From contig CAINND010000024.1 in NCBI GenBank assembly GCA_903851035.1, positions 1-64,000 of the forward strand: a DNA stretch of 64,000 nt, read 5' to 3'. Origin of the DNA: an uncultured Acidobacteriota bacterium. Its GTDB lineage: Bacteria > Acidobacteriota > Terriglobia > Terriglobales > Acidobacteriaceae. The position numbers and the translations under genes are program-made. Each line of letters opens with the position of its first letter. The stretch's first letter is position 1. The notes under the pieces were generated by a model. It was not told where the DNA came from. It made no database searches and saw only the letters and a list, made by a program, of their open reading frames with translations. Below, in pieces: positions 1 to 64,000 of this stretch.

Positions 1-906
1 CACCACCATCTCGCCGTCGTTGGCGTCGCTCACCGCCAGCGCCGCAAACTCCGCATGAACGGTCGTCGAGTTCAGTCCCTCTGCCAGCTTCGTCTCCGTC
101 TCTGCCGCAGCGCCGCCCGCCTGCAGTCGAGGATAGTAATAAAGGATCTGTCCGCCGCCCACGGCCTCGGCGGCAAACACCGCCGACCACTCCTGCAAAA
201 AGCTCGCACCCTCGCGATCCACGTACCCCACCACTTTCTGCACCTTCGCCGTGCTCGCCGGAGCGCCACCTGCCAGCGCCGCGTCCAGTTGCAACCCGGC
301 CGCACTCACCGAGCTCACCACGCCCACGTTAAAGCTCACTCGCCGCACGGCATCCACATCAAGGCTCGCGCCGCTCAGCGGCACTCCGCCCGTAATGCCC
401 GTGCCCAGCTCGGTCATTCCCGATGCATAGTCCACGTCCACCACCACCAGTTCACCCACCTGGTAGTTGTTCACCACCGTCGGACTCACCACCAGCAGCG
501 TTGCCGTCGAACCCGTCGCCAGCGCCACCGCCGCCTTCGCCACGCCGCCGCTCGCCCGCGCCGCTGTGCCTGCGCTCTCCAGCACGTTCATGTGCTGGCT
601 GCCGGCGGCCAGTGCCATCTGCAGCTTGCCCCACTCGCAAAAGTCCAAACTCACCCTGGCGTCCACCTGCTTGCGAAATTGTGTCTGCGCCGTGCCCGTC
701 ACTCCCGACCGCAGCGTGCCCATCGTCAGCTTCGCCGTCCGAGTAAAGTTCCGCACCCGTCCCAGCCGCAGCCACCCCGTAGGAGGATTCTCCACGTCAA
801 ATCCGCCCGAAGGATCGAACACCGTCGCTGTCTCCGTCGCGCGATTTACCGGGGCGAAGAACGCGTGCGTCACTCCCTGGCTCTGTTCCATCAACTCTCG
901 TAGCAT
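1..906 (-). CDS. phage tail tube/major tail-like protein (3' end beyond window)
   Basis: The reading frame is open for 302 codons from the ATG at 904-906 to the window edge, so the C-terminus is missing. The start overlaps the stop of the upstream gene by one base (TGATG), which implies translational coupling in the late operon. The protein is beta-rich with no membrane segment. It contains a stretch with V-N-N-Y-Q-V-G-E-L-V-V-V (residues around 145-155) and a late segment E-W-S-A-V-F-A-A-E-A-V-G-G-G-Q, of the kind seen in tail tube or structural proteins. The tail assignment rests mainly on position, since the gene follows the connector and completion genes. The exact family is not recognised. 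Confidence 0.6.
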   Translation of the reverse strand, partial: MLRELMEQSQGVTHAFFAPVNRATETATVFDPSGGFDVENPPTGWLRLGRVRNFTRTAKLTMGTLRSGVTGTAQTQFRKQVDARVSLDFCEWGKLQMALAAGSQHMNVLESAGTAARASGGVAKAAVALATGSTATLLVVSPTVVNNYQVGELVVVDVDYASGMTELGTGITGGVPLSGASLDVDAVRRVSFNVGVVSSVSAAGLQLDAALAGGAPASTAKVQKVVGYVDREGASFLQEWSAVFAAEAVGGGQILYYYPRLQAGGAAAETETKLAEGLNSTTVHAEFAALAVSDANDGEMVV

Positions 907-1388
907 CACGCCGCCTCCGCAAAAAAGAAGAGCTCCAGTGTCGCCCGTCGCTTCAACGTGCCGTCCTCATCCGTCACTTCGCCCAGCACCGGCTGGCTCC
1001 AGAACAGCCTGGTCCCCACCTGCGCCGGAGGCGTCTGCGTGTAGTCGCACTGCGCCACGCACTCCGGACGGCAAATCGTCAGCAGTTCGCAGTCCATCGC
1101 CGTCAGCGTGCGTCCGCGATCCGTCCTCAGCATGGCGTCCGTGCCGCGCGTGGCATAAGTCACCTCGCACTGCATCTCCATCAACCGCCGTCCCGGCATC
1201 ACCTTCTTCGCCGCCTGCCAGCGCAGCACAAAGGTCTCCAACGCGTTCACCGCCTGCCCCGGAGTCTCATTTTCCTCGGCCATCACGGCCGCCCGCGTCG
1301 TTCCATCCAGGCACACCGTGCGCGCCGGATTCACCGTCGCCAGCCGTCCCGCCAGCGTCATCAGGAATGTGTCTTTCGCCGCCTGCAT
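906..1388 (-). CDS. phage tail completion/terminator-like protein
   Basis: This 160-residue protein begins MQAAKDTFLMTLAGRLA. An open frame extends further upstream, but it would overlap the preceding gene heavily, so the ATG at 1386-1388, five bases after that gene's stop, is preferred. There is a purine-rich AAGAAG just upstream. The middle has a conserved-looking M-Q-C-E-V-T-Y-A-T-R-G-T-D segment and the C-terminus is L-E-L-F-F-F-A-E. Its size and place between a connector module and a tail tube gene fit a tail terminator or head-tail joining protein. This is context-based inference, and no catalytic motif is visible. Confidence 0.5.
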   Translation of the reverse strand: MQAAKDTFLMTLAGRLATVNPARTVCLDGTTRAAVMAEENETPGQAVNALETFVLRWQAAKKVMPGRRLMEMQCEVTYATRGTDAMLRTDRGRTLTAMDCELLTICRPECVAQCDYTQTPPAQVGTRLFWSQPVLGEVTDEDGTLKRRATLELFFFAEAA

Positions 1389-1393
1389 CTTCT

Positions 1394-1774
1394 TTATTCC
1401 TCGATTCCCATTTCGTACAGCAACTCCGCGCCGCCAAAGCGCTTCACCGTCACCTGTGTGATGCGGTACGTCGTCTCGCCCACGCGCAGCAGGCTCGCCT
1501 CCAGCAGCTTCCTGGCCGCCACGCCCTCCGTGCCGTTCAGCGCGCGGTGCACAATGCTCTTCGTAGTAATGGCCAGCAGTTGCTCTCCATTCACCGAGCA
1601 CTGCAGCAGCACCGGCTCCATCTCCACATCGGCCGCCGCAGGCGTGCTCAATCCCAATCCTGCCTGTGCTGTTGCGTCACTCGTCTGTGCCAGCACCAGC
1701 CAAGCCGCACCCGCGCCCAGCAAGCGCAGCATCGCCACCGCCGACCGCTCCAACCCCGCCGCGCTGGTCCTCAT
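1394..1774 (-). CDS. small phage head-tail joining protein, unrecognised family
   Basis: This 126-residue ORF overlaps the upstream connector gene by four bases (ATGA), so it is real operonic coding sequence. Residues 15-30 (LRLLGAGAAWLVLA) are hydrophobic and could suggest an N-terminal membrane stretch. The remainder has K-S-I-V-H-R-A-L-N-G-T-E-G and a repeated Y-R-I-T-Q-V-T-V pattern compatible with a small beta-barrel. Head-closure or tail-completion proteins occupy this position in siphovirus-like late operons. The function is inferred from neighbours only. Confidence 0.45.
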   Translation of the reverse strand: MRTSAAGLERSAVAMLRLLGAGAAWLVLAQTSDATAQAGLGLSTPAAADVEMEPVLLQCSVNGEQLLAITTKSIVHRALNGTEGVAARKLLEASLLRVGETTYRITQVTVKRFGGAELLYEMGIEE

Positions 1775-2397
1775 GACGCCAGCCTCTGCGCCACAAACGG
1801 CGCCAGCAGCCGCTTCACGTCCGCGTCAATCAGCGTGTCAGCAAAGTACTGCACGTACATGCGGTCAATCTTCTGCTTGCTCACATTCAACGCGGGAGTC
1901 GCCAATGCGTTCTGCACCAGCTTGGCGCACGCCTGCTTCACCGCCTCAGGAGTCGTCGCGTACCCGGCCGTGTAGGTCACTTCCAAATCGCCCAGCGCGG
2001 GACTCAGCGCCCCACCCAGCAGAATCAACTCGCCGCTCTGCGTGTCCACGTCCACCGCCGAGCTCGTCAAATCCACCCACACATTCGGAGTCGCAAACAC
2101 TCCGGCGATCTCCGCCGCCAGTGCCGATTCGCCCGCCCACTCCCTGCCACGCGAAACATACCGCCCGCGCAGCAGCACAATCGCCGAAGTCGCACCCGAA
2201 GCCGCCGCCAGCGGCAGATACGTCAGCCGCACCATCTGGCTGCGCCCCATCCGGAAGCGCTCCATGTACTGCACAATGCCGAAGCCGCTGCGCCGGCAGT
2301 GCGCGTCAATCAAATCGCTTGCCGCCGCCACCAGGCTGTCCGCCGTCGTCGCCTCCAGCCCGTACATCTCGTACTCATCTCCTGTGAGATATGCCAT
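1771..2397 (-). CDS. phage head-tail connector (gp6-like)
   Basis: This 208-residue protein starts MAYLTGDEYEMYGLEATT. The layout matches gp6-like DNA-packaging/connector proteins: an N-terminal helical segment that includes A-S-D-L-I-D-A-H-C-R-R, a central beta region (L-T-Y-L-P-L and V-D-T-Q-S-G-E-L) and the hallmark D-L-E-V-T-Y-T-A-G-Y followed by a helix with V-K-Q-A-C-A-K-L-V. It lies directly downstream of the major capsid gene, the usual place for the connector that closes the head. The 5' side is separated from the capsid gene by a hairpin array; the 3' side overlaps the next gene by four bases. Confidence 0.75.
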   Translation of the reverse strand: MAYLTGDEYEMYGLEATTADSLVAAASDLIDAHCRRSGFGIVQYMERFRMGRSQMVRLTYLPLAAASGATSAIVLLRGRYVSRGREWAGESALAAEIAGVFATPNVWVDLTSSAVDVDTQSGELILLGGALSPALGDLEVTYTAGYATTPEAVKQACAKLVQNALATPALNVSKQKIDRMYVQYFADTLIDADVKRLLAPFVAQRLAS

Positions 2398-2421
2398 CGT
2401 CCTCCGCCCTCACTCGATTCG

Positions 2422-2731
2422 GGTGCCCTACCCTTCCGCCATCTTTCGGCGGAGGGTGGGGCAGTTGCCTTTGTTCTTGCTCTTTCCGGGTGCCCCACTC
2501 TAGCCGTAGTTGCTAGGGTGGGGCAGTTGCCTTTGATCCTGTTTTGTTTTTGTTCTTACGTGTCATCCTGAGCGCAGCGAAGGACCCCAAACCAGCTTCA
2601 CGCCAAGCGTTCCGCCCAAGGTCACCTACAAGCCGGGTGCCCCACTCTAGCCATGGTTGCCAGGGTGGGGCCCTTGCCCTTGCTCTTAACCTCTGAAACT
2701 TTGAAACCTTGCAACCTTGAAACCTCGCCCT
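2422..2731. repeat. composite hairpin array, locus 1
   Basis: This array fills the gap between the connector start and the capsid stop. It holds a module A hairpin (CCCTTCCGCC...GGCGGAGGG, near 2430-2460), two module C hairpins (CCCCACTCTAGCC...GCTAGGGTGGGG near 2492-2523, and a variant near 2642-2669), and a TTTGAAACC-type direct-repeat tract (2690-2728) that abuts the capsid stop codon. Between the C modules lies a separate motif, GTCATCCTGAGCGCAGCGAA, near 2567. No ORF is credible here. Confidence 0.85.
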
Positions 2732-3703
2732 TTACCGAGTCACGTTCACCAGCGAGTGCGCATACCCCGCGCCCTTCACCACCACGCCGCCGAACTTCAC
2801 CACCACCAGCTGGCGAGCCAGGTTGCCGCTCAGTCCCAGTTGGAAGACCCGCGGGTTCACATCGGTCAGCCAGTGATACTCGATCAGGTCTTCGGTCACG
2901 ATGTAGGCCGGCAGGTTCGCCGTGCCGCTGCCCGGAGTGCCCGTGTATCCCAGCGCCCACTCAGGAATCAGCGGCAGCTCTCCCGCCTGCGTCGAGAGCG
3001 TCTTTACCGTCAATCCGCCGGCCACCTGTGTCGTGCTCAGCACAACGTTGAACTCCTGCTTCATCTCGCGGTCGATCAGATCCAGCAGCACGGGATTGGC
3101 ATAGATCGCCGTGGGACGCACCTCATAGCTGCTGTTCGCCACCATGGCCGCCACCTGGCTCTTCAGCCCGTCCACAATGCTCTCCGTCGTCGGCACCGTA
3201 ATCACCTGGCCGCCCGACGAGATCTGTCCGGCCGCGCCGAAGTACTGCAAGGTCGTCGGCGTGCTCAACGAAGTGTCGTTGCCGTTCCACAGCGAAACGT
3301 CGTGCGTGCGCATCAAACCATCCACCGCGTCCTTCAGGTCCTTCGCCTGCATAAAGGCGAACTGCTCCTGCTGGTTGCCCAGTTCAATGTCGAACAGGTT
3401 GTAGTTGATCTGCGACACCAGCGCCTTCAGCGGCACCGAGCGCTCCACCCGCGTCGGAGCCACCGTGGTCGCGGCAATGTTGCGCGGGTCCACAAAGGCG
3501 TTCGCCGCCGTGGGCGACGGAATCGCCGTCTCCTCAAAGAAGCGTGACGGATGTCCCGTCGCCGGCACGTTCACAATGCGCTGGCCAAAGGCGCCGCGGC
3601 GCTTCACAATGTCGAAGATCTCTTTCTGGTACAGATCAATTTCAATTGCGCCCGGTCCCATGTAGTCAGCCGCCGCATGCAAATCCACAAATCGCGTATT
3701 CAT
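2732..3703 (-). CDS. phage major capsid protein
   Basis: This 323-residue protein starts at the ATG at 3701-3703, preceded by GAGAAGAGG at good spacing; the frame stays open 63 bases upstream without a better site. Early residues (Y-Q-K-E-I-F-D-I-V-K-R-R-G-A-F-G-Q-R) and the mid-protein V-D-G-L-M-R-T-H-D-V-S-L-W-N-G (around 155-170) resemble HK97-like major capsid proteins, as does a C-terminal half with F-N-V-V-L-S-T-T and P-A-Y-I-V-T-E-D. It sits after the protease and scaffold-like genes and before the connector, as expected for a head module. There is no obvious long N-terminal delta domain, which agrees with a separate scaffold gene. Confidence 0.8.
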   Translation of the reverse strand: MNTRFVDLHAAADYMGPGAIEIDLYQKEIFDIVKRRGAFGQRIVNVPATGHPSRFFEETAIPSPTAANAFVDPRNIAATTVAPTRVERSVPLKALVSQINYNLFDIELGNQQEQFAFMQAKDLKDAVDGLMRTHDVSLWNGNDTSLSTPTTLQYFGAAGQISSGGQVITVPTTESIVDGLKSQVAAMVANSSYEVRPTAIYANPVLLDLIDREMKQEFNVVLSTTQVAGGLTVKTLSTQAGELPLIPEWALGYTGTPGSGTANLPAYIVTEDLIEYHWLTDVNPRVFQLGLSGNLARQLVVVKFGGVVVKGAGYAHSLVNVTR

Positions 3704-3787
3704 CGTTTCCTCTTCTCCCTTTCTTCCTTCTCTGCTTCCAAAATCTCTGTTTATGTTTCGCCGCACTCATTACCTGGTGGCCGTGTG

Positions 3788-4027
3788 CGGGTACCCCACG
3801 CTGGCCGTAGTTGCCAGAGTGGGGTAGTTGATATCCCCCGGGTGCCCAACCCTTCCGCCTTCAGTTGGCGGAGGGTGGGGCCGTTGCTCTTGCCGTTGCT
3901 TTTGCCGTTGCTTTTGCCGTTGCTCTTGCTCTTGCCGTTGCTCTTGCTCTTGCCGTTGCTCTTGCCGTTGCCGTTGCTCTTAACCTTTGAAACTTTGAAA
4001 CCTTCGAAACCTCTGAAACCTCCGCTC
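3788..4027. repeat. composite hairpin array with hexanucleotide satellite, locus 2
   Basis: This occupies most of the 324-bp gap between capsid and scaffold-like genes. It has a module C variant (CCCCACGCTGGCC...GCCAGAGTGGGG, 3792-3823) and module A (ACCCTTCCGCC...GGCGGAGGGTGGGG, near 3850-3880). A roughly 95-bp satellite of TTGCTC/TTGCCG/TTGCTT hexamers (about 3885-3980) is followed by the TTTGAAACC tract (3980-4021), which ends at the scaffold-like stop codon. Confidence 0.85.
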
Positions 4028-4444
4028 CTACCCCATCCACCCGGCCCGTGCCAGCTCGCTCTTTACTGCCATGCGCTGTTCAATCGTCAATCCCTTCAGC
4101 GCCTTCTCCAGCGTGCCGGAATCCATCCCCTCCACCTCGCCGCCCTTGGCCAGCAGTCGCCCCACCAACGGAGCCACCGTGCGACGCTCACCGCCGCGCT
4201 CGCCTTCAGCCAACACGCTCTTCTGCCTCGTCTCTGCCGTCTTCTCCTCCGGCTTCTCAAACGTGGCCTTCTCGACCGTGGCAATGATGCGGTCGATCTT
4301 CTGGTTCAGCGACTCGTACTGAGCCTCCAGCTTTCCGATCACTCGCTCCAATGCCTCGGCCGCGCCGCTTAGCCGCGTCGCACATTCCTCAAGAGGACTC
4401 ACCGTCCCCTTCTCCGTCTCTTCCACCTTCTCCTCCTCGTTCAT
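4028..4444 (-). CDS. scaffold-like coiled-coil phage protein
   Basis: This charged 138-residue protein starts at the ATG at 4442-4444 (MNEEEKVEETEKG). It is chosen over an ATG 33 bases upstream because GGGAGAAGAG directly precedes it. Residues 20-60 form a predicted coiled coil (A-L-E-R-V-I-G-K-L-E-A-Q-Y-E-S-L-N-Q-K-I-D-R-I). The C-terminus is helical and basic (I-E-Q-R-M-A-V-K-S-E-L-A-R). Acidic, coiled-coil proteins between protease and capsid genes are commonly head scaffolds. The function is inferred from this composition and position. Confidence 0.55.
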   Translation of the reverse strand: MNEEEKVEETEKGTVSPLEECATRLSGAAEALERVIGKLEAQYESLNQKIDRIIATVEKATFEKPEEKTAETRQKSVLAEGERGGERRTVAPLVGRLLAKGGEVEGMDSGTLEKALKGLTIEQRMAVKSELARAGWMG

Positions 4445-4514
4445 CTCTTCTCCCAATAAAAAATGGAGAGCAGTCATCGCCGCTCCCCACTCGTAATCCT
4501 GCTTTTCGCTTACC

Positions 4515-4730
4515 GGGTGCCCTACCCTTCCGCCCTCTTTTGGCGGAGGGTGGGATAGTTCTCGGGTGCCCCATTCAAGCCTTCTGCTGGCTTGAGTGGG
4601 ATAGTTGCCCTTGCTCTTTCGGGTGCCCCACCCTAGCCGTAGTTGCTAGGGTGGGTCCTTTGTAGTTGCCTTTGCCTTTGCCCTTAACCTCTGAAACTTT
4701 GAAACCTTCGAAACCTCTGAAACCTGTTCT
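4515..4730. repeat. composite hairpin array, locus 3
   Basis: This is one of the most complete arrays. It has module A (4522-4553), module B (CCCCATTCAAGCC...GGCTTGAGTGGG, 4568-4601), module C (CCCCACCCTAGCC...GCTAGGGTGGG, 4626-4657), a short CTTTGCC-type tract, and the TTTGAAACC tract (4685-4727) that ends at the stop codon of the protease gene. Confidence 0.85.
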
Positions 4731-5249
4731 TTACCCCAGCTCCACGCTCGTCCCCTGGTACGCTGCCTTCTCCCGCAGCAGCACCGCCGCCCCGGTAAAG
4801 GTGAATTCCGTCGCCACCCACACCGCGGCATCCACGTCCACCACACGCACGTCGGCGATCTCGTAGCTCATCCCCAGTTCGCCCTTACGCCGTGCCATCT
4901 CGGCCACCACCTCAGGAAAGTCGCGCTCAAACAAATGTCCGCGCACATCCACCCTCTGTGCCCGCCCATTTCCGCGTCGCATGTCGGCCGCCGTAATCAC
5001 GCCCACCTTGCGCTTGGCGTCGTGACGGTCCAGCTCCGGCGAGTAGTCCACGGCCATGCCCAGCAAACTCGGCAGTGCCCTCTCCGTCGCCGTCGCCGTC
5101 AGCATCACCCGGTGCCCCTTTGCACCACTCGGAGCCCGGTCGCTCGGCTCATCCGCCATGGTCAGCACCCCGCGAAACTCTCTTCGATTCGGATGCCCCT
5201 TCACCTCCGGCATCGCCAGCGCCATCGCCTCCAGCTTTATCGATCTCAC
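4731..5249 (-). CDS. putative prohead maturation protease
   Basis: This 172-residue protein overlaps the portal stop by four bases and precedes the scaffold-like and capsid genes, where head maturation proteases lie. The sequence has V-D-Y-S-P-E-L-D-R-H-D followed by K-V-G-V-I-T-A-A-D (around 67-90), then L-G-M-S-Y-E-I (about 132-138). This resembles the His...G-V-I...S-x-G/Y spacing of S78-like prohead serine proteases, with His75 and the Ser of GMSYE as the candidate pair. The match is weak by eye. It could instead be an XkdF-like protein or another head-morphogenesis protein. Confidence 0.5.
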   Translation of the reverse strand: MRSIKLEAMALAMPEVKGHPNRREFRGVLTMADEPSDRAPSGAKGHRVMLTATATERALPSLLGMAVDYSPELDRHDAKRKVGVITAADMRRGNGRAQRVDVRGHLFERDFPEVVAEMARRKGELGMSYEIADVRVVDVDAAVWVATEFTFTGAAVLLREKAAYQGTSVELG

Positions 5250-6541
5250 TCATTCACCCCCGTATCGCCTAGCGGCTGCCATCCCCTGGCCGAGCGCGCC
5301 TCGTTCACCGTCAGCACGCCGCAGTTCAAAAGAATCTGGTCAATCTGCGCCTGCTCCATCGGATCGGTCGCATCCAGATCCAGAAACACGAACTCCAGAT
5401 CGTCCCATCCCAGCCGCTTGGCAATCGCGTCGCGAGTAATGTGCTCGCTCAGCAATCGCGCCGTCGGCACAATCGCCGTGCGGAAGGCCTGATCCGTCAG
5501 CTCGCTGGCAGTCGCCCGGTTCACGTCGGCCTCCAATCCAAGCAGCAGTGGAGGCAGATCAAAGGCCGCGGCAATCACGCGGATCAAGAACTGCTGCCAC
5601 TGCAATCGCAGATCGCTGTCCGTCCCGGCGCCAAACCTCAATACCTCCGGCTTGTTCTCCGCCGTCAGGATCGGCACCCTGCCCGTGCCTTCAATCTCGT
5701 CCTGCCACCAGCGAATCAGCCTCTCGTGCTGACCCGGATCCATCTCCTGCATCCACAGTGCGTACTGCACCACGCTGTTGCTGGCCAGCTTGGCGGCAAA
5801 GCGGTGAGCCCCCAGGAACTCGTGAATCGTCTCGAACGCCACCTCCAGCCGTCCCAGCCCAAAGGGTGTGTAGCTGCGCGGATTCAGCCGGATGTAACTC
5901 AGCTCGCGATCCTTCAGCTCCACGGGCTTGCCCATTCCCAGCGGACCCGTCTGCACGTAGCGCACCTGGTCGGGATCGCCATTCCACTCCGCCCGCATCT
6001 GGATCGTCGCCCCGTCCACCGGATACAGCGCCAGCGGCCGTGCCTCGTTGCCGGTCAGCCGCATCTCCACCGCGCCGTAGCCGCCCACGATGATGTCCTC
6101 CAGCACCTGTTCGCTGAATGAACGGAAGCTGTCATCCGGATTCGGCTGCTCCAGCGTCTCGGTCAGCACCTGGATGCGCGCCTTCATCTCCTCGTCCAGC
6201 ACGCGCCCGCGCCGAGGCTGGATGCGCCAGTTCATGCCGGCCACGCGATCCTTGATCGTGTTGATCGCCTTCCTCGCCACCGGCGTCTCGGCAAATCTCC
6301 GCAGCGTCTCCGGAGTCTTCTTCGGCAGCAATTCCGCGCGCCCGCCAAAGCGCTGCGCCAGCCCGGGCAGCGGAGCCGTCCTGCGCCGCAGGGTCTTGCG
6401 CTCCTCGGCCTGCCACTCCTCGGCCGTCATCCGTTCAACCCTGCCCAACCCGGCACCGCCCAGCAGTCGCCGCCCAGCCCACCGCACCGGACTCCACAAC
6501 CTCTCGCCTAACGTCATCGTCATCCCCATCTCCGCCTCCAT
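5246..6541 (-). CDS. phage portal protein
   Basis: This portal protein is 431 residues long, the ring through which DNA enters the capsid. Supporting segments are T-P-V-A-R-K-A-I-N-T-I-K-D-R-V-A-G-M-N-W, E-D-I-I-V-G-G-Y-G-A-V-E, L-N-P-R-S-Y-T-P-F-G-L-G-R-L-E-V-A, and the C-terminal A-F-D-L-P-P-L-L-L-G-L-E...N-R-A-T-A-S-E-L-T-D typical of HK97/lambda-like portals. The ATG at 6539-6541 follows GGGAGG at five bases. The frame is open 138 bases upstream, but only by reading through hairpin module A, so that extension is not used. The length is slightly short for the family. Confidence 0.85.
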   Translation of the reverse strand: MEAEMGMTMTLGERLWSPVRWAGRRLLGGAGLGRVERMTAEEWQAEERKTLRRRTAPLPGLAQRFGGRAELLPKKTPETLRRFAETPVARKAINTIKDRVAGMNWRIQPRRGRVLDEEMKARIQVLTETLEQPNPDDSFRSFSEQVLEDIIVGGYGAVEMRLTGNEARPLALYPVDGATIQMRAEWNGDPDQVRYVQTGPLGMGKPVELKDRELSYIRLNPRSYTPFGLGRLEVAFETIHEFLGAHRFAAKLASNSVVQYALWMQEMDPGQHERLIRWWQDEIEGTGRVPILTAENKPEVLRFGAGTDSDLRLQWQQFLIRVIAAAFDLPPLLLGLEADVNRATASELTDQAFRTAIVPTARLLSEHITRDAIAKRLGWDDLEFVFLDLDATDPMEQAQIDQILLNCGVLTVNEARSARGWQPLGDTGVNE

Positions 6542-6619
6542 CCGCGCCTCCCAAACGCTCGCCGCACCAATAAAAAAGAGGCGCCGCAGCGCCTCTCGCT
6601 CTTGCTCTTCACCGAAACC

Positions 6620-6842
6620 GGGTGCCCTACCCTTCCGCCCTCTTTTGGCGGAGGGTGGGGTAGTTCTCGGGTGCCCCATTCAAGCCTTCTGTTGGCTTGA
6701 GTGGGGTAGTTGCACTTGCTCTTTCGGGTGCCCCACTCTAGCCGTTGTTGCTTGGGTGGGCAGTTGCCTTTGCTTTTGTTCTTGCCTTTGCCCTTACCTC
6801 TGAAACTTTGAAACCTTCGAAACCTCTGAAACCTCGCTCTCC
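6620..6842. repeat. composite hairpin array, locus 4
   Basis: This fills the gap between the portal start and the DUF3037 stop. In order it has module A (6627-6660), module B (6674-6706), module C (6729-6760, slightly decayed) and the TTTGAAACC tract (6797-6835), which abuts the DUF3037 stop codon. It closes one side of the HipA/DUF3037 cassette; array locus 5 closes the other. Confidence 0.85.
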
Positions 6843-7646
6843 CTACCACCCCATCTGCTGCCGCACGCTCAACGCAATCCGCGGCATGTCGGCCACCGTG
6901 GCCACGATGATCTTGCTCGCCTTCAGTGTCTCCACCGCAAATTGCGTGGTTTCGTCCTCGCCGTCCAGGTCGGCTTCCACAATCGCCGTCAGTGCCGTGT
7001 CGGCCTGCTCCACCCGGCGCACGCCCTCCACCAATCCGGGATAGCTGAAGGCCAGCGCCTTGGCCGCCGTCGCGTCCGTTCCCAGCGCCAGCGCCTGGTA
7101 CATGTGCAGCACCCCATTGGGACGATACGCCGCGTCAATCTTCAACGGGTCGCCGCGATGCGTGTACTGGCCGGCCGCAATATTTTTGCGCATCGCCTGC
7201 CACACACCCGCGCGCTCAAACTCGCCGCGCATCGCCCGGAAGATCTGCATCCTCCCCGAACTCTCCCGCGCGCCTTTCCTGCGGCTCTCCAGATACATCT
7301 CCGCCAGTTTGTCCAGCTCCAGCGCCGGACTCTCGGCCAGCACGGCCTTCGGTTCCGTCAGCCGCAGCGTGTTGCTGAAGGTGTCTTCCATGCGCTTCAG
7401 CAGCCACCTTCGCCCTTCGCCGCCCTCACTTAACCGCTCGCGGATTTCGCCTTCCAGCGCCTCCAGGGTCTCCACGTCGGCCTCCGGATCCAGGCACTTC
7501 ACCCGCTTCCAGTCCTTCGTAAAGCGCACCTCGGCCCAGTTGCCGGAGCTCTCCACCAGCACCACGCCCACGTTCACGCTCTCCTCGCGCACCGCGTCCG
7601 GCGCGTAGCGCAGCAGGAAGAACTCGCACTGGCTTCTCGCCTTCAT
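6843..7646 (-). CDS. DUF3037-type protein, partner of HipA-like kinase
   Basis: This 267-residue protein has an N-terminus C-E-F-F-L-L-R-Y-A-P-D-A-V-R-E-E-S-V-N-V-G-V-V-L that matches the DUF3037 pattern (FLLRYxPDxVRxExVNVGVVL). The middle is helical (R-E-R-L-S-E-G-G-E-G-R-R-W-L-L-K) and the C-terminal part is mixed alpha/beta. It lies 89 bp downstream of the HipA-like kinase on the same strand. From general knowledge, such DUF3037 genes are often paired with this HipA-type kinase family; the biochemical role is unknown. It is not a structural phage gene, since it splits the terminase-portal order. Confidence 0.75.
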   Translation of the reverse strand: MKARSQCEFFLLRYAPDAVREESVNVGVVLVESSGNWAEVRFTKDWKRVKCLDPEADVETLEALEGEIRERLSEGGEGRRWLLKRMEDTFSNTLRLTEPKAVLAESPALELDKLAEMYLESRRKGARESSGRMQIFRAMRGEFERAGVWQAMRKNIAAGQYTHRGDPLKIDAAYRPNGVLHMYQALALGTDATAAKALAFSYPGLVEGVRRVEQADTALTAIVEADLDGEDETTQFAVETLKASKIIVATVADMPRIALSVRQQMGW

Positions 7647-7735
7647 CCCTGGCTTCTCATCCTCATTCCCTCAAATCCTAATCCCATCCTCACCCACTGT
7701 TACCGCTTTTTTCTCTCTTCCTACCCTTCGCTCCC

Positions 7736-8542
7736 TCATTGCACCACCGTCCGCCATTTCGGAAACGGCTCCCTACTCGATTCCCTGAACTGCACAATCA
7801 GCTCGGCCACCTTCTTCCGTCGCCTGCCAAGGGTCTCCACCAGCCGCTCCAGTTCGCTCGTCTCGCCGTACCACTCCGGAGGAATCTCCTCCGCGCAGCG
7901 CCACATCGTCGTCTCATCCATGGATGCAATGTTGCCCAGCCACGGCTCAAAGCTCTCCCAGCCGGTCACCCCGCGGTACACGTCGTTGCGCGCGTACACC
8001 CCGCGCAGCGGACTATCCGGAAACGTCCACTCGCCGGCGTTGAAACAATATCCCTGGTCAATAAAGCTGACGGTGAACTTCCGCTCCCGTCCTTTTTTCC
8101 AGAAGGCCGCCTGCCGGCCGTTGGCGTTGCACGTCCACTTGTCCAGCGCCAGGATCCCGGCAAAACTCCCCAGGTTCCGCACCTGTTCCAGCAAACTCTC
8201 CGGCAGATAGTCGTAGATCAAGCCCTGCATGGGAGGCACCACCAGCCGCGATCCAAACTGCAGCCCCGCGCCGCACGGACGGTTTCCCCCCACCAGCTCG
8301 AATCTCAGATCGCTGGTGTGCTCCACCAGCCAGCGGTCCACCTCCACCACTTCGGTCGCCGGAACGGTCAGCCCGATGGCCGCCGCCAGCCGGGTGGCCA
8401 GCATCTCGTTGGCCAGCACCCGCGTGTGCTGCGGGTTGTCCTGGAACTTCACGACATAGAAGTTCTGGTCGCTGCAGCGCATCAGGTGACCCTGTGCCCC
8501 GCCGCGCATTCTGCGCACGTGCTGTATGGCCGTCACCGCCAA
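7736..8542 (-). CDS. HipA-like kinase (HipA_2-type)
   Basis: This 268-residue protein has kinase-like motifs: F-Y-V-V-K-F-Q (candidate ATP lysine), L-A-N-E-M-L-A-T-R-L-A (candidate alpha-C Glu), L-A-L-D-K-W-T-C-N-A-N-G-R (catalytic-loop Asp and Asn) and V-S-F-I-D-Q-G (metal-binding Asp). It is much shorter than E. coli HipA (about 440) and no HipB-like antitoxin is adjacent. The start is a TTG at 8540-8542, nine bases after AAAGGAG. It forms a two-gene cassette with the DUF3037 gene between terminase and portal, bounded by hairpin arrays. A phage-borne regulatory or superinfection role is inference. Confidence 0.75.
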   Translation of the reverse strand: MAVTAIQHVRRMRGGAQGHLMRCSDQNFYVVKFQDNPQHTRVLANEMLATRLAAAIGLTVPATEVVEVDRWLVEHTSDLRFELVGGNRPCGAGLQFGSRLVVPPMQGLIYDYLPESLLEQVRNLGSFAGILALDKWTCNANGRQAAFWKKGRERKFTVSFIDQGYCFNAGEWTFPDSPLRGVYARNDVYRGVTGWESFEPWLGNIASMDETTMWRCAEEIPPEWYGETSELERLVETLGRRRKKVAELIVQFRESSREPFPKWRTVVQ

Positions 8543-8660
8543 GCCGGCATTCTCCTTTCGCCGCCACAGCTCCGGCGCACAGCAGATTCTCCACTCTATC
8601 TCAACTTCTCGCGCCGCCCAAGATACTCATCCGTCAATACAATCGGATGTCTTATTCCCA

Positions 8661-8996
8661 GGTTCCCCATTCAAGCTCTCTCCAGTCTTGAGTGAGCGAG
8701 TTTCGGGTGCCCTACCCTTCCGCCATCTTTTGGCGGAGGGTGGGGTAGTTGCCTTTGTGGGTGCCGTTGTCGGATACCGTTGTCAGGTGCCGTTGCCGGG
8801 TGCCGTTGCCGGGTGCCCCATTCAAGCCTTCTGTTGGCTTGAGTGGGGTGGTTGCCTTTGCTCTTGCCGGGTGCCCCACTCTAGCCGTAGTTGCTAGGGT
8901 GGGGTAGTTGCCTTTGCTCTTGCCCTTAACCTCCGAAACTTCCGAAACCTCCGAAACCTCGCTCCTGCCCTTACCTTTGAAACCTTGAAACCTGCT
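8661..8996. repeat. composite hairpin array, locus 5
   Basis: This is the largest array. It has a decayed module B (8665-8694), module A (8710-8745), a 12-13-bp tandem (GGGTGCCGTTGCC and variants, about 8758-8812), an intact module B (8817-8850), module C (8875-8905), then a long TTTGAAACC/CCGAAACCT tract (8930-8990) ending at the terminase stop codon. The remaining bases back to 8543 show no gene; they include an imperfect AT-richer stretch upstream of the HipA-like start. Confidence 0.85.
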
Positions 8997-10508
8997 CTAC
9001 CCTTCCCTCACCGCCAAGGCCACGGCCATCGCCATGATCGCGTCATCGTGAGCCCCCTCGGCGGCCGCGCCCCGTCCATCGGCCTGGCGAACAAAACTCC
9101 TGCACTCCTCCAGCAGCCTTCGACTGGCAAACAACCGCGCGTCGGTCACCAGCACGGCGGCAAATCGCTCCAGCATCGCCGGCCTGGTCACCATGGTAGT
9201 CGGCCATCCCAACTGCCCGTCTCGCGCATAAAGATGCTCATAGCGTTCCGCCTGCCGCAGCATGGCCAGCACGGCGTGCCCATGATTGTTCCGCTCCACC
9301 GCCACCAGCGCCTGGTTGTACTCGCGCCCCAGCCGCGCCGTCTGCCGTGCCAGTTCCTCGGGAGTGTAATGCCCATACAGCTCCGCGCATTGCAGTCCGC
9401 TCCGGCGGTCAATCACCTGCACCGCGCAGTAGTCGCCATCCGCGCCGCCGCCCGCCGCATCCACGCCAACGATGTACTCCCGCCCCGCCGCCGGAGGCAG
9501 CCACAGCAGCAATCTTCCGTTCTCACGTTCTTCCACCGCATCGGGCAACTCACGCAAACGCTCTTCTATGCGATGCACGTCAAACACCGCCTCGCCCGAA
9601 CTCAAAAAGCAACTCACCGCGTCCTCGGCATATTCCTCCGCCGCCCGTGCGCCAAAGTTACGCTGCACCTCCCTGCGGAACGCCACCTGCTCCTCATCCA
9701 GCCCCCAGCGCTCCATCAGTCCGCATTCTTCCGCGCTCAGCGCATCCGTCATCAGCTCGCGCATCTTCGCGCCCTTCACCCGATAGCCCTCGTCCATCCA
9801 CCAGGGAAAGAAGTGACGCACGTAGCCCATCTCCTCCGCCCGTTGCCACTCGTCGAAAAAGCATCCGCCCATGCCATTCGCCGTGCTCTCCAGCACAATC
9901 TCGCCATCCGGCGGCACGGCGGCGCGCAGCCCGGCCAGAGTCTCTTCTGTCCGCGCGCCCCACCGTGCCACCTCCGAGCAGTGCAGGTTCTGGATCGTCA
10001 GTCCCCTTCCGGCCTTCGTGTCTCCGGCTGTCTCCACGCGATATTCGCTATCCAGCGCGGGGAACACCATCTGCCTCCGGTTCGACCTCGATCTCCTCAG
10101 CGCTCCACGTTTCAGGTCTTCCGGCAGGTTCTCCACAAACCTGTGGACGGCGCGGAATAATCCTTCCGCCGCCTCCCGCGTGTGCGCCACCTGCACCGTC
10201 AGCGTGCCTGGCCGCGTTATCGTGCTCAGCAGGAATCTCGCCGCCACCCACGTCGAAATTCCCATCTGCCTCGCCTTCAGCACAATGTTCCGCCGCCCGC
10301 ACCTGGCTTCAAACTCCCGTTGCGCCGGGTTGGCCACCAGCTTTACCAGCCGCCCCTTTTTGGAGCGCACCATCAGCAGGCTCTCCGCCAGCACCATGCG
10401 ATAGCTGCCCTGCTTGGTCCGCCGGTTCAGCTTTCGTCCCAGTGCCAGCAACGCTTCCATGTCCATGCCCGCAACGTCGTTCTTCCCTTTGCTCTTCTCG
10501 CTCACCAC
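8997..10508 (-). CDS. terL: phage terminase large subunit
   Basis: This 503-residue packaging motor has an N-terminal ATPase with adenine/Q-type and Walker A-like segments (R-N-I-V-L-K-A-R-Q-M-G-I-S-T, about 73-86) and G-E-I-V-L-E-S-T-A-N-G typical of terminases. The C-terminal RNase H-like nuclease has Y-I-V-G-V-D-A-A-G-G-G-A-D-G-D-Y and V-A-V-E-R-N-N-H-G, giving the acidic residues. The annotated start is a GTG 16 bases after the upstream stop; in-frame ATGs 14 and 16 codons later are alternatives. Family length is normal. It lies unusually far from the portal because the HipA/DUF3037 cassette lies between them. Confidence 0.9.
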   Translation of the reverse strand: MVSEKSKGKNDVAGMDMEALLALGRKLNRRTKQGSYRMVLAESLLMVRSKKGRLVKLVANPAQREFEARCGRRNIVLKARQMGISTWVAARFLLSTITRPGTLTVQVAHTREAAEGLFRAVHRFVENLPEDLKRGALRRSRSNRRQMVFPALDSEYRVETAGDTKAGRGLTIQNLHCSEVARWGARTEETLAGLRAAVPPDGEIVLESTANGMGGCFFDEWQRAEEMGYVRHFFPWWMDEGYRVKGAKMRELMTDALSAEECGLMERWGLDEEQVAFRREVQRNFGARAAEEYAEDAVSCFLSSGEAVFDVHRIEERLRELPDAVEERENGRLLLWLPPAAGREYIVGVDAAGGGADGDYCAVQVIDRRSGLQCAELYGHYTPEELARQTARLGREYNQALVAVERNNHGHAVLAMLRQAERYEHLYARDGQLGWPTTMVTRPAMLERFAAVLVTDARLFASRRLLEECRSFVRQADGRGAAAEGAHDDAIMAMAVALAVREG

Positions 10509-10524
10509 GCCTGCCCTGCCGCCG

Positions 10525-11256
10525 TTAGTACCCTGCTTCGGATGCGGCCTCCACCATCACATCAACCCGTTCGCCCAGCGCCATCGCCACGCGATCTTTG
10601 TCCGCCTCGCTCCATGCCCGCGATACCGCCTTCACCTTCATCGTCCGCGATGCCGCCGCGGCCTTCGCCTGCATGGGAGTCCGTGCCGCCGCCAGATATC
10701 CGTCCACCACGTGGATCGCAGCATCCAGCGCGCTCAGCGCAACCTTCGCCTCCATCTGGCTCTGCGGATTTTTAATCGCCAGTGCCGCCATCAGTCCCTG
10801 GTCCGCGTCGTTCACCATCCGGTCCACCACCGCCAGCAGCCGGGTCCATGTGTCGGCCGTCGGAGTAGCCATATACGCGTCGCTCAAACTCTCCATCTCC
10901 GTCAAATCGCCCTGCACCCTGACGCTCACCTGCCCAATCAACTGCGCGTTCGCCGGATCCAATCCCTCGGCAATCGCCATCGCATCCTGCGCCAGTCCGC
11001 TCACCACCGGCAGATACGCGTGCACAACCCCTGCGGCCTTCACCGCATCGGCCGACGAACATCCCGCGCTCGCCCACGCCAGCACCAGCGCCCATGCCAG
11101 TGAAACCAACGCCACCCACGCGCGCCCGCACACCATCGCAGACCGCTCCGCCCACGCAGACCGCTTCACCACCGCAGACCGCTCTGCCCACACAGGCCGC
11201 TCCGCTGTCATCCACTCCGCCAACTCCACCGCTTTACCGCGCCATCCCACTCGCAT
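10525..11256 (-). CDS. prophage-encoded putative lipoprotein
   Basis: This 243-residue protein starts at the ATG at 11254-11256, eight bases after GGGAGG. After about 40 residues comes a hydrophobic stretch (W-V-A-L-V-S-L-A-W-A-L-V-L-A-W) ending in a lipobox A-S-A-G-C-S-S, so export and lipidation are likely. The N-terminal region repeats W-A-E-R-S-A and K-R-S-A, encoded by a tandem of about 21 bp (11130-11215). A later start at 11136 (MVCGRAW) would give a normal signal peptide. The mature part is helical with no known domain. It lies between the holin-like gene and the terminase and could be a spanin-like or lysogenic envelope protein. Confidence 0.6.
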   Translation of the reverse strand: MRVGWRGKAVELAEWMTAERPVWAERSAVVKRSAWAERSAMVCGRAWVALVSLAWALVLAWASAGCSSADAVKAAGVVHAYLPVVSGLAQDAMAIAEGLDPANAQLIGQVSVRVQGDLTEMESLSDAYMATPTADTWTRLLAVVDRMVNDADQGLMAALAIKNPQSQMEAKVALSALDAAIHVVDGYLAAARTPMQAKAAAASRTMKVKAVSRAWSEADKDRVAMALGERVDVMVEAASEAGY

Positions 11257-11347
11257 CGCTTTGTCCTCCCAGTGTTTTCCGCTCTGTCTTTGCTCCACTC
11301 TTTTCTTTGGTTTTCAAAGTTCTTTGTTTCGCTCTTAGAGTGAAGAC

Positions 11348-11628
11348 GGGTGCCCCACCTTCGCGCCGAGCTTTCCGGCGCTAAGGTGGGAAGCAACAAA
11401 CTTCACTCAGATGAAATAGTCACCGGATGCCCTACCCTTCCGCCTTATTTTGGCGGAGGGTGGGGCCGTCGCCCTTGCAGGGTGCCCCATTCAAGACTTC
11501 TGTTGGCTTGAGTGGGGTAGTGGCCCTTGCTCTTGCCCTGAACCTCTGAAACCTTGCAACTTTGAAACCTTTGAAACCTCGCTCTTAACCTCTGAAACCT
11601 TGCTCTTAACCTCTGAAACCCGCCCTTC
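11348..11628. repeat. composite hairpin array, locus 6
   Basis: This array lies between the lipoprotein start and the holin-like stop. It opens with a hairpin not seen in the other arrays (CCCCACCTT...CGCCGAGC...AAGGTGGG, 11352-11390), then module A (11428-11464), module B (11482-11519), and an extended TTTGAAACC/CTCTGAAACC tract (11541-11620) with a duplicated GCTCTTAACCTCTGAAACC unit. Module C is missing. The tract ends at the holin-like stop codon. Confidence 0.8.
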
Positions 11629-11880
11629 CTAATCCTTCGCCAGCAATCCCAGCAACGCCGTTGCCACTGCGCTCACCAGACTCACCACCGTCCCCTTGCC
11701 CGCATGACCCCAACTAACGCCCTGCTCCTGCAACGCTCCCAGCACCGTCGTCAGCGCCAGCAGCAAACCCATCACGCTCGTCTTCGGATGCGCCACCACT
11801 CTCTCCCACAGCTCCGCCACGTCTCCTCCTTCTCCGTCTCTGCGGATTTTCTTCCGCGCAATAAGTAAGGGCGACGCCAT
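11629..11880 (-). CDS. holin-like small membrane protein
   Basis: This 83-residue protein has a charged N-terminus (A-R-K-K-I-R-R-D-G-E) and two hydrophobic segments, S-V-M-G-L-L-L-A-L-T-T-V-L-G-A-L (about 35-51) and G-T-V-V-S-L-V-S-A-V-A-T-A-L-L-G-L-L (62-79). It ends in A-K-D. Size and topology fit a class II holin or a holin-like phage membrane protein. No endolysin gene is visible nearby, so the assignment is structural. It follows the fibre gene after 34 bp. Confidence 0.5.
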   Translation of the reverse strand: MASPLLIARKKIRRDGEGGDVAELWERVVAHPKTSVMGLLLALTTVLGALQEQGVSWGHAGKGTVVSLVSAVATALLGLLAKD

Positions 11881-11914
11881 CAGCGCCGCCCTCTTACTTC
11901 TTCTCGCCGGCCTG

Positions 11915-14900
11915 CTAATACCCCAGGCACTCGTAGGTCACCGTGTAGGCCGTGCTGGCCGCCAATGCTGTTCCAACGTTCAGCGTCCACACGGTTGTCG
12001 AATAGCTCCAGCTCCAGTTGCTCACCTCTGTATAAGGTGAGGCCGTCAGCGCCACGTGCGCCACGCAGTCCGGATAATTCGTGTGCGTCAGTCCGCTGGT
12101 CACCGTCAGCAGCGCGCCCGTCGCGGGACTGGTACCCACCGTCAGCGTCACCGTTCCGTTTACCGCCGTGCACACGTGGCTGGTCGCGCAGGCAATCGTC
12201 GGACTCGACCCCGCCGCCGCGCCTGCCGCCAGCGTCGCCGCCGTCGTGCCGCCCAGGGCCTTGCCGGTCACGCCGCCCGCGCTTGCCGCCACCGCCTGCG
12301 TGCTCGTGCTTGTCGATGTCACCGTGCTGCTCGTACTGATCGCCGCCGAGCCACTCGGCGCCAGGTAATCCGTGCCTGCCGTGGCAATCACCGGAACGCC
12401 CGTGCTCGTCGTGTTCTTCAGCAGCCCCGTCGCCAGTCCGCTCAGCGTGGTGCCGTTGATCTGCGTGGCGTTGGCGTTGCCCAGCTGGCCCTCAAGCTGC
12501 CAGTAGCTTCCGTCGAAGGTCGCGCTCACCCAGTGACCGGCCAGCAGATCGTTTGCAATCAGCGCTCCGCTGCCGCCCCACTTCTTCAGCGTCGCCGCCG
12601 ATGCGCCATTCACGGCCAGTGTGGCCGAGCCGGTGTTGGCATACAGCGCCTCAAACTGAATGTGATCTCCCGCCGCCGGTACAAATGTAGGAGCGGTCGT
12701 ACATGTGTAGGCAGTTGTGCTCGTGTTCGACTGTGTGCATACCACCGGCAGCGTCACGTTGTGCGCCGTCGCCGTCGCCACCTGCCCGCTGCTGTTGGTC
12801 CCCACCACGTTTGCCGAAACCGGCACTGCCAGGCCATTCACCTTCGCCACCGTCGGCCCAGGATACGTCCCACTCAAATCACCACTCGCCGCGCCATTCG
12901 GCGGCAACGTGGTTGGAATCGTCGGTGTGCCGCTGACGCTGGCATACGGATAGCCCGAGCCAACCTGGCTGGCCGGCAGCGTTCCCGTCACGCCCGTCGA
13001 GCTGGAGTTGCCGAGGTTGGCCGCAACCTGCGCCGCAGGTATCGTCGGTGTGCCGCTCACCTGCCCATAAGCCACTTGCGCGCACGTCACACCACTTGCG
13101 CTCGTCGCCGTCGCATACTGCCCGCCGCTGCACGCGCCCGTTCCCGCCCGGCTCGTATCCGTCGGATGCACATGGTCTGCCCGTGCCGGAGTCATGCTCA
13201 CGCCCACCGCCGCCGTTCCATTCATCGCCGGGGTGGACGTCGTCGCCTCCGTGTAGGTTGCCGTTGCCACCGGGCTGCCCACGCCATTCTGATAAAGCGT
13301 CGCATACACCGTCGCGCCCGCAGCCGGAATTCCGCTCACCGTATAGCTTGTGCCGCTTGCCACGTAGACATTCGCCAGGTCGTTTCCACCCGCCGTCGAA
13401 CCCAGCCAGAAGTAGTAGCCGCTGCTTGCTCCCGGTGCCGCCGTCCAGCCAAACGTCGCCGTCGAACCCGTCAGCGTGCTGCCCGCAGCCGGACTCACAA
13501 TCTGCGGCACCGCATACGTGCAGTTGATTGCCGTCCCGTTGTAGTAGCAAACGTCGCCGTTGGTCAGCGTCCCCATCGTTGGCAGTTGACTGGTTAGCGC
13601 CACCGTGCCACTCATGTCCGGCCACGTCCACGTCCGGTTCGCCGTCAGCGTCGGCTGTACTTCGCTGCCTGCAAAGGCTCCCGCCGCCGAATAATGCTGC
13701 ACCGCGCCGTTCACCAGCACATCCGCGTTCCACGGACGCAGCGCGATCCAGGCAATGTCCAGTGTGGTCGTCGTGTTGAACGCAAAGTACAAATTGCCGC
13801 CCGCGTAGCCGGTCAGGTCAACCGTCGTGGAAACCACCGCGTAGCTCGACGTGCAACCGGTGCTGTTGATGCTGCCTACCGGCGTCTGCACTCCTCCGGA
13901 GTTCGTCGCGTTCACCGTCACCGCAAAGCTTCCGCTCGTCGGGCACTTCTCCTTGATGTACACGTTCAACTTCGCCGCCGGAAAGACCGTGCCGTTCGTT
14001 GCCATGGTCGTGGCGCCGTTCAGTTGCCCAAAGTTCGCATAGCTGCCTACCCCGCCCCCCGTTGCGTAGATCGGTATATACCAGCCCGACTCTGAGCTCG
14101 CGTCCCTCGTGATGCTCCCGTAGTTGCCGTAGTACACCATGTCCGCGGGCCACAGCCACAGGTCGGCGTCATTGTTATAAGGTGCGTAGGTCAGCCCTCG
14201 CTGGATGTAATCGCCACGCTTGGCGCCCACCGTCTCATCGCGCATCCCGGCTTTGGCAAAGCGACGGTTGGCCGCCCCCGCCCACTCTCGCGCGGAAGTG
14301 ATCTTGTTGCCATACCCGTTGTCTGTGATTGCAAACTGATCGCCGTTGTCCAGGCTGTCTATCTGGTTCGAGTTGCCGTTCACCTGCACCGCGCCATTCA
14401 GCAGGCAGCCCAGGCAGTAAGAATCCGTCGCGTCCCACAAAATCGGAAACGCCGCCGTGGAGTTCCCGCCCAGCGTGGTCTGCTCAACAAGATGCTGCCG
14501 TCCCTCCAGCCGCCAGCTTGCGCCGCCCGTGTTCTGGCACTCGTCTTCGGGTATGTGTATGTGCCACCAACCCGGAATACCCTCCACCGACGAGTACGCC
14601 GCCAATATCTCCGGCTTGTTCAGCGCGCATATCTGCACCTGGTCGATTCGTCCCTCTCCGCCGTTATAAAACACAAACGGGAAGGTTGTGCCGTTGATGT
14701 TGCCGCCGTACCACTGAAAGTAGTCGCCGCCCACAAAACCCAGCGCCGGGTTCACCTCCTGCGGAGTCTCCATGAATCCGTATTGCAGCCGCAGGAACTG
14801 CGCGTTTCGCCACACCTGGTTGTAGGGCATGCCGTAGGGTTGCAGAAACACGCCGCACGAACTGTTCTGCCCGTAGCCCGCGCCGCTTAGTCCGCGAATC

Positions 14901-16240
14901 GTGACATTGTTCCACATGCTGCCATTGTTCATGTAGCTCATGGCCGTCTTCCAGTTGGACGCGTTGCCATCGCGGTTATCCACCGCAAAGGCGCAGTTGC
15001 CCACCGTCGCCGTCGTGGAGAGCCCCGCAATGCTGATGTACATGGTCGCCGCGCTCACCGTCGTGCTGGCCGTGGCCGCAAGCGTCACCTGTGTCGCGCT
15101 CTGATAACTGGCAATGGTCGAAGTCAGCGTAGCTCCACTCGCGCCCGCGCCACTCACCGTCACCGCCTGCCCCACGTCGCCCGCACTAAACTGCCCCTGC
15201 GTGCTCGACGTAAGCACCGCGCTGCCGCTGGTCATCGCTGCATCAGTAAGCGTGCGCCCCAGCTTGCGCCACGGATGCGACGCCGACACATCCACCGAAT
15301 CGTCCACCACAAACTCAATGTCGTCCACCGAATAGCCCTGGTACGGCGATGCGCTCGCCACATCGTTCGGGTCCGGAAAATTGAAAATATCCTGCCCCGG
15401 CTTGCCGCGTAACTGCACCGCGCGCTGCGCCACCGCGTTGCCCTGTCCGCTCGCCTCGCCTTTCAGCGATATGCCAAGCCACGGCAGCGTGCTCGTCAAA
15501 TAGCACCCTCCCGGCGGGCGAGGAAACTTCACCGTGCGGACCGGCGTCGAGTTGTACGCCGCCGTCAGCGCCGCCAGTATCGCGTTGTGATCGTCCGTCG
15601 CACAGTCGCCCTTCGCCCCGTAGCAGGCAATCACGTCAATCGGCCCGTTCTGGTCGCACACCTGGGTGAAATTTGCCAGGCTTGGTCTCGTCGTGCCAAT
15701 CGGCCCCGGAGTCTGTAGATTCACCGGTGCCGGCGTGTTTATCAGGTCCGTGTAACTTCCCGTGGAAGCCACAGTGGCCAGCGCGTCAATCTGTTCGGTC
15801 ACAAATTCGCGGCTCACAAACTGCGCCGCCACGTTCTGCGGAACCACCTGCGCCCGCACCACGGCCAGCGTCGCCGACTGCGCCACCGGAACCACCCACT
15901 GCTCCTGGCTAGTCGTGCCGTCATCCAGCTTGATTACCACCTGGTAGTAGCCGCCCGCCGGCGTCGAGCCCACGTTGGCCACCAGCGGAATCGCGATCCC
16001 GCCCCTCGCGTCGGTTGTTGCCATCAACACTCCGGCCGCCACCGCCTCTCCGCCCGCGGTGGTAAAGCCCTGCCATCGTATGGTCACCGTGCCGCTGGCC
16101 GTCGACCCATCGGCGCGATACAGCGTGTCCTGCACCATCGTCCGCGCCGGCTGTGCCGTGGCCGCCACCGTCATCATTGCCGCCAAAATCAAAAGCCGCC
16201 CAATCAGGCGGCTTGCATCCATCCATGCTTTTGTCTTCAT
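11915..16240 (-). CDS. exported tailspike/tail-fibre-like beta-helix protein
   Basis: This 1,441-residue protein starts at the ATG at 16238-16240 after GGGAGACG. Residues 1-30 are a clear Sec signal peptide (hydrophobic L-L-I-L-A-A-M-M-T-V-A-A with A-T-A/Q cleavage). Residues 33-130 form a beta domain (T-M-V-Q-D-T-L-Y-R-A-D-G-S). Near 205 is A-C-Y-G-A-K-G-D, the entry of a pectate-lyase-3/tailspike right-handed beta-helix, which extends over several hundred residues. The C-terminal half holds fibre-type modules: T-A-N-R-T-W-T-W-P-D-M-S-G-T, A-D-H-V-H-P-T, repeated V-S-G-T-P-T-I-P, and G-H-W-V-S-A-T-F-D-G-S-Y-W-Q-L. Its start overlaps the phosphatase stop by four bases. A Sec signal on a phage fibre is odd; it may instead be a secreted or surface protein. 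Confidence 0.75.
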   Translation of the reverse strand: MKTKAWMDASRLIGRLLILAAMMTVAATAQPARTMVQDTLYRADGSTASGTVTIRWQGFTTAGGEAVAAGVLMATTDARGGIAIPLVANVGSTPAGGYYQVVIKLDDGTTSQEQWVVPVAQSATLAVVRAQVVPQNVAAQFVSREFVTEQIDALATVASTGSYTDLINTPAPVNLQTPGPIGTTRPSLANFTQVCDQNGPIDVIACYGAKGDCATDDHNAILAALTAAYNSTPVRTVKFPRPPGGCYLTSTLPWLGISLKGEASGQGNAVAQRAVQLRGKPGQDIFNFPDPNDVASASPYQGYSVDDIEFVVDDSVDVSASHPWRKLGRTLTDAAMTSGSAVLTSSTQGQFSAGDVGQAVTVSGAGASGATLTSTIASYQSATQVTLAATASTTVSAATMYISIAGLSTTATVGNCAFAVDNRDGNASNWKTAMSYMNNGSMWNNVTIRGLSGAGYGQNSSCGVFLQPYGMPYNQVWRNAQFLRLQYGFMETPQEVNPALGFVGGDYFQWYGGNINGTTFPFVFYNGGEGRIDQVQICALNKPEILAAYSSVEGIPGWWHIHIPEDECQNTGGASWRLEGRQHLVEQTTLGGNSTAAFPILWDATDSYCLGCLLNGAVQVNGNSNQIDSLDNGDQFAITDNGYGNKITSAREWAGAANRRFAKAGMRDETVGAKRGDYIQRGLTYAPYNNDADLWLWPADMVYYGNYGSITRDASSESGWYIPIYATGGGVGSYANFGQLNGATTMATNGTVFPAAKLNVYIKEKCPTSGSFAVTVNATNSGGVQTPVGSINSTGCTSSYAVVSTTVDLTGYAGGNLYFAFNTTTTLDIAWIALRPWNADVLVNGAVQHYSAAGAFAGSEVQPTLTANRTWTWPDMSGTVALTSQLPTMGTLTNGDVCYYNGTAINCTYAVPQIVSPAAGSTLTGSTATFGWTAAPGASSGYYFWLGSTAGGNDLANVYVASGTSYTVSGIPAAGATVYATLYQNGVGSPVATATYTEATTSTPAMNGTAAVGVSMTPARADHVHPTDTSRAGTGACSGGQYATATSASGVTCAQVAYGQVSGTPTIPAAQVAANLGNSSSTGVTGTLPASQVGSGYPYASVSGTPTIPTTLPPNGAASGDLSGTYPGPTVAKVNGLAVPVSANVVGTNSSGQVATATAHNVTLPVVCTQSNTSTTAYTCTTAPTFVPAAGDHIQFEALYANTGSATLAVNGASAATLKKWGGSGALIANDLLAGHWVSATFDGSYWQLEGQLGNANATQINGTTLSGLATGLLKNTTSTGVPVIATAGTDYLAPSGSAAISTSSTVTSTSTSTQAVAASAGGVTGKALGGTTAATLAAGAAAGSSPTIACATSHVCTAVNGTVTLTVGTSPATGALLTVTSGLTHTNYPDCVAHVALTASPYTEVSNWSWSYSTTVWTLNVGTALAASTAYTVTYECLGY

Positions 16241-16731
16241 CGTCTCCCGTCGCCGTCCTTTCCGCCCGCCGCCGTCTGCCGCCACACCTTCAAAAACTCC
16301 TCCACGCTGCGCACATACACTCCGGCAAAATCCGCTACATCGCGCCGTGTCCGGATGAGCCGCATCGCACTGTCCAGCTCGTGACCCTGCACGCACAGCA
16401 GCGCCAGCGCCATCATGGGAGCCCGGTGCACCCCGGCGGCGCAGTGTACAAAAACCTTCGCCTTCGGATCCTTCAACGCCTCCAGTGCAAAGCGCACGCC
16501 GCGCTCGAAAATCTTCGGGTGCTTCGGCTCAAAGTCGTCGTCAATCGGATTCCACAGCACCGCAACGCCCGCGGCCTCGCCAAACTCCGTGTCGTCAAAC
16601 TCCATCTGCATGTTGATGACGTGCGTGACTCCCATGCGCGCCACTTCGTTCATCCGCGACTGCATCCAGATGCCGCCGCCCACGGCAACGCGGTCCGTCA
16701 CCCACGTCAGATCCATCTCCGGCACCGGCAT
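16237..16731 (-). CDS. dual-specificity protein phosphatase
   Basis: This 164-residue protein has the cysteine phosphatase P-loop V-H-C-A-A-G-V-H-R (His96, Cys97, Arg103), the HCx5R signature. Upstream, N-P-I-D-D-D-F-E-P (about 61-69) supplies candidate general-acid aspartates. V-T-H-V-I-N-M-Q and the C-terminal helix (R-S-V-E-E-F-L-K-V-W) fit a compact DSP fold. It overlaps the fibre gene by four bases and lies nine bases after the upstream gene, so it is co-transcribed with late genes. The substrate is unknown; a role in host phospho-signalling or dephosphorylating a secreted partner is speculative. Confidence 0.8.
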   Translation of the reverse strand: MPVPEMDLTWVTDRVAVGGGIWMQSRMNEVARMGVTHVINMQMEFDDTEFGEAAGVAVLWNPIDDDFEPKHPKIFERGVRFALEALKDPKAKVFVHCAAGVHRAPMMALALLCVQGHELDSAMRLIRTRRDVADFAGVYVRSVEEFLKVWRQTAAGGKDGDGRR

Positions 16732-16740
16732 CTGCTTTGC

Positions 16741-17409
16741 CTACTCTCCGCTTTCTTGCTTATGCACTTTGACGCATTCCGCACAATCTTCCGTCACGGT
16801 GCACTCGGCTTCGTTCAGCCGTTCCAGTACCAGTTTAGCCCACGGCTCGCCCGCTTCGCCCGCCGCCGTCTCTCCGTCGAACATGTGGCGCGCGCCGGTC
16901 ATCTCCAGCAGCGTCTTGGCGTGCGTGCAACTGCCGTTCTCTGCCTTTTTCACCAGCACGTCCACAATCTTCGGAACCGACTGCCTTACCCGCCGACGCG
17001 CCACCGTAAACGGATCGCCCTCAGCGCCTTCGCCCTTCTCCCCGTCGGGCTTTTTCGCTTTCCCGTCAGCAGTTGCCTTCGTCACCGGCTTCCGCGTCTT
17101 CTGCTTCGCCGCTTTTTTAGCGGCCTTTGACGATTCCGTTTCCACCGACTCCACGCTAATTTTGGACTTCTTCTTCGCGGTTTTCCTGCCAGCCGTTTTT
17201 TTCTTGGCTGCTTTCTTCGCCGCCTTCTTCGCCGCCGTTTTCTTTCCGGCTGCCTTACGCCCTGCGGTTTTTTTTATGGCCTTTGCCGGCGTCTCCACCG
17301 CCGGTTCCGGCTCTGCCCTGTTCTCTGCACCGTCCATGCCCGCGTCCACCACCGGCATTGCGACGGCAATTTCTGCTGCTGCCCCCTTCTCCTCCTCGGC
17401 CCCGCTCAA
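16741..17409 (-). CDS. histone H1-like protein, possible small terminase
   Basis: The chosen start is the TTG at 17407-17409, four bases after a perfect AAGGAGG; a GTG 42 bases upstream has no such site. The 222-residue protein has an acidic Ala/Glu N-terminus, then about 70 residues of Lys/Ala repeats (K-K-A-A-K-K-A-A-K-K-K-T-A) like H1/AlgP tails. A C-terminal globular part carries D-P-F-T-V-A-R-R-R-V-R-Q-S-V-P-K-I-V-D-V-L and T-H-A-K-T-L-L-E-M-T-G-A, a pattern like terminase small-subunit-type helices. It is first in the leftward late unit. The small-terminase role is inferred from position; DNA binding is likely from composition. Confidence 0.5.
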   Translation of the reverse strand: MSGAEEEKGAAAEIAVAMPVVDAGMDGAENRAEPEPAVETPAKAIKKTAGRKAAGKKTAAKKAAKKAAKKKTAGRKTAKKKSKISVESVETESSKAAKKAAKQKTRKPVTKATADGKAKKPDGEKGEGAEGDPFTVARRRVRQSVPKIVDVLVKKAENGSCTHAKTLLEMTGARHMFDGETAAGEAGEPWAKLVLERLNEAECTVTEDCAECVKVHKQESGE

Positions 17410-17603
17410 GTTGCCTCCTTGCCCACCTGTGTTCAGGATAGCAACTGGCACCGGGGGGTACCCTCACCTGCGCGCACAACTTTATTTCCATGCGCTGCTA
17501 TCACTTGCGCGGATTTTGCCGATTTCCACCCCTTGACAAGATTTTTTCGCGCGCTTTTCCGCCGCGTCTCTCCCGCGCTCAGCGCCGCCCTTACACCACC
17601 CCA

Positions 17604-18311
17604 CTACACTTCCATCGCCACATGCGCCACGCGCCCCACCACAAAGTCGGCAAAGGTCCTGCCCTTGGGAATCTCAACATAACCCAGCGCCGCCGTCGGA
17701 TTTTCCGGACGCAGCGCCAGTTGGCTGCCCTGTAACTCCAGGTAGCGCACCCGCCACTGGCTGCCGCTTTGCACCACGTACAGGTTCTGCTCGCGCTTGC
17801 GGTAGCCGTGCAGCGAGTTGTAATGCCGGTCCACCAGCATCATCGCCCCCGTCGCCAGCCGCGGACGCATCGCCTCACCGGCGTCACGGTCTGCCCGCAG
17901 CAACACGAACCGCTGCCAGTGTTCGCGCTGGCTGGCCATCTCCGGACGCAGCCGCCGCAGAAAGCTTTTCTTGAAGCGCAGATACTCCATCACCTCGCTG
18001 CCGGCAAAGTCTGCTTGCAGCAACCCCGCGGGAGCCACCACCGGCACGGCGGCAAACAACCGTTCGGCTTCCACCACCAGCGGCGCGCGCCGCCCCAGTT
18101 CCGGCAGCAGGTCGCTTACATCCAGGCCCAGCACCTGCATCACGCGATCCATCGCCTCCAGGCTCAGGCCGCGGCGGCGGTTCAAAAAGTTGGAAATATG
18201 CGCCTGGCGGAAGCCCGCCTTTTCGGCCAGTTCAGTTCCGGTCAAAGCGCGCGCGGCTATGCGCTCGCTTACATGGGCCCGCAAACGGTCGTGCAGAGTG
18301 GAGATCAGCAT
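17604..18311 (-). CDS. phage repressor, HTH plus degenerate S24 domain
   Basis: This 235-residue protein has an XRE-type helix-turn-helix at about 25-46 (L-T-G-T-E-L-A-E-K-A-G-F-R-Q-A-H-I-S-N-F) and a C-terminal S24/LexA-like fold. In the S24 region the usual G-D-S-M-x-P is G-E-A-M-R-P (145-150), so the nucleophilic Ser is Ala147. The catalytic Lys position (v-K-r-l) reads V-R-Y-L, an Arg at 189. RecA-stimulated self-cleavage is therefore unlikely. It faces divergent small genes across an operator-like region and probably controls the lytic switch. The 194 bp between it and the next leftward gene contains no gene. Confidence 0.8.
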   Translation of the reverse strand: MLISTLHDRLRAHVSERIAARALTGTELAEKAGFRQAHISNFLNRRRGLSLEAMDRVMQVLGLDVSDLLPELGRRAPLVVEAERLFAAVPVVAPAGLLQADFAGSEVMEYLRFKKSFLRRLRPEMASQREHWQRFVLLRADRDAGEAMRPRLATGAMMLVDRHYNSLHGYRKREQNLYVVQSGSQWRVRYLELQGSQLALRPENPTAALGYVEIPKGRTFADFVVGRVAHVAMEV

Positions 18312-18333
18312 CGTTGCCCGCCTAGCTTGTTTG

Positions 18334-18367
18334 TGAAATAACTTTAAGCAATTTCAGAAACACTTTC
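18334..18367. promoter_or_regulatory. candidate repressor operator/divergent control region
   Basis: Between the repressor start and the first rightward gene the DNA is unusually AT-rich. It contains an inverted repeat TGAAAT-11 nt-ATTTCA (18334-18356) followed directly by GAAA-CAC-TTTC (18357-18367). Its place at a divergent repressor/early-gene junction suggests operator sites. The similarity of half-sites (GAAA/TTTC) supports this, but binding is inferred. Confidence 0.45.
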
Positions 18368-18459
18368 GTAACTAATAGCAATTTTTTATTTGACTTCCCC
18401 GCGCGCCCGGCTCCATCATGCCCTTGCAGTGCAGATGGTGGAACACCGGGAGCAGCAGG

Positions 18460-18666
18460 ATGGAACAGACTGGCAGTGACATCACCTTCACCGAATTCCG
18501 GCGTAAGGTGCAAAACTCGGAACTGCTTGCCGCAGGGGTTGCCAGGCTCCTGCGCGAGCTGCGTTTTACGGGCCGCGTCAGCGTGGTGGTGCAGAATGGC
18601 GAGGTCCTCAAGTCGGGGTACGAAGAGGGTTACTTCACGCGGCGCGATGACCGCCGCATGATCTGA
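18460..18666 (+). CDS. small phage protein, unrecognised
   Basis: This 68-residue protein starts MEQTGSDITFTEFRRKV, with GGGAG seven bases upstream; an earlier in-frame ATG at 18418 lacks a site. It ends in G-Y-E-E-G-Y-F-T-R-R-D-D-R-R-M-I. The centre (L-R-E-L-R-F-T-G-R-V-S-V-V-V-Q-N-G-E-V) looks like a small beta-sheet domain. It is the first rightward gene after the repressor, the usual place for an early regulator or Cro-like product, but no helix-turn-helix is evident. Confidence 0.55.
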   Translation: MEQTGSDITFTEFRRKVQNSELLAAGVARLLRELRFTGRVSVVVQNGEVLKSGYEEGYFTRRDDRRMI

Positions 18667-18826
18667 CACGCAGTCGGAGGTAAGTTGTGCCGTTGTGGGG
18701 CGGATCTCAGCACGATCCAGCCATACATTTAAATCAACACTGAACAGGCCATCGCAACCGAATCGAGTCCTGTCCCCGGCAGCCTTGCGCGCCGTGCCCG
18801 GAGCTGGACTCCAGCACCCCACGCAT

Positions 18827-18849
18827 CCCCGCCGGTGGCGGGGCTTTTT
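18827..18849 (+). terminator. rho-independent terminator or attenuator before zinc-ribbon gene
   Basis: A perfect stem CCCCGCC-GGT-GGCGGGG is followed by CTTTTTC. It lies 160 bp after the first rightward gene and only 19 bp before the next start codon, so read-through or antitermination would decide expression of the downstream pair. Confidence 0.75.
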
Positions 18850-18868
18850 CTTGGGAGGGAAAAAGCAA

Positions 18869-19066
18869 ATGCACGTAATCAGCCGGATCACGTCCGGCGT
18901 CAACCTGCAGTTAAAGTATTGCGAACAATGTTCGACGCTGTGGCTGCGCCGACAGCAGAGCAAACTCACGCTCTGTCCCAACTGCCGCTGCGCCGAGGAC
19001 GATCTCGCCGCCGGGGTCAGCTTTTTGCAGGTGTGGAACCGCCTGCGCGCGGAGGTCCGCTCATGA
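18869..19066 (+). CDS. small zinc-ribbon protein
   Basis: This 65-residue protein starts at the ATG at 18869 after GGGAGGGA. It carries Y-C-E-Q-C ... L-C-P-N-C-R-C, giving two CxxC knuckles separated by about 14 residues, a zinc ribbon. The rest is short and basic. It overlaps the next gene by four bases (ATGA), so the two are co-translated. The likely role is nucleic-acid or protein contact by a phage regulator; the exact function is unknown. Confidence 0.6.
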   Translation: MHVISRITSGVNLQLKYCEQCSTLWLRRQQSKLTLCPNCRCAEDDLAAGVSFLQVWNRLRAEVRS

Positions 19067-19620
19067 AAGGTCCTCGCGGATTGCACCTGGTTCCCAACGC
19101 GGCCACTCCCCCCGGGCCGTGGATGCCGTATCGCCCCTACACCCGGGCGCTGTTGCGCCGTTACCTGCGCATCGCGCTCGATATCGGACGGCTGCCCAGC
19201 ATCCTCGGCGGCCTCAGCTTCCGCGCGCGGGTCAGCAGCTATCGCATCAGCTCGTTCGAGGACGCGGTGATCTTCGTGCACGACGTCGAAAAGGTCTTCG
19301 AGCGCGTCGATCGCCCAGCCATGGAAATCATTGCCGGCGTGCTGCTGCTCGACTACACCGTTCCGGAGGCGGCGCTGCGCATGGGCATCACCGCGCAGCG
19401 GGCGGAGCGGCGGCTGGCTTCGGCACTCGATACGATCTCGGAGTTGCTCGTCGAGGTCGGCCTGCTGCGGCCCATCCGCTTGCCGGGCCAATCCCCGTGC
19501 ATCCTGGCGGGCGAGGATCATCAGGCCACGGAGTTGCCACCGCGCAAACCGCCCACCTCGGTGCATCCGCCGGGCATGGCGCCACGCAGCGGACGCGGTC
19601 CAACGGCCAGCGCGCAATGA
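19063..19620 (+). CDS. sigma-region-4/ArpU-like phage transcription regulator
   Basis: This 185-residue protein starts MKGPRGLHLVPNAAT with GGAGG upstream. Residues 70-130 (F-E-D-A-V-I-F-V-H-D-V-E-K-V-F-E-R-V-D...A-A-L-R-M-G-I-T-A-Q-R-A-E-R-R-L-A-S-A-L) look like the HTH of sigma region 4 or ArpU/RinA-type late regulators: an acidic helix, then a short helix-turn-helix. The C-terminal tail is Pro-rich and unstructured. Coupled to the zinc-ribbon gene, it may activate late transcription. The family match is by pattern only. Confidence 0.5.
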   Translation: MKGPRGLHLVPNAATPPGPWMPYRPYTRALLRRYLRIALDIGRLPSILGGLSFRARVSSYRISSFEDAVIFVHDVEKVFERVDRPAMEIIAGVLLLDYTVPEAALRMGITAQRAERRLASALDTISELLVEVGLLRPIRLPGQSPCILAGEDHQATELPPRKPPTSVHPPGMAPRSGRGPTASAQ

Positions 19621-19902
19621 ACCAAGCCTGATCCGCAGTCCATCACGCAACCCGGGAGCTCCCCCTACCCCCCCGCTCCCCAGGTTGAACTCCTCCGGCC
19701 CGCCAGCGACACTTACACAAACACCCCGCGCAAATTCAGCCCCGATCAAATTCCTCCGCACACAGGCAGCCCCCGCAGCTTCAGCTTGCTTCATCTTCTT
19801 GGCCTCGCAAGTCATCTGCTATCATCGGCTCCACGCCGGTCGTGACCATGGCTGGCCCGGCCGGCAAGATTTTTTCCGCCGCACTGCAAAAGGAGTTGCC
19901 CC

Positions 19903-20130
19903 GTGAGTGACACCCCCACGCCACCCGTCCCGCCCGCGCCGCCGCTGCGCCGCGATGAGGAAATTGCCCTGGAGATGATGAAGTTCGTGGCCACCACCAC
20001 CGGTTACGGACGCAACACGGCCGGCGCTGCCGGCTTTCAGGGTGGCGCGCCCAGCCGCGCAGAAGACTACGCGCAACACCTGCTGGAGCTTTACGGCCAG
20101 TGCCTGGTTGCGGTGCGCGGCAAGCACTAA
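19903..20130 (+). CDS. small hypothetical protein
   Basis: This 75-residue protein starts at a GTG with AAAAGGAG eight bases upstream. It has a Pro-rich head (T-P-T-P-P-V-P-P-A-P-P) followed by one helical domain (D-E-E-I-A-L-E-M-M-K-F-V-A and R-A-E-D-Y-A-Q-H-L-L-E-L-Y-G-Q-C-L). No family is recognised. It probably belongs to the host side of the prophage boundary. The 282 bp before it (19621-19902) hold no credible gene or clear att site. Confidence 0.55.
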   Translation: MSDTPTPPVPPAPPLRRDEEIALEMMKFVATTTGYGRNTAGAAGFQGGAPSRAEDYAQHLLELYGQCLVAVRGKH

Positions 20131-20310
20131 CCGCGCGCCCCTGCTGCCGAAGTTATCCCGGCGCGTCCCGGCATGGCAGCGTAAAATCACCTTGGACGGA
20201 GCGTGCTGTACCGCTTCCGGAGCGTCTCCCAATCCGGCAGGGCCCGCATCCGGCGAACCCAGTCTTACAGAGTGCGATCTTGGAATGTAAGTAACGGAGG
20301 TTGCTGCGCC

Positions 20311-21553
20311 GTGGCCCAGGGCAAAGCGCGAAAAAAGACGAGGTCCGTAACCGTCAAGGCCACTGCGCCTTCGGCGCACTCCGCTGCGCGTGACGCCACA
20401 CTTGCGGTGCACGCCGGCGAGGAGCGCCACGGCCGCAACGCACCGCTCACCACTCCAATTGAGCAGACGGCCGTCTTCGCCCTGAAAGACACCGAGCAGT
20501 TGCGCCGCTACATCCAGGGCGATCCCGAGGTCTATCTCTACTCGCGCTACGGCAACCCCCACCATCCGCGCCGCCGAAGAAAAAATCGCCGCCCTGGAAG
20601 TGGGCGACGACTGCGTGCTGACCAGCAGCGGCCTGGCTGCGGAGATGGTGACGGCCCTCACCTTGTGCAAGGCCGGAGACGAAATCCTCTGCATGCAGGA
20701 TGTGTACGGCGGCACGGCAAGGCTGTTCAACGACCTGCTCTCGCGCTGCGGCATTCGCACCCGCTACGTTGCCTTTGACGAGCTTGGCCGGATCGAAAAG
20801 TTCTTCTCCGCGCGCACCCGCATGATTTTCCTGGAGACGCCGGCCAACCCCATCCTGCGCTGCGTGGACGTGGCCGCCATCTGCAAAAAGGCAAAGCGCC
20901 GACGGATTCCCGTTGTGGTGGATAACACCTTTGCCACGCCGGTGCTGCAAAAACCCCTGGCGCTGGGCGCGGATGTGGTGCTGCACTCGGCCACCAAGTA
21001 CCTGGGCGGACACAGCGACCTGACCGCCGGAGCCGTGGTCAGCGGCGCCAAGTGGAGCAAGGCCCTGCGGCAGAACATGATTCTCAGCGGCGCCTGCAGC
21101 GATCCCGGCGTGGCTTACCTGCTGCTGCGCGGCTTGAAGACCCTGACCGTGCGCATGGAAAAATCCTGCGCCAACGCCTTGCAGGTGGCGGAGTTCCTCT
21201 CCGGACACAAAAAGGTGGCGCGGGTTTATTATCCCGGACTGCCGGATTCGCCCGACCATGCGATTGCCCGCCGCCAGATGACGGGCTTCGGAGCCATGGT
21301 GAGCTTTGATATTCGTGGCGGCGGAACGGCGGCGGAAGCTTTTATGAATTCGTTGCGGCTGTGGTACATCGCCACCAGCCTGGGAGGCGTTGAGTCCACG
21401 GTCTCGTACCCCGTGCTGTCGTCGCATTCCAGCCTTTCGCGCGGCAAGTTGAAGCGGATGGGCGTCTCAGCCGCCACGGTGCGCCTGTCGGTGGGAATTG
21501 AAGATTCCGCCGACCTGACGGCAGACCTTGGCCAGGCCCTCGAACACCATTAA
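20311..21553 (+). pseudogene. cystathionine gamma-synthase/lyase-like PLP enzyme, frameshifted
   Basis: The frame opens at a GTG at 20311 with GGAGG upstream. It encodes T-L-A-V-H-A-G-E-E...P-I-E-Q-T-A-V-F-A-L and Y-S-R-Y-G-N-P, then loses frame in a run of five C (20556-20560). Removing one C restores T-I-R-A-A-E-E-K-I-A-A-L-E-V-G-D-D, continuous with the remaining frame: V-V-D-N-T-F-A-T-P, the PLP lysine in [11 protein letters not shown], and the C-terminal S-L-G-G-V-E-S-T-V-S-Y-P. The corrected length (about 413 residues) is normal for Cys/Met-metabolism PLP enzymes of transsulfuration. It is either a true pseudogene or a homopolymer sequencing error. Confidence 0.75.
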
Positions 21554-21652
21554 CTGCTTCATCAACTCAGAGTCGTGCTCTTGGCGTTCTAGTATACGGC
21601 CATTCCGCCCCGGAAACGGCGCAATCCCCCACTTGGAATACGCGCCCGGGGT

Positions 21653-21681
21653 TTGACCCCCGCCGAGGCCTTCCGTAGAGT
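21653..21681 (+). promoter_or_regulatory. putative sigma-70 promoter of the transglycosylase gene
   Basis: TTGACC (21653-21658) and TAGAGT (21676-21681) are separated by 17 bp. They lie just ahead of the ATG at 21698, leaving a very short leader. Confidence 0.5.
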
Positions 21682-21697
21682 GGAAGTTGTTAATCCC

Positions 21698-23707
21698 ATG
21701 AGACCTTTGCCCCGCCATCCGTTTACCGTGCCCGCCCTTGCCGGGGCTTTGTTGCTGTGTTTTCTGATGGCCGCCTGCGCCGAGGAGAAAGAGCAGTCCA
21801 CGCTACCCGCCGAGCAGGCGCTGGCACCCACGCTGGTGAACACACAGACGGCTGCGCCGTCAACGCCGACCCCGCCCCGCGCCGTGGCCCTGCCGCAGCC
21901 CGCCCCGCCGTCGAGCGTGGAAGAGCTGATCGCGCAGGCCGAGGCGCTTTATACACACGGACAAGCCAACTATTCGGCAGGCCATCTGGAGGCCGCACGC
22001 GACGACTTTGACGCCGCCTTCAACGGGCTGCTGCGCGCTCCCCAGGGCGTGCAGAGCGACGACCGCCTGCAAAAAGAGTTCGACCGCATTGTGGAGGCCA
22101 CGCACCAGCTCGAGTTGCTGGCCCTGAAGGCCGGCGACGGCTTTACCGAGCAGCACTATGAGCCCGCCCCCATCGACGAGGCCAACGCCTTGACCTTCCC
22201 GGTCGATCCCGGCGTGCGCGCCCGTTTGCAGGCCGAACTGGCCAACACGCACAGCGATCTGCCGCTCATGCTGGCCGATCCCGTGGCGGGCTACATCAGC
22301 TATTTCTCCTCGCGCGGACACGGCACGATTGTGCGGGCCCTGGAGCGCAGCGGGCGCTACCGCCAGATGATCGAGCGCACCTTCCGCGAGGAGGGCGTGC
22401 CGCAGGATTTGATCTACCTGGCGCAGGCCGAAAGCGGCTTCCAGCCCCTGGCCCTGAGCCGGGCCGGAGCGCGCGGCATGTGGCAGTTCATGCCCTTTGA
22501 CGGCCTCAAGGCCGGACTCCAGCGCAACTGGTGGATCGACGAGCGCCAGGACCCGGAGAAGAGCACGCGGGCCGCCGCAAGGCTGCTGCGCGACCTGTAC
22601 AACCAGTTTGGCGACTGGTACCTGGCCATGGCCGCTTACAACAGCGGTCCCGGCACGGTGCAGCGCGCGGTGCAGCGCACCGGCTACGCCGACTTCTGGG
22701 AGCTGTACCGGCGCAACGTGCTGCCGGGCGAAACGCGCAACTATGTGCCCATCATCCTGGCCATGACCATCATGGCCAAGAACCCCACGCAGTATGGGCT
22801 GGACCAGGTTTCGCCCGTGCCCGAGGTTCCCTATGACACGGTGCGCATCCACTACCCGATTGATCTGCGCCTGGCCGCCGAATGCGCCGAAACCACGACC
22901 GGCGTGCTGCAGGAGCTGAATCCCAGCCTGCTGCGCATGACCACTCCGCGCGAGATGGACTTTGACCTGCACCTGCCCGCGGGCGCGGCGCAACAGTACA
23001 CGAAAAACGTGGAGGCCATCCCCGAGGATATGCGCGTGTACTGGCGCTATCACCGGGTGGAGGCGGGCGAGAGCCTGGCGGAGATCGCGCGCAAGTATCA
23101 CACCACGGCCACGGCCATTGCCGAGGTCAACAGCCTGGAGGAAGATGCCCGGCTGGAGCGCGACGCGCGGCTGATCATCCCCGTGGCCCCCGGCAAGGCC
23201 GCGGCTGAAGTGGAAGGCAAGGCGCAGGGCTACAGCAAAAAAGCCGTGCGCTACACCATCCGCAAGGGTGACACCGTGCTGAGCGTGGCCGATGGCTTTG
23301 GCGTGCCGGCCACCAAGCTGCGGCAGTGGAACCACCTGAGCGGCAACAGCCTGCATGTGGGCCGCGCGCTGACCATCTACCGCCCGACCAACTCGGCGAC
23401 GGCCGCGGCGCAGCCGCACCACGCAACGGGCAAAGCGGCGGGCAAGGCAACGGGCAACGCATCTGGCAAAGCTACGGGCAAGCCAGCCGTGGGCAAGGGC
23501 ACGGCCACCAAAGAGCCGGGCACGGCGAAGCCTGCGGCAAAACCAGCGGCCAAACCGGCGGCCAAGGCTGGGTCCAAGCCCGCGGCGAAGACGGCAGCAA
23601 AACCGGCTCCGGCTGGCAAGTCCCCGGCCAAGGCAGCGGTAAAACCGGCCCCGGCGGGAACCAGCAAGGCTCATCCGGCCCCCAGGAAGAGCGGCCACCA
23701 GGGCTGA
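21698..23707 (+). CDS. mltD: MltD-like membrane-bound lytic transglycosylase with LysM repeats
   Basis: This 669-residue lipoprotein has a signal ending L-M-A-A-C (lipobox, about residues 23-27). A goose-lysozyme/SLT domain includes A-Q-A-E-S-G-F-Q-P-L-A-L-S-R-A-G-A-R-G-M-W-Q-F-M-P (catalytic Glu in AESGF) and M-A-A-Y-N-S-G-P-G-T. Two LysM modules follow: Y-H-R-V-E-A-G-E-S-L and Y-T-I-R-K-G-D-T-V-L. The last 110 residues are low-complexity Lys/Ala/Gly (G-K-A-T-G-N-A-S-G-K). It cleaves peptidoglycan in the periplasm. The tail is unusually long and probably disordered. The start at 21698 is chosen over an ATG 45 bases upstream, which lies on the putative -35. Confidence 0.85.
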   Translation: MRPLPRHPFTVPALAGALLLCFLMAACAEEKEQSTLPAEQALAPTLVNTQTAAPSTPTPPRAVALPQPAPPSSVEELIAQAEALYTHGQANYSAGHLEAARDDFDAAFNGLLRAPQGVQSDDRLQKEFDRIVEATHQLELLALKAGDGFTEQHYEPAPIDEANALTFPVDPGVRARLQAELANTHSDLPLMLADPVAGYISYFSSRGHGTIVRALERSGRYRQMIERTFREEGVPQDLIYLAQAESGFQPLALSRAGARGMWQFMPFDGLKAGLQRNWWIDERQDPEKSTRAAARLLRDLYNQFGDWYLAMAAYNSGPGTVQRAVQRTGYADFWELYRRNVLPGETRNYVPIILAMTIMAKNPTQYGLDQVSPVPEVPYDTVRIHYPIDLRLAAECAETTTGVLQELNPSLLRMTTPREMDFDLHLPAGAAQQYTKNVEAIPEDMRVYWRYHRVEAGESLAEIARKYHTTATAIAEVNSLEEDARLERDARLIIPVAPGKAAAEVEGKAQGYSKKAVRYTIRKGDTVLSVADGFGVPATKLRQWNHLSGNSLHVGRALTIYRPTNSATAAAQPHHATGKAAGKATGNASGKATGKPAVGKGTATKEPGTAKPAAKPAAKPAAKAGSKPAAKTAAKPAPAGKSPAKAAVKPAPAGTSKAHPAPRKSGHQG

Positions 23708-23923
23708 TTCGCATCCATTCACGGGGTTCCAGACAAAGAGTGTATGAAGGTTTCGCGCATTCCATTGCAAGCTGAGCAAGGCTGAGTTATTGTGTTCGGG
23801 TGCGTGGGAGGCAGCGCGCGTTATTTTTTGCTTGCCCCCGCCATGGATTCCGCAGCTATTGTGAATAACCTCTGCTCGGCACTCTTCGGGCGCCCGGCGG
23901 CAAACGATATCAGGAGGACACTT

Positions 23924-24502
23924 ATGACGTTCGACGAGACCCTGTACGGTCGCAGTGACGACCACGACGAATTCGGCGACAGCGAAGCCTTTGACGACGT
24001 GTTGGACGACGAGGAAGAGGAAGAAGAGCTGGAGGATGAGGACCGCGAAGAGGAAGAAGAGGCCCTGACCCATGACGAAGATCCCTTTGTCGCTCCGGCT
24101 GCCACTCGCGCCCAGCGTGACGAAGTTGTAATCGTGGTCGAGGAAGTTCCCCCGGCTCCGGCGCCTGCCAAGCCCAAGGCCAAGAAGCCCGCCAAGAAAG
24201 CGGCTCCGAAGGCGGCAAAAAAGCCGGCGAAAAAAGCTGCGAAGCCTGCCAAGAAAGTGAAGAAGGCCGCCAAGCCCGCCAAGAAGGTAAAGAAGGCCGC
24301 GAAGAAGGCGGCTCCGAAGGTGGCAAAGAAGGCTGCCAAGAAGCCGGCAAAGCCCGCCAAGAAGGTGAAGAAGGCCAATAAGAAGACCGTCAAGAAGGCC
24401 CTGAAGGCCGTCAAGAAGGTGAAGAAGCTCTCCAAGAAGGCCGACAAGAAGCCGAAGGGCAAAAAGGTTAAGAAGGCGAAGGGCAAGGGCAAAAAGAAGT
24501 AA
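23924..24502 (+). CDS. acidic/H1-like Lys-Ala-rich protein
   Basis: This 192-residue protein starts at the ATG at 23924 with AGGAGG six bases upstream; longer upstream frames lack a site. It is strongly bipartite. The first 60 residues are acidic (D-D-E-E-E-E-E-E-L-E-D-E-D-R-E-E-E-E-E). Residues 80-192 are Lys/Ala/Pro repeats (K-K-P-A-K-K-A-A, K-P-A-K-K-V-K-K) like histone H1 tails. It most likely binds DNA or modulates the nucleoid; the acidic head might self-mask the tail. A terminator follows immediately. Confidence 0.6.
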   Translation: MTFDETLYGRSDDHDEFGDSEAFDDVLDDEEEEEELEDEDREEEEEALTHDEDPFVAPAATRAQRDEVVIVVEEVPPAPAPAKPKAKKPAKKAAPKAAKKPAKKAAKPAKKVKKAAKPAKKVKKAAKKAAPKVAKKAAKKPAKPAKKVKKANKKTVKKALKAVKKVKKLSKKADKKPKGKKVKKAKGKGKKK

Positions 24503-24523
24503 GCCCGCTCATCGGGAAAAATC

Positions 24524-24553
24524 AAAGGCCGCGGAGAAATCCGCGGCCTTTTC
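24524..24553 (+). terminator. rho-independent terminator
   Basis: The stem GGCCGCGGA-gaaa-TCCGCGGCC is followed by TTTTC, 21 bp after the H1-like gene. A near-identical stem lies at 24787-24825. Confidence 0.85.
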
Positions 24554-24567
24554 AGCTACTGACAAAG

Positions 24568-24770
24568 TTGCATAAAAGAAATGTCATTGCGAGTTGAATA
24601 AATGAAATGTCATTGCGACCGGAGCGCCACAGGCGCGGAGTGGAGCGACCTTTTGTTTTACTCACAACCAGAAACAAAGGGTGGTTCGACTCCGCGCCCG
24701 AACAGCGGGCGCTGCGCTCACCATGACATTTCGTAAGTTTGAGCTGTCCTTAGGTTGGTCAGCAGTCTGC
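24568..24770. repeat. dispersed ~180-bp element, copy 1
   Basis: This matches the reverse complement of 62865-63042 over almost its full length. It begins TTGCATAAAAGAAATGTCATTGCGA, includes GGAGTGGAGCGACCTTTTGTTT and GGGTGGTTCGACTCCGCGCCC, and ends CAGCAGTCTGC. This copy has a 26-bp partial duplication at its left end. Near-inverted termini (AATGTCAT / ATGACATT) suggest a MITE-like or REP-like element. It lies between two terminators and has no coding capacity. Confidence 0.8.
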
Positions 24771-24786
24771 CAAGTTTGTCAGAAAA

Positions 24787-24825
24787 ATCAAAAGGCCGCG
24801 GATTTCTCCGCGGCCTTTTGTTTTG
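24787..24825 (-). terminator. terminator for the S41-family gene
   Basis: The stem GGCCGCGGA-tttc-TCCGCGGCC is flanked by A-rich and T-rich sides, so it can work in both directions. It follows the S41 stop on the minus strand by about 24 bp. Confidence 0.75.
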
Positions 24826-24848
24826 CCTTGAGGCAGAAAAATAAGGAA

Positions 24849-26099
24849 CTAGGAAGTTGCCTTGGGCGTGGCAGCCGCATCGGCGGCCTTGACCGCCGGG
24901 GGCTTCGTCAACTGCTCGATGGCGCGGCGGAGCTGCTCGTCGGTCTGCGGCTTTTTCGGCTCGGGCTTGGCCTCCGGGTTCTCCTCCACGTTTTCGTCCA
25001 GGATGGCGGGCTCTTCCACCTTGTCCGCCACCAGGATATTGGGCGTGATGAGCGCATCCTGAATGGCCTTGCCGGTAGGCAGGTGGTACTTGGCCACCGA
25101 GAGGATCAGCGCGCCGCCATCCTGCAGGTCAAAGGTCTTCTGCACGTTGGCCGAGCCGAAGGTCTTATCGCCCAGCAGGTCGCCGCGGGCGTTGTCCAGG
25201 ATGGCTCCGGCCAGGACTTCCGCCGCGCCGGAGGTGCTGTGGTTGATGATGACGGCCAGCGGCAGTTTGCACTGCACCTTGGCCGGATCGGCCGTAAAGC
25301 TCTGGCGGGGATACATCTGGCCTTCCAGGTAGCCAATTTCACCGTGGTCGAGGAAGAGGTTGGCCGTGGCCACGCCCTCGGCGGGGTCCCCGGCGGCGGA
25401 GTTGCGCAGGTCGAGGATGATCTTTTTGGCGCCCTTGCCGGCCAGCTCGCGCAGGGCGGCGGAAACCTCCTGGCTGCGGCCCTTGGGGAAGCCCTCCGGA
25501 CGCACATAGCCAATCTCGTTTTCCAGTAGCTTGTAGCTGAGCGCGGGGGTGGGCGTGGCGCCGCGGGTGATGGTGATCTTCTGCGGCTGCGCCTTGGTGG
25601 CCCGCACCACGCTGAGGCTGACCGTGCTGCCGCTGGGGCCGCTGAGCAGGGTGGTCAGGGTGGCCAGGGACATTTCGCGCGTGCTCTTGTCCTCCATGGC
25701 CTCAATGATGTCGCCGTTCTCCAGACCGGCCTTTTCCGCCGGACTGCCGGGCAGCACGCTGACCACAAATCCGTAGCCGAAGCGCTTGCTGATGACGGCG
25801 CCGATGCCGGCCGCCGAGTTGGCCATCTGCTTGTACTGTTTGTATTCGGCGGGGCTCATGTAGCTGGAGTCGCCGTCGAGGGCCTCCACCACGCCGTGCA
25901 GGGCGCCGTTGCTCACCTTGCCGAGGTTGGGCGTTTCAACGTAATAGGTCTGGATGTGCTCCAGCACGTCGTTGTACACGCCCATCTGGCGGTAGGCGCC
26001 ATCGCCGGTGCCGGCCTTGACGCCAAGGGCGCCGGCCACGGTGAACGCAAGAATCAGAAACGACAGCACCAGCAGAGTGGTCTTCAGTCCTTTGGACAT
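24849..26099 (-). CDS. S41 (CtpA-like) protease family protein with altered active site
   Basis: This 416-residue protein starts MSKGLKTT at 26097-26099. It has an N-terminal membrane anchor (L-L-V-L-S-F-L-I-L-A-F-T-V-A-G-A), a PDZ domain (V-L-P-G-S-P-A-E-K-A-G-L-E-N-G-D-I-I, around 117-135) and an S41 core. Against CtpA the conserved block reads N-H-S-T-S-G-A-A-E-V-L-A-G-A-I. The catalytic Ser column (three residues before Glu) is Gly, and G-K-G-x-V-Q is G-S-A-N-V-Q, so the Lys is Ser. Either a neighbouring Ser acts or it is a pseudoenzyme. The C-terminus is Lys/Pro/Glu-rich. Confidence 0.75.
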   Translation of the reverse strand: MSKGLKTTLLVLSFLILAFTVAGALGVKAGTGDGAYRQMGVYNDVLEHIQTYYVETPNLGKVSNGALHGVVEALDGDSSYMSPAEYKQYKQMANSAAGIGAVISKRFGYGFVVSVLPGSPAEKAGLENGDIIEAMEDKSTREMSLATLTTLLSGPSGSTVSLSVVRATKAQPQKITITRGATPTPALSYKLLENEIGYVRPEGFPKGRSQEVSAALRELAGKGAKKIILDLRNSAAGDPAEGVATANLFLDHGEIGYLEGQMYPRQSFTADPAKVQCKLPLAVIINHSTSGAAEVLAGAILDNARGDLLGDKTFGSANVQKTFDLQDGGALILSVAKYHLPTGKAIQDALITPNILVADKVEEPAILDENVEENPEAKPEPKKPQTDEQLRRAIEQLTKPPAVKAADAAATPKATS

Positions 26100-26416
26100 G
26101 GTTCCTTCACGGTAGAAGCAGAATTCCATCATTATACGGCGCAAAGCCCCCTGCCGGGGACTTGCGGCTTGCTGAATGGTTAGACGCTCGCAACCCGTCC
26201 GGGGGTGAAAAACCTTTTTGGACCCCGGGAATGGCCCTCCGGCAGGCACCCCGGCCTTGCGGATGGAAAAAGAGAGCGCAATTGCCCAATGTTAGCTCGA
26301 CTTGCACGCGGGGCAGGCGGCATTATGGATAGGTTGCGGCCACGACGTGCCGCGTGAAAAACTTGCAAGCTCTGGGCCCCGTCTCCGCCATGGGGCAGAA
26401 AGGTGTTTCATCCCTC
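26100..26416. other. divergent intergenic region between S41 and tkt genes
   Basis: This 317-bp region has no credible ORF. It must hold promoters for both directions. A weak candidate toward tkt is TTGCAC (26302) with TATGGA 16 bp later. Otherwise nothing recognisable is seen. Confidence 0.3.
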
Positions 26417-28453
26417 ATGTCCTCTCCCGCACAGCCGCCCCTAAGCCCGGCCGCCCTCGATCAGCTCTCGGTCAACACCATCCGCACTCTTTCCATTGAC
26501 GCCATTCAAAAAGCCAACAGCGGCCATCCGGGAGCACCCATGGGACTGGCGCCGGTGGCCTACGTTCTGTGGCAGCGCATCCTCAAGCACAGCCCGCGGC
26601 ATCCGCAGTGGCCCAACCGCGACCGCGTGGTGCTGAGCGCGGGCCACGCCAGCATGCTGCTGTATTCCGCCCTGCACCTTACGGGCTACGACCTGCCGCT
26701 GGAGGAGATTGCCAAGTTCCGTCAACTGGGCTCACGGTGTCCGGGGCATCCCGAGCACGGCATGACGCCGGGCGTGGAGACCACGACCGGTCCGCTGGGC
26801 CAGGGCATTGCCACCAGCGTGGGCATGGCGGTGGCCGAGCGCTGGCTGGCCGCGCACTTTAACAAGGACGAAAAGCTGGTGGACTACCGCGTGTACGCCA
26901 TCTGCAGCGATGGCGACCTGATGGAAGGCATCAGCCATGAGGCGGCGGCGCTGGCCGGACATTTGCAGCTTTCGAACCTCGTGTGGATTTACGACAGCAA
27001 CCACATCAGCCTGGATGGGCCGACCTCGCTCTCCTACACCGATGACGTGAAGTCGCGCTTTGCGGGCTACCACTGGAACGTGCTGACCGTGGAGGACGTG
27101 AACGACCTGGCTGCGGTCGAGAATGCTCTGCGCGCGGCGGAGAAAGAAACCTCGCGGCCGACGCTGATCATTGCGCACAGCCACATCGGGTACGGCTCAC
27201 CGGCCAAGCAGGATAAGAGTGCCGCGCACGGCGAGCCGCTTGGCGTGGAAGAAGTGAAGGCCACCAAGCGTAACTATGGATGGCCGGAGGACGCGCACTT
27301 CCTGGTGCCGCCGGAGGTGGCGCACCACATGGGCTCCGCCGTAGCCAAGGGAGAAAAGCTGGCCGCCGACTGGACTGCGCTGCACGCCGAGTGGGCAAAG
27401 AAGAATCCCGCGCTGGCCGCCGAGTGGTTGGCACTGATTGAAGGCAAGCTGCCCGCAGGCTGGGAGAAGGATGTGCCGGTCTTCCCCGCCGACCCGAAGG
27501 GCCTGGCCACGCGCGAGAGCGGCTACAAGGCGATGAACGGCATCGCAAAGGGATTGCCATTCCTGATGGGCGGCTCGGCCGACCTTGCGAGCTCCAACAA
27601 GACGAAGATTGATGGCGAGACCAGCTTCGAAGCCGGCGCCTACGGCGGACGCATCGTCAACTTTGGCGTGCGCGAGATGGGCATGGGCGCCGCGATGAAC
27701 GGCATGGCCCTGAGCGGACTGCGCGCCTTTGGTGGAACCTTCCTGGTCTTCAGCGATTACATGCGCGGGGCCATCCGGCTGGCGGCCCTGATGGAGCTGC
27801 CGGTGACCTACGTCTTTACCCATGACAGCATCGCCGTGGGTGAGGACGGTCCGACGCACGAGCCGGTGGAGCAGATCATGAGCCTGCGGCTGATGCCGCA
27901 CCTGCGCGTGATTCGTCCGGCGGACGCCAATGAGGCGGTGGTGGCGTGGAAGATGGCCGTGGAGAGCCGCAAGCATCCCACGGTGCTGGCCCTTACGCGC
28001 CAGGCCGTGCCCACGCTGGACCGCACCCAGTACGCAAGCGCCGAAGGATTGCGCTGCGGAGCCTACACGCTGAGCGACTGCCAGGGCACGCCGGAGCTGA
28101 TCCTCATCGGCACGGGCAGCGAGTTGCACCTGGCGCTGGAGGCCGCTGGCAAGCTGCGCGAGGCCGGACGACGGGTTCGCGTGGTGAGTATGCCGAGCTG
28201 GGAGCTGTTTGAAGAGCAGAGCAAGGAGTATCGCGAGACGGTGTTGCCCAAGGCGGTGAAAGCTCGCGTGGCCGTCGAGGCCGGAACGCCGATTGGCTGG
28301 GAGCGCTATGTGGGCGACGCGGGTCGCGTGGTGGGCCAGGTGGGCTTTGGCGCATCGGCCCCGGCCAAGGTCGTCTTTGAGCACTTCGGCTTTACGGTGG
28401 CAAACGTCGTGGCCAAGGCGGAAGAGAGCCTGGCCGCCGCCGGTGGGAAGTAG
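26417..28453 (+). CDS. tkt: transketolase
   Basis: This 678-residue TPP enzyme transfers two-carbon units in the pentose phosphate pathway. Visible marks are G-H-P-G-A-P-M-G (about 37-44), the TPP motif I-C-S-D-G-D-L-M-E-G-I-S-H-E (about 166-179), the G-I-A-T-S-V-G region, and C-terminal H-D-S-I-A-V-G-E-D-G-P-T-H-E-P with the conserved His/Glu. Length is normal. The ATG at 26417 is chosen; two in-frame ATGs upstream lack ribosome sites. The stop is followed directly by the rpiB start, making a sugar-phosphate operon. Confidence 0.95.
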   Translation: MSSPAQPPLSPAALDQLSVNTIRTLSIDAIQKANSGHPGAPMGLAPVAYVLWQRILKHSPRHPQWPNRDRVVLSAGHASMLLYSALHLTGYDLPLEEIAKFRQLGSRCPGHPEHGMTPGVETTTGPLGQGIATSVGMAVAERWLAAHFNKDEKLVDYRVYAICSDGDLMEGISHEAAALAGHLQLSNLVWIYDSNHISLDGPTSLSYTDDVKSRFAGYHWNVLTVEDVNDLAAVENALRAAEKETSRPTLIIAHSHIGYGSPAKQDKSAAHGEPLGVEEVKATKRNYGWPEDAHFLVPPEVAHHMGSAVAKGEKLAADWTALHAEWAKKNPALAAEWLALIEGKLPAGWEKDVPVFPADPKGLATRESGYKAMNGIAKGLPFLMGGSADLASSNKTKIDGETSFEAGAYGGRIVNFGVREMGMGAAMNGMALSGLRAFGGTFLVFSDYMRGAIRLAALMELPVTYVFTHDSIAVGEDGPTHEPVEQIMSLRLMPHLRVIRPADANEAVVAWKMAVESRKHPTVLALTRQAVPTLDRTQYASAEGLRCGAYTLSDCQGTPELILIGTGSELHLALEAAGKLREAGRRVRVVSMPSWELFEEQSKEYRETVLPKAVKARVAVEAGTPIGWERYVGDAGRVVGQVGFGASAPAKVVFEHFGFTVANVVAKAEESLAAAGGK

Positions 28454-28912
28454 ATGAAAGTCGCCGTCGCCGCCGATCACGCGGGCTGCAATTTGCTGCC
28501 CGCCGTGGTGGAGGAGTTGCGCGCGCTCGGTTGCGAGGTCATTGACCTGGGAACGCACGACGCGACGAATGGCGACGATTATCCTGACCACGCCGAGGAT
28601 TTGGCCCGCGCCATTTTGGACGGACGGGCCGAGCGTGGTGTGCTCGTGTGCGGCAGCGGAGTGGGCGCCAGCGTGGCGGCCAACAAGGTAAAGGGCATCC
28701 GCACCGCCATCTGCCACGATACGTACTCGGCGCACCAGGGCGTGGAGCACGATGCGATGAACGTGCTGTGTCTGGGCTCGCGCGTGATAGGCGAGGCGCT
28801 GGCCGTGGAGTTGGTGCGGGCGTTCATCGGCGCAAGCTATACGCATGAGGCGCGCCATCAACGGCGACTGGAAAAAGTTTTGGCAATGGAAGCTCGCTTT
28901 GGCGCGAAGTAG
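28454..28912 (+). CDS. rpiB: ribose-5-phosphate isomerase B
   Basis: This 152-residue protein starts M-K-V-A-V-A-A-D-H-A-G-C and has L-V-C-G-S-G-V-G-A-S-V-A-A-N-K-V-K-G-I-R, with the catalytic Cys region and H-D-T-Y-S-A-H of the RpiB/LacAB family. It interconverts ribose-5-P and ribulose-5-P. The start codon directly follows the transketolase stop (TAGATG), so the two are translationally linked. Confidence 0.93.
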   Translation: MKVAVAADHAGCNLLPAVVEELRALGCEVIDLGTHDATNGDDYPDHAEDLARAILDGRAERGVLVCGSGVGASVAANKVKGIRTAICHDTYSAHQGVEHDAMNVLCLGSRVIGEALAVELVRAFIGASYTHEARHQRRLEKVLAMEARFGAK

Positions 28913-28989
28913 CTTTGGGCTATTTAACACCAGGGCGATGGACTTAAACATTTGCGGCGCGGCCGCGAGAGTATTTGAGGAGATAAGGC

Positions 28990-30111
28990 ATGGCCGGTAA
29001 TCCTTTGGCACAGTTGAGCACCCTGGGGCAGAGTCCCTGGTACGACCAGATGACGCGCAGCCTGGTAACCGAGGGCACGCTGAAAAAGATGATTGAAGAA
29101 GACGGACTGCGCGGGCTGACCAGCAATCCGACGATCTTCGAGAAGGCAATCAGCGGCAGCAAGGAGTACGACGCGGCGCTGAAGGAACTGGTGGCCCGGG
29201 GCGCGACGCTCGACGAGATTTACGACGGGCTGGTGGTGGCCGATATCGCCAGCGCCGCCGACGTCTTTCACTCCGTGTGGGAGAAGACCGAGGGCGAGGA
29301 TGGCTACGTCAGCATCGAGGTGAGCCCTCTGCTGGCCGCCGACACTGCCGGCACGGTGAAGGAAGCGAAACGCCTGCACGCCAAGCTGGGCCGGCCGAAT
29401 GTGATGATCAAGGTTCCGGCGACGCCCGAGGGGCTGCCCGCCGTGGAAGAGCTGATCAGCGAAGGCATCAGCGTGAACACGACGCTCATCTTCAGCGTCG
29501 AGGTTTACACGCATATGGCCGAGGCCTACATCAAGGGTCTGGAGCGGCGCGCCGCAGCCGGCAAGAGCGTGAAGGAAGTGGCCAGCGTGGCCAGCTTCTT
29601 CGTCAGCCGCATTGACAGTGCGGTGGACAAGCAGCTTGAGGCCCTGGCAAAGAGCGGTAACGGCGCGGCCGCGGGACTGATGGCCAAGGCGGCCATTGCC
29701 AACGCCAAGCTGGCGTATGAGAAGTTCCAGCAACTGTTCAGCGGCCCGCGCTGGGAGAAGCTGGCGAAGTTGGGTGCGCGCGTGCAGCGTCCCTTGTGGG
29801 CCAGCACCGGAACGAAGAATCCGCAGTACAGCGACGTGCTGTACATTGACACACTCATCGGGCCGCACACGGTGAACACCATTCCTCCGGCAACCTACAA
29901 CGCGTTTCGCGATCACGGTACGGCCAAGGTCACGCTGCTGGACGGCATGGCCGAGGCGCATGAGACCTTCGCCAAGCTGGCGGCCCTGGGCATCAACCTT
30001 GCGGCCATTACCGAGGAGCTGACCGTGGCCGGCGTCAAGAGCTTTGCCGAAAGCTACAACACGCTGCTGGCGGTGATCGAGCGCCGCAGGGGCGAGGTGC
30101 TGCATGGCTAA
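28990..30111 (+). CDS. tal: transaldolase (mycobacterial/TalPgi type)
   Basis: This 373-residue protein has L-T-S-N-P-T-I-F-E-K-A-I, N-V-M-I-K-V-P-A-T (Schiff-base Lys) and S-V-N-T-T-L-I-F-S. It transfers dihydroxyacetone in the non-oxidative pentose phosphate pathway. A GAGGAGATAAGG site precedes the ATG. It belongs to the class that is often fused to phosphoglucose isomerase, but here it ends with a stop that overlaps pgi by eight bases in another frame. Confidence 0.93.
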   Translation: MAGNPLAQLSTLGQSPWYDQMTRSLVTEGTLKKMIEEDGLRGLTSNPTIFEKAISGSKEYDAALKELVARGATLDEIYDGLVVADIASAADVFHSVWEKTEGEDGYVSIEVSPLLAADTAGTVKEAKRLHAKLGRPNVMIKVPATPEGLPAVEELISEGISVNTTLIFSVEVYTHMAEAYIKGLERRAAAGKSVKEVASVASFFVSRIDSAVDKQLEALAKSGNGAAAGLMAKAAIANAKLAYEKFQQLFSGPRWEKLAKLGARVQRPLWASTGTKNPQYSDVLYIDTLIGPHTVNTIPPATYNAFRDHGTAKVTLLDGMAEAHETFAKLAALGINLAAITEELTVAGVKSFAESYNTLLAVIERRRGEVLHG

Positions 30112-31786
30112 CGAAACTGGCGCCAGCGCGGGACAAAAAGCATACGATGCGGCGGCGGCACGGTTGACGGACGAGAACGTTATCGCTCGCATCTGGCAGA
30201 AGGATGCGACCGTGTGGTCGGCCTCGCCGGAGCACGCGAAAATTATCAGCAATTCCTTGGGCTGGCTGGCGGTGCCGGAGAAGACCCTGGCCAAGGCGGG
30301 CGAGCTTGAGCAGTTCGCCGAGGAGATTCGCCTGGCGGGCTTTACCCACGCCGTGGTGCTGGGCATGGGCGGCAGCAGTTTGTGTCCGGAGGTGCTGCGG
30401 CAGAGTTTTGGCCCGCAAAAAGGTTATCCCGAACTGCTGGTGCTGGATTCGACGGTGCCCGCGGCGGTGGCGCACATTGAGTCGCAGATTAAGCTGGCGA
30501 CGACGTTGTTCCTGGTGGCGTCCAAATCGGGCTCAACCACCGAGCCGCAGATGTTCGAGCGCTACTTTTTTGGCCGCGTCAGCGAGCTGAAGGGTGCCAA
30601 GGCCGGCGAAAACTTTGTGGCCATCACCGACCCCGGCACCTTGCTGGAAAGGCAGGCCACCGAGCAGGGCTACCGCAAAATCTGGGTCAACTGGCCGGAT
30701 ATCGGCGGGCGCTACTCGGCCTTGAGCTTGTTCGGCATGGTTCCCTTTGCAGTGATGGGCGGACGGGTGCGCGAGTTTTTATCGCGCGCGGTGCAGGCCG
30801 CCGAGGCTTGCCGCATATCGCAGGTGGCGGCCAATCCCGGCGCCTCGCTGGGTGCGCTGCTGGGCGCGCTGGCGGCGCAAAAGGTGGACAAGCTGACGCT
30901 GGTGGCGGGCAAGGAGATCGCCTCGCTCGGCCTGTGGATTGAACAACTGGTGGCCGAGAGCACGGGCAAAGAGGGCAAGGGCATCGTTCCCATCGCCGGT
31001 GAAACGCTGGCCGCGCCGGATGCCTACGGCAAGGATCGCCTCTTCGTCTCCATCAGCGTGGGCGACGTGGACGCGCAGACACTTGCGCAACTGGAATCGC
31101 TGGAAAAAGCGGGCTGCACCGTGGTGGCGCAGCAGTTGAGCAGCGCGCTGGATTTGGGCGCGACGTTTTTTGTGTGGGAGTTTGCCACCGCCATCGCCGG
31201 AGCCGTAATGGGCATTGACGCCTTTGACCAGCCCAACGTGCAGGAGAGCAAGGACAACACCAAGCGGCTGCTGGGCGAGTTCGTCAAGCACGGCGCACTG
31301 CCCGCGCAAAACCCTCTGCTGACGGATGGCGCGATTGCGCTTTACGGCGAGGACGCCGCGCTGGGAACGACCCTGGACGCAGCCATCACCGCGCACCTGG
31401 CCAAGGTTGTGGCGGGTGACTACGTGGCCATCACGCAATACTTTGTGGAGACCGCCGAGGTTGAGGCGCTGGTGCAGCAGCTACGGCTGGCCGTACGCGC
31501 CAAAACAAAGGCGGCGACCACCACCGGCTACGGGCCGCGCTTTCTGCACTCCACCGGGCAGTTGCACAAGGGCGGCGGAAACAACGGCGTCTTCATCCAA
31601 CTGACGGCCGCCGATGCCAAAGACGTGGCTATTCCGCGTGAGCCCTTCGGCTTCAGCGTGCTGAAGCAGGCGCAGAGTCTGGGCGATCTGGAATCGCTGG
31701 TGACGCACGGGCGGCGCGCGGTGCGCGTGGAGCTGGGTGTGGACGTGGCGGCAGGATTGCGGCGGCTGATCCAAGCTATCGGGTAA
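30104..31786 (+). CDS. pgi: glucose-6-phosphate isomerase
   Basis: This 560-residue protein has two SIS-type halves: V-L-G-M-G-G-S-S-L-C-P-E-V-L-R (about 83-97) and V-A-S-K-S-G-S-T-T-E-P (about 138-148). The C-terminal part follows the Pgi half of bifunctional Tal/Pgi proteins. It interconverts glucose-6-P and fructose-6-P. It overlaps tal by ATGGCTAA, which implies coupled translation. A terminator follows. Confidence 0.9.
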   Translation: MANETGASAGQKAYDAAAARLTDENVIARIWQKDATVWSASPEHAKIISNSLGWLAVPEKTLAKAGELEQFAEEIRLAGFTHAVVLGMGGSSLCPEVLRQSFGPQKGYPELLVLDSTVPAAVAHIESQIKLATTLFLVASKSGSTTEPQMFERYFFGRVSELKGAKAGENFVAITDPGTLLERQATEQGYRKIWVNWPDIGGRYSALSLFGMVPFAVMGGRVREFLSRAVQAAEACRISQVAANPGASLGALLGALAAQKVDKLTLVAGKEIASLGLWIEQLVAESTGKEGKGIVPIAGETLAAPDAYGKDRLFVSISVGDVDAQTLAQLESLEKAGCTVVAQQLSSALDLGATFFVWEFATAIAGAVMGIDAFDQPNVQESKDNTKRLLGEFVKHGALPAQNPLLTDGAIALYGEDAALGTTLDAAITAHLAKVVAGDYVAITQYFVETAEVEALVQQLRLAVRAKTKAATTTGYGPRFLHSTGQLHKGGGNNGVFIQLTAADAKDVAIPREPFGFSVLKQAQSLGDLESLVTHGRRAVRVELGVDVAAGLRRLIQAIG

Positions 31787-31827
31787 ATCAGGCCGTCGGG
31801 TAAGTCAAAGAGCAATTCAAACGGAAG

Positions 31828-31858
31828 CGGCGCGGCTGGCAATGATCGCGCCGTTTTT
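31828..31858 (+). terminator. rho-independent terminator after pgi
   Basis: The stem CGGCGCG-12 nt-CGCGCCG is followed by TTTTT, 42 bp after the pgi stop. It separates the tkt-rpiB-tal-pgi unit from zwf. Confidence 0.75.
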
Positions 31859-32053
31859 CTGCGTCAATTTGCTGCCGCAAATGAATTTTCATCTTCCACG
31901 CCGCCGTGGCGCATCTTAACGGGCGCAGCCGCATCAAAATCATTAGGGCTAAGCTGGCATGCGTCCGGACTGAGGGTTCGGGAGGGCGATGAGCGCGCAG
32001 CAGCCAATAAACCACACATCCGCACGATTGACGCCAAGAGAGAAAGCATAACG

Positions 32054-33595
<1,542 letters not shown>

Positions 33596-33601
<6 letters not shown>

Positions 33602-33649
33602 AGTTGGCCGTAGCGCTGAAGTTGGCCGCGGCGCTGAAGTTGGCCGCAG
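33596..33649 (+). repeat. three tandem 18-bp repeats spanning the zwf stop
   Basis: CGCTGAAGTTGGCCGYRG occurs three times head to tail. The zwf TGA stop lies inside the first copy. The period is a multiple of three, so copies two and three repeat the same in-frame stop. Confidence 0.85.
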
Positions 33650-33754
33650 CGGCGTTTTGATAAAATAAATACACCCCCACCGCAGCGACGATTACACCCT
33701 TTGGGAAACGATCACAGATGTTGGGCACACTCAGCGGGAAAGGATATTCCTTCT

Positions 33755-33904
33755 TTGATCTACACACTTTTTCTTTGCCTGCTCTGCGCCTGGGGCGCGG
33801 GAGTGGCCAACGGCAACCGTCATGCCAGCCTGCACCTGCTGCTGCTGGGCGCGGTGCTGCTGTTGTTTGTGGATACGCTCGGCCGTCGCCGCGTCATCGA
33901 ATAA
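33755..33904 (+). CDS. small two-helix membrane protein (DUF5670-like)
   Basis: A TTG start at 33755, ten bases after GGGAAAGGA, gives a 49-residue protein with two hydrophobic segments: Y-T-L-F-L-C-L-L-C-A-W-G-A-G-V and L-H-L-L-L-L-G-A-V-L-L-L-F. A turn N-G-N-R-H-A-S lies between them and the end is G-R-R-R-V-I-E. An earlier in-frame ATG at 33701 gives a longer, charged head. The pattern resembles lmo0937/DUF5670 proteins of unknown role. Confidence 0.5.
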   Translation: MIYTLFLCLLCAWGAGVANGNRHASLHLLLLGAVLLLFVDTLGRRRVIE

Positions 33905-34059
33905 TTTCACTCCGCCCGCGCCATGGCGGCCACGCACAAGGCCGTGCATGTGGTTTGACACTGTGCGGCGAGGCCAATAGAATCAAGTAGGTTCGCGCCC
34001 TGCGGGGCGCATTCCTATGCTGTCCTCCGCGCCCGCGGAGACCATGGCAGCGGCCCCGT

Positions 34060-34136
34060 GGCGGGGTAGCTCAGTCGGTTAGAGCGACGGTCTCATAATC
34101 CGTAGGTCGGCGGTTCGAATCCGCCCCCCGCTACCA
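34060..34136 (+). tRNA. tRNA-Met (CAT anticodon), CCA encoded
   Basis: The cloverleaf is complete: acceptor GGCGGGG pairs with CCCCGCT (G1-U72 wobble), D-stem GCTC/GAGC, anticodon loop CTCATAA, T-stem GGCGG-TTCGAAT-CCGCC, and terminal ACCA. The anticodon is CAT. The absence of the C1-A72 initiator mismatch argues for elongator Met; a lysidine-modified tRNA-Ile2 cannot be excluded without identity-element analysis. Confidence 0.93.
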
Positions 34137-34370
34137 GCGTTTCCTGCTCCTACATCATCTGCGGCAGCTTGCTTTCTGGCTATCACGCGCTAAGGTGATG
34201 GCCGGCACTGCATGTTTTTCCGCTTTATGGTCTAAGCAGAGGCGGCAATAGCACCGTGCGCCGCCGGAATCCTCTTCCGGCTCGCGGCGCAACTCAGGAA
34301 GGGCAACCAGTTCGAGGCGCCGCGGGAGCCCTCGGTGTGCGATGGCAAAACCGTTTGTATGGAGGTTGCC

Positions 34371-34583
34371 ATGAAAATCTTCGCCGAAATCCTACTTGCT
34401 CTGTTGATCGCCATACCCCTGGCCCTGCTGGTCATCTTCGATCTGCCCGGACTGGGCATCATTCTCGCCATTGGCCTTGTCGGCTATGCCTATGTGATGA
34501 AAAAGAACCACGAGGCGGAGCTGGCTGGGCAGCAACAGCCGCCAGCCGCCGGCCCCACGGTGAACTTCAAGAAGGCCGCGTAG
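34371..34583 (+). CDS. small membrane protein, unknown
   Basis: This 70-residue protein starts M-K-I-F-A-E-I-L-L at the ATG at 34371, seven bases after GGAGG. Two hydrophobic stretches (L-L-A-L-L-I-A-I-P-L-A-L-L-V-I-F and L-G-I-I-L-A-I-G-L-V-G-Y-A-Y-V) form a membrane hairpin, followed by a soluble Gln/Pro-containing tail. No family is recognised. Confidence 0.55.
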   Translation: MKIFAEILLALLIAIPLALLVIFDLPGLGIILAIGLVGYAYVMKKNHEAELAGQQQPPAAGPTVNFKKAA

Positions 34584-34700
34584 GGCAGCGACAGAACTTA
34601 AGGGCGCGGCGCACGGATGGCCGGGCGGCGAGGATCGGTCCCGTGTGTGACGGTGAAAAAACGTGAGGGAGATGCCGCGCCATCTCCCGGCAAAACGAAA

Positions 34701-34730
34701 GGCCCGCCAGCCACTCCGGCGGGCCTTTCC
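34701..34730 (+). terminator. rho-independent terminator
   Basis: The stem GGCCCGCC-9 nt-GGCGGGCC is flanked by AAA and TTTCC, 118 bp after the small membrane gene. Confidence 0.75.
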
Positions 34731-34870
34731 ATGCATGGGCAAAGAGCGCGCCAATGTCAGCAGATGCACTCGCGCACTCCGCAGATGCGTTTGGCGTCAA
34801 ACTATGCAGCTTGTCTGACCGGATAACGCACAGCCGGATGCCCGCAGCGTGACGCCTGTCACTGACCGCA

Positions 34871-34905
34871 ACCGGCGGGCGAGACACAATGCCCGTCGGC
34901 TTTTC
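34871..34905 (+). terminator. leader hairpin/possible attenuator before the enolase fusion
   Basis: CCGGCGGGC-10 nt-GCCCGTCGG is a nine-pair stem with one G-T pair, followed by CTTTTC. It lies 76 bp upstream of the fusion gene start. It could end transcription from upstream or act as an attenuator. The rest of 34731-34980 shows no gene. Confidence 0.5.
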
Positions 34906-34980
34906 AACACCATTTTTACGTCATGCTGGCAACGCCACGGGCGTTGTTTGGTTCATCGTTCGCCTTCAAGGAGTTTCGCG

Positions 34981-37458
34981 ATGCAGCAAGACCTCTTGTG
35001 CAGCCTTCGTCGTTTTCTTTGCTCGTTCCTTCCCTCCTCCGTGCTGCCGCAAAAGAGCGACCGTGCGCAACTGGATCGCGGATGGATCATCGCCAATCAC
35101 AAGCTGGTCAGCTTTCATGCGGCCTTCCTCACCAGCCTGCTGAGCATCGATCCCACGGTCAGCTCGCGGCTGGATGTGATTCGCCAGATGTTTCTTGGCG
35201 TGGAACTGGTCATCAGTTGCGCCTTCTGGTACCTGGCATGGCACATCAACATCGCCGTGCATGAGATGGGCCACTACCTGGCGGCGGTGAAGACCAACAA
35301 CCTGCGTCCTGAGCTGGCGGCCGAGGCCGAGAAGAAGCTCTCCGGCTCCACGGGCGAGCGCCTTGCCTGGTACGCGCGCATGTTTTTGCTGATTCCCTAT
35401 GGGCGCTTTGAAGGCGTCAACAAGGAGAGCGGCAACTACCATCCGGCGGTGAAGACGCAGAACCTGGCGGTGGCCGCCGCCGGTCCGGAGTACAGCAAGC
35501 TGCTGTGCTGGGCCACGCTGCCGCTGGGACTGGCGCTGACACTGGGCGGAATGGTTTTGAGCGTGCCGATGTCGGTGTACGTGGGCCGCTTGTTCTTCAC
35601 CATTGGCGTGGTGGCCATGCTGGACTTTCTGCTGGCCGATGCCGGCAAGTACAAGGCCTTCCGCCAGCGTCAGCAGGAGGCCGCGGCCAAGGCCGCCGAG
35701 GTTCGCGCCGCGGAGCCGGAGCGCACCGCCGACAGCGGACGTCCGGTGGACCCCAGCCAGTTGCGCCGCAAGCTGCGTCTGCATCGTTTGCAGGAGCTGC
35801 AACTGCCCGACGGAACCGTGGTCTTCGCCCCCTGGGAGTTCCGCAACTCCATCATGGGCGGCCGCCACACGGAGGAGATGGGCGGCAACCTCAGCTTCCA
35901 GGAGTTCATGTTCCTGCCGCTGACGGCGCATGACTACATCGAGGCGCAGCGCGTAACCAACATGCTGCAAAGCCGCGCCATTCAAATCATCCAGGACACC
36001 GAAGGCTTGAACTTTGTCGGCATCGGGCTGGAAGGCGGCATTGTGGCCAGCTACGCACGCCTGAAAGACGACCTGCTGCCGGAAGAGCGCGCCCTGCGCG
36101 TGGCCGTGCAGGCCATTGAGGAGTGCGGCTTCGTTCCCGACCGCGACGTCTGCCTGGCCCTGGACCCGGCGGCCAGCGAGCTGAGCAACGCCTATCGCGA
36201 AAAGACCGGAGAGACCAACGCAGTGGGCCAGTATCTGTTCTGGCGCGCCGAAGACCCCAAGGTGCTGACCACTGACGAGATGGTGGAGCTGTACATCCGC
36301 TGGGTGAAGAAGTATCCCATTGTGAGCATTGAAGACGGCTTTGCCGAAGACGACCATGAGGGCTGGAAGAAGCTGATGGCCGCGCTCGACAAGGACATCC
36401 TCATCATTGGCGACGACCTGGTGACGACCAAGGATTCGACGATCCGTCATTGCGCCGAGCTGGGGCTGATCAACACGGCGCTGATCAAGGCCAACCAGAT
36501 TGGCACCCTGAGCGAGACCCTGCTGGCGACGCGCACGGCCAAGGAGATGGGCCTGTCGCTGGTAGTCAGCCATCGCTCGAAGAGTCCGAACGAGGTGATG
36601 GAGGCCGACATCAGCTTTGCCGTCGGCGCCCTGGGGTTGAAGTGCGGCGGCGGCGCAAACACCGAGCGCCTGGTGAAGTACGGCCGCATCGTGGAGTTGA
36701 TGGAGCAGGCGCGCAAGGGCATTCGCATCACCCGCAAGCTGGACCCGGAGAGCGCCATCGTGGACATCAGCGCGCACGAGGAGCCGACCAACGCCGGCAT
36801 CCCCACGGTAGGCGTGACGGTGATGCTCGACAACGGCATGAAGTTTTCGGCGGCGACACCGCTGGGCACCTCGGCCGGAACCGACGAGGCCATCCACCTT
36901 GTGGACAGCATCATTGAGGCCGGGCCGCTTACGCGCAAGTTCCCGCAGTTCTTCAAGCTAAACGAGCGCGAGAAGACCTACCGCTTTTTGCCCGACCTGA
37001 AGGCCGACGAGTTGGGCCGCGAGAGTCCGGAGCTGGCCTCGCTGTGGCTGCGCAGCAAGCGCTACGGCGGCAAGGGCTGCCTGAACGCCGTGGACAACGT
37101 GGAGCAGATCATCGCGCCGCACTTCCTGGGCAAAAAGCTGAGCGCCCTGGGTAGTTTGGCGGACGTGGACCACGCGCTGCTGGCCCTGGAGTTGGAGATG
37201 GCGCAGAAGCGCGGCAAGCTTTCACCCAATGCCACGGTGGATGAGCGCATCCTGACCATGCAGCGCAAGGCCAACCTGGGCATGAACGCCGTGCTCAGCA
37301 TGAGCCTGGCCATGGGCCGTTTGCTGGCCGCTCGCGAGGGTGCGGAGCTGCCGGATATTTTGCGCGCAGCCGAGCCGGCGATTGACCGCGAGGCTCTGTA
37401 TGGCGTGAAGAGCGCCGCAGATGCGTCGGCGGTGAAGGCCAGCGCCATCGGCGTGTAA
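34981..37458 (+). CDS. M50-like membrane metalloprotease fused to circularly permuted enolase
   Basis: This 825-residue protein starts at an ATG eight bases after AAGGAG. Residues 70-225 form a membrane part with H94-E-M-G-H98, a Gly-Pro motif (A-A-A-G-P-E-Y) in a later helix, and L-A-D220-A-G-K as possible third zinc ligand, as in site-2 proteases. Residues 291-570 are the enolase barrel half: H296, Q-E308-F-M, E351-G-G, A-L-D395, S-I-E451-D, G-D-D479, K503 (I-K-A-N-Q-I-G), S-H531-R-S, K554. Residues 596-795 are the enolase N-terminal half, now last: A-G-I-P-T-V-G-V, P-L-G-T-S631-A-G, G-G-K-G-C-L-N-A-V-D-N-V, L-G-M-N-A-V-L-S-M-S-L-A. All aligned catalytic residues are kept; two insertions interrupt the capping half. 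It may be membrane-anchored enolase or a PEP/2PG-sensing protease. Confidence 0.85.
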   Translation: MQQDLLCSLRRFLCSFLPSSVLPQKSDRAQLDRGWIIANHKLVSFHAAFLTSLLSIDPTVSSRLDVIRQMFLGVELVISCAFWYLAWHINIAVHEMGHYLAAVKTNNLRPELAAEAEKKLSGSTGERLAWYARMFLLIPYGRFEGVNKESGNYHPAVKTQNLAVAAAGPEYSKLLCWATLPLGLALTLGGMVLSVPMSVYVGRLFFTIGVVAMLDFLLADAGKYKAFRQRQQEAAAKAAEVRAAEPERTADSGRPVDPSQLRRKLRLHRLQELQLPDGTVVFAPWEFRNSIMGGRHTEEMGGNLSFQEFMFLPLTAHDYIEAQRVTNMLQSRAIQIIQDTEGLNFVGIGLEGGIVASYARLKDDLLPEERALRVAVQAIEECGFVPDRDVCLALDPAASELSNAYREKTGETNAVGQYLFWRAEDPKVLTTDEMVELYIRWVKKYPIVSIEDGFAEDDHEGWKKLMAALDKDILIIGDDLVTTKDSTIRHCAELGLINTALIKANQIGTLSETLLATRTAKEMGLSLVVSHRSKSPNEVMEADISFAVGALGLKCGGGANTERLVKYGRIVELMEQARKGIRITRKLDPESAIVDISAHEEPTNAGIPTVGVTVMLDNGMKFSAATPLGTSAGTDEAIHLVDSIIEAGPLTRKFPQFFKLNEREKTYRFLPDLKADELGRESPELASLWLRSKRYGGKGCLNAVDNVEQIIAPHFLGKKLSALGSLADVDHALLALELEMAQKRGKLSPNATVDERILTMQRKANLGMNAVLSMSLAMGRLLAAREGAELPDILRAAEPAIDREALYGVKSAADASAVKASAIGV

Positions 37459-37510
37459 GCGGCAATCACACACCGCATCGCTGATGGCCCAAACGCGTTG
37501 CACAAGACAT

Positions 37511-37546
37511 AAGCGCAGGAGGATTGCTCCTGCGCTTTGCTTTTTC
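37511..37546. terminator. bidirectional terminator between convergent PEP-related genes
   Basis: A perfect 10-bp stem AGCGCAGGAG-5 nt-CTCCTGCGCT is followed by TTGCTTTTTC on the plus strand; the minus side is weaker. It lies between the enolase-fusion and PPDK-like stops. Confidence 0.75.
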
Positions 37547-37595
37547 ACGCGAATCATTACACGCGAATGCACATCTTCCACGGCAAGCGCGGCGG

Positions 37596-40277
37596 CTAGC
37601 AGTCGTCCGGGCCGGGCAGGCGGATATTTTCTTCCTTGCAGATTTTTTCCAACTGCCGCACCGACCAGCAGGCCTTGAAGTCGTAGAAGATGCGGAAGGG
37701 CTGTTGCAGCATCTCCAGCACGGTGAGGGTCTGCGCGTCGCTCCATGCGGGCAGGGCGCGGCAGACCTCATCGAGCGGGGCGTGGCTGAGCTTGAGGGTG
37801 ATGAGTCCCCAGCTCAGGTTGCCGGCATGCAGTGAGAGGTCTTCCAGCCCGTTCTTCAGAATCTGTTTGCGTGCCAGCAGCACGCGGCGCTCGCCCACGT
37901 TGTGCAACACCTGCATATATTTTTCAAACAGCACCCACTCGTTCACCAGCATGGCAATCTCGGCCGGGGTAAAGGCCTTCCAGAACTTGATGGGATAGCG
38001 CAGGCAGAGGAAGCGGCCGAGCATGAAGGCGCCTGCCTCGTAGCCGGAGAGGTGGCTTTCCTTCAGCGTGGCCAGGGTGCGGCGGAAGAAGCGTATCTTG
38101 CGCTCCAGGGTGAGCATTTCGAAGACGTTGCTCTGGCCCAGATGGTCGCCGATGTCGCTCTTGAGCACCTCCTCGGAGTAAAGCTCCTCGTGGTTGTCGA
38201 ACCAGGCGTTGACCAGGCGGCGGGCGCTGTCGGTATCCGTGCGCAGCTCAAAGTTCACCAGGCGGATGACCTCGCCGAGGGTGGAGCTCTGGTCAAACTC
38301 CAGGCCGCGGTTGAGCTGCTGATAGTAGCGGAAGGCGTAGGCGATCTGCGCGAAGCTGGTCGTTTCGTCCTCGTCGAGGGCGAAGATTTCTCCCTGCATG
38401 TAGCGCAGCAGGCGGCCCGGGCGGAAGTGGGCGCGGCCGATATAGACCGTGGCATGGCGAGAACTGATGGTGATCCAGTCGCCCTCACGAACCTCCACGC
38501 CCTCGGCGTTGATGAGCCCGCCATCCTCGCGCTGTTCCAGCCGCACGCCGCTTTTTTCCAGGCTGAGCAGGCCGGGGATGCCGAGGCTCTGGCAGATGGT
38601 GACGACGTGCACGGCGGCCGAGGTGAGGCTGATGATGGCATCCATCTCACGCATCACCGCCGAATCGGTGGGCAGGAAGGTCTGCTTGCAGAGGCAGACT
38701 TTTTCTCCCTGGCCCTTGGCGGTGAGCGCGGTTGCACCGCTGAAGAAGACGCGCGCGCTCATGGCCGAACGCGGCAGCACGCTGACGCCGGTGCAGAACC
38801 TCTGCAACGCCTGCAGGTCGTGCTCGTCAATCGTGTCGCTGGTGAGCTGCTTGATGTGATAGGGGCGGATCAGTTCGGTGACGCGCTGGCGGCTGATGAT
38901 GCCGGATTTGTGCATGTCCACGGCGCTGATGACGGCGGCGCGGCCAACCATGCCTGTCTGGTTGAGCTGAAGCAGGGCGAAGAGCTGGTGGCGCTCGGTG
39001 GCCTCCACCGCAAACTCGATGGTGACCGGCGACTCGAACTCGCGCTCCAGATGGCCGAAGCTGGGCACAAAGTGATGCACGGCCGGGAAGCTGTCGCGGA
39101 TGGCCTCCGGATCTTCGAAGGCCAGGGACTTGGCCTCGGCCGTGCCGGTCATCATCTCCTCGCCAAAGACGTTGTGCGCGGTTTGCAGTTCGCTGCCGAG
39201 GCCGGTCTGCGAGTGGCGGCTGTTGACCACGCCGACGTAAGCCGACTCATCGCGCACGGTGCAGACCATTTTTTGCAGGATGAGGCTGGGATGATGCTCG
39301 GCGCCTCGGCAGAGGGCCAGCACAAGCTCCTGGTTGGCCTCAAAATGATGGTAGGCCTGGCGGGCGAGGAAGGATGCCTGGCGATAAGGGTCCTCGACGA
39401 GCTCACGATGTTCGCGGCTCAGCTCCTGGCAAAGGCGCGCGGTCAGCTCGACCACCTGCTCGTCGGCCAGGTCGGCGCGAACTTCGCCCAGCAAACGTGT
39501 GTAATCCTCGCGGCCCAGCGCCTGGCAAAGGTTGCGCAGGTTGTTGAGAAACATCTTATGCGCCGCCTGCAGGCCGTAACGTTTTTCCAGGCTGGGCAGG
39601 GTGCGCGGCGTGACGCCCACGTTGAGGTAGGTATCGAGCAGGCCGGGAATGTAATACGCGGTGGCGCAGCGCAGGGCGAAGATGAGCGGCTCGTTGGGGT
39701 CGCCGAGCTTCTGCATGGTCAGCAATTCAAGCTGGCGGATGGCCTCGGCCAGATGCAGCTCAAAATCCTTGTGGCGCTCGGCGTAGGTCTGCGTGGTGAG
39801 CACGGCAAAATCCGGCACGGGATAGCCCATCTGGCTGAGCTTGAGCAGGATGAAGGCCTTCTGGCTGATCTCCTGTTCGCTGTGCGTCTGCTGGCTGCTG
39901 CTGGGCACCACGTAGGGGCTCTCCGAAGGCGGCACGGGTGAGATGCCGAGAAAGCCTTCACTGGTGCGCACACAGGCCAGTTGCTGGGCGGAGTCCTTGT
40001 GGCCATTGCGGGCGTTGAGGATGAGCGCCAGGTGCGCCTTGGCCTCGTCGAGCGAGGCGTTGCAGAGGGTGGGCAGGTCGGTCTCCCGCACGTTGAGCGA
40101 GAGCTGCGGGCCACTTGCCAGGCGATAGGTGGCCACCGGCGGCAGATAGCCGATGGGCTGCGGCGGAATGGGCTCTCCGGCGGCGGGCATGGCGCGGCGG
40201 GAAAGCAGTGTGCGGCGATTGTAGAAGCTGCCGCGGATGCGCAGTTCGGCGATATCGGCGGATGCGAGCAGGTCCAT
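37596..40277 (-). CDS. PPDK-like (PEP/pyruvate-binding) protein lacking phosphohistidine
   Basis: This 893-residue protein starts at the ATG at 40275-40277; a TTG 24 bases upstream is weaker. Residues 140-450 follow the pyruvate phosphate dikinase nucleotide-binding domain: M-G-Y-P-V-P-D-F-A-V-L-T, A-L-R-C-A-T...P-G-L-L-D-T-Y-L-N-V-G-V, L-Q-K-M-V, T-G-L-G-S-E-L-Q-T-A-H-N-V-F-G-E. The phosphohistidine domain near 540-600 aligns well, but M-T-S-H-A-A-V is L-T-S-A554-A-V, removing the His; a His lies three residues later. The last 270 residues are helical and do not look like the PEP-binding barrel. It is probably a regulatory or altered phosphotransfer protein. Confidence 0.75.
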   Translation of the reverse strand: MDLLASADIAELRIRGSFYNRRTLLSRRAMPAAGEPIPPQPIGYLPPVATYRLASGPQLSLNVRETDLPTLCNASLDEAKAHLALILNARNGHKDSAQQLACVRTSEGFLGISPVPPSESPYVVPSSSQQTHSEQEISQKAFILLKLSQMGYPVPDFAVLTTQTYAERHKDFELHLAEAIRQLELLTMQKLGDPNEPLIFALRCATAYYIPGLLDTYLNVGVTPRTLPSLEKRYGLQAAHKMFLNNLRNLCQALGREDYTRLLGEVRADLADEQVVELTARLCQELSREHRELVEDPYRQASFLARQAYHHFEANQELVLALCRGAEHHPSLILQKMVCTVRDESAYVGVVNSRHSQTGLGSELQTAHNVFGEEMMTGTAEAKSLAFEDPEAIRDSFPAVHHFVPSFGHLEREFESPVTIEFAVEATERHQLFALLQLNQTGMVGRAAVISAVDMHKSGIISRQRVTELIRPYHIKQLTSDTIDEHDLQALQRFCTGVSVLPRSAMSARVFFSGATALTAKGQGEKVCLCKQTFLPTDSAVMREMDAIISLTSAAVHVVTICQSLGIPGLLSLEKSGVRLEQREDGGLINAEGVEVREGDWITISSRHATVYIGRAHFRPGRLLRYMQGEIFALDEDETTSFAQIAYAFRYYQQLNRGLEFDQSSTLGEVIRLVNFELRTDTDSARRLVNAWFDNHEELYSEEVLKSDIGDHLGQSNVFEMLTLERKIRFFRRTLATLKESHLSGYEAGAFMLGRFLCLRYPIKFWKAFTPAEIAMLVNEWVLFEKYMQVLHNVGERRVLLARKQILKNGLEDLSLHAGNLSWGLITLKLSHAPLDEVCRALPAWSDAQTLTVLEMLQQPFRIFYDFKACWSVRQLEKICKEENIRLPGPDDC

Positions 40278-40593
40278 AGACGGCAATTCCCCGGGCGGCA
40301 AGGTTAGTCCGGCAGGGGCAATGCCTGTCTGTGTGGAAAGTCACCGGCGGCGGTGACCCGTGGCCCGGGCAGTGCAAGGATTCCCCGGACAGGATAAGGT
40401 CAACCGCCCGGCAGGCGGGTTTAATAGATTGCAGCAGAAGGGCTTGGCGTGCGCAGGTGGGCGCGCCGGGCAATTACTTTGGAACCAGCAGCGCAACATC
40501 CGGCGAGAAACCGGGTTTGCCTACCTAGCAGCCATGGGGTCATGATGCACCCGGCTGAAGTGTACGAGAGTCGACGCAAGGAGCGACGAGTTT
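40278..40593. other. intergenic region with palindromes, divergent genes
   Basis: This 316-bp region between the PPDK-like start and the DUF3300 gene has no credible ORF. It contains GTCACC-ggcggc-GGTGAC (40340-40357) and a second hairpin CCGCC-cggca-GGCGG (about 40406-40420), either of which could be an operator or transcript hairpin. Confidence 0.4.
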
Positions 40594-41961
40594 ATGAAAT
40601 GGAATCAAGCAGTTCGAGAGTTTTTCCAGCCGGCGGAAGCCGTGCGCACCAACGCCCAGGCGCTGGCGCAGACCGCCCGTGGTGGAGTGGCCCTGCTGCT
40701 GAGTGCGCTGATGATTATGGTCCCCATGGGCCAGGCAACGGCGTTTGCGCAGGAAGTTGCCATGCCGGCCGCACAGGCTAGTACTACGCCGGCCGCCGGC
40801 AGCGAGCCGCTGACGCAGGCTCAGTTGGGCCAGTTGGTGGCGCCCATCGCGCTCTACCCTGATTCGCTGGTGGCGCAGGTGCTGGCGGCTTCAACCTATC
40901 CCACGCAGGTGGTGGAAGCCGACCGCTGGGTGCAGGCGCAGGGCAGCGCCCCGGCCAACCAGATTGCCGCCGGTGCCGACGCCCACACCTGGGACGCCAG
41001 CGTGAAGGCCTTGTGTGCCTTCCCAACCGTGTTGGCACAGATGGACAAGAACATTCAGTGGACGACCGATTTGGGCAACGCCTACTACAACCAGCCGCAG
41101 GATGTGATGGACGCCGTGCAGGCCATGCGCCACAAGGCTCATGATGCAGGCAACCTGCGCAGCACTCCGCAGCAGACGGTGACGGTGCAGGATGAAGCCA
41201 TCGCCATTGCTCCGGCCAATCCGGAAGTGGTGTATGTGCCGGTGTATAACCCCTGGTCGGTGTGGGGCTATCCGGTAGCCATGTATCCGGGCTTTTACTG
41301 GGCGGCGCCTCCGGGAATCTTCTGGGGCGGCATGGCAGTCGGCTTTGGACTGGGCATCGGCATCGGCCTGTGGGGCGGCTGGGGCTGGGGCTGGGGACAC
41401 TGGGGCTGCGGCTGGGGTCCGCATTGGGGCGGGCGCGGCGTGTTCTATAACCACAACACTTACATTACGCACAGCAGCACGGTGTACAACCGCGGCTACG
41501 GCCGCCCGGGTGGACCTCCGCGCAGCTTTGCCGGAACCCGCGGCAGCTATGCACGGCCGGGTGCGCGTCCGGGTGGCGGCTACAACCGTCCTGGCGGCGC
41601 GGGCTTCAACCGCGGCGGGGCTGGCATGAATCGTCCGGGAGCGGGCGGTACGGCACGGCCGGGAACGACGGGACGCAGCTATGGACAGACTGGCATGAAC
41701 CGTGGAGGCAGCAACATGCGGCCGGGTGGCACGGTCAGCCGTCCGGGCAGCGCAGGCAGCTATAACCGTCCGGGAGGCAGCTCGATGAGCCGTCCCAGCA
41801 GCGGTGGCAGCCGGCCCAGCATGGGCGGATCGCGCGGCATGAGCGCGCCGCGCAGTTCGGGTGGCGGGCATGTAAGCGCACCGCGCAGCTCCGGCGGCGG
41901 GCACATGAGCAGCGGTCACAGCTCAGGCGGCCATTCGGGTGGCGGCGGACGCCGTCGCTAA
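40594..41961 (+). CDS. DUF3300 exported protein with Gly/Arg-rich tail
   Basis: This 455-residue protein has a hydrophobic export segment at about 29-52 (G-G-V-A-L-L-L-S-A-L-M-I-M-V-P-M-G). The DUF3300 core includes L-V-A-P-I-A-L-Y-P-D-S-L-V-A-Q-V-L-A-A-S-T-Y-P and V-V-Y-V-P-V-Y-N-P-W-S-V-W-G-Y-P. Then come a Gly/Trp stretch (G-L-W-G-G-W-G-W-G-W-G) and about 150 residues of Gly/Arg/Pro/Ser repeats (R-P-G-G, A-P-R-S-S-G-G-G-H). AAGGAG precedes the start. It is probably periplasmic or surface-exposed; the family has no known function. Confidence 0.8.
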   Translation: MKWNQAVREFFQPAEAVRTNAQALAQTARGGVALLLSALMIMVPMGQATAFAQEVAMPAAQASTTPAAGSEPLTQAQLGQLVAPIALYPDSLVAQVLAASTYPTQVVEADRWVQAQGSAPANQIAAGADAHTWDASVKALCAFPTVLAQMDKNIQWTTDLGNAYYNQPQDVMDAVQAMRHKAHDAGNLRSTPQQTVTVQDEAIAIAPANPEVVYVPVYNPWSVWGYPVAMYPGFYWAAPPGIFWGGMAVGFGLGIGIGLWGGWGWGWGHWGCGWGPHWGGRGVFYNHNTYITHSSTVYNRGYGRPGGPPRSFAGTRGSYARPGARPGGGYNRPGGAGFNRGGAGMNRPGAGGTARPGTTGRSYGQTGMNRGGSNMRPGGTVSRPGSAGSYNRPGGSSMSRPSSGGSRPSMGGSRGMSAPRSSGGGHVSAPRSSGGGHMSSGHSSGGHSGGGGRRR

Positions 41962-41981
41962 ACAAACTAGGTACCTAACCA

Positions 41982-42012
41982 GTGGGGAGGCCAAACGGCC
42001 TCCCCACTTTTA
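41982..42012 (+). terminator. rho-independent terminator
   Basis: A perfect 11-bp stem GTGGGGAGGCC-aaac-GGCCTCCCCAC is followed by TTTTA, 21 bp after the DUF3300 stop. Confidence 0.9.
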
Positions 42013-42151
42013 TGCCATCCGCGGCCAACGAATTTCATCCAATCCATTAATTTCTTGTTCATATCGATTTCGATTCTGCTAATCTTTTTTCATCCCTTAG
42101 TAATTCCGTTCACCGTTACACGAAGACACCAATTTCGAAGGAGCTTGGCCG

Positions 42152-45100
42152 ATGAGAAGCCGCTCGATCGCCGTTCTATTTGTTTTTCTACTCACCATTT
42201 TTGCCTGTTGCGCGATGGCGCAAACCTTCCGTGGCAGCATCCAGGGAACCGTGACGGATGCCAGCGGAGCCGCGGTAGCCGGAGCCCGGGTCGAAGTCAG
42301 CAGCCCGGAGACCGGACTTCGCCGTCACATCCTGACCAACGCGGCAGGCGAGTACGTGGCCAGCGAACTTCCGCTGGGCACCTACACGGTGGCGATTGAA
42401 AAGGCAGGCTTCCGCAAGGTGAACCTGACGCAGATTCCGGTGAGCGTGGGCGCACCGGCCCGTGCCGACGCGCACTTGCAGGCCGGCGAAGTGAAGGAAA
42501 CGGTGGAAGTGGTGGCCGACGTTCCCATGGTGGAGACGGCCAGCAACACCACGGGCGGCACCATCGGCGCGGCCGAGGCCAGCGAGCTGCCGGTGAACGG
42601 ACGCGACTTTACCAAGCTGCTGGAGCTGGTACCCGGCACCACGAGCGATCCGGTGGGCTCGACCGAATCGGCCGGCAGCTACGGACTGTTCAGCCTGAAC
42701 GGCAACCGCGGCCGCAGCAACAACTACCTGTTGGACGGCACGGACATGAATGACGGCTACCGCAACCTGCCCAGCATCAACCAGGCGGGCGTGTGGGGAT
42801 GCCCCTCGACGATCCTTCCGGTGGACGCGCTGGCCGAGATTCCCGTGACCGGCAGCCCGGAGGCCGAATTCGGACGCAGCTCGGGCGCCACGGTCAACAT
42901 TGTGACCAAGAGTGGCACCAACGTCCTGCACGGCACGGCCTTTGAGTACTTCCGCGACGCCGCACTGGGCGCGCGCAACTACTTCAACACTACGGTGTAT
43001 CCCAAGAACAGCTTCACCAACCATCAGTTTGGCGGCAGCCTGGGCGGCACCATCGTCAAGGACAAGAGCTTCTTCTTTGTGGCCTACGAGGGTCAGCGCG
43101 AAAACGGCGGACTGCCGCAGCTGGGCCAGGTTCCCACCCAGGCCGATATTGCGGCCAACACGCCGATGGGCGGCATCAACCCGGTCATCCAGAACCTGCT
43201 GGCTCGTAACCCCTGGGGCACCCTGCCGGCCAGCGGACTGGGCAATGAGACCTTCAGCACGCCCTTCAGCAACGACAGTGACAACCTGATCGTGAAGGTG
43301 GACCAGCACCTGAAGCTGTTCAGCGCCGGCGACCTGCTGACCGGTCGCTACTTCTTCAGCCGCGGCACGCAGAGCTTCCCGCTGGGCATGCTGGCCACGG
43401 GCAGCAGCGCGCCGGGCTTCAACACCTACACTCCGACGCACGTCAACATCCTCTCGCTGAGCTACACCACGGTGCCGCGCAACGACCTGATCATCGAAAT
43501 CCGCGGCGGCTACAACCGCTTCCTGCAGGGCTTCCTGCCGCAGGATCGCTCCTTCAACCCGGAGACGATTGGCCTGTACACCCTGCCGGACGCGATCCTG
43601 GAGCCGAAGGTTGACCTGGCACACGACACCGGCCTGCCCACCATCAACGTGGGCGCCTATAGCCCGATCGGCGCCACCGCCAGCGACGCGCGCGGCCGCA
43701 TCGACACCAACTACCAGCTCTTCGGCAACCTCAGCCTGACCAAGGGCAAGCACAACTTCAAGACCGGCTACGAGTGGCGGCGCACGTTCATCAACAGCTA
43801 TATCGACAGCGGCCACCGCGGCAAGCTGGGCTTCAACTCACTGGGCGACTTCCTCGCCGGCACGATTGACAGCGGCAGTTCGGCGGCCGGGGCGGGCACG
43901 CGCTACACCTACCAGAACAACAGCGGCGCCTACTTCCAGGATTCCTGGAAGGCAACCAAGCGGCTGACCGTGAACTACGGCGTGCGCTGGGATTACTTCG
44001 GCGTGGTGGGCGAAAAGAATCACCAGTTCAGCCTGTTTGACGTGAACACGGCGGGCCTGCTCCCGGTGGGCACCGGCGGCGGACCGTCGACGCTGTATCC
44101 GAAGGACTACAACAACTTCGCGCCGCGCATCAGCCTGGTGGACGACCTGCTGGGCAACGGTAAGCTGGTGCTGCGCACCGGCGTGGGCATCTTCTACGAC
44201 GGCGCATCACAGGACTTCTTTGTGGGCAACCAGCCGTGGAACACCTATGCGGCGCAGGCCGGCCCGGCGTTCAACAACATCCAGTTCTCCTTCTCTCCGG
44301 CCTCGCAGATTCAGAGCGGGCATGAGGTTTTTGATCCCTCCACCTACAGCCCGAACTCGGCCTTCACGGTCAGCCAGGCGCTGGCCACTCCGCGCTACGT
44401 CAGCTACAACCTGAACATCGAGTCGCAGGTGACGAAGAAGATTGCCGTGCAGGTGGGCTATGTCGGCTCGCAGGGCCGCCACCTCTTCCGCTTCCGCGAC
44501 ATCAACCAGTTCAACAACGTCAACGGTACGGTGGATAACTGCGGCAACGGCACCAGCATCGGCTACGGCAGCCAGTGCTTCCCCAACTACTACTATGTGA
44601 ACCAGGTCGAGACCAGCGCGGAGTCGAACTACAACTCGCTGCAGGCTACGTTGAAGCTGCAGAACTGGCACGGGCTGACCTCGACGGTGAACTACACCTG
44701 GGCGCACTCGATTGACACGGCCAGCGACGGTTTGGACTTTGTGCCCAACGCCGCGCAGCCGGACAACAGCTGGAATCCCCACGCCGAGCGCGCCAGCTCG
44801 AACTTTGACGTGCGCCAGCGTTTGCAGTGGTACTTCAGCTACAACCTGCCCAAGGTGGATACCTTGAAGTGGCTGACCAACGGCTGGGCGCTGGACGGCA
44901 TGTTCAACTTTGCCACCGGCCAGCCCTACACCGTGCACTACCTCTTCGAGGGCGACTACAACGGCAGCGGCGAATACTTTGGCCGTCCGGACATCATCGG
45001 CAACCCGAAGGCCAAGCACGGCATCAACAACGCCGATGGCGGCTATAACCTGCTGAATGCCGCGGCCTTCGCCGTTCCCTGTACCTGGGATAGCGTGGCC

Positions 45101-45487
45101 GGCGGCTGCGTGCCCGGCACCAAGCATCCCGGCAACGAGGGCCGCAACGCCTTCAACTCGCCGAACTACTTCAACTTCGACCTCTCCATCAACAAGACGA
45201 CGAAGCTGACCGGACGGGTGACCCTGAAGCTGGAAATCGACCTGTTCAACATCTTCAACCACCCGAACCTGAGCAACCCGCTGCTGCCGGGCTTCTCCAT
45301 TGACGCCTTTGGCACCAGCAACTTTGTGCCTACCGGCGGCGGCACCACCGGACGCCTGGTGGGCGGCGGCACCAACGGCACGGGCTTTGTGCAGACCGTC
45401 GCCACGCCCGACGTGGGCAGCGGCAACCCGTTCCTGGGTGGCGGCGGCCCGCGCACGGCGCAGTTGGCCGCGCGCATCAGCTTCTAA
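42152..45487 (+). CDS. Oar-like TonB-dependent receptor
   Basis: This 1,111-residue protein has a signal peptide (V-F-L-L-T-I-F-A-C-C-A-M-A). A carboxypeptidase-regulatory Ig-like domain follows (G-S-I-Q-G-T-V-T-D-A-S-G-A-A-V-A-G-A, about 28-110). The plug contains E-L-P-V-N-G-R-D-F-T-K-L-L-E-L-V-P-G and N-Y-L-L-D-G-T-D-M-N-D. A long beta-barrel rich in F-F-V-A-Y-E-G and G-Y-V-G-S-Q-G-R-H-L repeats ends with A-R-I-S-F, the outer-membrane C-terminal phenylalanine. This layout is typical of the very large acidobacterial receptor family. The substrate is unknown, perhaps polymers or large ligands. GAAGGAG precedes the start. Confidence 0.85.
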   Translation: MRSRSIAVLFVFLLTIFACCAMAQTFRGSIQGTVTDASGAAVAGARVEVSSPETGLRRHILTNAAGEYVASELPLGTYTVAIEKAGFRKVNLTQIPVSVGAPARADAHLQAGEVKETVEVVADVPMVETASNTTGGTIGAAEASELPVNGRDFTKLLELVPGTTSDPVGSTESAGSYGLFSLNGNRGRSNNYLLDGTDMNDGYRNLPSINQAGVWGCPSTILPVDALAEIPVTGSPEAEFGRSSGATVNIVTKSGTNVLHGTAFEYFRDAALGARNYFNTTVYPKNSFTNHQFGGSLGGTIVKDKSFFFVAYEGQRENGGLPQLGQVPTQADIAANTPMGGINPVIQNLLARNPWGTLPASGLGNETFSTPFSNDSDNLIVKVDQHLKLFSAGDLLTGRYFFSRGTQSFPLGMLATGSSAPGFNTYTPTHVNILSLSYTTVPRNDLIIEIRGGYNRFLQGFLPQDRSFNPETIGLYTLPDAILEPKVDLAHDTGLPTINVGAYSPIGATASDARGRIDTNYQLFGNLSLTKGKHNFKTGYEWRRTFINSYIDSGHRGKLGFNSLGDFLAGTIDSGSSAAGAGTRYTYQNNSGAYFQDSWKATKRLTVNYGVRWDYFGVVGEKNHQFSLFDVNTAGLLPVGTGGGPSTLYPKDYNNFAPRISLVDDLLGNGKLVLRTGVGIFYDGASQDFFVGNQPWNTYAAQAGPAFNNIQFSFSPASQIQSGHEVFDPSTYSPNSAFTVSQALATPRYVSYNLNIESQVTKKIAVQVGYVGSQGRHLFRFRDINQFNNVNGTVDNCGNGTSIGYGSQCFPNYYYVNQVETSAESNYNSLQATLKLQNWHGLTSTVNYTWAHSIDTASDGLDFVPNAAQPDNSWNPHAERASSNFDVRQRLQWYFSYNLPKVDTLKWLTNGWALDGMFNFATGQPYTVHYLFEGDYNGSGEYFGRPDIIGNPKAKHGINNADGGYNLLNAAAFAVPCTWDSVAGGCVPGTKHPGNEGRNAFNSPNYFNFDLSINKTTKLTGRVTLKLEIDLFNIFNHPNLSNPLLPGFSIDAFGTSNFVPTGGGTTGRLVGGGTNGTGFVQTVATPDVGSGNPFLGGGGPRTAQLAARISF

Positions 45488-45519
45488 CCAGCAACCCTGC
45501 GCCAGCCGGCGCAGCCAAC

Positions 45520-45552
45520 GAAGGCCGTCCCTTGGGGCGGCCTTCTTCTTTT
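45520..45552 (+). terminator. rho-independent terminator after the receptor gene
   Basis: The stem GAAGGCCG-10 nt-CGGCCTTC is followed by TTCTTTTCC. Confidence 0.75.
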
Positions 45553-45644
45553 CCTCCCCCGGAATAGCAAGTACCAGCAGGTGCAGTGCCGGGCGCGGTG
45601 TTTTACACTCATTCATGCAGGTTCCAGGGAGAGAGAAACCCACG

Positions 45645-47393
45645 ATGAAAACATTGATCCGCGCCGCCCGTTCCGCAGGGCTTGCCGCGCTGCTGTGCCT
45701 TGTGCCGGGACTGTGCCACGCCGGCAACGCCAAACCCGTGGCAGCCAAGCCCGGGCCAGCCAAGCCTGACGTAGTGCTGGGCAGCATGGAAAAAGAGCTG
45801 GCGCGCGCCCAGGGCGAGCTGGGCAAGCTGACACCGCCCGCTTACTACATCAGCTACACGGTCTTTGACCAGCAGACATCGATCGCCTTTGGATTGAACG
45901 GCAGCCTGGTGACGAGCCAGTCCGGACGCAAGCGCCAGGCCGACGTCATCATGCGCGTGGGTTCGCCTGAACTGGACAACGCGCACCAGGAGAACCGCCC
46001 CTCGGCCATCAGCAGCGACTCTCTGCCGCTGGAAGACAATGCGGCGGGCATTGCGCACGGGCTGTGGCGGCTGACCTTTAGCGGCTACCGCAGGGCGGCC
46101 ACCGCCTATTTGAACGTGAAGACCAAGAGCGAGGTGAAGGCCAAGGAGGATGACCTCTCGGCCGACTTCAGCAAGGAGACAGCCAGCCACCACGTGGAGT
46201 ACAAGGACGTGGCCCCGGGCGCCGAGCAGAAGGCGATGGAAGAGTTCGCGCGGCGCTTCTCACGGGCCTTCCGCAACTATCCCTACATCTACTCCTCCGG
46301 CGTGATGGTGACCAGCGAGAAGAGCCTGGAGCGTTTTGTAAGCAGCGAGGGCGGCCGCGTGGTGACCCCTTCGACCTCGGTGCGCGTGGTCATCCAGGCG
46401 GAGACCCGCGCCGAAGACGGCATGGAGCTGATGCGGGTGGAGACCTTCCAGGCCGAGAGCATGAGCCAACTGCCCCCGGCGGCGGAGATTGAGGCCAAGG
46501 TGGAGCGGATCGCCAAGGACCTGAAGGCCCTGCGCTCGGCTCCGGTGGCTGAACCCTATGACGGTCCGGCGCTGCTCAGCGGCCGCGCCTCGGGCGTCTT
46601 CTTCCATGAGGTGCTGGGCCACCGGCTGGAGGGCCAGCGCCAGCGCGGCGACGAGGAGGGCCAGACCTTTACCAAGAAGCTGAAACAACTGGTGCTGCCG
46701 GAGTTCCTCTCCGTGACCGACGACCCGACGCAACACTCGATTGGCAGCACGCACCTGGCGGGCTCGTATGATTTCGACGACGAAGGCATGCCGGCGGCAA
46801 AGGTTGAGGTCATCAAGAATGGCGTGCTGCGTAACTTCCTGCTCTCGCGCATGCCCATCAAGGGCTTTGACCACAGCAACGGACATGGGCGGGCACAGGC
46901 CGGATTCATGCCGGTGGGGCGCCAGGGCAATCTGATCGTCACCTCGACGCACACGGTGCCGGAAGGGCAACTGCGCGGCCTGTTGATTGACGAAGCCAAA
47001 AAGCAGGGCAAGCCCTACGGCCTTTACTTTGAGGACATTCAGGGCGGCTTTACGTTGACCCAGCGCGCGCTGCCGCAGGCCTTCCAGGTGCTGCCGGTGA
47101 TGGTGTGGCGCGTCTATACCGACGGGCGGCCCGATGAACTGGTGCGCGGTGTGGATATCGTAGGCACGCCGCTGGCGGCGATGAACCGCATCCTGGTGAC
47201 GGGCGACACGACGGCAGTGTTCAACGGCGTCTGCGGAGCGGAGTCGGGTGGGGTCGCGGTTTCCGCGGCGGCGCCGGCAATTCTGTTCAGCGAGATTGAA
47301 ACGCAGAAGCGGCAAAAATCGAAGGAGCGGCTGCCCATTCTGCCTCCACCGGGCTTTGAAAAAGAAAACAAGAAGGCTGGAGGCGCGCAATGA
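45645..47393 (+). CDS. exported TldD-like metalloprotease
   Basis: This 582-residue protein starts MKTLIRAARS after GGGAG. Residues 1-26 are a signal peptide ending L-C-H-A-G. The TldD active segment is F-F-H321-E-V-L-G-H326-R-L-E-G, the family HExxxH. Downstream are C-terminal family blocks: G-S-Y-D-F-D-D-E-G-M, N-G-H-G-R-A-Q-A-G-F-M-P, and G-L-Y-F-E-D-I-Q-G-G-F. Cytosolic TldD normally acts with TldE on peptides; this one is exported, so a periplasmic peptidase is inferred. Its stop overlaps the next gene's start by four bases. Confidence 0.85.
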   Translation: MKTLIRAARSAGLAALLCLVPGLCHAGNAKPVAAKPGPAKPDVVLGSMEKELARAQGELGKLTPPAYYISYTVFDQQTSIAFGLNGSLVTSQSGRKRQADVIMRVGSPELDNAHQENRPSAISSDSLPLEDNAAGIAHGLWRLTFSGYRRAATAYLNVKTKSEVKAKEDDLSADFSKETASHHVEYKDVAPGAEQKAMEEFARRFSRAFRNYPYIYSSGVMVTSEKSLERFVSSEGGRVVTPSTSVRVVIQAETRAEDGMELMRVETFQAESMSQLPPAAEIEAKVERIAKDLKALRSAPVAEPYDGPALLSGRASGVFFHEVLGHRLEGQRQRGDEEGQTFTKKLKQLVLPEFLSVTDDPTQHSIGSTHLAGSYDFDDEGMPAAKVEVIKNGVLRNFLLSRMPIKGFDHSNGHGRAQAGFMPVGRQGNLIVTSTHTVPEGQLRGLLIDEAKKQGKPYGLYFEDIQGGFTLTQRALPQAFQVLPVMVWRVYTDGRPDELVRGVDIVGTPLAAMNRILVTGDTTAVFNGVCGAESGGVAVSAAAPAILFSEIETQKRQKSKERLPILPPPGFEKENKKAGGAQ

Positions 47394-49084
47394 GCCGGAG
47401 CATCCGAATGATCTTCTCCTCGAGAATCCTCATGATGAAAAAGCGCGCCTCGAACTCCCATTGCGTTGCCCTGCTGCTGGCCGCGCTGATGATGATGCCC
47501 GCCAGTCTGCCGGCCCAGGACGCCAAGGGCGGGGATGATCCCGTGTTGCGCAGCCTGCAGGTGGAGATGGCGCGCAGCAAGGCCGAACTCAAGCTGGATC
47601 AATCGCTCACGCCGTACTTCATCGACTATCGCGTGATTGACGTGGACAACTGGGACGCCGACGTGGCCTTCGGCAGCGTGCGGCACGAGGCGAGCAGCCG
47701 CGCCCGCTTCCTGCTGGTGCAGGTGCGGGTGGGCGACTACAAGCAGGACAACAGCAGCGGACGCGGCGAGGGAACTTTCGAACTGATGCCCGTCGATGGC
47801 GACGAGCAGAGCTTCCGCTTCCAGGTGTGGCAGGCCACGGACAAGGCCTACAAGCAGGCTCTGGAGATGCTGACGGAAAAACAGTCGCGGCTGAAGAACC
47901 TGACCATCGACCATCCGGTGGATGACTTCGCTAGAACCGAGCCGGTGGTCAGCCTGGGCGCAACCGCCACGCTGCACCTGGAGCGCGAGGGCTGGCTAAG
48001 GCAGATGCGCGAGGCAACCGATCTCTACAAGACGGATGCGCGGATCCAGTTCCTGGGCGCGACCATCAGCGCCAAGGCCGTCAACCGCTACGAGTTGAAC
48101 AGCGAAGGCACGGTGGTGCGCAGCGGCCAGGAGCTTTACCGCATGACCCTGGGCGGCACCACGCAGGCCGATGACGGCATGCATCTGGAGCGCGCCCAGG
48201 CCTTTGGCGGACACACCGCAGCGGACATACCCGCGGCGGGCGAGTTTGTGGAGAAGGCGAAGGCCATGGTCGCCTCGCTGAAGCAACTGCGCACGGCGCC
48301 GCTGGCCGATGAGGACTATCACGGCCCGGTGCTGTTTTCGGCCGACGCAGCCGGCACGGTCTTTACTACTCTGGTGGGAGACAACGTGCTGGGCCACAAG
48401 CCGGAACTGGGACAGAATGCCCGCGTACGTGGCGCCTTTGCCAGCAGCTATAAAACACGCGTGCTGCCGGAGTTCCTGACGGTGGTGGACGACCCGGCTC
48501 GGACCACCGCTGGCGGCAAGAGCCTGATGGGCCACTATGACGTGGACGACGAGGGCGTGCGCGCTCAGCGCGTGGTGCTGGTGGACAAGGGCGTGCTCGT
48601 CAGCTACCTGCTGGGACGTACTCCAATCCGAGACTTTGCGGCCTCCAACGGCCATGGCCGCTCCAACGTGCCGCTCGGCTGGACGGGTCCCGGTATAGGC
48701 AACCTGGTGGTGGAGGCGGCAAACGGCGTCGCCCCCGCGGAGTTGAAGCAGAAGCTGATTGCCATGTGCAAGGAGCGCGGGCTGGAGTATGGCTACCGCG
48801 TGGAAACCATGGCCGGTCCGCGCGCGCCCCGGCTGCTCTACCGCGTGTATGTGAGCGATGGGCACGAGGAGCTGGTGCGCGGCGCGCTGTTTGGCGACCT
48901 CGATCAGCGCTCCATGCGCACCGCGCTGGTGGCGGCCGGCAACGACGTGTGGGTGGAAAACGACATCCTTCCCATGCCGCACAGCGTCGTGTCGCCCAGC
49001 GTACTGTTTGACGACCTGGAGCTCAAACGCCAGACCAGCGGTAAGGAGAAGCTGCCGGATTATCCTCCGCCGACAGTACAGTAA
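47390..49084 (+). CDS. exported TldE/PmbA-like partner lacking the HExxxH motif
   Basis: This 564-residue protein shares the TldD/PmbA fold with its neighbour but has V-G-D-N-V-L-G-H where the zinc motif should be, so His and Glu are lost. Other family blocks remain (H-Y-D-V-D-D-E-G, S-N-G-H-G-R-S-N-V, V-L-F-D-D-L-E-L). A hydrophobic segment near 27-40 (V-A-L-L-L-A-A-L-M-M-M-P-A-S-L-P-A) is a signal peptide; the start could also be MMKKRASN 14 codons later. As in TldD/TldE, one active and one inactive subunit probably form a heterodimer. Confidence 0.8.
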   Translation: MSRSIRMIFSSRILMMKKRASNSHCVALLLAALMMMPASLPAQDAKGGDDPVLRSLQVEMARSKAELKLDQSLTPYFIDYRVIDVDNWDADVAFGSVRHEASSRARFLLVQVRVGDYKQDNSSGRGEGTFELMPVDGDEQSFRFQVWQATDKAYKQALEMLTEKQSRLKNLTIDHPVDDFARTEPVVSLGATATLHLEREGWLRQMREATDLYKTDARIQFLGATISAKAVNRYELNSEGTVVRSGQELYRMTLGGTTQADDGMHLERAQAFGGHTAADIPAAGEFVEKAKAMVASLKQLRTAPLADEDYHGPVLFSADAAGTVFTTLVGDNVLGHKPELGQNARVRGAFASSYKTRVLPEFLTVVDDPARTTAGGKSLMGHYDVDDEGVRAQRVVLVDKGVLVSYLLGRTPIRDFAASNGHGRSNVPLGWTGPGIGNLVVEAANGVAPAELKQKLIAMCKERGLEYGYRVETMAGPRAPRLLYRVYVSDGHEELVRGALFGDLDQRSMRTALVAAGNDVWVENDILPMPHSVVSPSVLFDDLELKRQTSGKEKLPDYPPPTVQ

Positions 49085-49101
49085 CGCCAACCGATGCACG
49101 T

Positions 49102-49133
49102 GGCCCCGCGGCCAGCACGGCGCGGGGCCTTTG
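49102..49133 (+). terminator. rho-independent terminator
   Basis: The stem GGCCCCGCG-10 nt-CGCGGGGCC is followed by TTTGC, 17 bp after the TldE-like stop. Confidence 0.75.
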
Positions 49134-49174
49134 CTTTGCCGCAATGCACGCCGGGCACGGGATACAATCTACTG

Positions 49175-49960
49175 ATGGGCAGCTCACCAAAGGAAACTCC
49201 ATGGCCGTCGCCGGCCTCGCTGGTGGTGCCGCTGTCATTCGACCATCTGCGCGTGGTGCTGGTGCGGCCGCGCAACCCATTGAACATCGGCGCAGCAGCA
49301 AGGGCGATGAGCAACTTCGGCTTCCTGCATCTGCGGCTGGTGAATCCCTGGGCGCCATCGTTTGAAGGCGCGCGCTCGGCCGTGGGAGCGGCGGAGTTGC
49401 TGCAACAGGCAGAGGTTTACTCCACGGTGGCCGAAGCCGTCGGCGATTGCCAGCTTGTGGTGGGTACCACGGCCGTTGGCGAGCGTGGCCTGGAGCAGCC
49501 CCTGCAGACCGTGGCGCAGGCCGCGCCGCGCATCCGCCGTGCGTTGGGCCGTGGGCCGGTGGCGCTGCTCTTCGGCTCGGAGAAAAGCGGGCTGACCAAA
49601 CAGGACCTCGACCACTGCCATGTGATCGCGAAGATTCCCACACGCGACGCGCACATCTCCATGAACCTAGGGCAGGCGGTGGCCATTTGCCTGTACGAGC
49701 TGGCGCGCACGGGCGCCCGCAAGGCCGTCACCGGCAAGGCAAAGCCCGCCACGGCCGAGGAACTGGAGCGCATCACCAACGTGTTGTTTGATGCCCTGCA
49801 AGTGAGCGGACATGTGCCGGAGCGCAGCGAGGCCATGATGCTGGAAAAGATGCGCCGCCTGGTGCGCCGCCTGCAAGCCAACGAGAAGGACGCGACGGCG
49901 CTTCTGGGTATGTTGCGCAAAATCCTGTGGAAGTTGAAGCATCCCGCAAAAATCATCTGA
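49175..49960 (+). CDS. trmJ: tRNA/rRNA methyltransferase, TrmJ-like SPOUT family
   Basis: This 261-residue protein has N-terminal V-V-L-V-R-P-R-N-P-L-N-I-G-A-A-A-R-A-M and the knot motifs G-P-V-A-L-L-F-G-S-E-K-S-G-L-T and I-S-M-N-L-G-Q-A-V-A-I-C-L-Y-E-L of TrmH group 1 (TrmJ/YfhQ). A helical extension of about 90 residues follows. It methylates ribose 2'-OH, in tRNA for TrmJ. No Shine-Dalgarno is clear; TACAAT lies only six bases upstream of the ATG, so the mRNA may be leaderless. Confidence 0.85.
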   Translation: MGSSPKETPWPSPASLVVPLSFDHLRVVLVRPRNPLNIGAAARAMSNFGFLHLRLVNPWAPSFEGARSAVGAAELLQQAEVYSTVAEAVGDCQLVVGTTAVGERGLEQPLQTVAQAAPRIRRALGRGPVALLFGSEKSGLTKQDLDHCHVIAKIPTRDAHISMNLGQAVAICLYELARTGARKAVTGKAKPATAEELERITNVLFDALQVSGHVPERSEAMMLEKMRRLVRRLQANEKDATALLGMLRKILWKLKHPAKII

Positions 49961-50020
49961 GCAAGGCCGCCCGGCGCTTTCGCTCTTGAAAGCCGCGCCA
50001 CGGTGGCGGAAACTGAAAGC

Positions 50021-50749
50021 ATGAACGCCGTCGCCGTGATCCCCGCCCGCATCGCCTCCACCCGTTTGCCGCGCAAGCCCCTGCGAGAGATTCTTGGCAA
50101 GCCGATGATTCAGCGCGTCTACGAGGCCGCCAAAGCCTGTCGCGGATTGAGCCAGGTGATCGTGGCCACCGACAGCGAGGAGATCCTTGCGCTGTGCCGC
50201 CACTATGGCTGGGAGGCGCGGCTGACCAGCCCGGAGTGCCGCAGCGGCACCGACCGCGTCTTTGAGGTGGCGCAGCAGGTGAAGGCCGATCTGTATGTGA
50301 ACGTGCAGGGCGACGAGCCGCTGGCCCGCCCCGAGCATCTGGACGTGCTGCTGGGCGTGATGAAGCCGGGCGTGGAGGTGGGCACCATCTACACGCCCTG
50401 CCGCGCCGAGGACGTGGCCAACCCCAACGCGGTGAAGGTGGTGTGCGCTCTCGATGGCCGCGCGCTGTACTTTTCGCGCTCGACGATTCCCTTTGACCGC
50501 GACCTTACAGGCACAGTCCGCTTCAGCAAGCACCTGGGCTTTTATGCCTACACCCCGCAGGCGCTGGCCGCGTTTTGCCAGTGGCCGGAGAGCGAGTTGG
50601 AGCGCAGCGAGCGGCTGGAGCAGCTTCGCTTCCTCGATCACGGCGTGGCCATCCACGCCGCCGAGACGCCCTTTGACACCGTGGGCGTGGACACCGAGGA
50701 CGACCTGCGCAAGGTGGAGGCCATCCTGAAGGCCGAGGGTCGCGCGTAG
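50021..50749 (+). CDS. kdsB: 3-deoxy-manno-octulosonate cytidylyltransferase
   Basis: This 242-residue protein starts M-N-A-V-A-V-I-P-A-R-I-A-S-T-R-L-P, the nucleotide-binding signature, with A-T-D-S-E-E-I, S-G-T-D-R-V-F-E-V and N-V-Q-G-D-E-P typical of KdsB. It activates Kdo as CMP-Kdo for lipid A-core assembly, consistent with a Gram-negative outer membrane. The ATG at 50021 is used instead of a GTG 18 bases upstream. The next gene starts three bases after its stop. Confidence 0.93.
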   Translation: MNAVAVIPARIASTRLPRKPLREILGKPMIQRVYEAAKACRGLSQVIVATDSEEILALCRHYGWEARLTSPECRSGTDRVFEVAQQVKADLYVNVQGDEPLARPEHLDVLLGVMKPGVEVGTIYTPCRAEDVANPNAVKVVCALDGRALYFSRSTIPFDRDLTGTVRFSKHLGFYAYTPQALAAFCQWPESELERSERLEQLRFLDHGVAIHAAETPFDTVGVDTEDDLRKVEAILKAEGRA

Positions 50750-50751
50750 GA

Positions 50752-51948
50752 ATGACGACCTTGGATCCGGCTTCACGGCAACCGGCCCGTCAACTGCTTC
50801 GCATCGCGCTGCTCGTCTTCGGCGGGCAGGTGCTGCTGCTGTATGTGGCACACTGGGTTTTTCAGAGCGCCAATACCATCTTCGGAGCCTTCTTCCTAAG
50901 CCACGATTTCGTTTATTTCTACGATGGCGCGCGCACCTGGCGCGATGGACATGACCCCTACACCTCACGCGGATTTGTCACGCCGCCGCTCTCGCTGCTG
51001 ATTCCGCGGATGCTGAGCGGGCTGACGATGTTACAGGCCACCCGCTGCTTCCTGTGGCTGAACCTGGTGCTGGCACCGCTCGCGCTGTGGTGGCAGGCCC
51101 GGCGTTTGGGGCTGCACGCGCGGGAGCTGGCAATGTTTGGTGCGGTGGCCTTTCTGTTTGTCTCCACCCATGAGAGCATTCGCGGCGGCAACATGGACGC
51201 ACTGATGCTCATGCTGCTGATCATGGCCTTTGCCGCGCGCCGCCAGGCGGCAGGAGCGGCGGCATTGGCCGCAAGCATCGGACTCAAGCTGTACTCGGTA
51301 ATTTTGCTGCCGGTTCTGTTGCGCCGCCACCAGTGGCGTTATGCGGCGATGGCCACTGGCTGGCTGGTGCTGATGATGCTGCCTTTTGTGCGGCTGTGGC
51401 CAGCGGCCGTGCATGCGCTGTTTGCCCGCGACGCGCGCTTTTTGCAGATGTCAATTGCGCCGCCCACGCTGTTTTTCACCTTTGCCGGGCTGGTTACGCC
51501 CTTCGATCGGCAGCTTTGCCTGCTCTTCTGGCTGGTGACCTTTGCCGTGGCCCTGTGGCGTGACCGCAACCGCGAGATTGGTCCGCTGACGGCGGCTCGC
51601 TACGTGCCGTGGATGCTGGCCTGGCCGGCGCTGGTCTTCTCCTACGAGGGGATTCTGGCCCTGCTGGTGCTGGCCGGGCTGGTGGCCACCGCCTTGCGCA
51701 GGCCCTTGCGCTGGGCGGAGTACGGCATCTTCGTGGGCTTCCTGCTGCTGGGCATCCACGTGGAGCACCTGACCAACCTGATGCCGCTGACCACCGAGGA
51801 TTATGTGAACTCCCGCAATCACGCCGCCGCCATACAGGCCATCGGCGTGGTGATGATGATTGTGTGCACCTGCTTGGGGCCGGGCGAGGATACCCCGGCG
51901 GAGGCCGCAGATAGCGCGGCTTTAGCCGGAGGACAAAACTCCGGCTGA
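50752..51948 (+). CDS. GT87-like polytopic membrane glycosyltransferase
   Basis: This 398-residue protein has about ten hydrophobic segments. After the first membrane helix comes S-H-D-F-V-Y-F-Y-D-G-A-R-T-W-R-D-G-H-D-P-Y, the Asp-rich loop of DUF2029/GT87 polyprenyl-phosphate-dependent mannosyltransferase-type proteins. It follows kdsB by two bases, so a role in envelope glycan synthesis is plausible. The donor and acceptor are not known. An AGCCGGAG/CTCCGGCT hairpin overlaps the stop. Confidence 0.7.
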   Translation: MTTLDPASRQPARQLLRIALLVFGGQVLLLYVAHWVFQSANTIFGAFFLSHDFVYFYDGARTWRDGHDPYTSRGFVTPPLSLLIPRMLSGLTMLQATRCFLWLNLVLAPLALWWQARRLGLHARELAMFGAVAFLFVSTHESIRGGNMDALMLMLLIMAFAARRQAAGAAALAASIGLKLYSVILLPVLLRRHQWRYAAMATGWLVLMMLPFVRLWPAAVHALFARDARFLQMSIAPPTLFFTFAGLVTPFDRQLCLLFWLVTFAVALWRDRNREIGPLTAARYVPWMLAWPALVFSYEGILALLVLAGLVATALRRPLRWAEYGIFVGFLLLGIHVEHLTNLMPLTTEDYVNSRNHAAAIQAIGVVMMIVCTCLGPGEDTPAEAADSAALAGGQNSG

Positions 51949-52022
51949 AGGTAAAATTTTTACATCTTCCCACTAGCGCAATCGCGCAACAGTCCGTAAA
52001 GTATGGCGGAGGAGCAACGCGA

Positions 52023-52568
52023 ATGAGTACTGAACACGAGATGGAAGAGTTACAGGAAGCGGCCGAGGCAGGACAACACTCACACCTGGCGGCGGTAAGC
52101 CTGACCATGTCTATCCTGGCCGTGCTGGTGGCGGTTGCCGCACTGCTCAGCCACCGCTCACACACCGAAGAAGTGCTGCTGCAGGATAAAGCCACCGACA
52201 CCTGGAACTATTACCAGGCGAAGAACATCCGCGCCCACACCACGGAGCAGATCGACGAGCTGCTGAAGGTCGTTCCGCTCAAGAATCCCGAGGCTGCCGA
52301 GGCGCTGCTGAAAAAGCACGAGGCAGCGCTGGAGAAGAGCAAGGAAGAGCGCGCCGAGGTGATGAAGGAAGCCCGCGCACTGGAGGCCGAAGTGGCGCTG
52401 TACACGCACCGCGCCGACCGCTACGACCTGGGCGAGACACTTCTGGAAGTCGGCTTGGTCATCTGTTCCATTACGCTGCTGACCAAGCGCAAAACGTACT
52501 GGTATGCGGGCATTCTAGCCGGCATTGTCGGCGTGGTGGCCACCGCGCTGGGACTGCTGCTGCACTGA
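52023..52568 (+). CDS. DUF4337 membrane protein
   Basis: This 181-residue protein has an N-terminal helix at about 24-42 (A-A-V-S-L-T-M-S-I-L-A-V-L-V-A-V-A-A-L-L), then D-K-A-T-D-T-W-N-Y-Y-Q-A-K-N-I-R of DUF4337. A charged coiled coil (A-L-L-K-K-H-E-A-A-L-E-K-S-K-E-E-R-A) and two C-terminal membrane helices follow. Family function is unknown. A GGAGGAGC site lies upstream and a terminator follows. Confidence 0.75.
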   Translation: MSTEHEMEELQEAAEAGQHSHLAAVSLTMSILAVLVAVAALLSHRSHTEEVLLQDKATDTWNYYQAKNIRAHTTEQIDELLKVVPLKNPEAAEALLKKHEAALEKSKEERAEVMKEARALEAEVALYTHRADRYDLGETLLEVGLVICSITLLTKRKTYWYAGILAGIVGVVATALGLLLH

Positions 52569-52580
52569 CGCACCCGCCTG

Positions 52581-52616
52581 AAAAAAAGAGAGGCCACCCG
52601 GCATGGGTGGCCTTTC
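52581..52616. terminator. bidirectional terminator between convergent genes
   Basis: GGCCACCC-ggcat-GGGTGGCC is flanked by AAAAAAAGAGA and TTTCC. It serves the DUF4337 gene and the prolyl oligopeptidase gene. Confidence 0.85.
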
Positions 52617-52635
52617 CATTTGCGGACTGATAACA

Positions 52636-54792
52636 CTACTGCATAAACGGATCGTCCTTCATGCCAAGGCTCTTGACCAAAAATCCCCAGGCGTCGGTGA
52701 TCTCGTCAATCGTCTTGCTGATGGGCTTGCCCGCGCCGTGCCCGGCCTTGGTCTGGATGCGGATGAGCACCGGTGCCGGACCGCCCTGTGCGGCCTGCAA
52801 GGTGGCGGCGAACTTGAAGCTGTGCGCCGGCACCACGCGGTCGTCATGATCGGCGGTCATGATGAGCGTGGCCGGATACTTTACGCCCGGCCTGATGTTG
52901 TGCAGCGGCGAGTACTTGTAGATGGCCGCAAACTCCTCCGGGTTGTCGCTCGAGCCGTAGTCGCTCGTCCACGCCCAGCCGATGGTGAACTTGTGGAAGC
53001 GCAGCATGTCCATGACGCCGACGGCGGGCAAGGCTGCGCCGTAGAGCTCTGGCCGCTGCGTGATGCAGGCGCCCACCAGCAGGCCCCCGTTGCTGCCGCC
53101 CTGGATGGCCAGCTTGCTGCTCTGGGTGTAGTGATTGGCGATGAGCCACTCACCGGCCGCGATGAAGTCGTCAAAGACGTTCTGCTTGTGCAGCTTGGTT
53201 CCGGCCTGGTGCCAGGGCTCACCATACTCTCCACCGCCGCGCAGGTTGGCCACCGCGTAGACGCCGCCCATCTCCATCCAGACGAGCGCGCCCACACTGA
53301 AGCCCGGCGTCAGCGGAATGTCAAAGCCACCGTAGCCGTAAAGCAGCGTCGGGTTGGTGCCATCCAGCTTGATGCCCTTCTTCGAAGTGATGAACATCGG
53401 CACGCGGGTGCCATCCTTGCTGGTGTAGAAGACCTGCCGCGTCTCGTACTCCTCGGGATGGAACTTGACCTTCGGCTGGCGGAAGACCGTACTCTTGCCG
53501 GTGGCCACGTCATAGCGATAGATGGTGGCCGGCGTGGCGTAGCTGGTGTAGGAGTAGAAGGTGTGACGCTGTTCGCGGCGCCCGCCGAAGCCTCCGGTGG
53601 TGCCGATGCCGGGCAATTCCACCGTGCGCATAAACTTGCCGGTGCGCTCAAAGACCTTCACCACGGTGTGCGCGTCCTTCAGGTAGCTGGCGATGAACTT
53701 GTGATCCACCATGCTGGCGTATTCCAGCTTTTCCGTGCTCTCAGGAATCAGGGTCTTCCAGTGCTCCGGCTCGGGATGGCGAAGGTCCACCTCAACCAGG
53801 CGGCTGAAGGTGGCGCCCTGGTTGGTGACGAACCAGAAGAGGGGGCCGTCGTTATCCACAAAGTTGTAGCTGGCGTCCATCTTGTCCATCAGCGGCACAA
53901 CCGGGCTCGCGGGCTTCGTCAGGTCCTTGTAATAGACGCGGTTCTTCGGGTCGGTACCCTCGCTGACGTGGATGAGCAGGTAGTGGCCGTCGTCGGTGAC
54001 CGCGCCGCCGAAGCCCCACTCCTTGTGGTCGTCGCGCTTGTAGATCAATTCGTCTTGCGATTGCGGTGTGCCCAGCTTGTGGAAGTAAAGCTTCTGGTAA
54101 TAGTTGGTGTCGCGCAGGGCGGAGCCCGCCTTGGGCTCGTCGTAACGGCTGTAGTAGAAGCCGCTCGCGTCGCGGGTGAACGCCGCGCCGCTGAACTTGG
54201 ACCACTTGATCACGTCGGGCAGGTCTTTGCCGGTGGAAACCTCACGCACATGCCACTCCACCCAGTCGCTGCCGCTGGTGGAAAGCGCATAGGCCATCAA
54301 CTGGCCGTCCTCGCTGTAGCTGACGCCGCTGACAGCCACCGTGCCATCGGCGGAGAGCGTGTTGGGATCGAGCAGCAGGCGCGGCTCGGCATCGAGCGCG
54401 GGCAGCCAGTAAAAGACGCTCTGGTTCTGCAATCCCGTGTTGTGCACATAAAAGTAGCGGCCGCCGTGTTCAGCGGGCACCGAGAAACGCTCGTAGTTGA
54501 AGAGCTCGCTCAGCCGGGCGTGAATCTTCGGCCGCGCGGGAATCGTGTCGAGGTAGCCAAAGGTCAGCTTGTTCTCGGCCTCAATCCACTGACGGCTGGC
54601 CTCGCTGTCGGGGTCTTCCAGCGGACGATACGGATCCGCCACCCTGACGCCGTGATATTCATCCACCTGGTTGCTGCTGGGTGCCACAGGATAATTCAAC
54701 TTACTCGCTCCACCATTCTGCTGTGCCGTGGCCAGCGAAACACAAAGCACCACCGCCAAAGCCACAGCCATGCCGCATCGCATCATTGTCAT
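52636..54792 (-). CDS. exported prolyl oligopeptidase (S9A)
   Basis: This 718-residue protein starts MTMMRCGMAVAL after GAGGA; the signal peptide ends S-L-A-T-A/Q. The N-terminal part contains Y-H-G-V-R-V-A-D-P-Y-R-P-L-E-D-P, then a beta-propeller. The C-terminal alpha/beta hydrolase has I-Q-G-G-S-N-G-G-L-L-V (catalytic Ser), D-H-D-D-R-V-V-P (Asp) and G-H-G-A-G-K (His). It cleaves after proline in short peptides, here in the periplasm. Length is normal. It is the last gene of the leftward cluster, 118 bp after the VWFA gene's convergent edge. Confidence 0.92.
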   Translation of the reverse strand: MTMMRCGMAVALAVVLCVSLATAQQNGGASKLNYPVAPSSNQVDEYHGVRVADPYRPLEDPDSEASRQWIEAENKLTFGYLDTIPARPKIHARLSELFNYERFSVPAEHGGRYFYVHNTGLQNQSVFYWLPALDAEPRLLLDPNTLSADGTVAVSGVSYSEDGQLMAYALSTSGSDWVEWHVREVSTGKDLPDVIKWSKFSGAAFTRDASGFYYSRYDEPKAGSALRDTNYYQKLYFHKLGTPQSQDELIYKRDDHKEWGFGGAVTDDGHYLLIHVSEGTDPKNRVYYKDLTKPASPVVPLMDKMDASYNFVDNDGPLFWFVTNQGATFSRLVEVDLRHPEPEHWKTLIPESTEKLEYASMVDHKFIASYLKDAHTVVKVFERTGKFMRTVELPGIGTTGGFGGRREQRHTFYSYTSYATPATIYRYDVATGKSTVFRQPKVKFHPEEYETRQVFYTSKDGTRVPMFITSKKGIKLDGTNPTLLYGYGGFDIPLTPGFSVGALVWMEMGGVYAVANLRGGGEYGEPWHQAGTKLHKQNVFDDFIAAGEWLIANHYTQSSKLAIQGGSNGGLLVGACITQRPELYGAALPAVGVMDMLRFHKFTIGWAWTSDYGSSDNPEEFAAIYKYSPLHNIRPGVKYPATLIMTADHDDRVVPAHSFKFAATLQAAQGGPAPVLIRIQTKAGHGAGKPISKTIDEITDAWGFLVKSLGMKDDPFMQ

Positions 54793-54910
54793 GAAATCCT
54801 CGTTGAGTCGTACGCAAGCGGAGTTGCTCCGCCCGATGTTCAACAGCTTAAAGCCCAGCGGAGTGTGGCGGCAAGCGGCATTACACCGCACTGCTGCGGG
54901 AGACTAAAAC

Positions 54911-57154
54911 TCAGGGGCGCACCAGCAACTGCACGCGCGGGAAGGCAAACGTGCCGCCGGCATCGTCCACCACGTTCACCTGGCAGGTGTACCAGCCGGG
55001 CTGGAGTTTATCGAGCGGCACCTCGAGCTCAAAGCTGGCGGCCCTGCGCTCCGGCACGTTCAGCGCGGTGGTCTCCACCAGTGGCGTTTCGTAGACCTTC
55101 ACCCGACCGCGGAAGAAGGCGATGCTGGTCAGCAGGCGAATCGAGTTCTTGTCCGCCGCCTGGTGTGCCGGGTCATACACCTCGTAGAAGAATGTTGCCG
55201 TCTGCGCCGTGGTAAAGACGTGCGCCAGATTGGGGATGATTTCCTGCCCGTCGCGCACCAGCGGCGAGGGCTGAGGCTTGCGCGCCACAGGAGCCTTCTG
55301 GCTGCTCAGGATGAGTGAGCTGAGCTTGATCTTCTCCTTGTGCAGGTCGGGCACCGTAAGGTCCGACTCAAAGCTTCCCAGCATACCGTTCTGGTTTTCC
55401 CGCATCACGAACTTCAGGTGGTAGGTGCCCGGCGGCAACAGGAATCCCGTGTTGTACTGCACGTTCTGGCGCGGGCGGGCGGCGGAGGGTGCGGAGGGGG
55501 GTAACGCAGCTCCGCTGCTGCCCGCCGCAGGCGCAATGGCCGCTAGCGCTGGGGATAACGTGCCTGCGGCACTGCCCGACGCAGACGCAAGGGCCGTCTG
55601 CTCCTGCGTCAGCCGGATGGTGTCACGCAAAGTGCCCACGGGGAATCGCGTATTTTTCTCGCGCACCACGCCGATCACGTCCAGCGAGGCCTTGTCTTTG
55701 TCGCGCTGCACGGTGAGCGCCGAGGCCGGCACCACCAGGCTGACCGGCACGTAGTACTTGTTCTCCGCCGTGCGGAAGTAACCTGCGGTGAGATAAACGG
55801 GCAGGTCGGTATCCGGCAGATCGCTCTGCAACTCCGACTGCAACTGCTGCTCGCGATCCTCCTTGGTGGAGTGCTGGAAGTCGCGCGGGCCGTAGTATCC
55901 GGCACGGTATTCCAGCTTGTCGCCCGAGCGGTTCAACTTAACCTGAATGTGGCGGAAGCGGCCGTCGCGCGCCGGGTTCGAGCTGCGATAGCCAAGGACA
56001 TAGTAGCTCTCGCTATCCGACTGCACCTTGGCGTAGGCCTTGCTGAAATCGTTGCTGTCAAGAAACGCCTTGCCGCCCGTGTCATTGGCCAGGGTGACCA
56101 GCGTCTCCTGGCTGGCAAAGTTCGCGTCAAGAGTGCTCTGTACGGCGGCGCCGCTGTAGGCCGCCTGCCCGCGCAGGCTGGCCGCGGTGGCCAGTCCGCC
56201 CGGAGGCATCGCCTCCAACCCACGCGAATCCACGGCGTAAATCGCCACGTTCGAGCGCACGGCGGCGTTGACCGCAGCGCGCAACTGCGCCTGGTTCTCC
56301 ACGCCCGTCTTGGTCATGCCGCTGCTGAAGTAAAGGATGGATTTTTTCTGGTCGATGCCCGCAAGATTTTTCGCCACGGTCGTCAGCGCCTGCAGGCGAA
56401 GGTCGGTGTTGAAGATGTTGTAGTCGGTGTCGTCGGCGGTAAACGATCCGGCATCTTCCGCCGTGCCCGCGCTGGTGCCCGTGGTGCCCATCTCCTGCCC
56501 GCTGCCTTCGATGCCGCTGATGCGATCAAGCACGCTGGCGAGCAGCTTGCGATCGGTGGTGAAGTCCTGCGCCACCTTGAGCGAAGTATCAAAGGTCACG
56601 ATGCTGACCAGGTCGGCCGGCTGCATCTGCTTGTCCAGATAATGCCGCGCGCTCTCCACCGCCCGGTCGCTGTCATCGGATTGCAGCGAGCTGAGGTCGA
56701 GGAAGAGCACGATCATGCGGCGGTCGCGCAGGTTCTCATGCGTCAGCGCCTTCAGCGGGGCCGCTACGGGCTTGCTGCCTTGCAGTATGGCCTGCGCTGG
56801 CGCGGCAGTGCTCTCCGCCGCGGGAACGAAGCTGGCCACGTCCTCCACGTCAAAGGTCTGCACGCGCTGCGCCCGTCCATCTTCCAGCACGGTGAAGTCC
56901 GATTTTTGCAGGCCACGCACCAGGTTGCCGCCTTTGTCGCGCACGGTCACGCTTACCAGCACCAGGTCGCTATCCACGCGGAGGGTGAAGCCGGCCTCGA
57001 CAGGCTGCTGCCCCGTGCCGGATTGAACGTTGCTGGTCTGCTGTGCCGGCGCCAGGGGAGCCATGAGCGCCACGCACAGCAGCAGGGCCGATGCTCTCTG
57101 CATCATCCCGGCGGCGCGTGTTGTGATGTGGCCTTTCACTCGTGTCGTCTCCAT
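54911..57154 (-). CDS. exported VWFA-related domain protein
   Basis: This 747-residue protein has a signal sequence (A-L-L-L-C-V-A-L-M-A-P-L-A-P-A-Q). An Ig-like stretch follows (V-S-V-T-V-R-D-K-G-G-N-L-V-R-G-L), then a VWA fold with the MIDAS-like V-L-F-L-D-L-S-S-L-Q-S-D and I-Y-A-V-D-S-R-G. The C-terminal part is beta-rich. This is the acidobacterial VWFA-related type. The ATG at 57152-57154 is four bases after the receptor stop; a later MMQRAS start is possible. Mean role: extracellular protein-protein interaction, probably with the adjacent receptor. Confidence 0.75.
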   Translation of the reverse strand: METTRVKGHITTRAAGMMQRASALLLCVALMAPLAPAQQTSNVQSGTGQQPVEAGFTLRVDSDLVLVSVTVRDKGGNLVRGLQKSDFTVLEDGRAQRVQTFDVEDVASFVPAAESTAAPAQAILQGSKPVAAPLKALTHENLRDRRMIVLFLDLSSLQSDDSDRAVESARHYLDKQMQPADLVSIVTFDTSLKVAQDFTTDRKLLASVLDRISGIEGSGQEMGTTGTSAGTAEDAGSFTADDTDYNIFNTDLRLQALTTVAKNLAGIDQKKSILYFSSGMTKTGVENQAQLRAAVNAAVRSNVAIYAVDSRGLEAMPPGGLATAASLRGQAAYSGAAVQSTLDANFASQETLVTLANDTGGKAFLDSNDFSKAYAKVQSDSESYYVLGYRSSNPARDGRFRHIQVKLNRSGDKLEYRAGYYGPRDFQHSTKEDREQQLQSELQSDLPDTDLPVYLTAGYFRTAENKYYVPVSLVVPASALTVQRDKDKASLDVIGVVREKNTRFPVGTLRDTIRLTQEQTALASASGSAAGTLSPALAAIAPAAGSSGAALPPSAPSAARPRQNVQYNTGFLLPPGTYHLKFVMRENQNGMLGSFESDLTVPDLHKEKIKLSSLILSSQKAPVARKPQPSPLVRDGQEIIPNLAHVFTTAQTATFFYEVYDPAHQAADKNSIRLLTSIAFFRGRVKVYETPLVETTALNVPERRAASFELEVPLDKLQPGWYTCQVNVVDDAGGTFAFPRVQLLVRP

Positions 57155-57158
57155 CGCA

Positions 57159-60100
57159 TCAGAAGCGGTACCGCGCACTCAGCACCATCTTGCGCATGCT
57201 GCCCACGCTGGTCACCTGTCCGTAGGTGGACGAGGTGAGGTTGGTATCAATACCGGAAGCGTTGGGGTGGTTGAGCACGTTGTCGGCCTCGGCGCGCACC
57301 TCCATGCTCTGACCCTCGCGGATGGTGAAGTTTTTGCTGAGCACGAAGTTCATCACCCAGCTTGCGGGACCGATGATGGTGTTGCGTCCCGCGTTGCCGT
57401 AGGTGCCGCTGGCGGGCGCCGTGAATGCCGCCGTGTTGAACCAGTGCTGCCATGTGCTGTCGCTAATCTGGATAGCCTCGCCGTTGTAGTTGGCGCGCAG
57501 ACTGCCGTTTACGCCTCCGGCCACGTCGCTGTAGCTGCCCACCACCCGAGCCGTGTAAGGCGTCCCGCTGGCCGCCGTGATGGTGGTCTGCAGCATCCAG
57601 TTGCCAAAGGCGATACGCGTCGCGCTGGGACGCGTCATCCAACGGCGGCCCTCGCCCCAGGGCAGCTCCCACATGCCGTCGGCGCTCAACTTGTGGCGCT
57701 GATCAAAGCTGCTGAGGCCGCGCTCAGCCCGTAGGTTGGTGTCATCCTGCGCCACCACCTGGCTGCCGCCGCCAATCGAGCTTGCGTTATCAATGGACTT
57801 CGAGTACGTGTAGGTTCCACCGGCGCTGAAGCCGCGTGCCATGCGCTTGCGCAACCGCACGGAGCCGGCGTGCAGAATGCTCGACCCCTGCGAAGTCTCC
57901 CAGGTAAAGGATTCGATGCTCGGGATAAGTATGCCGTCGGGACCGCGATTCGGCGCGCGCAACATATCCAGCGCCGTGCCCTTGCTGCCCGTGTAGCCCA
58001 CGTTCAGCAGTACCGTCGAGCTGAGCTCGCGCTGCACGTTGAGGTTCCACATCTGCACGTAGGCCACGCGATAGTTGGGATCCACTCCGTAGTTATTGCT
58101 GGTCGCCGTGGTGGTGGGGAATCCGTTGGCCATGGTGTACGGGCTTGCGCCGGTGGCTGGCGCGGCGTTGGTCTGGGTAAAGGAGAAAGGCGGCTGCGCG
58201 GCAAGGTTCTGCACAATGCTGCCGTACTGCCCCAGGTTGTAGTTGATGCCGTAACCTGCGCGAACGACGGTCTTGTTGCCCTTGGGCTTCCAGGCCAGGC
58301 CAATGCGCGGCGCAAAGTTCAAGTGGTCGGCCCGCACCAGCGTCCGCGGATACTCTCCGTGATAGGGGCCTGTGCCACCGGGGGCAACCGGCTGGGCGCC
58401 GAGAAACTGCTTGCCGTTGAAGCCCGCGTCGAGATTCGCCAACTGGTTATTCGCCTCGTGAAAGGGCGAGACGAACTCGTAGCGCAGGCCGTAGTTAAAC
58501 GTCAGGTTAGCCTTGGCGCGGTAGTCATCCATGGCAAACAGGTCGTAGCTGGTACCCAAGAAGCGGTCGCGCACGGCGGAGTAGGCCAGCGCGGTGGACT
58601 GCGCACGACCCAGCAGAAAGTCCGCCAGGTCATATCCCGTATCCTTCTCCGCCGCGCCCCCCACATAGTTGGAGGTCGAGGAGCCGGTGAAGGTGAACGA
58701 GCCGCGCGGATTTGTGCTGGCGTAATAGCGGTTGTTGATCCAGCGAAAGTCTCCGCCGTAGCGCATGTGATGCTTGCCGCGCACCCAGCCAAAGTTCTCG
58801 CTCAGAGTGAAGGTCTGCGAGTCGCGGCTGCTGGGCGCGGTGTCGGTCAATCCCGTGTAGTCGGTAAAGTTGAGCGTGGGCAAGCCGTAGTTGGCCGGAT
58901 CGCTCATCTGGCTGCCGGGATATCCAATGCCAGCCACGGCCGCCGGGTTCACGCCGCGCGCGTCATAGCCATACAGGCCGTCGCTGTGCGCGCGCCCGCG
59001 ATTCCAGGTAAAGCGCAGTTGATTGCTCAACTTGCCCTTGCCCACCGCCCACCCCAGGTTGGCGTTGTAGCCGTTGGTGTGCGTCAATCCGGCGGAGGAG
59101 GGAAACGGCGTCAGGCTCTGTGACTCATTGCGCTGATAGTTGATGCCGAAGCTCAGGTTATTGCGCGGCCGCCCGCTGCCATTGCCGCCGCCGCGACCCG
59201 CTCCGCCGCCACCCGGCTGGCCGCGCTGCGGCACGGCGCCAAAGTTATGGGTCAGCCGCAGACTGAAGATGTCCTGGTCGCTCTCCGCCGCCGAGCTGAA
59301 GTGATAGTTCTTCTTCGGATCGTTGAATACATTGGGCTGTGGAATGTAATTGAGCAAGGCCAGCGCCTGCGCGCTGATGACCGCGACGTGCTGTCCGCCG
59401 CCAAGCAGGTTGCCCGGGTGCGTTGGATCGTAGAGTGTGACCGGCGTGCCATCACTCAAGGTGCTGGCCGTAAAGTCGCCCATGCGCTCGGCCAGGGTCG
59501 GCACGTGAGAAAAGACATCGTAAGGATTTGTGCTGCGATTGCCGGAATAGTTGACGAAGAAGAAGGTCTTGCCGCCATCATCGTAAACGTGCGGAATCTT
59601 CAAGGTTCCGCCCAGCGAGCCGCCGAAACGATTGCTGCCGTAGGCTGGCTTCTCCGTTGGCCCACTCAGCGAGTAGGGAGAGGCGTCCAGCACGGCGTTG
59701 CTCCCCTGCTCGTAAAAGGTTCCATGCAGGCGGTTCAGAGAACCCGCTCGCAACCGCATGCCGCCGAAGCCGCCGCCGCCAAATCCACCGGGGCCACCGC
59801 CGCCGGGACCGAAGTCTCCACCGCCACCGCCGCCAAGCTGGCCGCGTGAGCGCATCTCCTCAATGCGGTCGCGCAGCTCGTCCATGTTGGGCACGCCCAG
59901 GTCCTGCGCGCTGCCCATGCGTCCGCTGATGGTGACCGAGGCGTTGGTGGCATCAATGCTGTTGGCCAGTCCGTTTCCGCCGGAAAGATCGGCGTCGCTG
60001 CCATTGGCGCTGGCCGTCAGCGCCGTTTCATCGGCACTCAGTGTAAGCCGCTGCGCACCGCGCGCGTTGCCCGCACGGGCCGCGACTGGCTGCCGAGCCG

Positions 60101-60545
60101 ATGCTGCCTCTGCTACCTGGGCCTCACCCTCCGCAGCCGCCGGCTTGGGCGCGCGCGAAAGCAGCAGCAGCTCGAAATCCTTTGTGGCCTCTGGCTGCGC
60201 CGGAAGCAGCGCGACCTCCGCGGTCTGCACGGCAAAGGCCGTCAGCTCCACGCGCAGCACCCAGCGCCCGCGCCCGGGCAACTCAAGGCGATAGCCGCCG
60301 TTGAGGTCCGTGCTGCTGAGCACCTTGCGCCCGGTGAGTGAGTGCGCCGCCGTCACGCTCGCGCCGGGCAGTGCAAATCCGCCGCTCCTGACCACACCAT
60401 GAATCACGTAGGAGGCGGGCTGCGCGGGGGCCGTAGCGCTCTGCAAAACCGTCGCAGAGGTAGGATTCTGCCCCATGCAATACGCCACAAGCAGCGCCAG
60501 CGCGGCCACCAACAACGCTACTCGAATTTGCCGCGGCGATTGCAT
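57159..60545 (-). CDS. Oar-like TonB-dependent receptor with poly-Gly linker
   Basis: This 1,128-residue protein starts MQSPRQIRVALLVAAL after GGGGAG. After the signal is a carboxypeptidase-regulatory domain (I-H-G-V-V-R-S-G-G-F-A-L-P-G-A-S-V). The plug-like region is unusual: a Gly-rich linker of about 35 residues (G-G-G-G-G-G-D-F-G-P-G-G-G-G-P) replaces the usual plug loop before L-H-G-T-F-Y-E-Q-G-S-N-A. A second Gly-rich loop (P-G-G-G-G-A-G-R-G-G-G-N-G) lies in the barrel. The C-terminus is S-A-R-Y-R-F. It is followed closely by the VWFA gene, suggesting a complex. Confidence 0.82.
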   Translation of the reverse strand: MQSPRQIRVALLVAALALLVAYCMGQNPTSATVLQSATAPAQPASYVIHGVVRSGGFALPGASVTAAHSLTGRKVLSSTDLNGGYRLELPGRGRWVLRVELTAFAVQTAEVALLPAQPEATKDFELLLLSRAPKPAAAEGEAQVAEAASARQPVAARAGNARGAQRLTLSADETALTASANGSDADLSGGNGLANSIDATNASVTISGRMGSAQDLGVPNMDELRDRIEEMRSRGQLGGGGGGDFGPGGGGPGGFGGGGFGGMRLRAGSLNRLHGTFYEQGSNAVLDASPYSLSGPTEKPAYGSNRFGGSLGGTLKIPHVYDDGGKTFFFVNYSGNRSTNPYDVFSHVPTLAERMGDFTASTLSDGTPVTLYDPTHPGNLLGGGQHVAVISAQALALLNYIPQPNVFNDPKKNYHFSSAAESDQDIFSLRLTHNFGAVPQRGQPGGGGAGRGGGNGSGRPRNNLSFGINYQRNESQSLTPFPSSAGLTHTNGYNANLGWAVGKGKLSNQLRFTWNRGRAHSDGLYGYDARGVNPAAVAGIGYPGSQMSDPANYGLPTLNFTDYTGLTDTAPSSRDSQTFTLSENFGWVRGKHHMRYGGDFRWINNRYYASTNPRGSFTFTGSSTSNYVGGAAEKDTGYDLADFLLGRAQSTALAYSAVRDRFLGTSYDLFAMDDYRAKANLTFNYGLRYEFVSPFHEANNQLANLDAGFNGKQFLGAQPVAPGGTGPYHGEYPRTLVRADHLNFAPRIGLAWKPKGNKTVVRAGYGINYNLGQYGSIVQNLAAQPPFSFTQTNAAPATGASPYTMANGFPTTTATSNNYGVDPNYRVAYVQMWNLNVQRELSSTVLLNVGYTGSKGTALDMLRAPNRGPDGILIPSIESFTWETSQGSSILHAGSVRLRKRMARGFSAGGTYTYSKSIDNASSIGGGSQVVAQDDTNLRAERGLSSFDQRHKLSADGMWELPWGEGRRWMTRPSATRIAFGNWMLQTTITAASGTPYTARVVGSYSDVAGGVNGSLRANYNGEAIQISDSTWQHWFNTAAFTAPASGTYGNAGRNTIIGPASWVMNFVLSKNFTIREGQSMEVRAEADNVLNHPNASGIDTNLTSSTYGQVTSVGSMRKMVLSARYRF

Positions 60546-60598
60546 TGGCCACTTCTCCCCTGCGCATTCCATGATGCATGAAACAGATGACGATGCCG

Positions 60599-61384
60599 TT
60601 ACTGTGGAGCGTTGCCACCCTGTGGAGGCGCATTGCCCGGCGCACCCTCCGGCGGCGGCTGCGGTGCGGCTCCCGTTTGTCCAGCTCCGCGTGCGCCTGC
60701 GGTCAGCAGGCGCGGCACAAAGACGCCATCCTTCATTGCGCCCGGCCCGCGCACCGTGTCGCCCACATGGATGTCGGCCAGCGTGATGCTCTCGCGCTTT
60801 GCGTTGCGGAAACTGGTCTCCTCATCGGCTTCAATGGTCTGTGTGGTGCCGTCGGGCTTTTTCACCGTGATGGCCGCGCCCTCAATCTTCGTTACCATGC
60901 CGGCGATGAAGAGCTTGCCGTTGTCTTCCGGACGCATCTGCGGGCGCCCTGCACCCTGCCCTTCCGCCTGGCCTGCGTTCTGGCCGCGCATACCCATGGG
61001 CCCGCCATTCGGGCCACCAATGCGCTGGCCAATGCCGCGCGCCACCCACACGCCGTCGTCGCCTTTTTCACCCAGCACCATGATGCGCTCGCCCACTTTG
61101 AAGTCCGCCAGCGTGGCAGGCGTGCCCTCGCGCTGGAACTGCGTCTCCGTGGTGACGCGCACCTGGGCGGTCTCTCCGCGGAAGGTGTGCAGGGTAATCA
61201 GCTTGCCGTCAATGGCCGTAATCTCTCCGCCAACGCCGCGCGCGGCGCCGCCAACATGTTGTCCGCCGCCCTGCCCCATCTGCCCGGCGGGCATCGCCAT
61301 CGGGCCGCCCTGCGCCAGCGCCAGCGTGGCCACCATCAGGACGGCCAGGGCCAGTGCCAGCCATGCAATTTTCGCCATTCGCAT
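60599..61384 (-). CDS. exported DUF5666 protein
   Basis: This 261-residue protein starts MRMAKIAWL after GGGAGG, with a signal peptide ending T-L-A-L-A-Q. Two DUF5666-type OB-like repeats follow: G-G-E-I-T-A-I-D-G-K-L-I-T-L and A-G-M-V-T-K-I-E-G-A-A-I-T-V, each with a K/R-V-G-E/D-x-V segment. Gly/Gln/Pro-rich linkers separate them. It is first in the leftward receptor/VWFA/oligopeptidase cluster. Function is unknown; probably an extracytoplasmic binding protein. Confidence 0.78.
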   Translation of the reverse strand: MRMAKIAWLALALAVLMVATLALAQGGPMAMPAGQMGQGGGQHVGGAARGVGGEITAIDGKLITLHTFRGETAQVRVTTETQFQREGTPATLADFKVGERIMVLGEKGDDGVWVARGIGQRIGGPNGGPMGMRGQNAGQAEGQGAGRPQMRPEDNGKLFIAGMVTKIEGAAITVKKPDGTTQTIEADEETSFRNAKRESITLADIHVGDTVRGPGAMKDGVFVPRLLTAGARGAGQTGAAPQPPPEGAPGNAPPQGGNAPQ

Positions 61385-61678
61385 CTTCCATACCTCCCAT
61401 GCTCTGCGGTGTGCGGAAGGGCCGCTGCCGCCATCGCCTGCTACAGACGATAGACTCCTGCCGGCCGGATGCGTTGACACACATCCATTTCCGCAAGCAA
61501 ACGTAACATTTCTTTGCAGATCCGTTTCCGCACCTAGGCCTTAATACTCATCCCCGATGGCGGCGGTTCCAACGTTGCTTTGGAAGCGCAATTCCCGGCC
61601 ATGATTGGCGATAGAACGGCGCTCGCAATCAGCTTTTATGTTTTGGAAACACCACGGGTTGCTTTCCCTTGCAGACTT

Positions 61679-61719
61679 ACAAAACTCTTACAAACCGTTC
61701 AATACAAAACTCTTACAAA
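61679..61719 (+). repeat. 25-bp direct repeat upstream of desaturase gene
   Basis: ACAAAACTCTTACAAA occurs at 61679-61694 and 61704-61719, and the core CTTACAAA occurs three times from 61676. It lies about 100 bp before the desaturase TTG start, so it is a candidate regulator-binding iteron. The rest of 61385-61817 contains no gene. Confidence 0.6.
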
Positions 61720-61817
61720 TCCTTCTGATGGTTGCCGATATCTTATCCGGTATCAGTGGCGCGATGTGCTGGCCCCCGGTGGGGCACGGCCGTAATCGCG
61801 AAAAGGATGGTGCGGTT

Positions 61818-62789
61818 TTGCAACAACAGTCAACCCAACAGGCGCTCTCCGCCTCTCCGGCCGCTTCTCCGGTTATGCACCGCGGCGGCATCAACTGGCT
61901 TACCACCACCGTGATGGTCATCTATCACGTGCTGGCCGTGGTGGCACTCTTCAACTTCACATGGAAGGGACTGGCCCTGGCCGTCTTCCTGTGGTGGGTC
62001 TCCACCTCGCTGGGCATCGGCATCGGCTACCACCGCCTGCTCACGCATCGCGGCTTCACCACGCCCAAGTGGCTGGAGTACTTCCTCACCGTCTGCGGCA
62101 CGCTGGCCCTTGAGGGCGGACCGATCTTCTGGGTCGGCATTCACCGCATCCATCACCAGCTCACCGACCGCCCCGGCGATCCGCACTCTCCGCGCGACGG
62201 CAAATGGTGGTCGCACATGGGATGGGTGCTGACCGGCGAAGCTCTGCACGATGGCACCGAGCAGCTTGCTCCCTACGTACCTGACCTGCGCCGCGACCGC
62301 TTCTACCTGTGGCTCAGCAAGTATCACTGGATTACACAGGCGGTGGTGGGCGTGGCCGTGATGGCCGCCTTCGGCTGGAAGGTGACCCTGTGGGCCGTCT
62401 TTTTGCGCACCGTCGTGGGATTGCATGGTACCTGGCTGGTGAACTCCGCCACGCACCTGTGGGGCACGCAGCGCTGGGCCACCGGAGACGATTCCACCAA
62501 CAACTTTCTTATCGCGCTCCTCAGTTGGGGCGAGGGCTGGCACAACAATCACCACGCCCACCCCAGCAGCGCCCGCCACGGACTGCGCTGGTGGGAGGTG
62601 GACACCAACTGGTACGTCATACAGTGCCTGCACTCCGTTGGACTGGTGAAGAACATCAAGCTGCCGAGGGCCGACAGCCGCATCCGCGAGATCGGCGAGG
62701 CCGTGCCGGTGGCACAATCCACAGAGAAGCCCGTCGCTGCCGATCCCCAGGCAGAGATGCAACCCGAACTGATCGCCGCCGGCAACTGA
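61818..62789 (+). CDS. acyl-CoA/acyl-lipid delta-9-type desaturase
   Basis: This 323-residue membrane enzyme has three His boxes: G-Y-H-R-L-L-T-H-R-G-F, G-I-H-R-I-H-H-Q and G-E-G-W-H-N-N-H-H-A. They bind the di-iron site and typify stearoyl-CoA desaturase-like enzymes. Paired hydrophobic helices flank them. The TTG at 61818 follows AAAAGGA; a longer frame from 61605 would include the upstream repeats and lacks a site, so it is rejected. It adjusts membrane fluidity; the iteron-like repeats suggest control by a lipid-responsive regulator. Confidence 0.85.
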   Translation: MQQQSTQQALSASPAASPVMHRGGINWLTTTVMVIYHVLAVVALFNFTWKGLALAVFLWWVSTSLGIGIGYHRLLTHRGFTTPKWLEYFLTVCGTLALEGGPIFWVGIHRIHHQLTDRPGDPHSPRDGKWWSHMGWVLTGEALHDGTEQLAPYVPDLRRDRFYLWLSKYHWITQAVVGVAVMAAFGWKVTLWAVFLRTVVGLHGTWLVNSATHLWGTQRWATGDDSTNNFLIALLSWGEGWHNNHHAHPSSARHGLRWWEVDTNWYVIQCLHSVGLVKNIKLPRADSRIREIGEAVPVAQSTEKPVAADPQAEMQPELIAAGN

Positions 62790-62813
62790 CCGGCAATAGA
62801 CCGCTCCAACCTT

Positions 62814-62842
62814 GCCCCGGCGAATATGGCCGGGGCTTTTTT
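62814..62842 (+). terminator. rho-independent terminator after desaturase
   Basis: A perfect 8-bp stem GCCCCGGC-7 nt-GCCGGGGC is followed by TTTTTT. Confidence 0.9.
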
Positions 62843-62864
62843 ATCACGCGGAATTTACCCCGCT

Positions 62865-63042
62865 GCAGACTGCTGAAAACCCAGGGAATGCTCAAACTTA
62901 CGAAATGTCATGGTGAGCGCAGCGCCCGCTGTTTGGGCGCGGAGTCGAACCACCCTTTGTTTCTGGGTAGAGCAAGACAAACAAAAGGTCGCTCCACTAC
63001 GCGCCTGCGGCGCTTCGGTCGCAATGACATTTCCTTTATGCA
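62865..63042. repeat. dispersed ~180-bp element, copy 2 (inverted)
   Basis: This is the reverse complement of the element at 24568-24770, differing by scattered substitutions and lacking the 26-bp duplication. It lies directly after a terminator, as copy 1 does. It fills most of the 421-bp gap before the kinase gene. No coding capacity. Confidence 0.85.
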
Positions 63043-63210
63043 ATTTTTTCATCAAATAAAGCGGGATTTGCCACCAAGCGCCTGCGGTGGGTAACGCACT
63101 TGCAGCGCTGTCAGTCGCAGACACCAGGACTCCGCAGGCGCTTGGGCTTTACCTTCCTCCCTGCTCTCACTACCATGTTCTTCATCCGCCGGGAGCGGAC
63201 GAAGCTCATC

Positions 63211-64000
63211 ATGCCCATCTCACGCAACAAGGCCATCGCGTTTGTCATCGTCGTCGGCTCGCTCTCCGTGGCCCTGGCGCTGGCCCTGAATATCACATGG
63301 CTGATTCGCTGGCGCGAGGTCGGCATGGTGGTGCTGGGCATCATCTTCTTCGGCTTTGTCATCGCCGGCGTTACCCTGAACACCATCTTCCTGGTGCGGG
63401 AGATGCGCCGCAACGAGCAGCACGACAGCTTCATCAACGCCGTCAGCCACGAGCTGAAAACGCCCATCGCCAGCATCCGCCTTTATCTGGAGACACTTCA
63501 GCAGCGCGAGCTGAGCGCCGAACAGCGCCAGCGCTTCTACCAGACCATGCTGGCCGACGTGGAGCGCCTGACCCACACCGTGGAAGAAGTCCTGCGCGCA
63601 GGGCAACTGGGACAAAAGGGGCACGCCAGCTTCCTTCGCCTCGACCTCGCCGAGCTGGTGCGTGAATCCGCCGCGCTGGCCCGCACCCGTCACCGCCTTG
63701 CCGAGGAGGACATCCGCGTCAGCGAGCAGGCGCTGGAGCCGCCCTTTGTGCAGGGCGACGCCGAGGAGCTGCGCTCGGCCATCAGCAACCTGCTGGATAA
63801 CGCCATCAAATATTCGCCCGGCCGCAAGGAAATCGTCGTCGAACTGGTGGAAGAGGGCGACGACCTGCTGGTCAAGGTCATCGACCAGGGCCAGGGCATT
63901 CCGCGCGGTGAGCTGAAGCGTATCTTCCGCCGCTTCTACCGGGTCAACCAGCGGCTGCGCCAGCGCATCAAGGGCACCGGCCTCGGACTGTTCATCGTCT
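63211..64000 (+). CDS. two-component sensor histidine kinase, cut by window end
   Basis: The frame is open to the window edge (263 codons). Two membrane helices (A-I-A-F-V-I-V-V-G-S-L-S-V-A-L-A-L-A and V-V-L-G-I-I-F-F-G-F-V-I-A-G-V) are followed by HisKA with A-V-S-H-E-L-K-T-P-I-A-S-I. The HATPase has N-box N-L-L-D-N-A-I-K-Y-S, G1 I-D-Q-G-Q-G-I-P and G2 G-T-G-L-G-L-F-I-V. The periplasmic sensor loop is very short, so it probably senses through the membrane or a partner. The start could also be ATG 63175. The response regulator would lie beyond the window. Confidence 0.85.
   Translation, partial: MPISRNKAIAFVIVVGSLSVALALALNITWLIRWREVGMVVLGIIFFGFVIAGVTLNTIFLVREMRRNEQHDSFINAVSHELKTPIASIRLYLETLQQRELSAEQRQRFYQTMLADVERLTHTVEEVLRAGQLGQKGHASFLRLDLAELVRESAALARTRHRLAEEDIRVSEQALEPPFVQGDAEELRSAISNLLDNAIKYSPGRKEIVVELVEEGDDLLVKVIDQGQGIPRGELKRIFRRFYRVNQRLRQRIKGTGLGLFIV

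Follow-up and report, generated by a model that had tools for sequence, protein, structure and literature searches.

A natural circular permutation of enolase fused to an M50-like membrane domain and co-inherited with a dikinase-like gene

Introduction

Can the two halves of enolase, one of the most highly conserved enzymes known, follow each other in the wrong order behind a membrane domain and still make up a genuine protein, and what might such a protein do? The question is raised by a 64,000-nucleotide stretch of DNA from an uncultured Acidobacteriota bacterium (contig CAINND010000024.1, positions 1 to 64,000; hereafter the window), in which positions 34,981 to 37,458 of the forward strand encode a protein of 825 residues. 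An earlier note, made from the sequence alone, described it as a circularly permuted enolase fused to a membrane metalloprotease domain, and knew of no described protein with this architecture. The open-access literature that we searched, which does not extend to bioRxiv preprints or to the bulk of subscription papers, likewise showed no natural permuted enolase and no fusion of enolase to an M50/site-2 protease. The parts belong to known families; their order, their fusion and the two-gene module described below appear to be undescribed, and a new kind of system possibly lies behind this module.

Results

The two enolase halves occur in reversed order

The frame at 34,981–37,458 is free of stop codons over its 825 residues, with a start that is provisional, the frame being open upstream to a GTG at 34,849. 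Reading along the forward strand, the protein begins with an M50-like membrane domain of about four hydrophobic segments (residues ~30–235, positions 35,068–35,685), delimited by a Pfam match below cut-off, hydropathy and conservation. A linker containing Lys and Arg (residues 236–282, positions 35,686–35,826) leads to the enolase barrel (residues 283–577, positions 35,827–36,711), from which a new junction, placed by alignment and linking what is the C-terminus of an ordinary enolase to its N-terminus (residues 578–590, positions 36,712–36,750), leads to the enolase capping domain (residues 591–801, positions 36,751–37,383). The capping domain carries an insert at about residues 644–692, which is absent from the ordinary enolases compared and from the related locus L088.

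Three lines of comparison place the halves in this order. Pfam Enolase_C matches residues 284–576 (E 3.1e-56; 191.3 bits, cut-off 21.5), and the best stretch for Enolase_N lies downstream of it, at residues 594–643 (E 3.5e-15; 56.8 bits, cut-off 35). With phmmer, residues 283–577 align to residues 142–414 of the PDB enolase chain 1iyx (i-E 6e-45), and residues 591–642 and 693–758 to chain residues 2–53 and 57–117, matches that are individually weak (i-E 28 and 0.013). When ordinary enolases were cut into halves and aligned, all 16 capping halves fell at residues 592–801 and all 16 barrel halves started at residue 283. Each half is present only once, and the barrel begins 13 residues before the catalytic His296. 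The same permuted order is kept in all 21 permuted rows of our alignment, which include the window and span four phyla. These results confirm that the 825-residue protein is a natural circular permutation of enolase, cut at the hinge between its domains, and both the domain order and the position of the cut just before the catalytic histidine are as the earlier note had proposed.

The fusion recurs in four phyla and is under purifying selection

A search with the membrane part gave strong matches (E ≤7e-103) in 18 of the 398 genomes of the window's family, spread over 10 genera and including the window's own genome; a nineteenth match (G314, E 8e-4), interrupted by two stops, was excluded from this count. 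Its occurrence is patchy: the window's genus is represented by three further genomes, none of which has a match, so that the permuted protein is dispensable. In the 17 other family genomes the open reading frames align over all three domains, save for L058, which is truncated by a contig end and was left out of alignment A1, and L052, in which 49 residues of the cap are missing in frame (this locus is in alignment A1 and not in A5).

A scan of named genomes returned 22 loci, 19 of which (L070–L088) match both the membrane and the enolase parts: 14 from Acidobacteria/Terriglobia, several of them not independent of the 18 family genomes, two from Elusimicrobia, two from Deltaproteobacteria (ranked in Myxococcota) and one from Omnitrophota, with the unclassified L089 left out of the counts. 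Matches were also found in 6 of 285 Omnitrophota genomes, all six having the order membrane domain, barrel, cap, and in 1 of 247 sampled Elusimicrobiota genomes, which is the genome on which the sample was centred. Two scans of viral contigs found no relative. The carriers include bacteria known through environmental DNA. In a tree of 37 barrels, with long branches and a midpoint root only, the 21 permuted sequences are split from the 16 ordinary ones by a 100/100 branch.

The membrane domain, the barrel and the cap each show dN well below dS in all seven pairs compared (dN/dS at most ~0.25), with dS near saturation in the pair that contains the window and with weaker constraint on the linker. 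For the pair L062 and L065, dN/dS is 0.021/0.211 in the membrane domain, 0.016/0.394 in the barrel and 0.051/0.373 in the cap. The earlier note had called for a search for homologues with the same order, and the fusion to the membrane HEMGH domain, together with that order, was recovered from many assemblies in the four phyla. We found nothing in favour of an artefact of assembly or binning, or of two genes misread as one; the homologues with the same order refute such a reading, and purifying selection in the domains that flank each joint also speaks against it, leaving it vanishingly improbable.

The catalytic residues of enolase are retained and neighbouring loops altered

Twelve positions are identical in 21/21 permuted and 16/16 ordinary enolase rows of the alignment, namely S39, H159, E168, E211, D246, E295, D320, K345, H373, R374, S375 and K396 in what we take to be the yeast numbering, with the roles that we assume for them. 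The corresponding set in the window's protein comprises His296, Glu308, Glu351, Asp395, Glu451, Asp478, Lys503, His531, Arg532, Ser533 and Lys554 in the barrel and the loop residue Ser631 in the cap. The catalytic histidine, both glutamates, the three metal ligands, the lysine and the loop serine, which the earlier note had aligned, are all present at the tested positions. The six Omnitrophota rows are just 43–48% identical to the window, yet keep all 12. Presumably these 12 include the residues that bind the phosphate group of 2-phosphoglycerate (2-PG) and its two magnesium ions, as well as the proton-transfer residues of enolase, which we take to be Lys345, Glu168 and Glu211.

Other positions around the active site have changed. 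The DSRG signature reads TNAG in the window, with D replaced by T and R by A in 21/21 permuted rows; the Ser36 position holds Leu in 19 and Val in 2 of these rows, and the Asp209 position Leu in 20 and Met in 1. Because these three sites are replaced, 2-PG may not be the substrate. The protein also misses the cut-off of the NCBIfam enolase equivalog TIGR01060, at 245.9 against 300 bits. Judged from these alignments, the enolase domain appears capable of catalysis, with changes around its active-site loops.

A model of the enolase part reached a pLDDT of 92.0 and a pTM of 0.91, from an input of 53 rows that included the 16 ordinary enolases as separate halves, so that the model was not blind to the ordinary halves. 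The N-domain of enolase consists of a three-stranded sheet followed by helices; the modelled cap shows, with high confidence, three main strands and two short ones, then helices. The outcome that the earlier note named as refuting its reading, a failure of residues 596–795 to adopt the capping fold, is therefore not what the model predicts. The modelled barrel superposes on E. coli enolase (1e9i_D) with a Z of 34.2 and an rmsd of 1.8 over 278 residues; in these VIA-align comparisons the rows end at model residue 322–326, the regions beyond being barely compared, and Foldseek alignments of the model span 295–330 columns. The capping fold is accordingly a predicted one, assigned from sequence profiles, alignment and modelled secondary structure without an independent structural match. 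A model of the whole protein, built with 17 closely related sequences, was of poor quality (pLDDT 47.3, pTM 0.26), gives no support for any placing of the enolase and membrane domains relative to each other, and was not used.

The membrane domain is M50-like

Hydropathy places hydrophobic segments within residues 36–67, 64–94, 174–192 and 201–219, with a hydrophobic stretch running directly into the HEMGH motif (residues 94–98, positions 35,260–35,274). A further flag at residues 766–784, inside the cap, is taken for a buried cap helix. Across 13 diverse aligned rows, HExGHY is invariant, as are Ala166, Gly168 and Pro169 of the AAGP motif (residues 166–169, positions 35,476–35,487), the counterpart of the M50 AGP, in which Ala167 is kept in 11 of the 13. 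Also invariant are Gly222 and Asp220, the latter being the Asp of a DxG motif (positions 35,638–35,640) and a candidate third metal ligand, and Asp215 is kept in 12 of the 13 rows.

Pfam Peptidase_M50 (PF02163) matches residues 88–237 with E 4.6e-5 and 23.3 bits, and two further searches gave the window 25.2 and 25.8 bits, all below the 27.2 cut-off; among the ten members of alignment A2, nine match at E ≤1, the best at 1.4e-6. The NxxPxxxLDG motif was not seen in the membrane domain, and is present at nine loci for ordinary M50 proteins in these genomes, whose open reading frames had been chosen by a filter that requires DG. Aligned by hhalign to five ordinary M50 rows, the domain was covered only at the HExGH segment (16 and 22 columns), and its profile had no match among PDB chains at E ≤10. 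We therefore call the domain M50-like rather than M50. The metalloprotease identity named in the earlier note is likely, although membership of M50 is weak, with a score under the cut-off and a profile match to ordinary M50 proteins confined to HExGH.

A barrel-less dikinase-like gene is inherited with the permuted enolase

Directly downstream, on the reverse strand, lies a convergent gene with a provisional start (positions 37,596–40,301) that encodes ATP-grasp and phosphohistidine regions of the pyruvate, phosphate dikinase (PPDK) type. The earlier reading did not list this neighbour. The NCBIfam PPDK model is matched over positions 17–511 of 865, and a profile of the partner family (A3) covers residues 12–515 of 874 in the PPDK structure 1dik (E 5e-79). 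The resemblance stops at these points (511/865 and 515/874), and no PEP/pyruvate barrel was matched in the NCBIfam, Pfam or 1dik comparisons; Pfam alone gives just E 0.24 for PPDK_N and has no match at E ≤1 for the C-terminal part. His551, numbered in the frame 37,599–40,259 (codon at 38,607–38,609, reverse strand), is invariant in 10/10 aligned rows and aligns to the presumed swivelling-domain histidine of 1dik. Opposite an Arg of 1dik that we take to be Arg337, the partner in the window carries Asn.

An orthologue of this partner (E ≤8.5e-190) was found in exactly the same 18 of the 398 family genomes and in none of the other 380, in a search that scored at most two candidates per genome; 23 other family genomes gave only matches of 23–26%, which we take for ordinary dikinases. 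The two genes are convergent, tail to tail, in 24 of 26 other loci, overlapping or at most 100 bases apart in 20 of these, and so do not form one operon. The two exceptions are L058, at a contig end, and L088, where both parts lie in one polypeptide. No other neighbour recurs in more than three other loci among the 11 of 27 loci listed, open reading frames that overlap the two genes aside.

Arrangements differ within Omnitrophota, where six genomes have the permuted enolase. The PPDK-like part shares an open reading frame with the permuted enolase in two of them (G422, G449), starts in the same frame and continues in the next in a third (G703), and lies in the frame just upstream in a fourth (G680); it was not found in the stretch examined around the locus in G597 and G643. 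Because the Omnitrophota polypeptides also hold unrelated enzymes, the argument from fusion is weakened. For the function of the permuted protein, the co-inherited dikinase-like gene offers the best lead.

The permuted enolase usually accompanies another enolase

The window's genome also carries an ordinary enolase (G000:C96), and a second enolase with a high score, presumed to have the ordinary domain order, occurs in 22 of the 25 other carriers. The permuted copy is thus normally an extra enolase. No enolase besides the permuted one was found in G101 (100% complete by estimate, in 8 contigs), G130 (91% complete) or G424. This would suggest that the permuted enolase can replace the ordinary enzyme in these three genomes; a missing stretch of genome is an alternative. 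In the sister genome G145 a phosphoglycerate mutase gene lies beside eno, and no counterpart of it was found in G101, where the best match to the gene next after it is 35%.

Discussion

We tentatively favour, at somewhat below an even chance, a model in which a membrane-held and catalytically competent second enolase is coupled to an M50-like protease and forms one module with its dikinase-like partner. The enolase domain would lie on the cytosolic side, because a linker with Lys and Arg follows the membrane segments (the positive-inside rule), and would bind and probably interconvert 2-PG and phosphoenolpyruvate (PEP) or a close analogue. Ligand occupancy of this domain could be linked to the M50-like active site, in loose analogy to site-2 proteases (S2P) with a C-terminal CBS domain, and the phosphohistidine domain of the partner may exchange a phosphoryl group with the enolase-bound ligand or read it out, such that the module would tie the PEP/adenylate state of the cell to membrane proteolysis. 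The permutation sets the new N-terminus of the enolase at the hinge, and the membrane anchor is thereby attached where the barrel meets the cap. A bolder form of this model, which we consider unlikely, has the permuted active enolase serving as metabolite reader and PEP handler of an intramembrane metalloprotease and exchanging phosphoryl groups with the barrel-less dikinase, with glycolytic 2-PG/PEP flux driving membrane proteolysis.

Two other readings remain serious rivals to this model. The partner resembles PPDK over 1dik residues 12–515 of 874 and has no match to a PEP barrel, it co-occurs perfectly with the permuted enolase across 398 genomes, and the two share a polypeptide in two of six Omnitrophota genomes; these observations would fit a split dikinase-type enzyme encoded by the two genes, in which the permuted barrel replaces the missing PEP barrel, the phosphohistidine domain shuttles from one protein to the other and the M50-like domain is mainly an anchor. 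However, the active site of enolase is of the lyase type and we are aware of no enolase acting as a phosphate donor to histidine, a mere anchor would not need an HExGH that is invariant in 13/13 rows, and the partner in the window carries Asn in place of the presumed Arg337, so that we give this reading a minor share of our belief. The parallel changes at the DSRG, Ser36 and Asp209 positions in all 21 permuted rows, with the 12 active-site positions kept, and the coexistence of a second enolase in 22 of 25 other carriers and in the window's own genome, would instead fit an enolase that has taken up a new function, performing enolase chemistry at the membrane on a substrate other than 2-PG. Against this stands the retention, within the 12, of the residues that we take to bind the 2-PG phosphate and magnesium, and we regard it, too, as rather unlikely.

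It is also conceivable that the enolase domain is non-catalytic and merely gates the membrane protease as a ligand sensor. Such a sensor would not need the presumed proton-transfer residues Lys345, Glu168 and Glu211, which are identical in 21/21 permuted rows, and we find this reading distinctly improbable. It does have a precedent in form, in that S2P proteases with C-terminal CBS domains exist (PMC11486902).

The interest of these findings is twofold. A permuted enolase with an intact active site, kept by selection in four phyla, is a natural test of how far enolase depends on the order of its chain. Through its strict pairing with a dikinase that shows no barrel, and with a membrane domain of M50-like type, it also points to a connection of proteolysis at the membrane with central metabolism, one that is testable with two genes.

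Each part can be set against a known system. Like enolase (PF03952 and PF00113), the permuted protein has a homologous barrel and cap, 12 of 12 tested residues and a barrel that superposes on that of E. coli enolase; unlike it, the protein has its halves reversed, an insert in the cap, a fusion to a membrane domain, no DSRG and a score below the equivalog cut-off. C-terminal CBS domains define the S2P group to which SpoIVFB and mjS2P belong; the role of these domains is termed enigmatic (PMC11486902), and the analogy to them is loose for that reason. The permuted protein shares with this group the hydrophobic segments, HExGH, GP, a late Asp and a C-terminal globular domain after a linker, and differs from it in scoring below the Pfam cut-off, in showing no NxxPxxxLDG and in having an enolase where the group has CBS. 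The partner, finally, departs from PPDK in having no match to the PEP/pyruvate barrel and a C-terminal part without a Pfam match at E ≤1, but its profile covers both the ATP-grasp and the phosphohistidine regions of 1dik, with histidine falling on histidine.

Genomic context and variants of the permuted enolase

Upstream of the permuted enolase, the window carries transaldolase, phosphoglucose isomerase-like and glucose-6-phosphate dehydrogenase genes (28990-33601), for which we found no homologues in two or more of the 26 other permuted-enolase loci compared. The permuted enolase is the only enolase seen in three carrier genomes (G101, at locus L064, G424 and G130), where sequence may be absent. 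Among its relatives, one polypeptide (L110:3-6863) holds two permuted enolases, each comprising barrel plus cap, the first of which lies right where the contig begins, and an otherwise similar relative from the window's family (L052:8240-10666) has lost 49 residues inside the cap, in frame.

Giant polypeptides of Omnitrophota

In the Omnitrophota genome G449, a single ORF on contig C13 (loci L106-L108) encodes 10304 residues. A Pfam scan of this protein beyond its first 400 residues (L107, L108) matched Glu/Leu dehydrogenase and 2-hydroxyacid dehydrogenase, as well as glucosamine-6-phosphate isomerase, PIG-L and HEAT domains. In another giant polypeptide (L104:751-10395), the Glu/Leu dehydrogenase region spans residues 618-1008, with the best stretch of the C-terminal domain (618-774) lying ahead of that of the N-terminal domain (909-1008), a domain order suggesting that this dehydrogenase is possibly a second permuted enzyme.

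Counting 5-mers in the 10304-residue polypeptide, we found 18 copies of RSELR, compared with 4 of the second-ranking 5-mer and a mean of 0.019 RSELR copies expected across 1000 shuffles. These copies are encoded by varied codons, and several of them flank recognised domains. A DNA pattern matching RSELR occurred 147 times in the G449 genome, compared with 8 for a reversed control, and 0-1 times per genome in five other Omnitrophota. Judged from sequence, RSELR resembles a separator in metabolic polyproteins or a signal for their processing.
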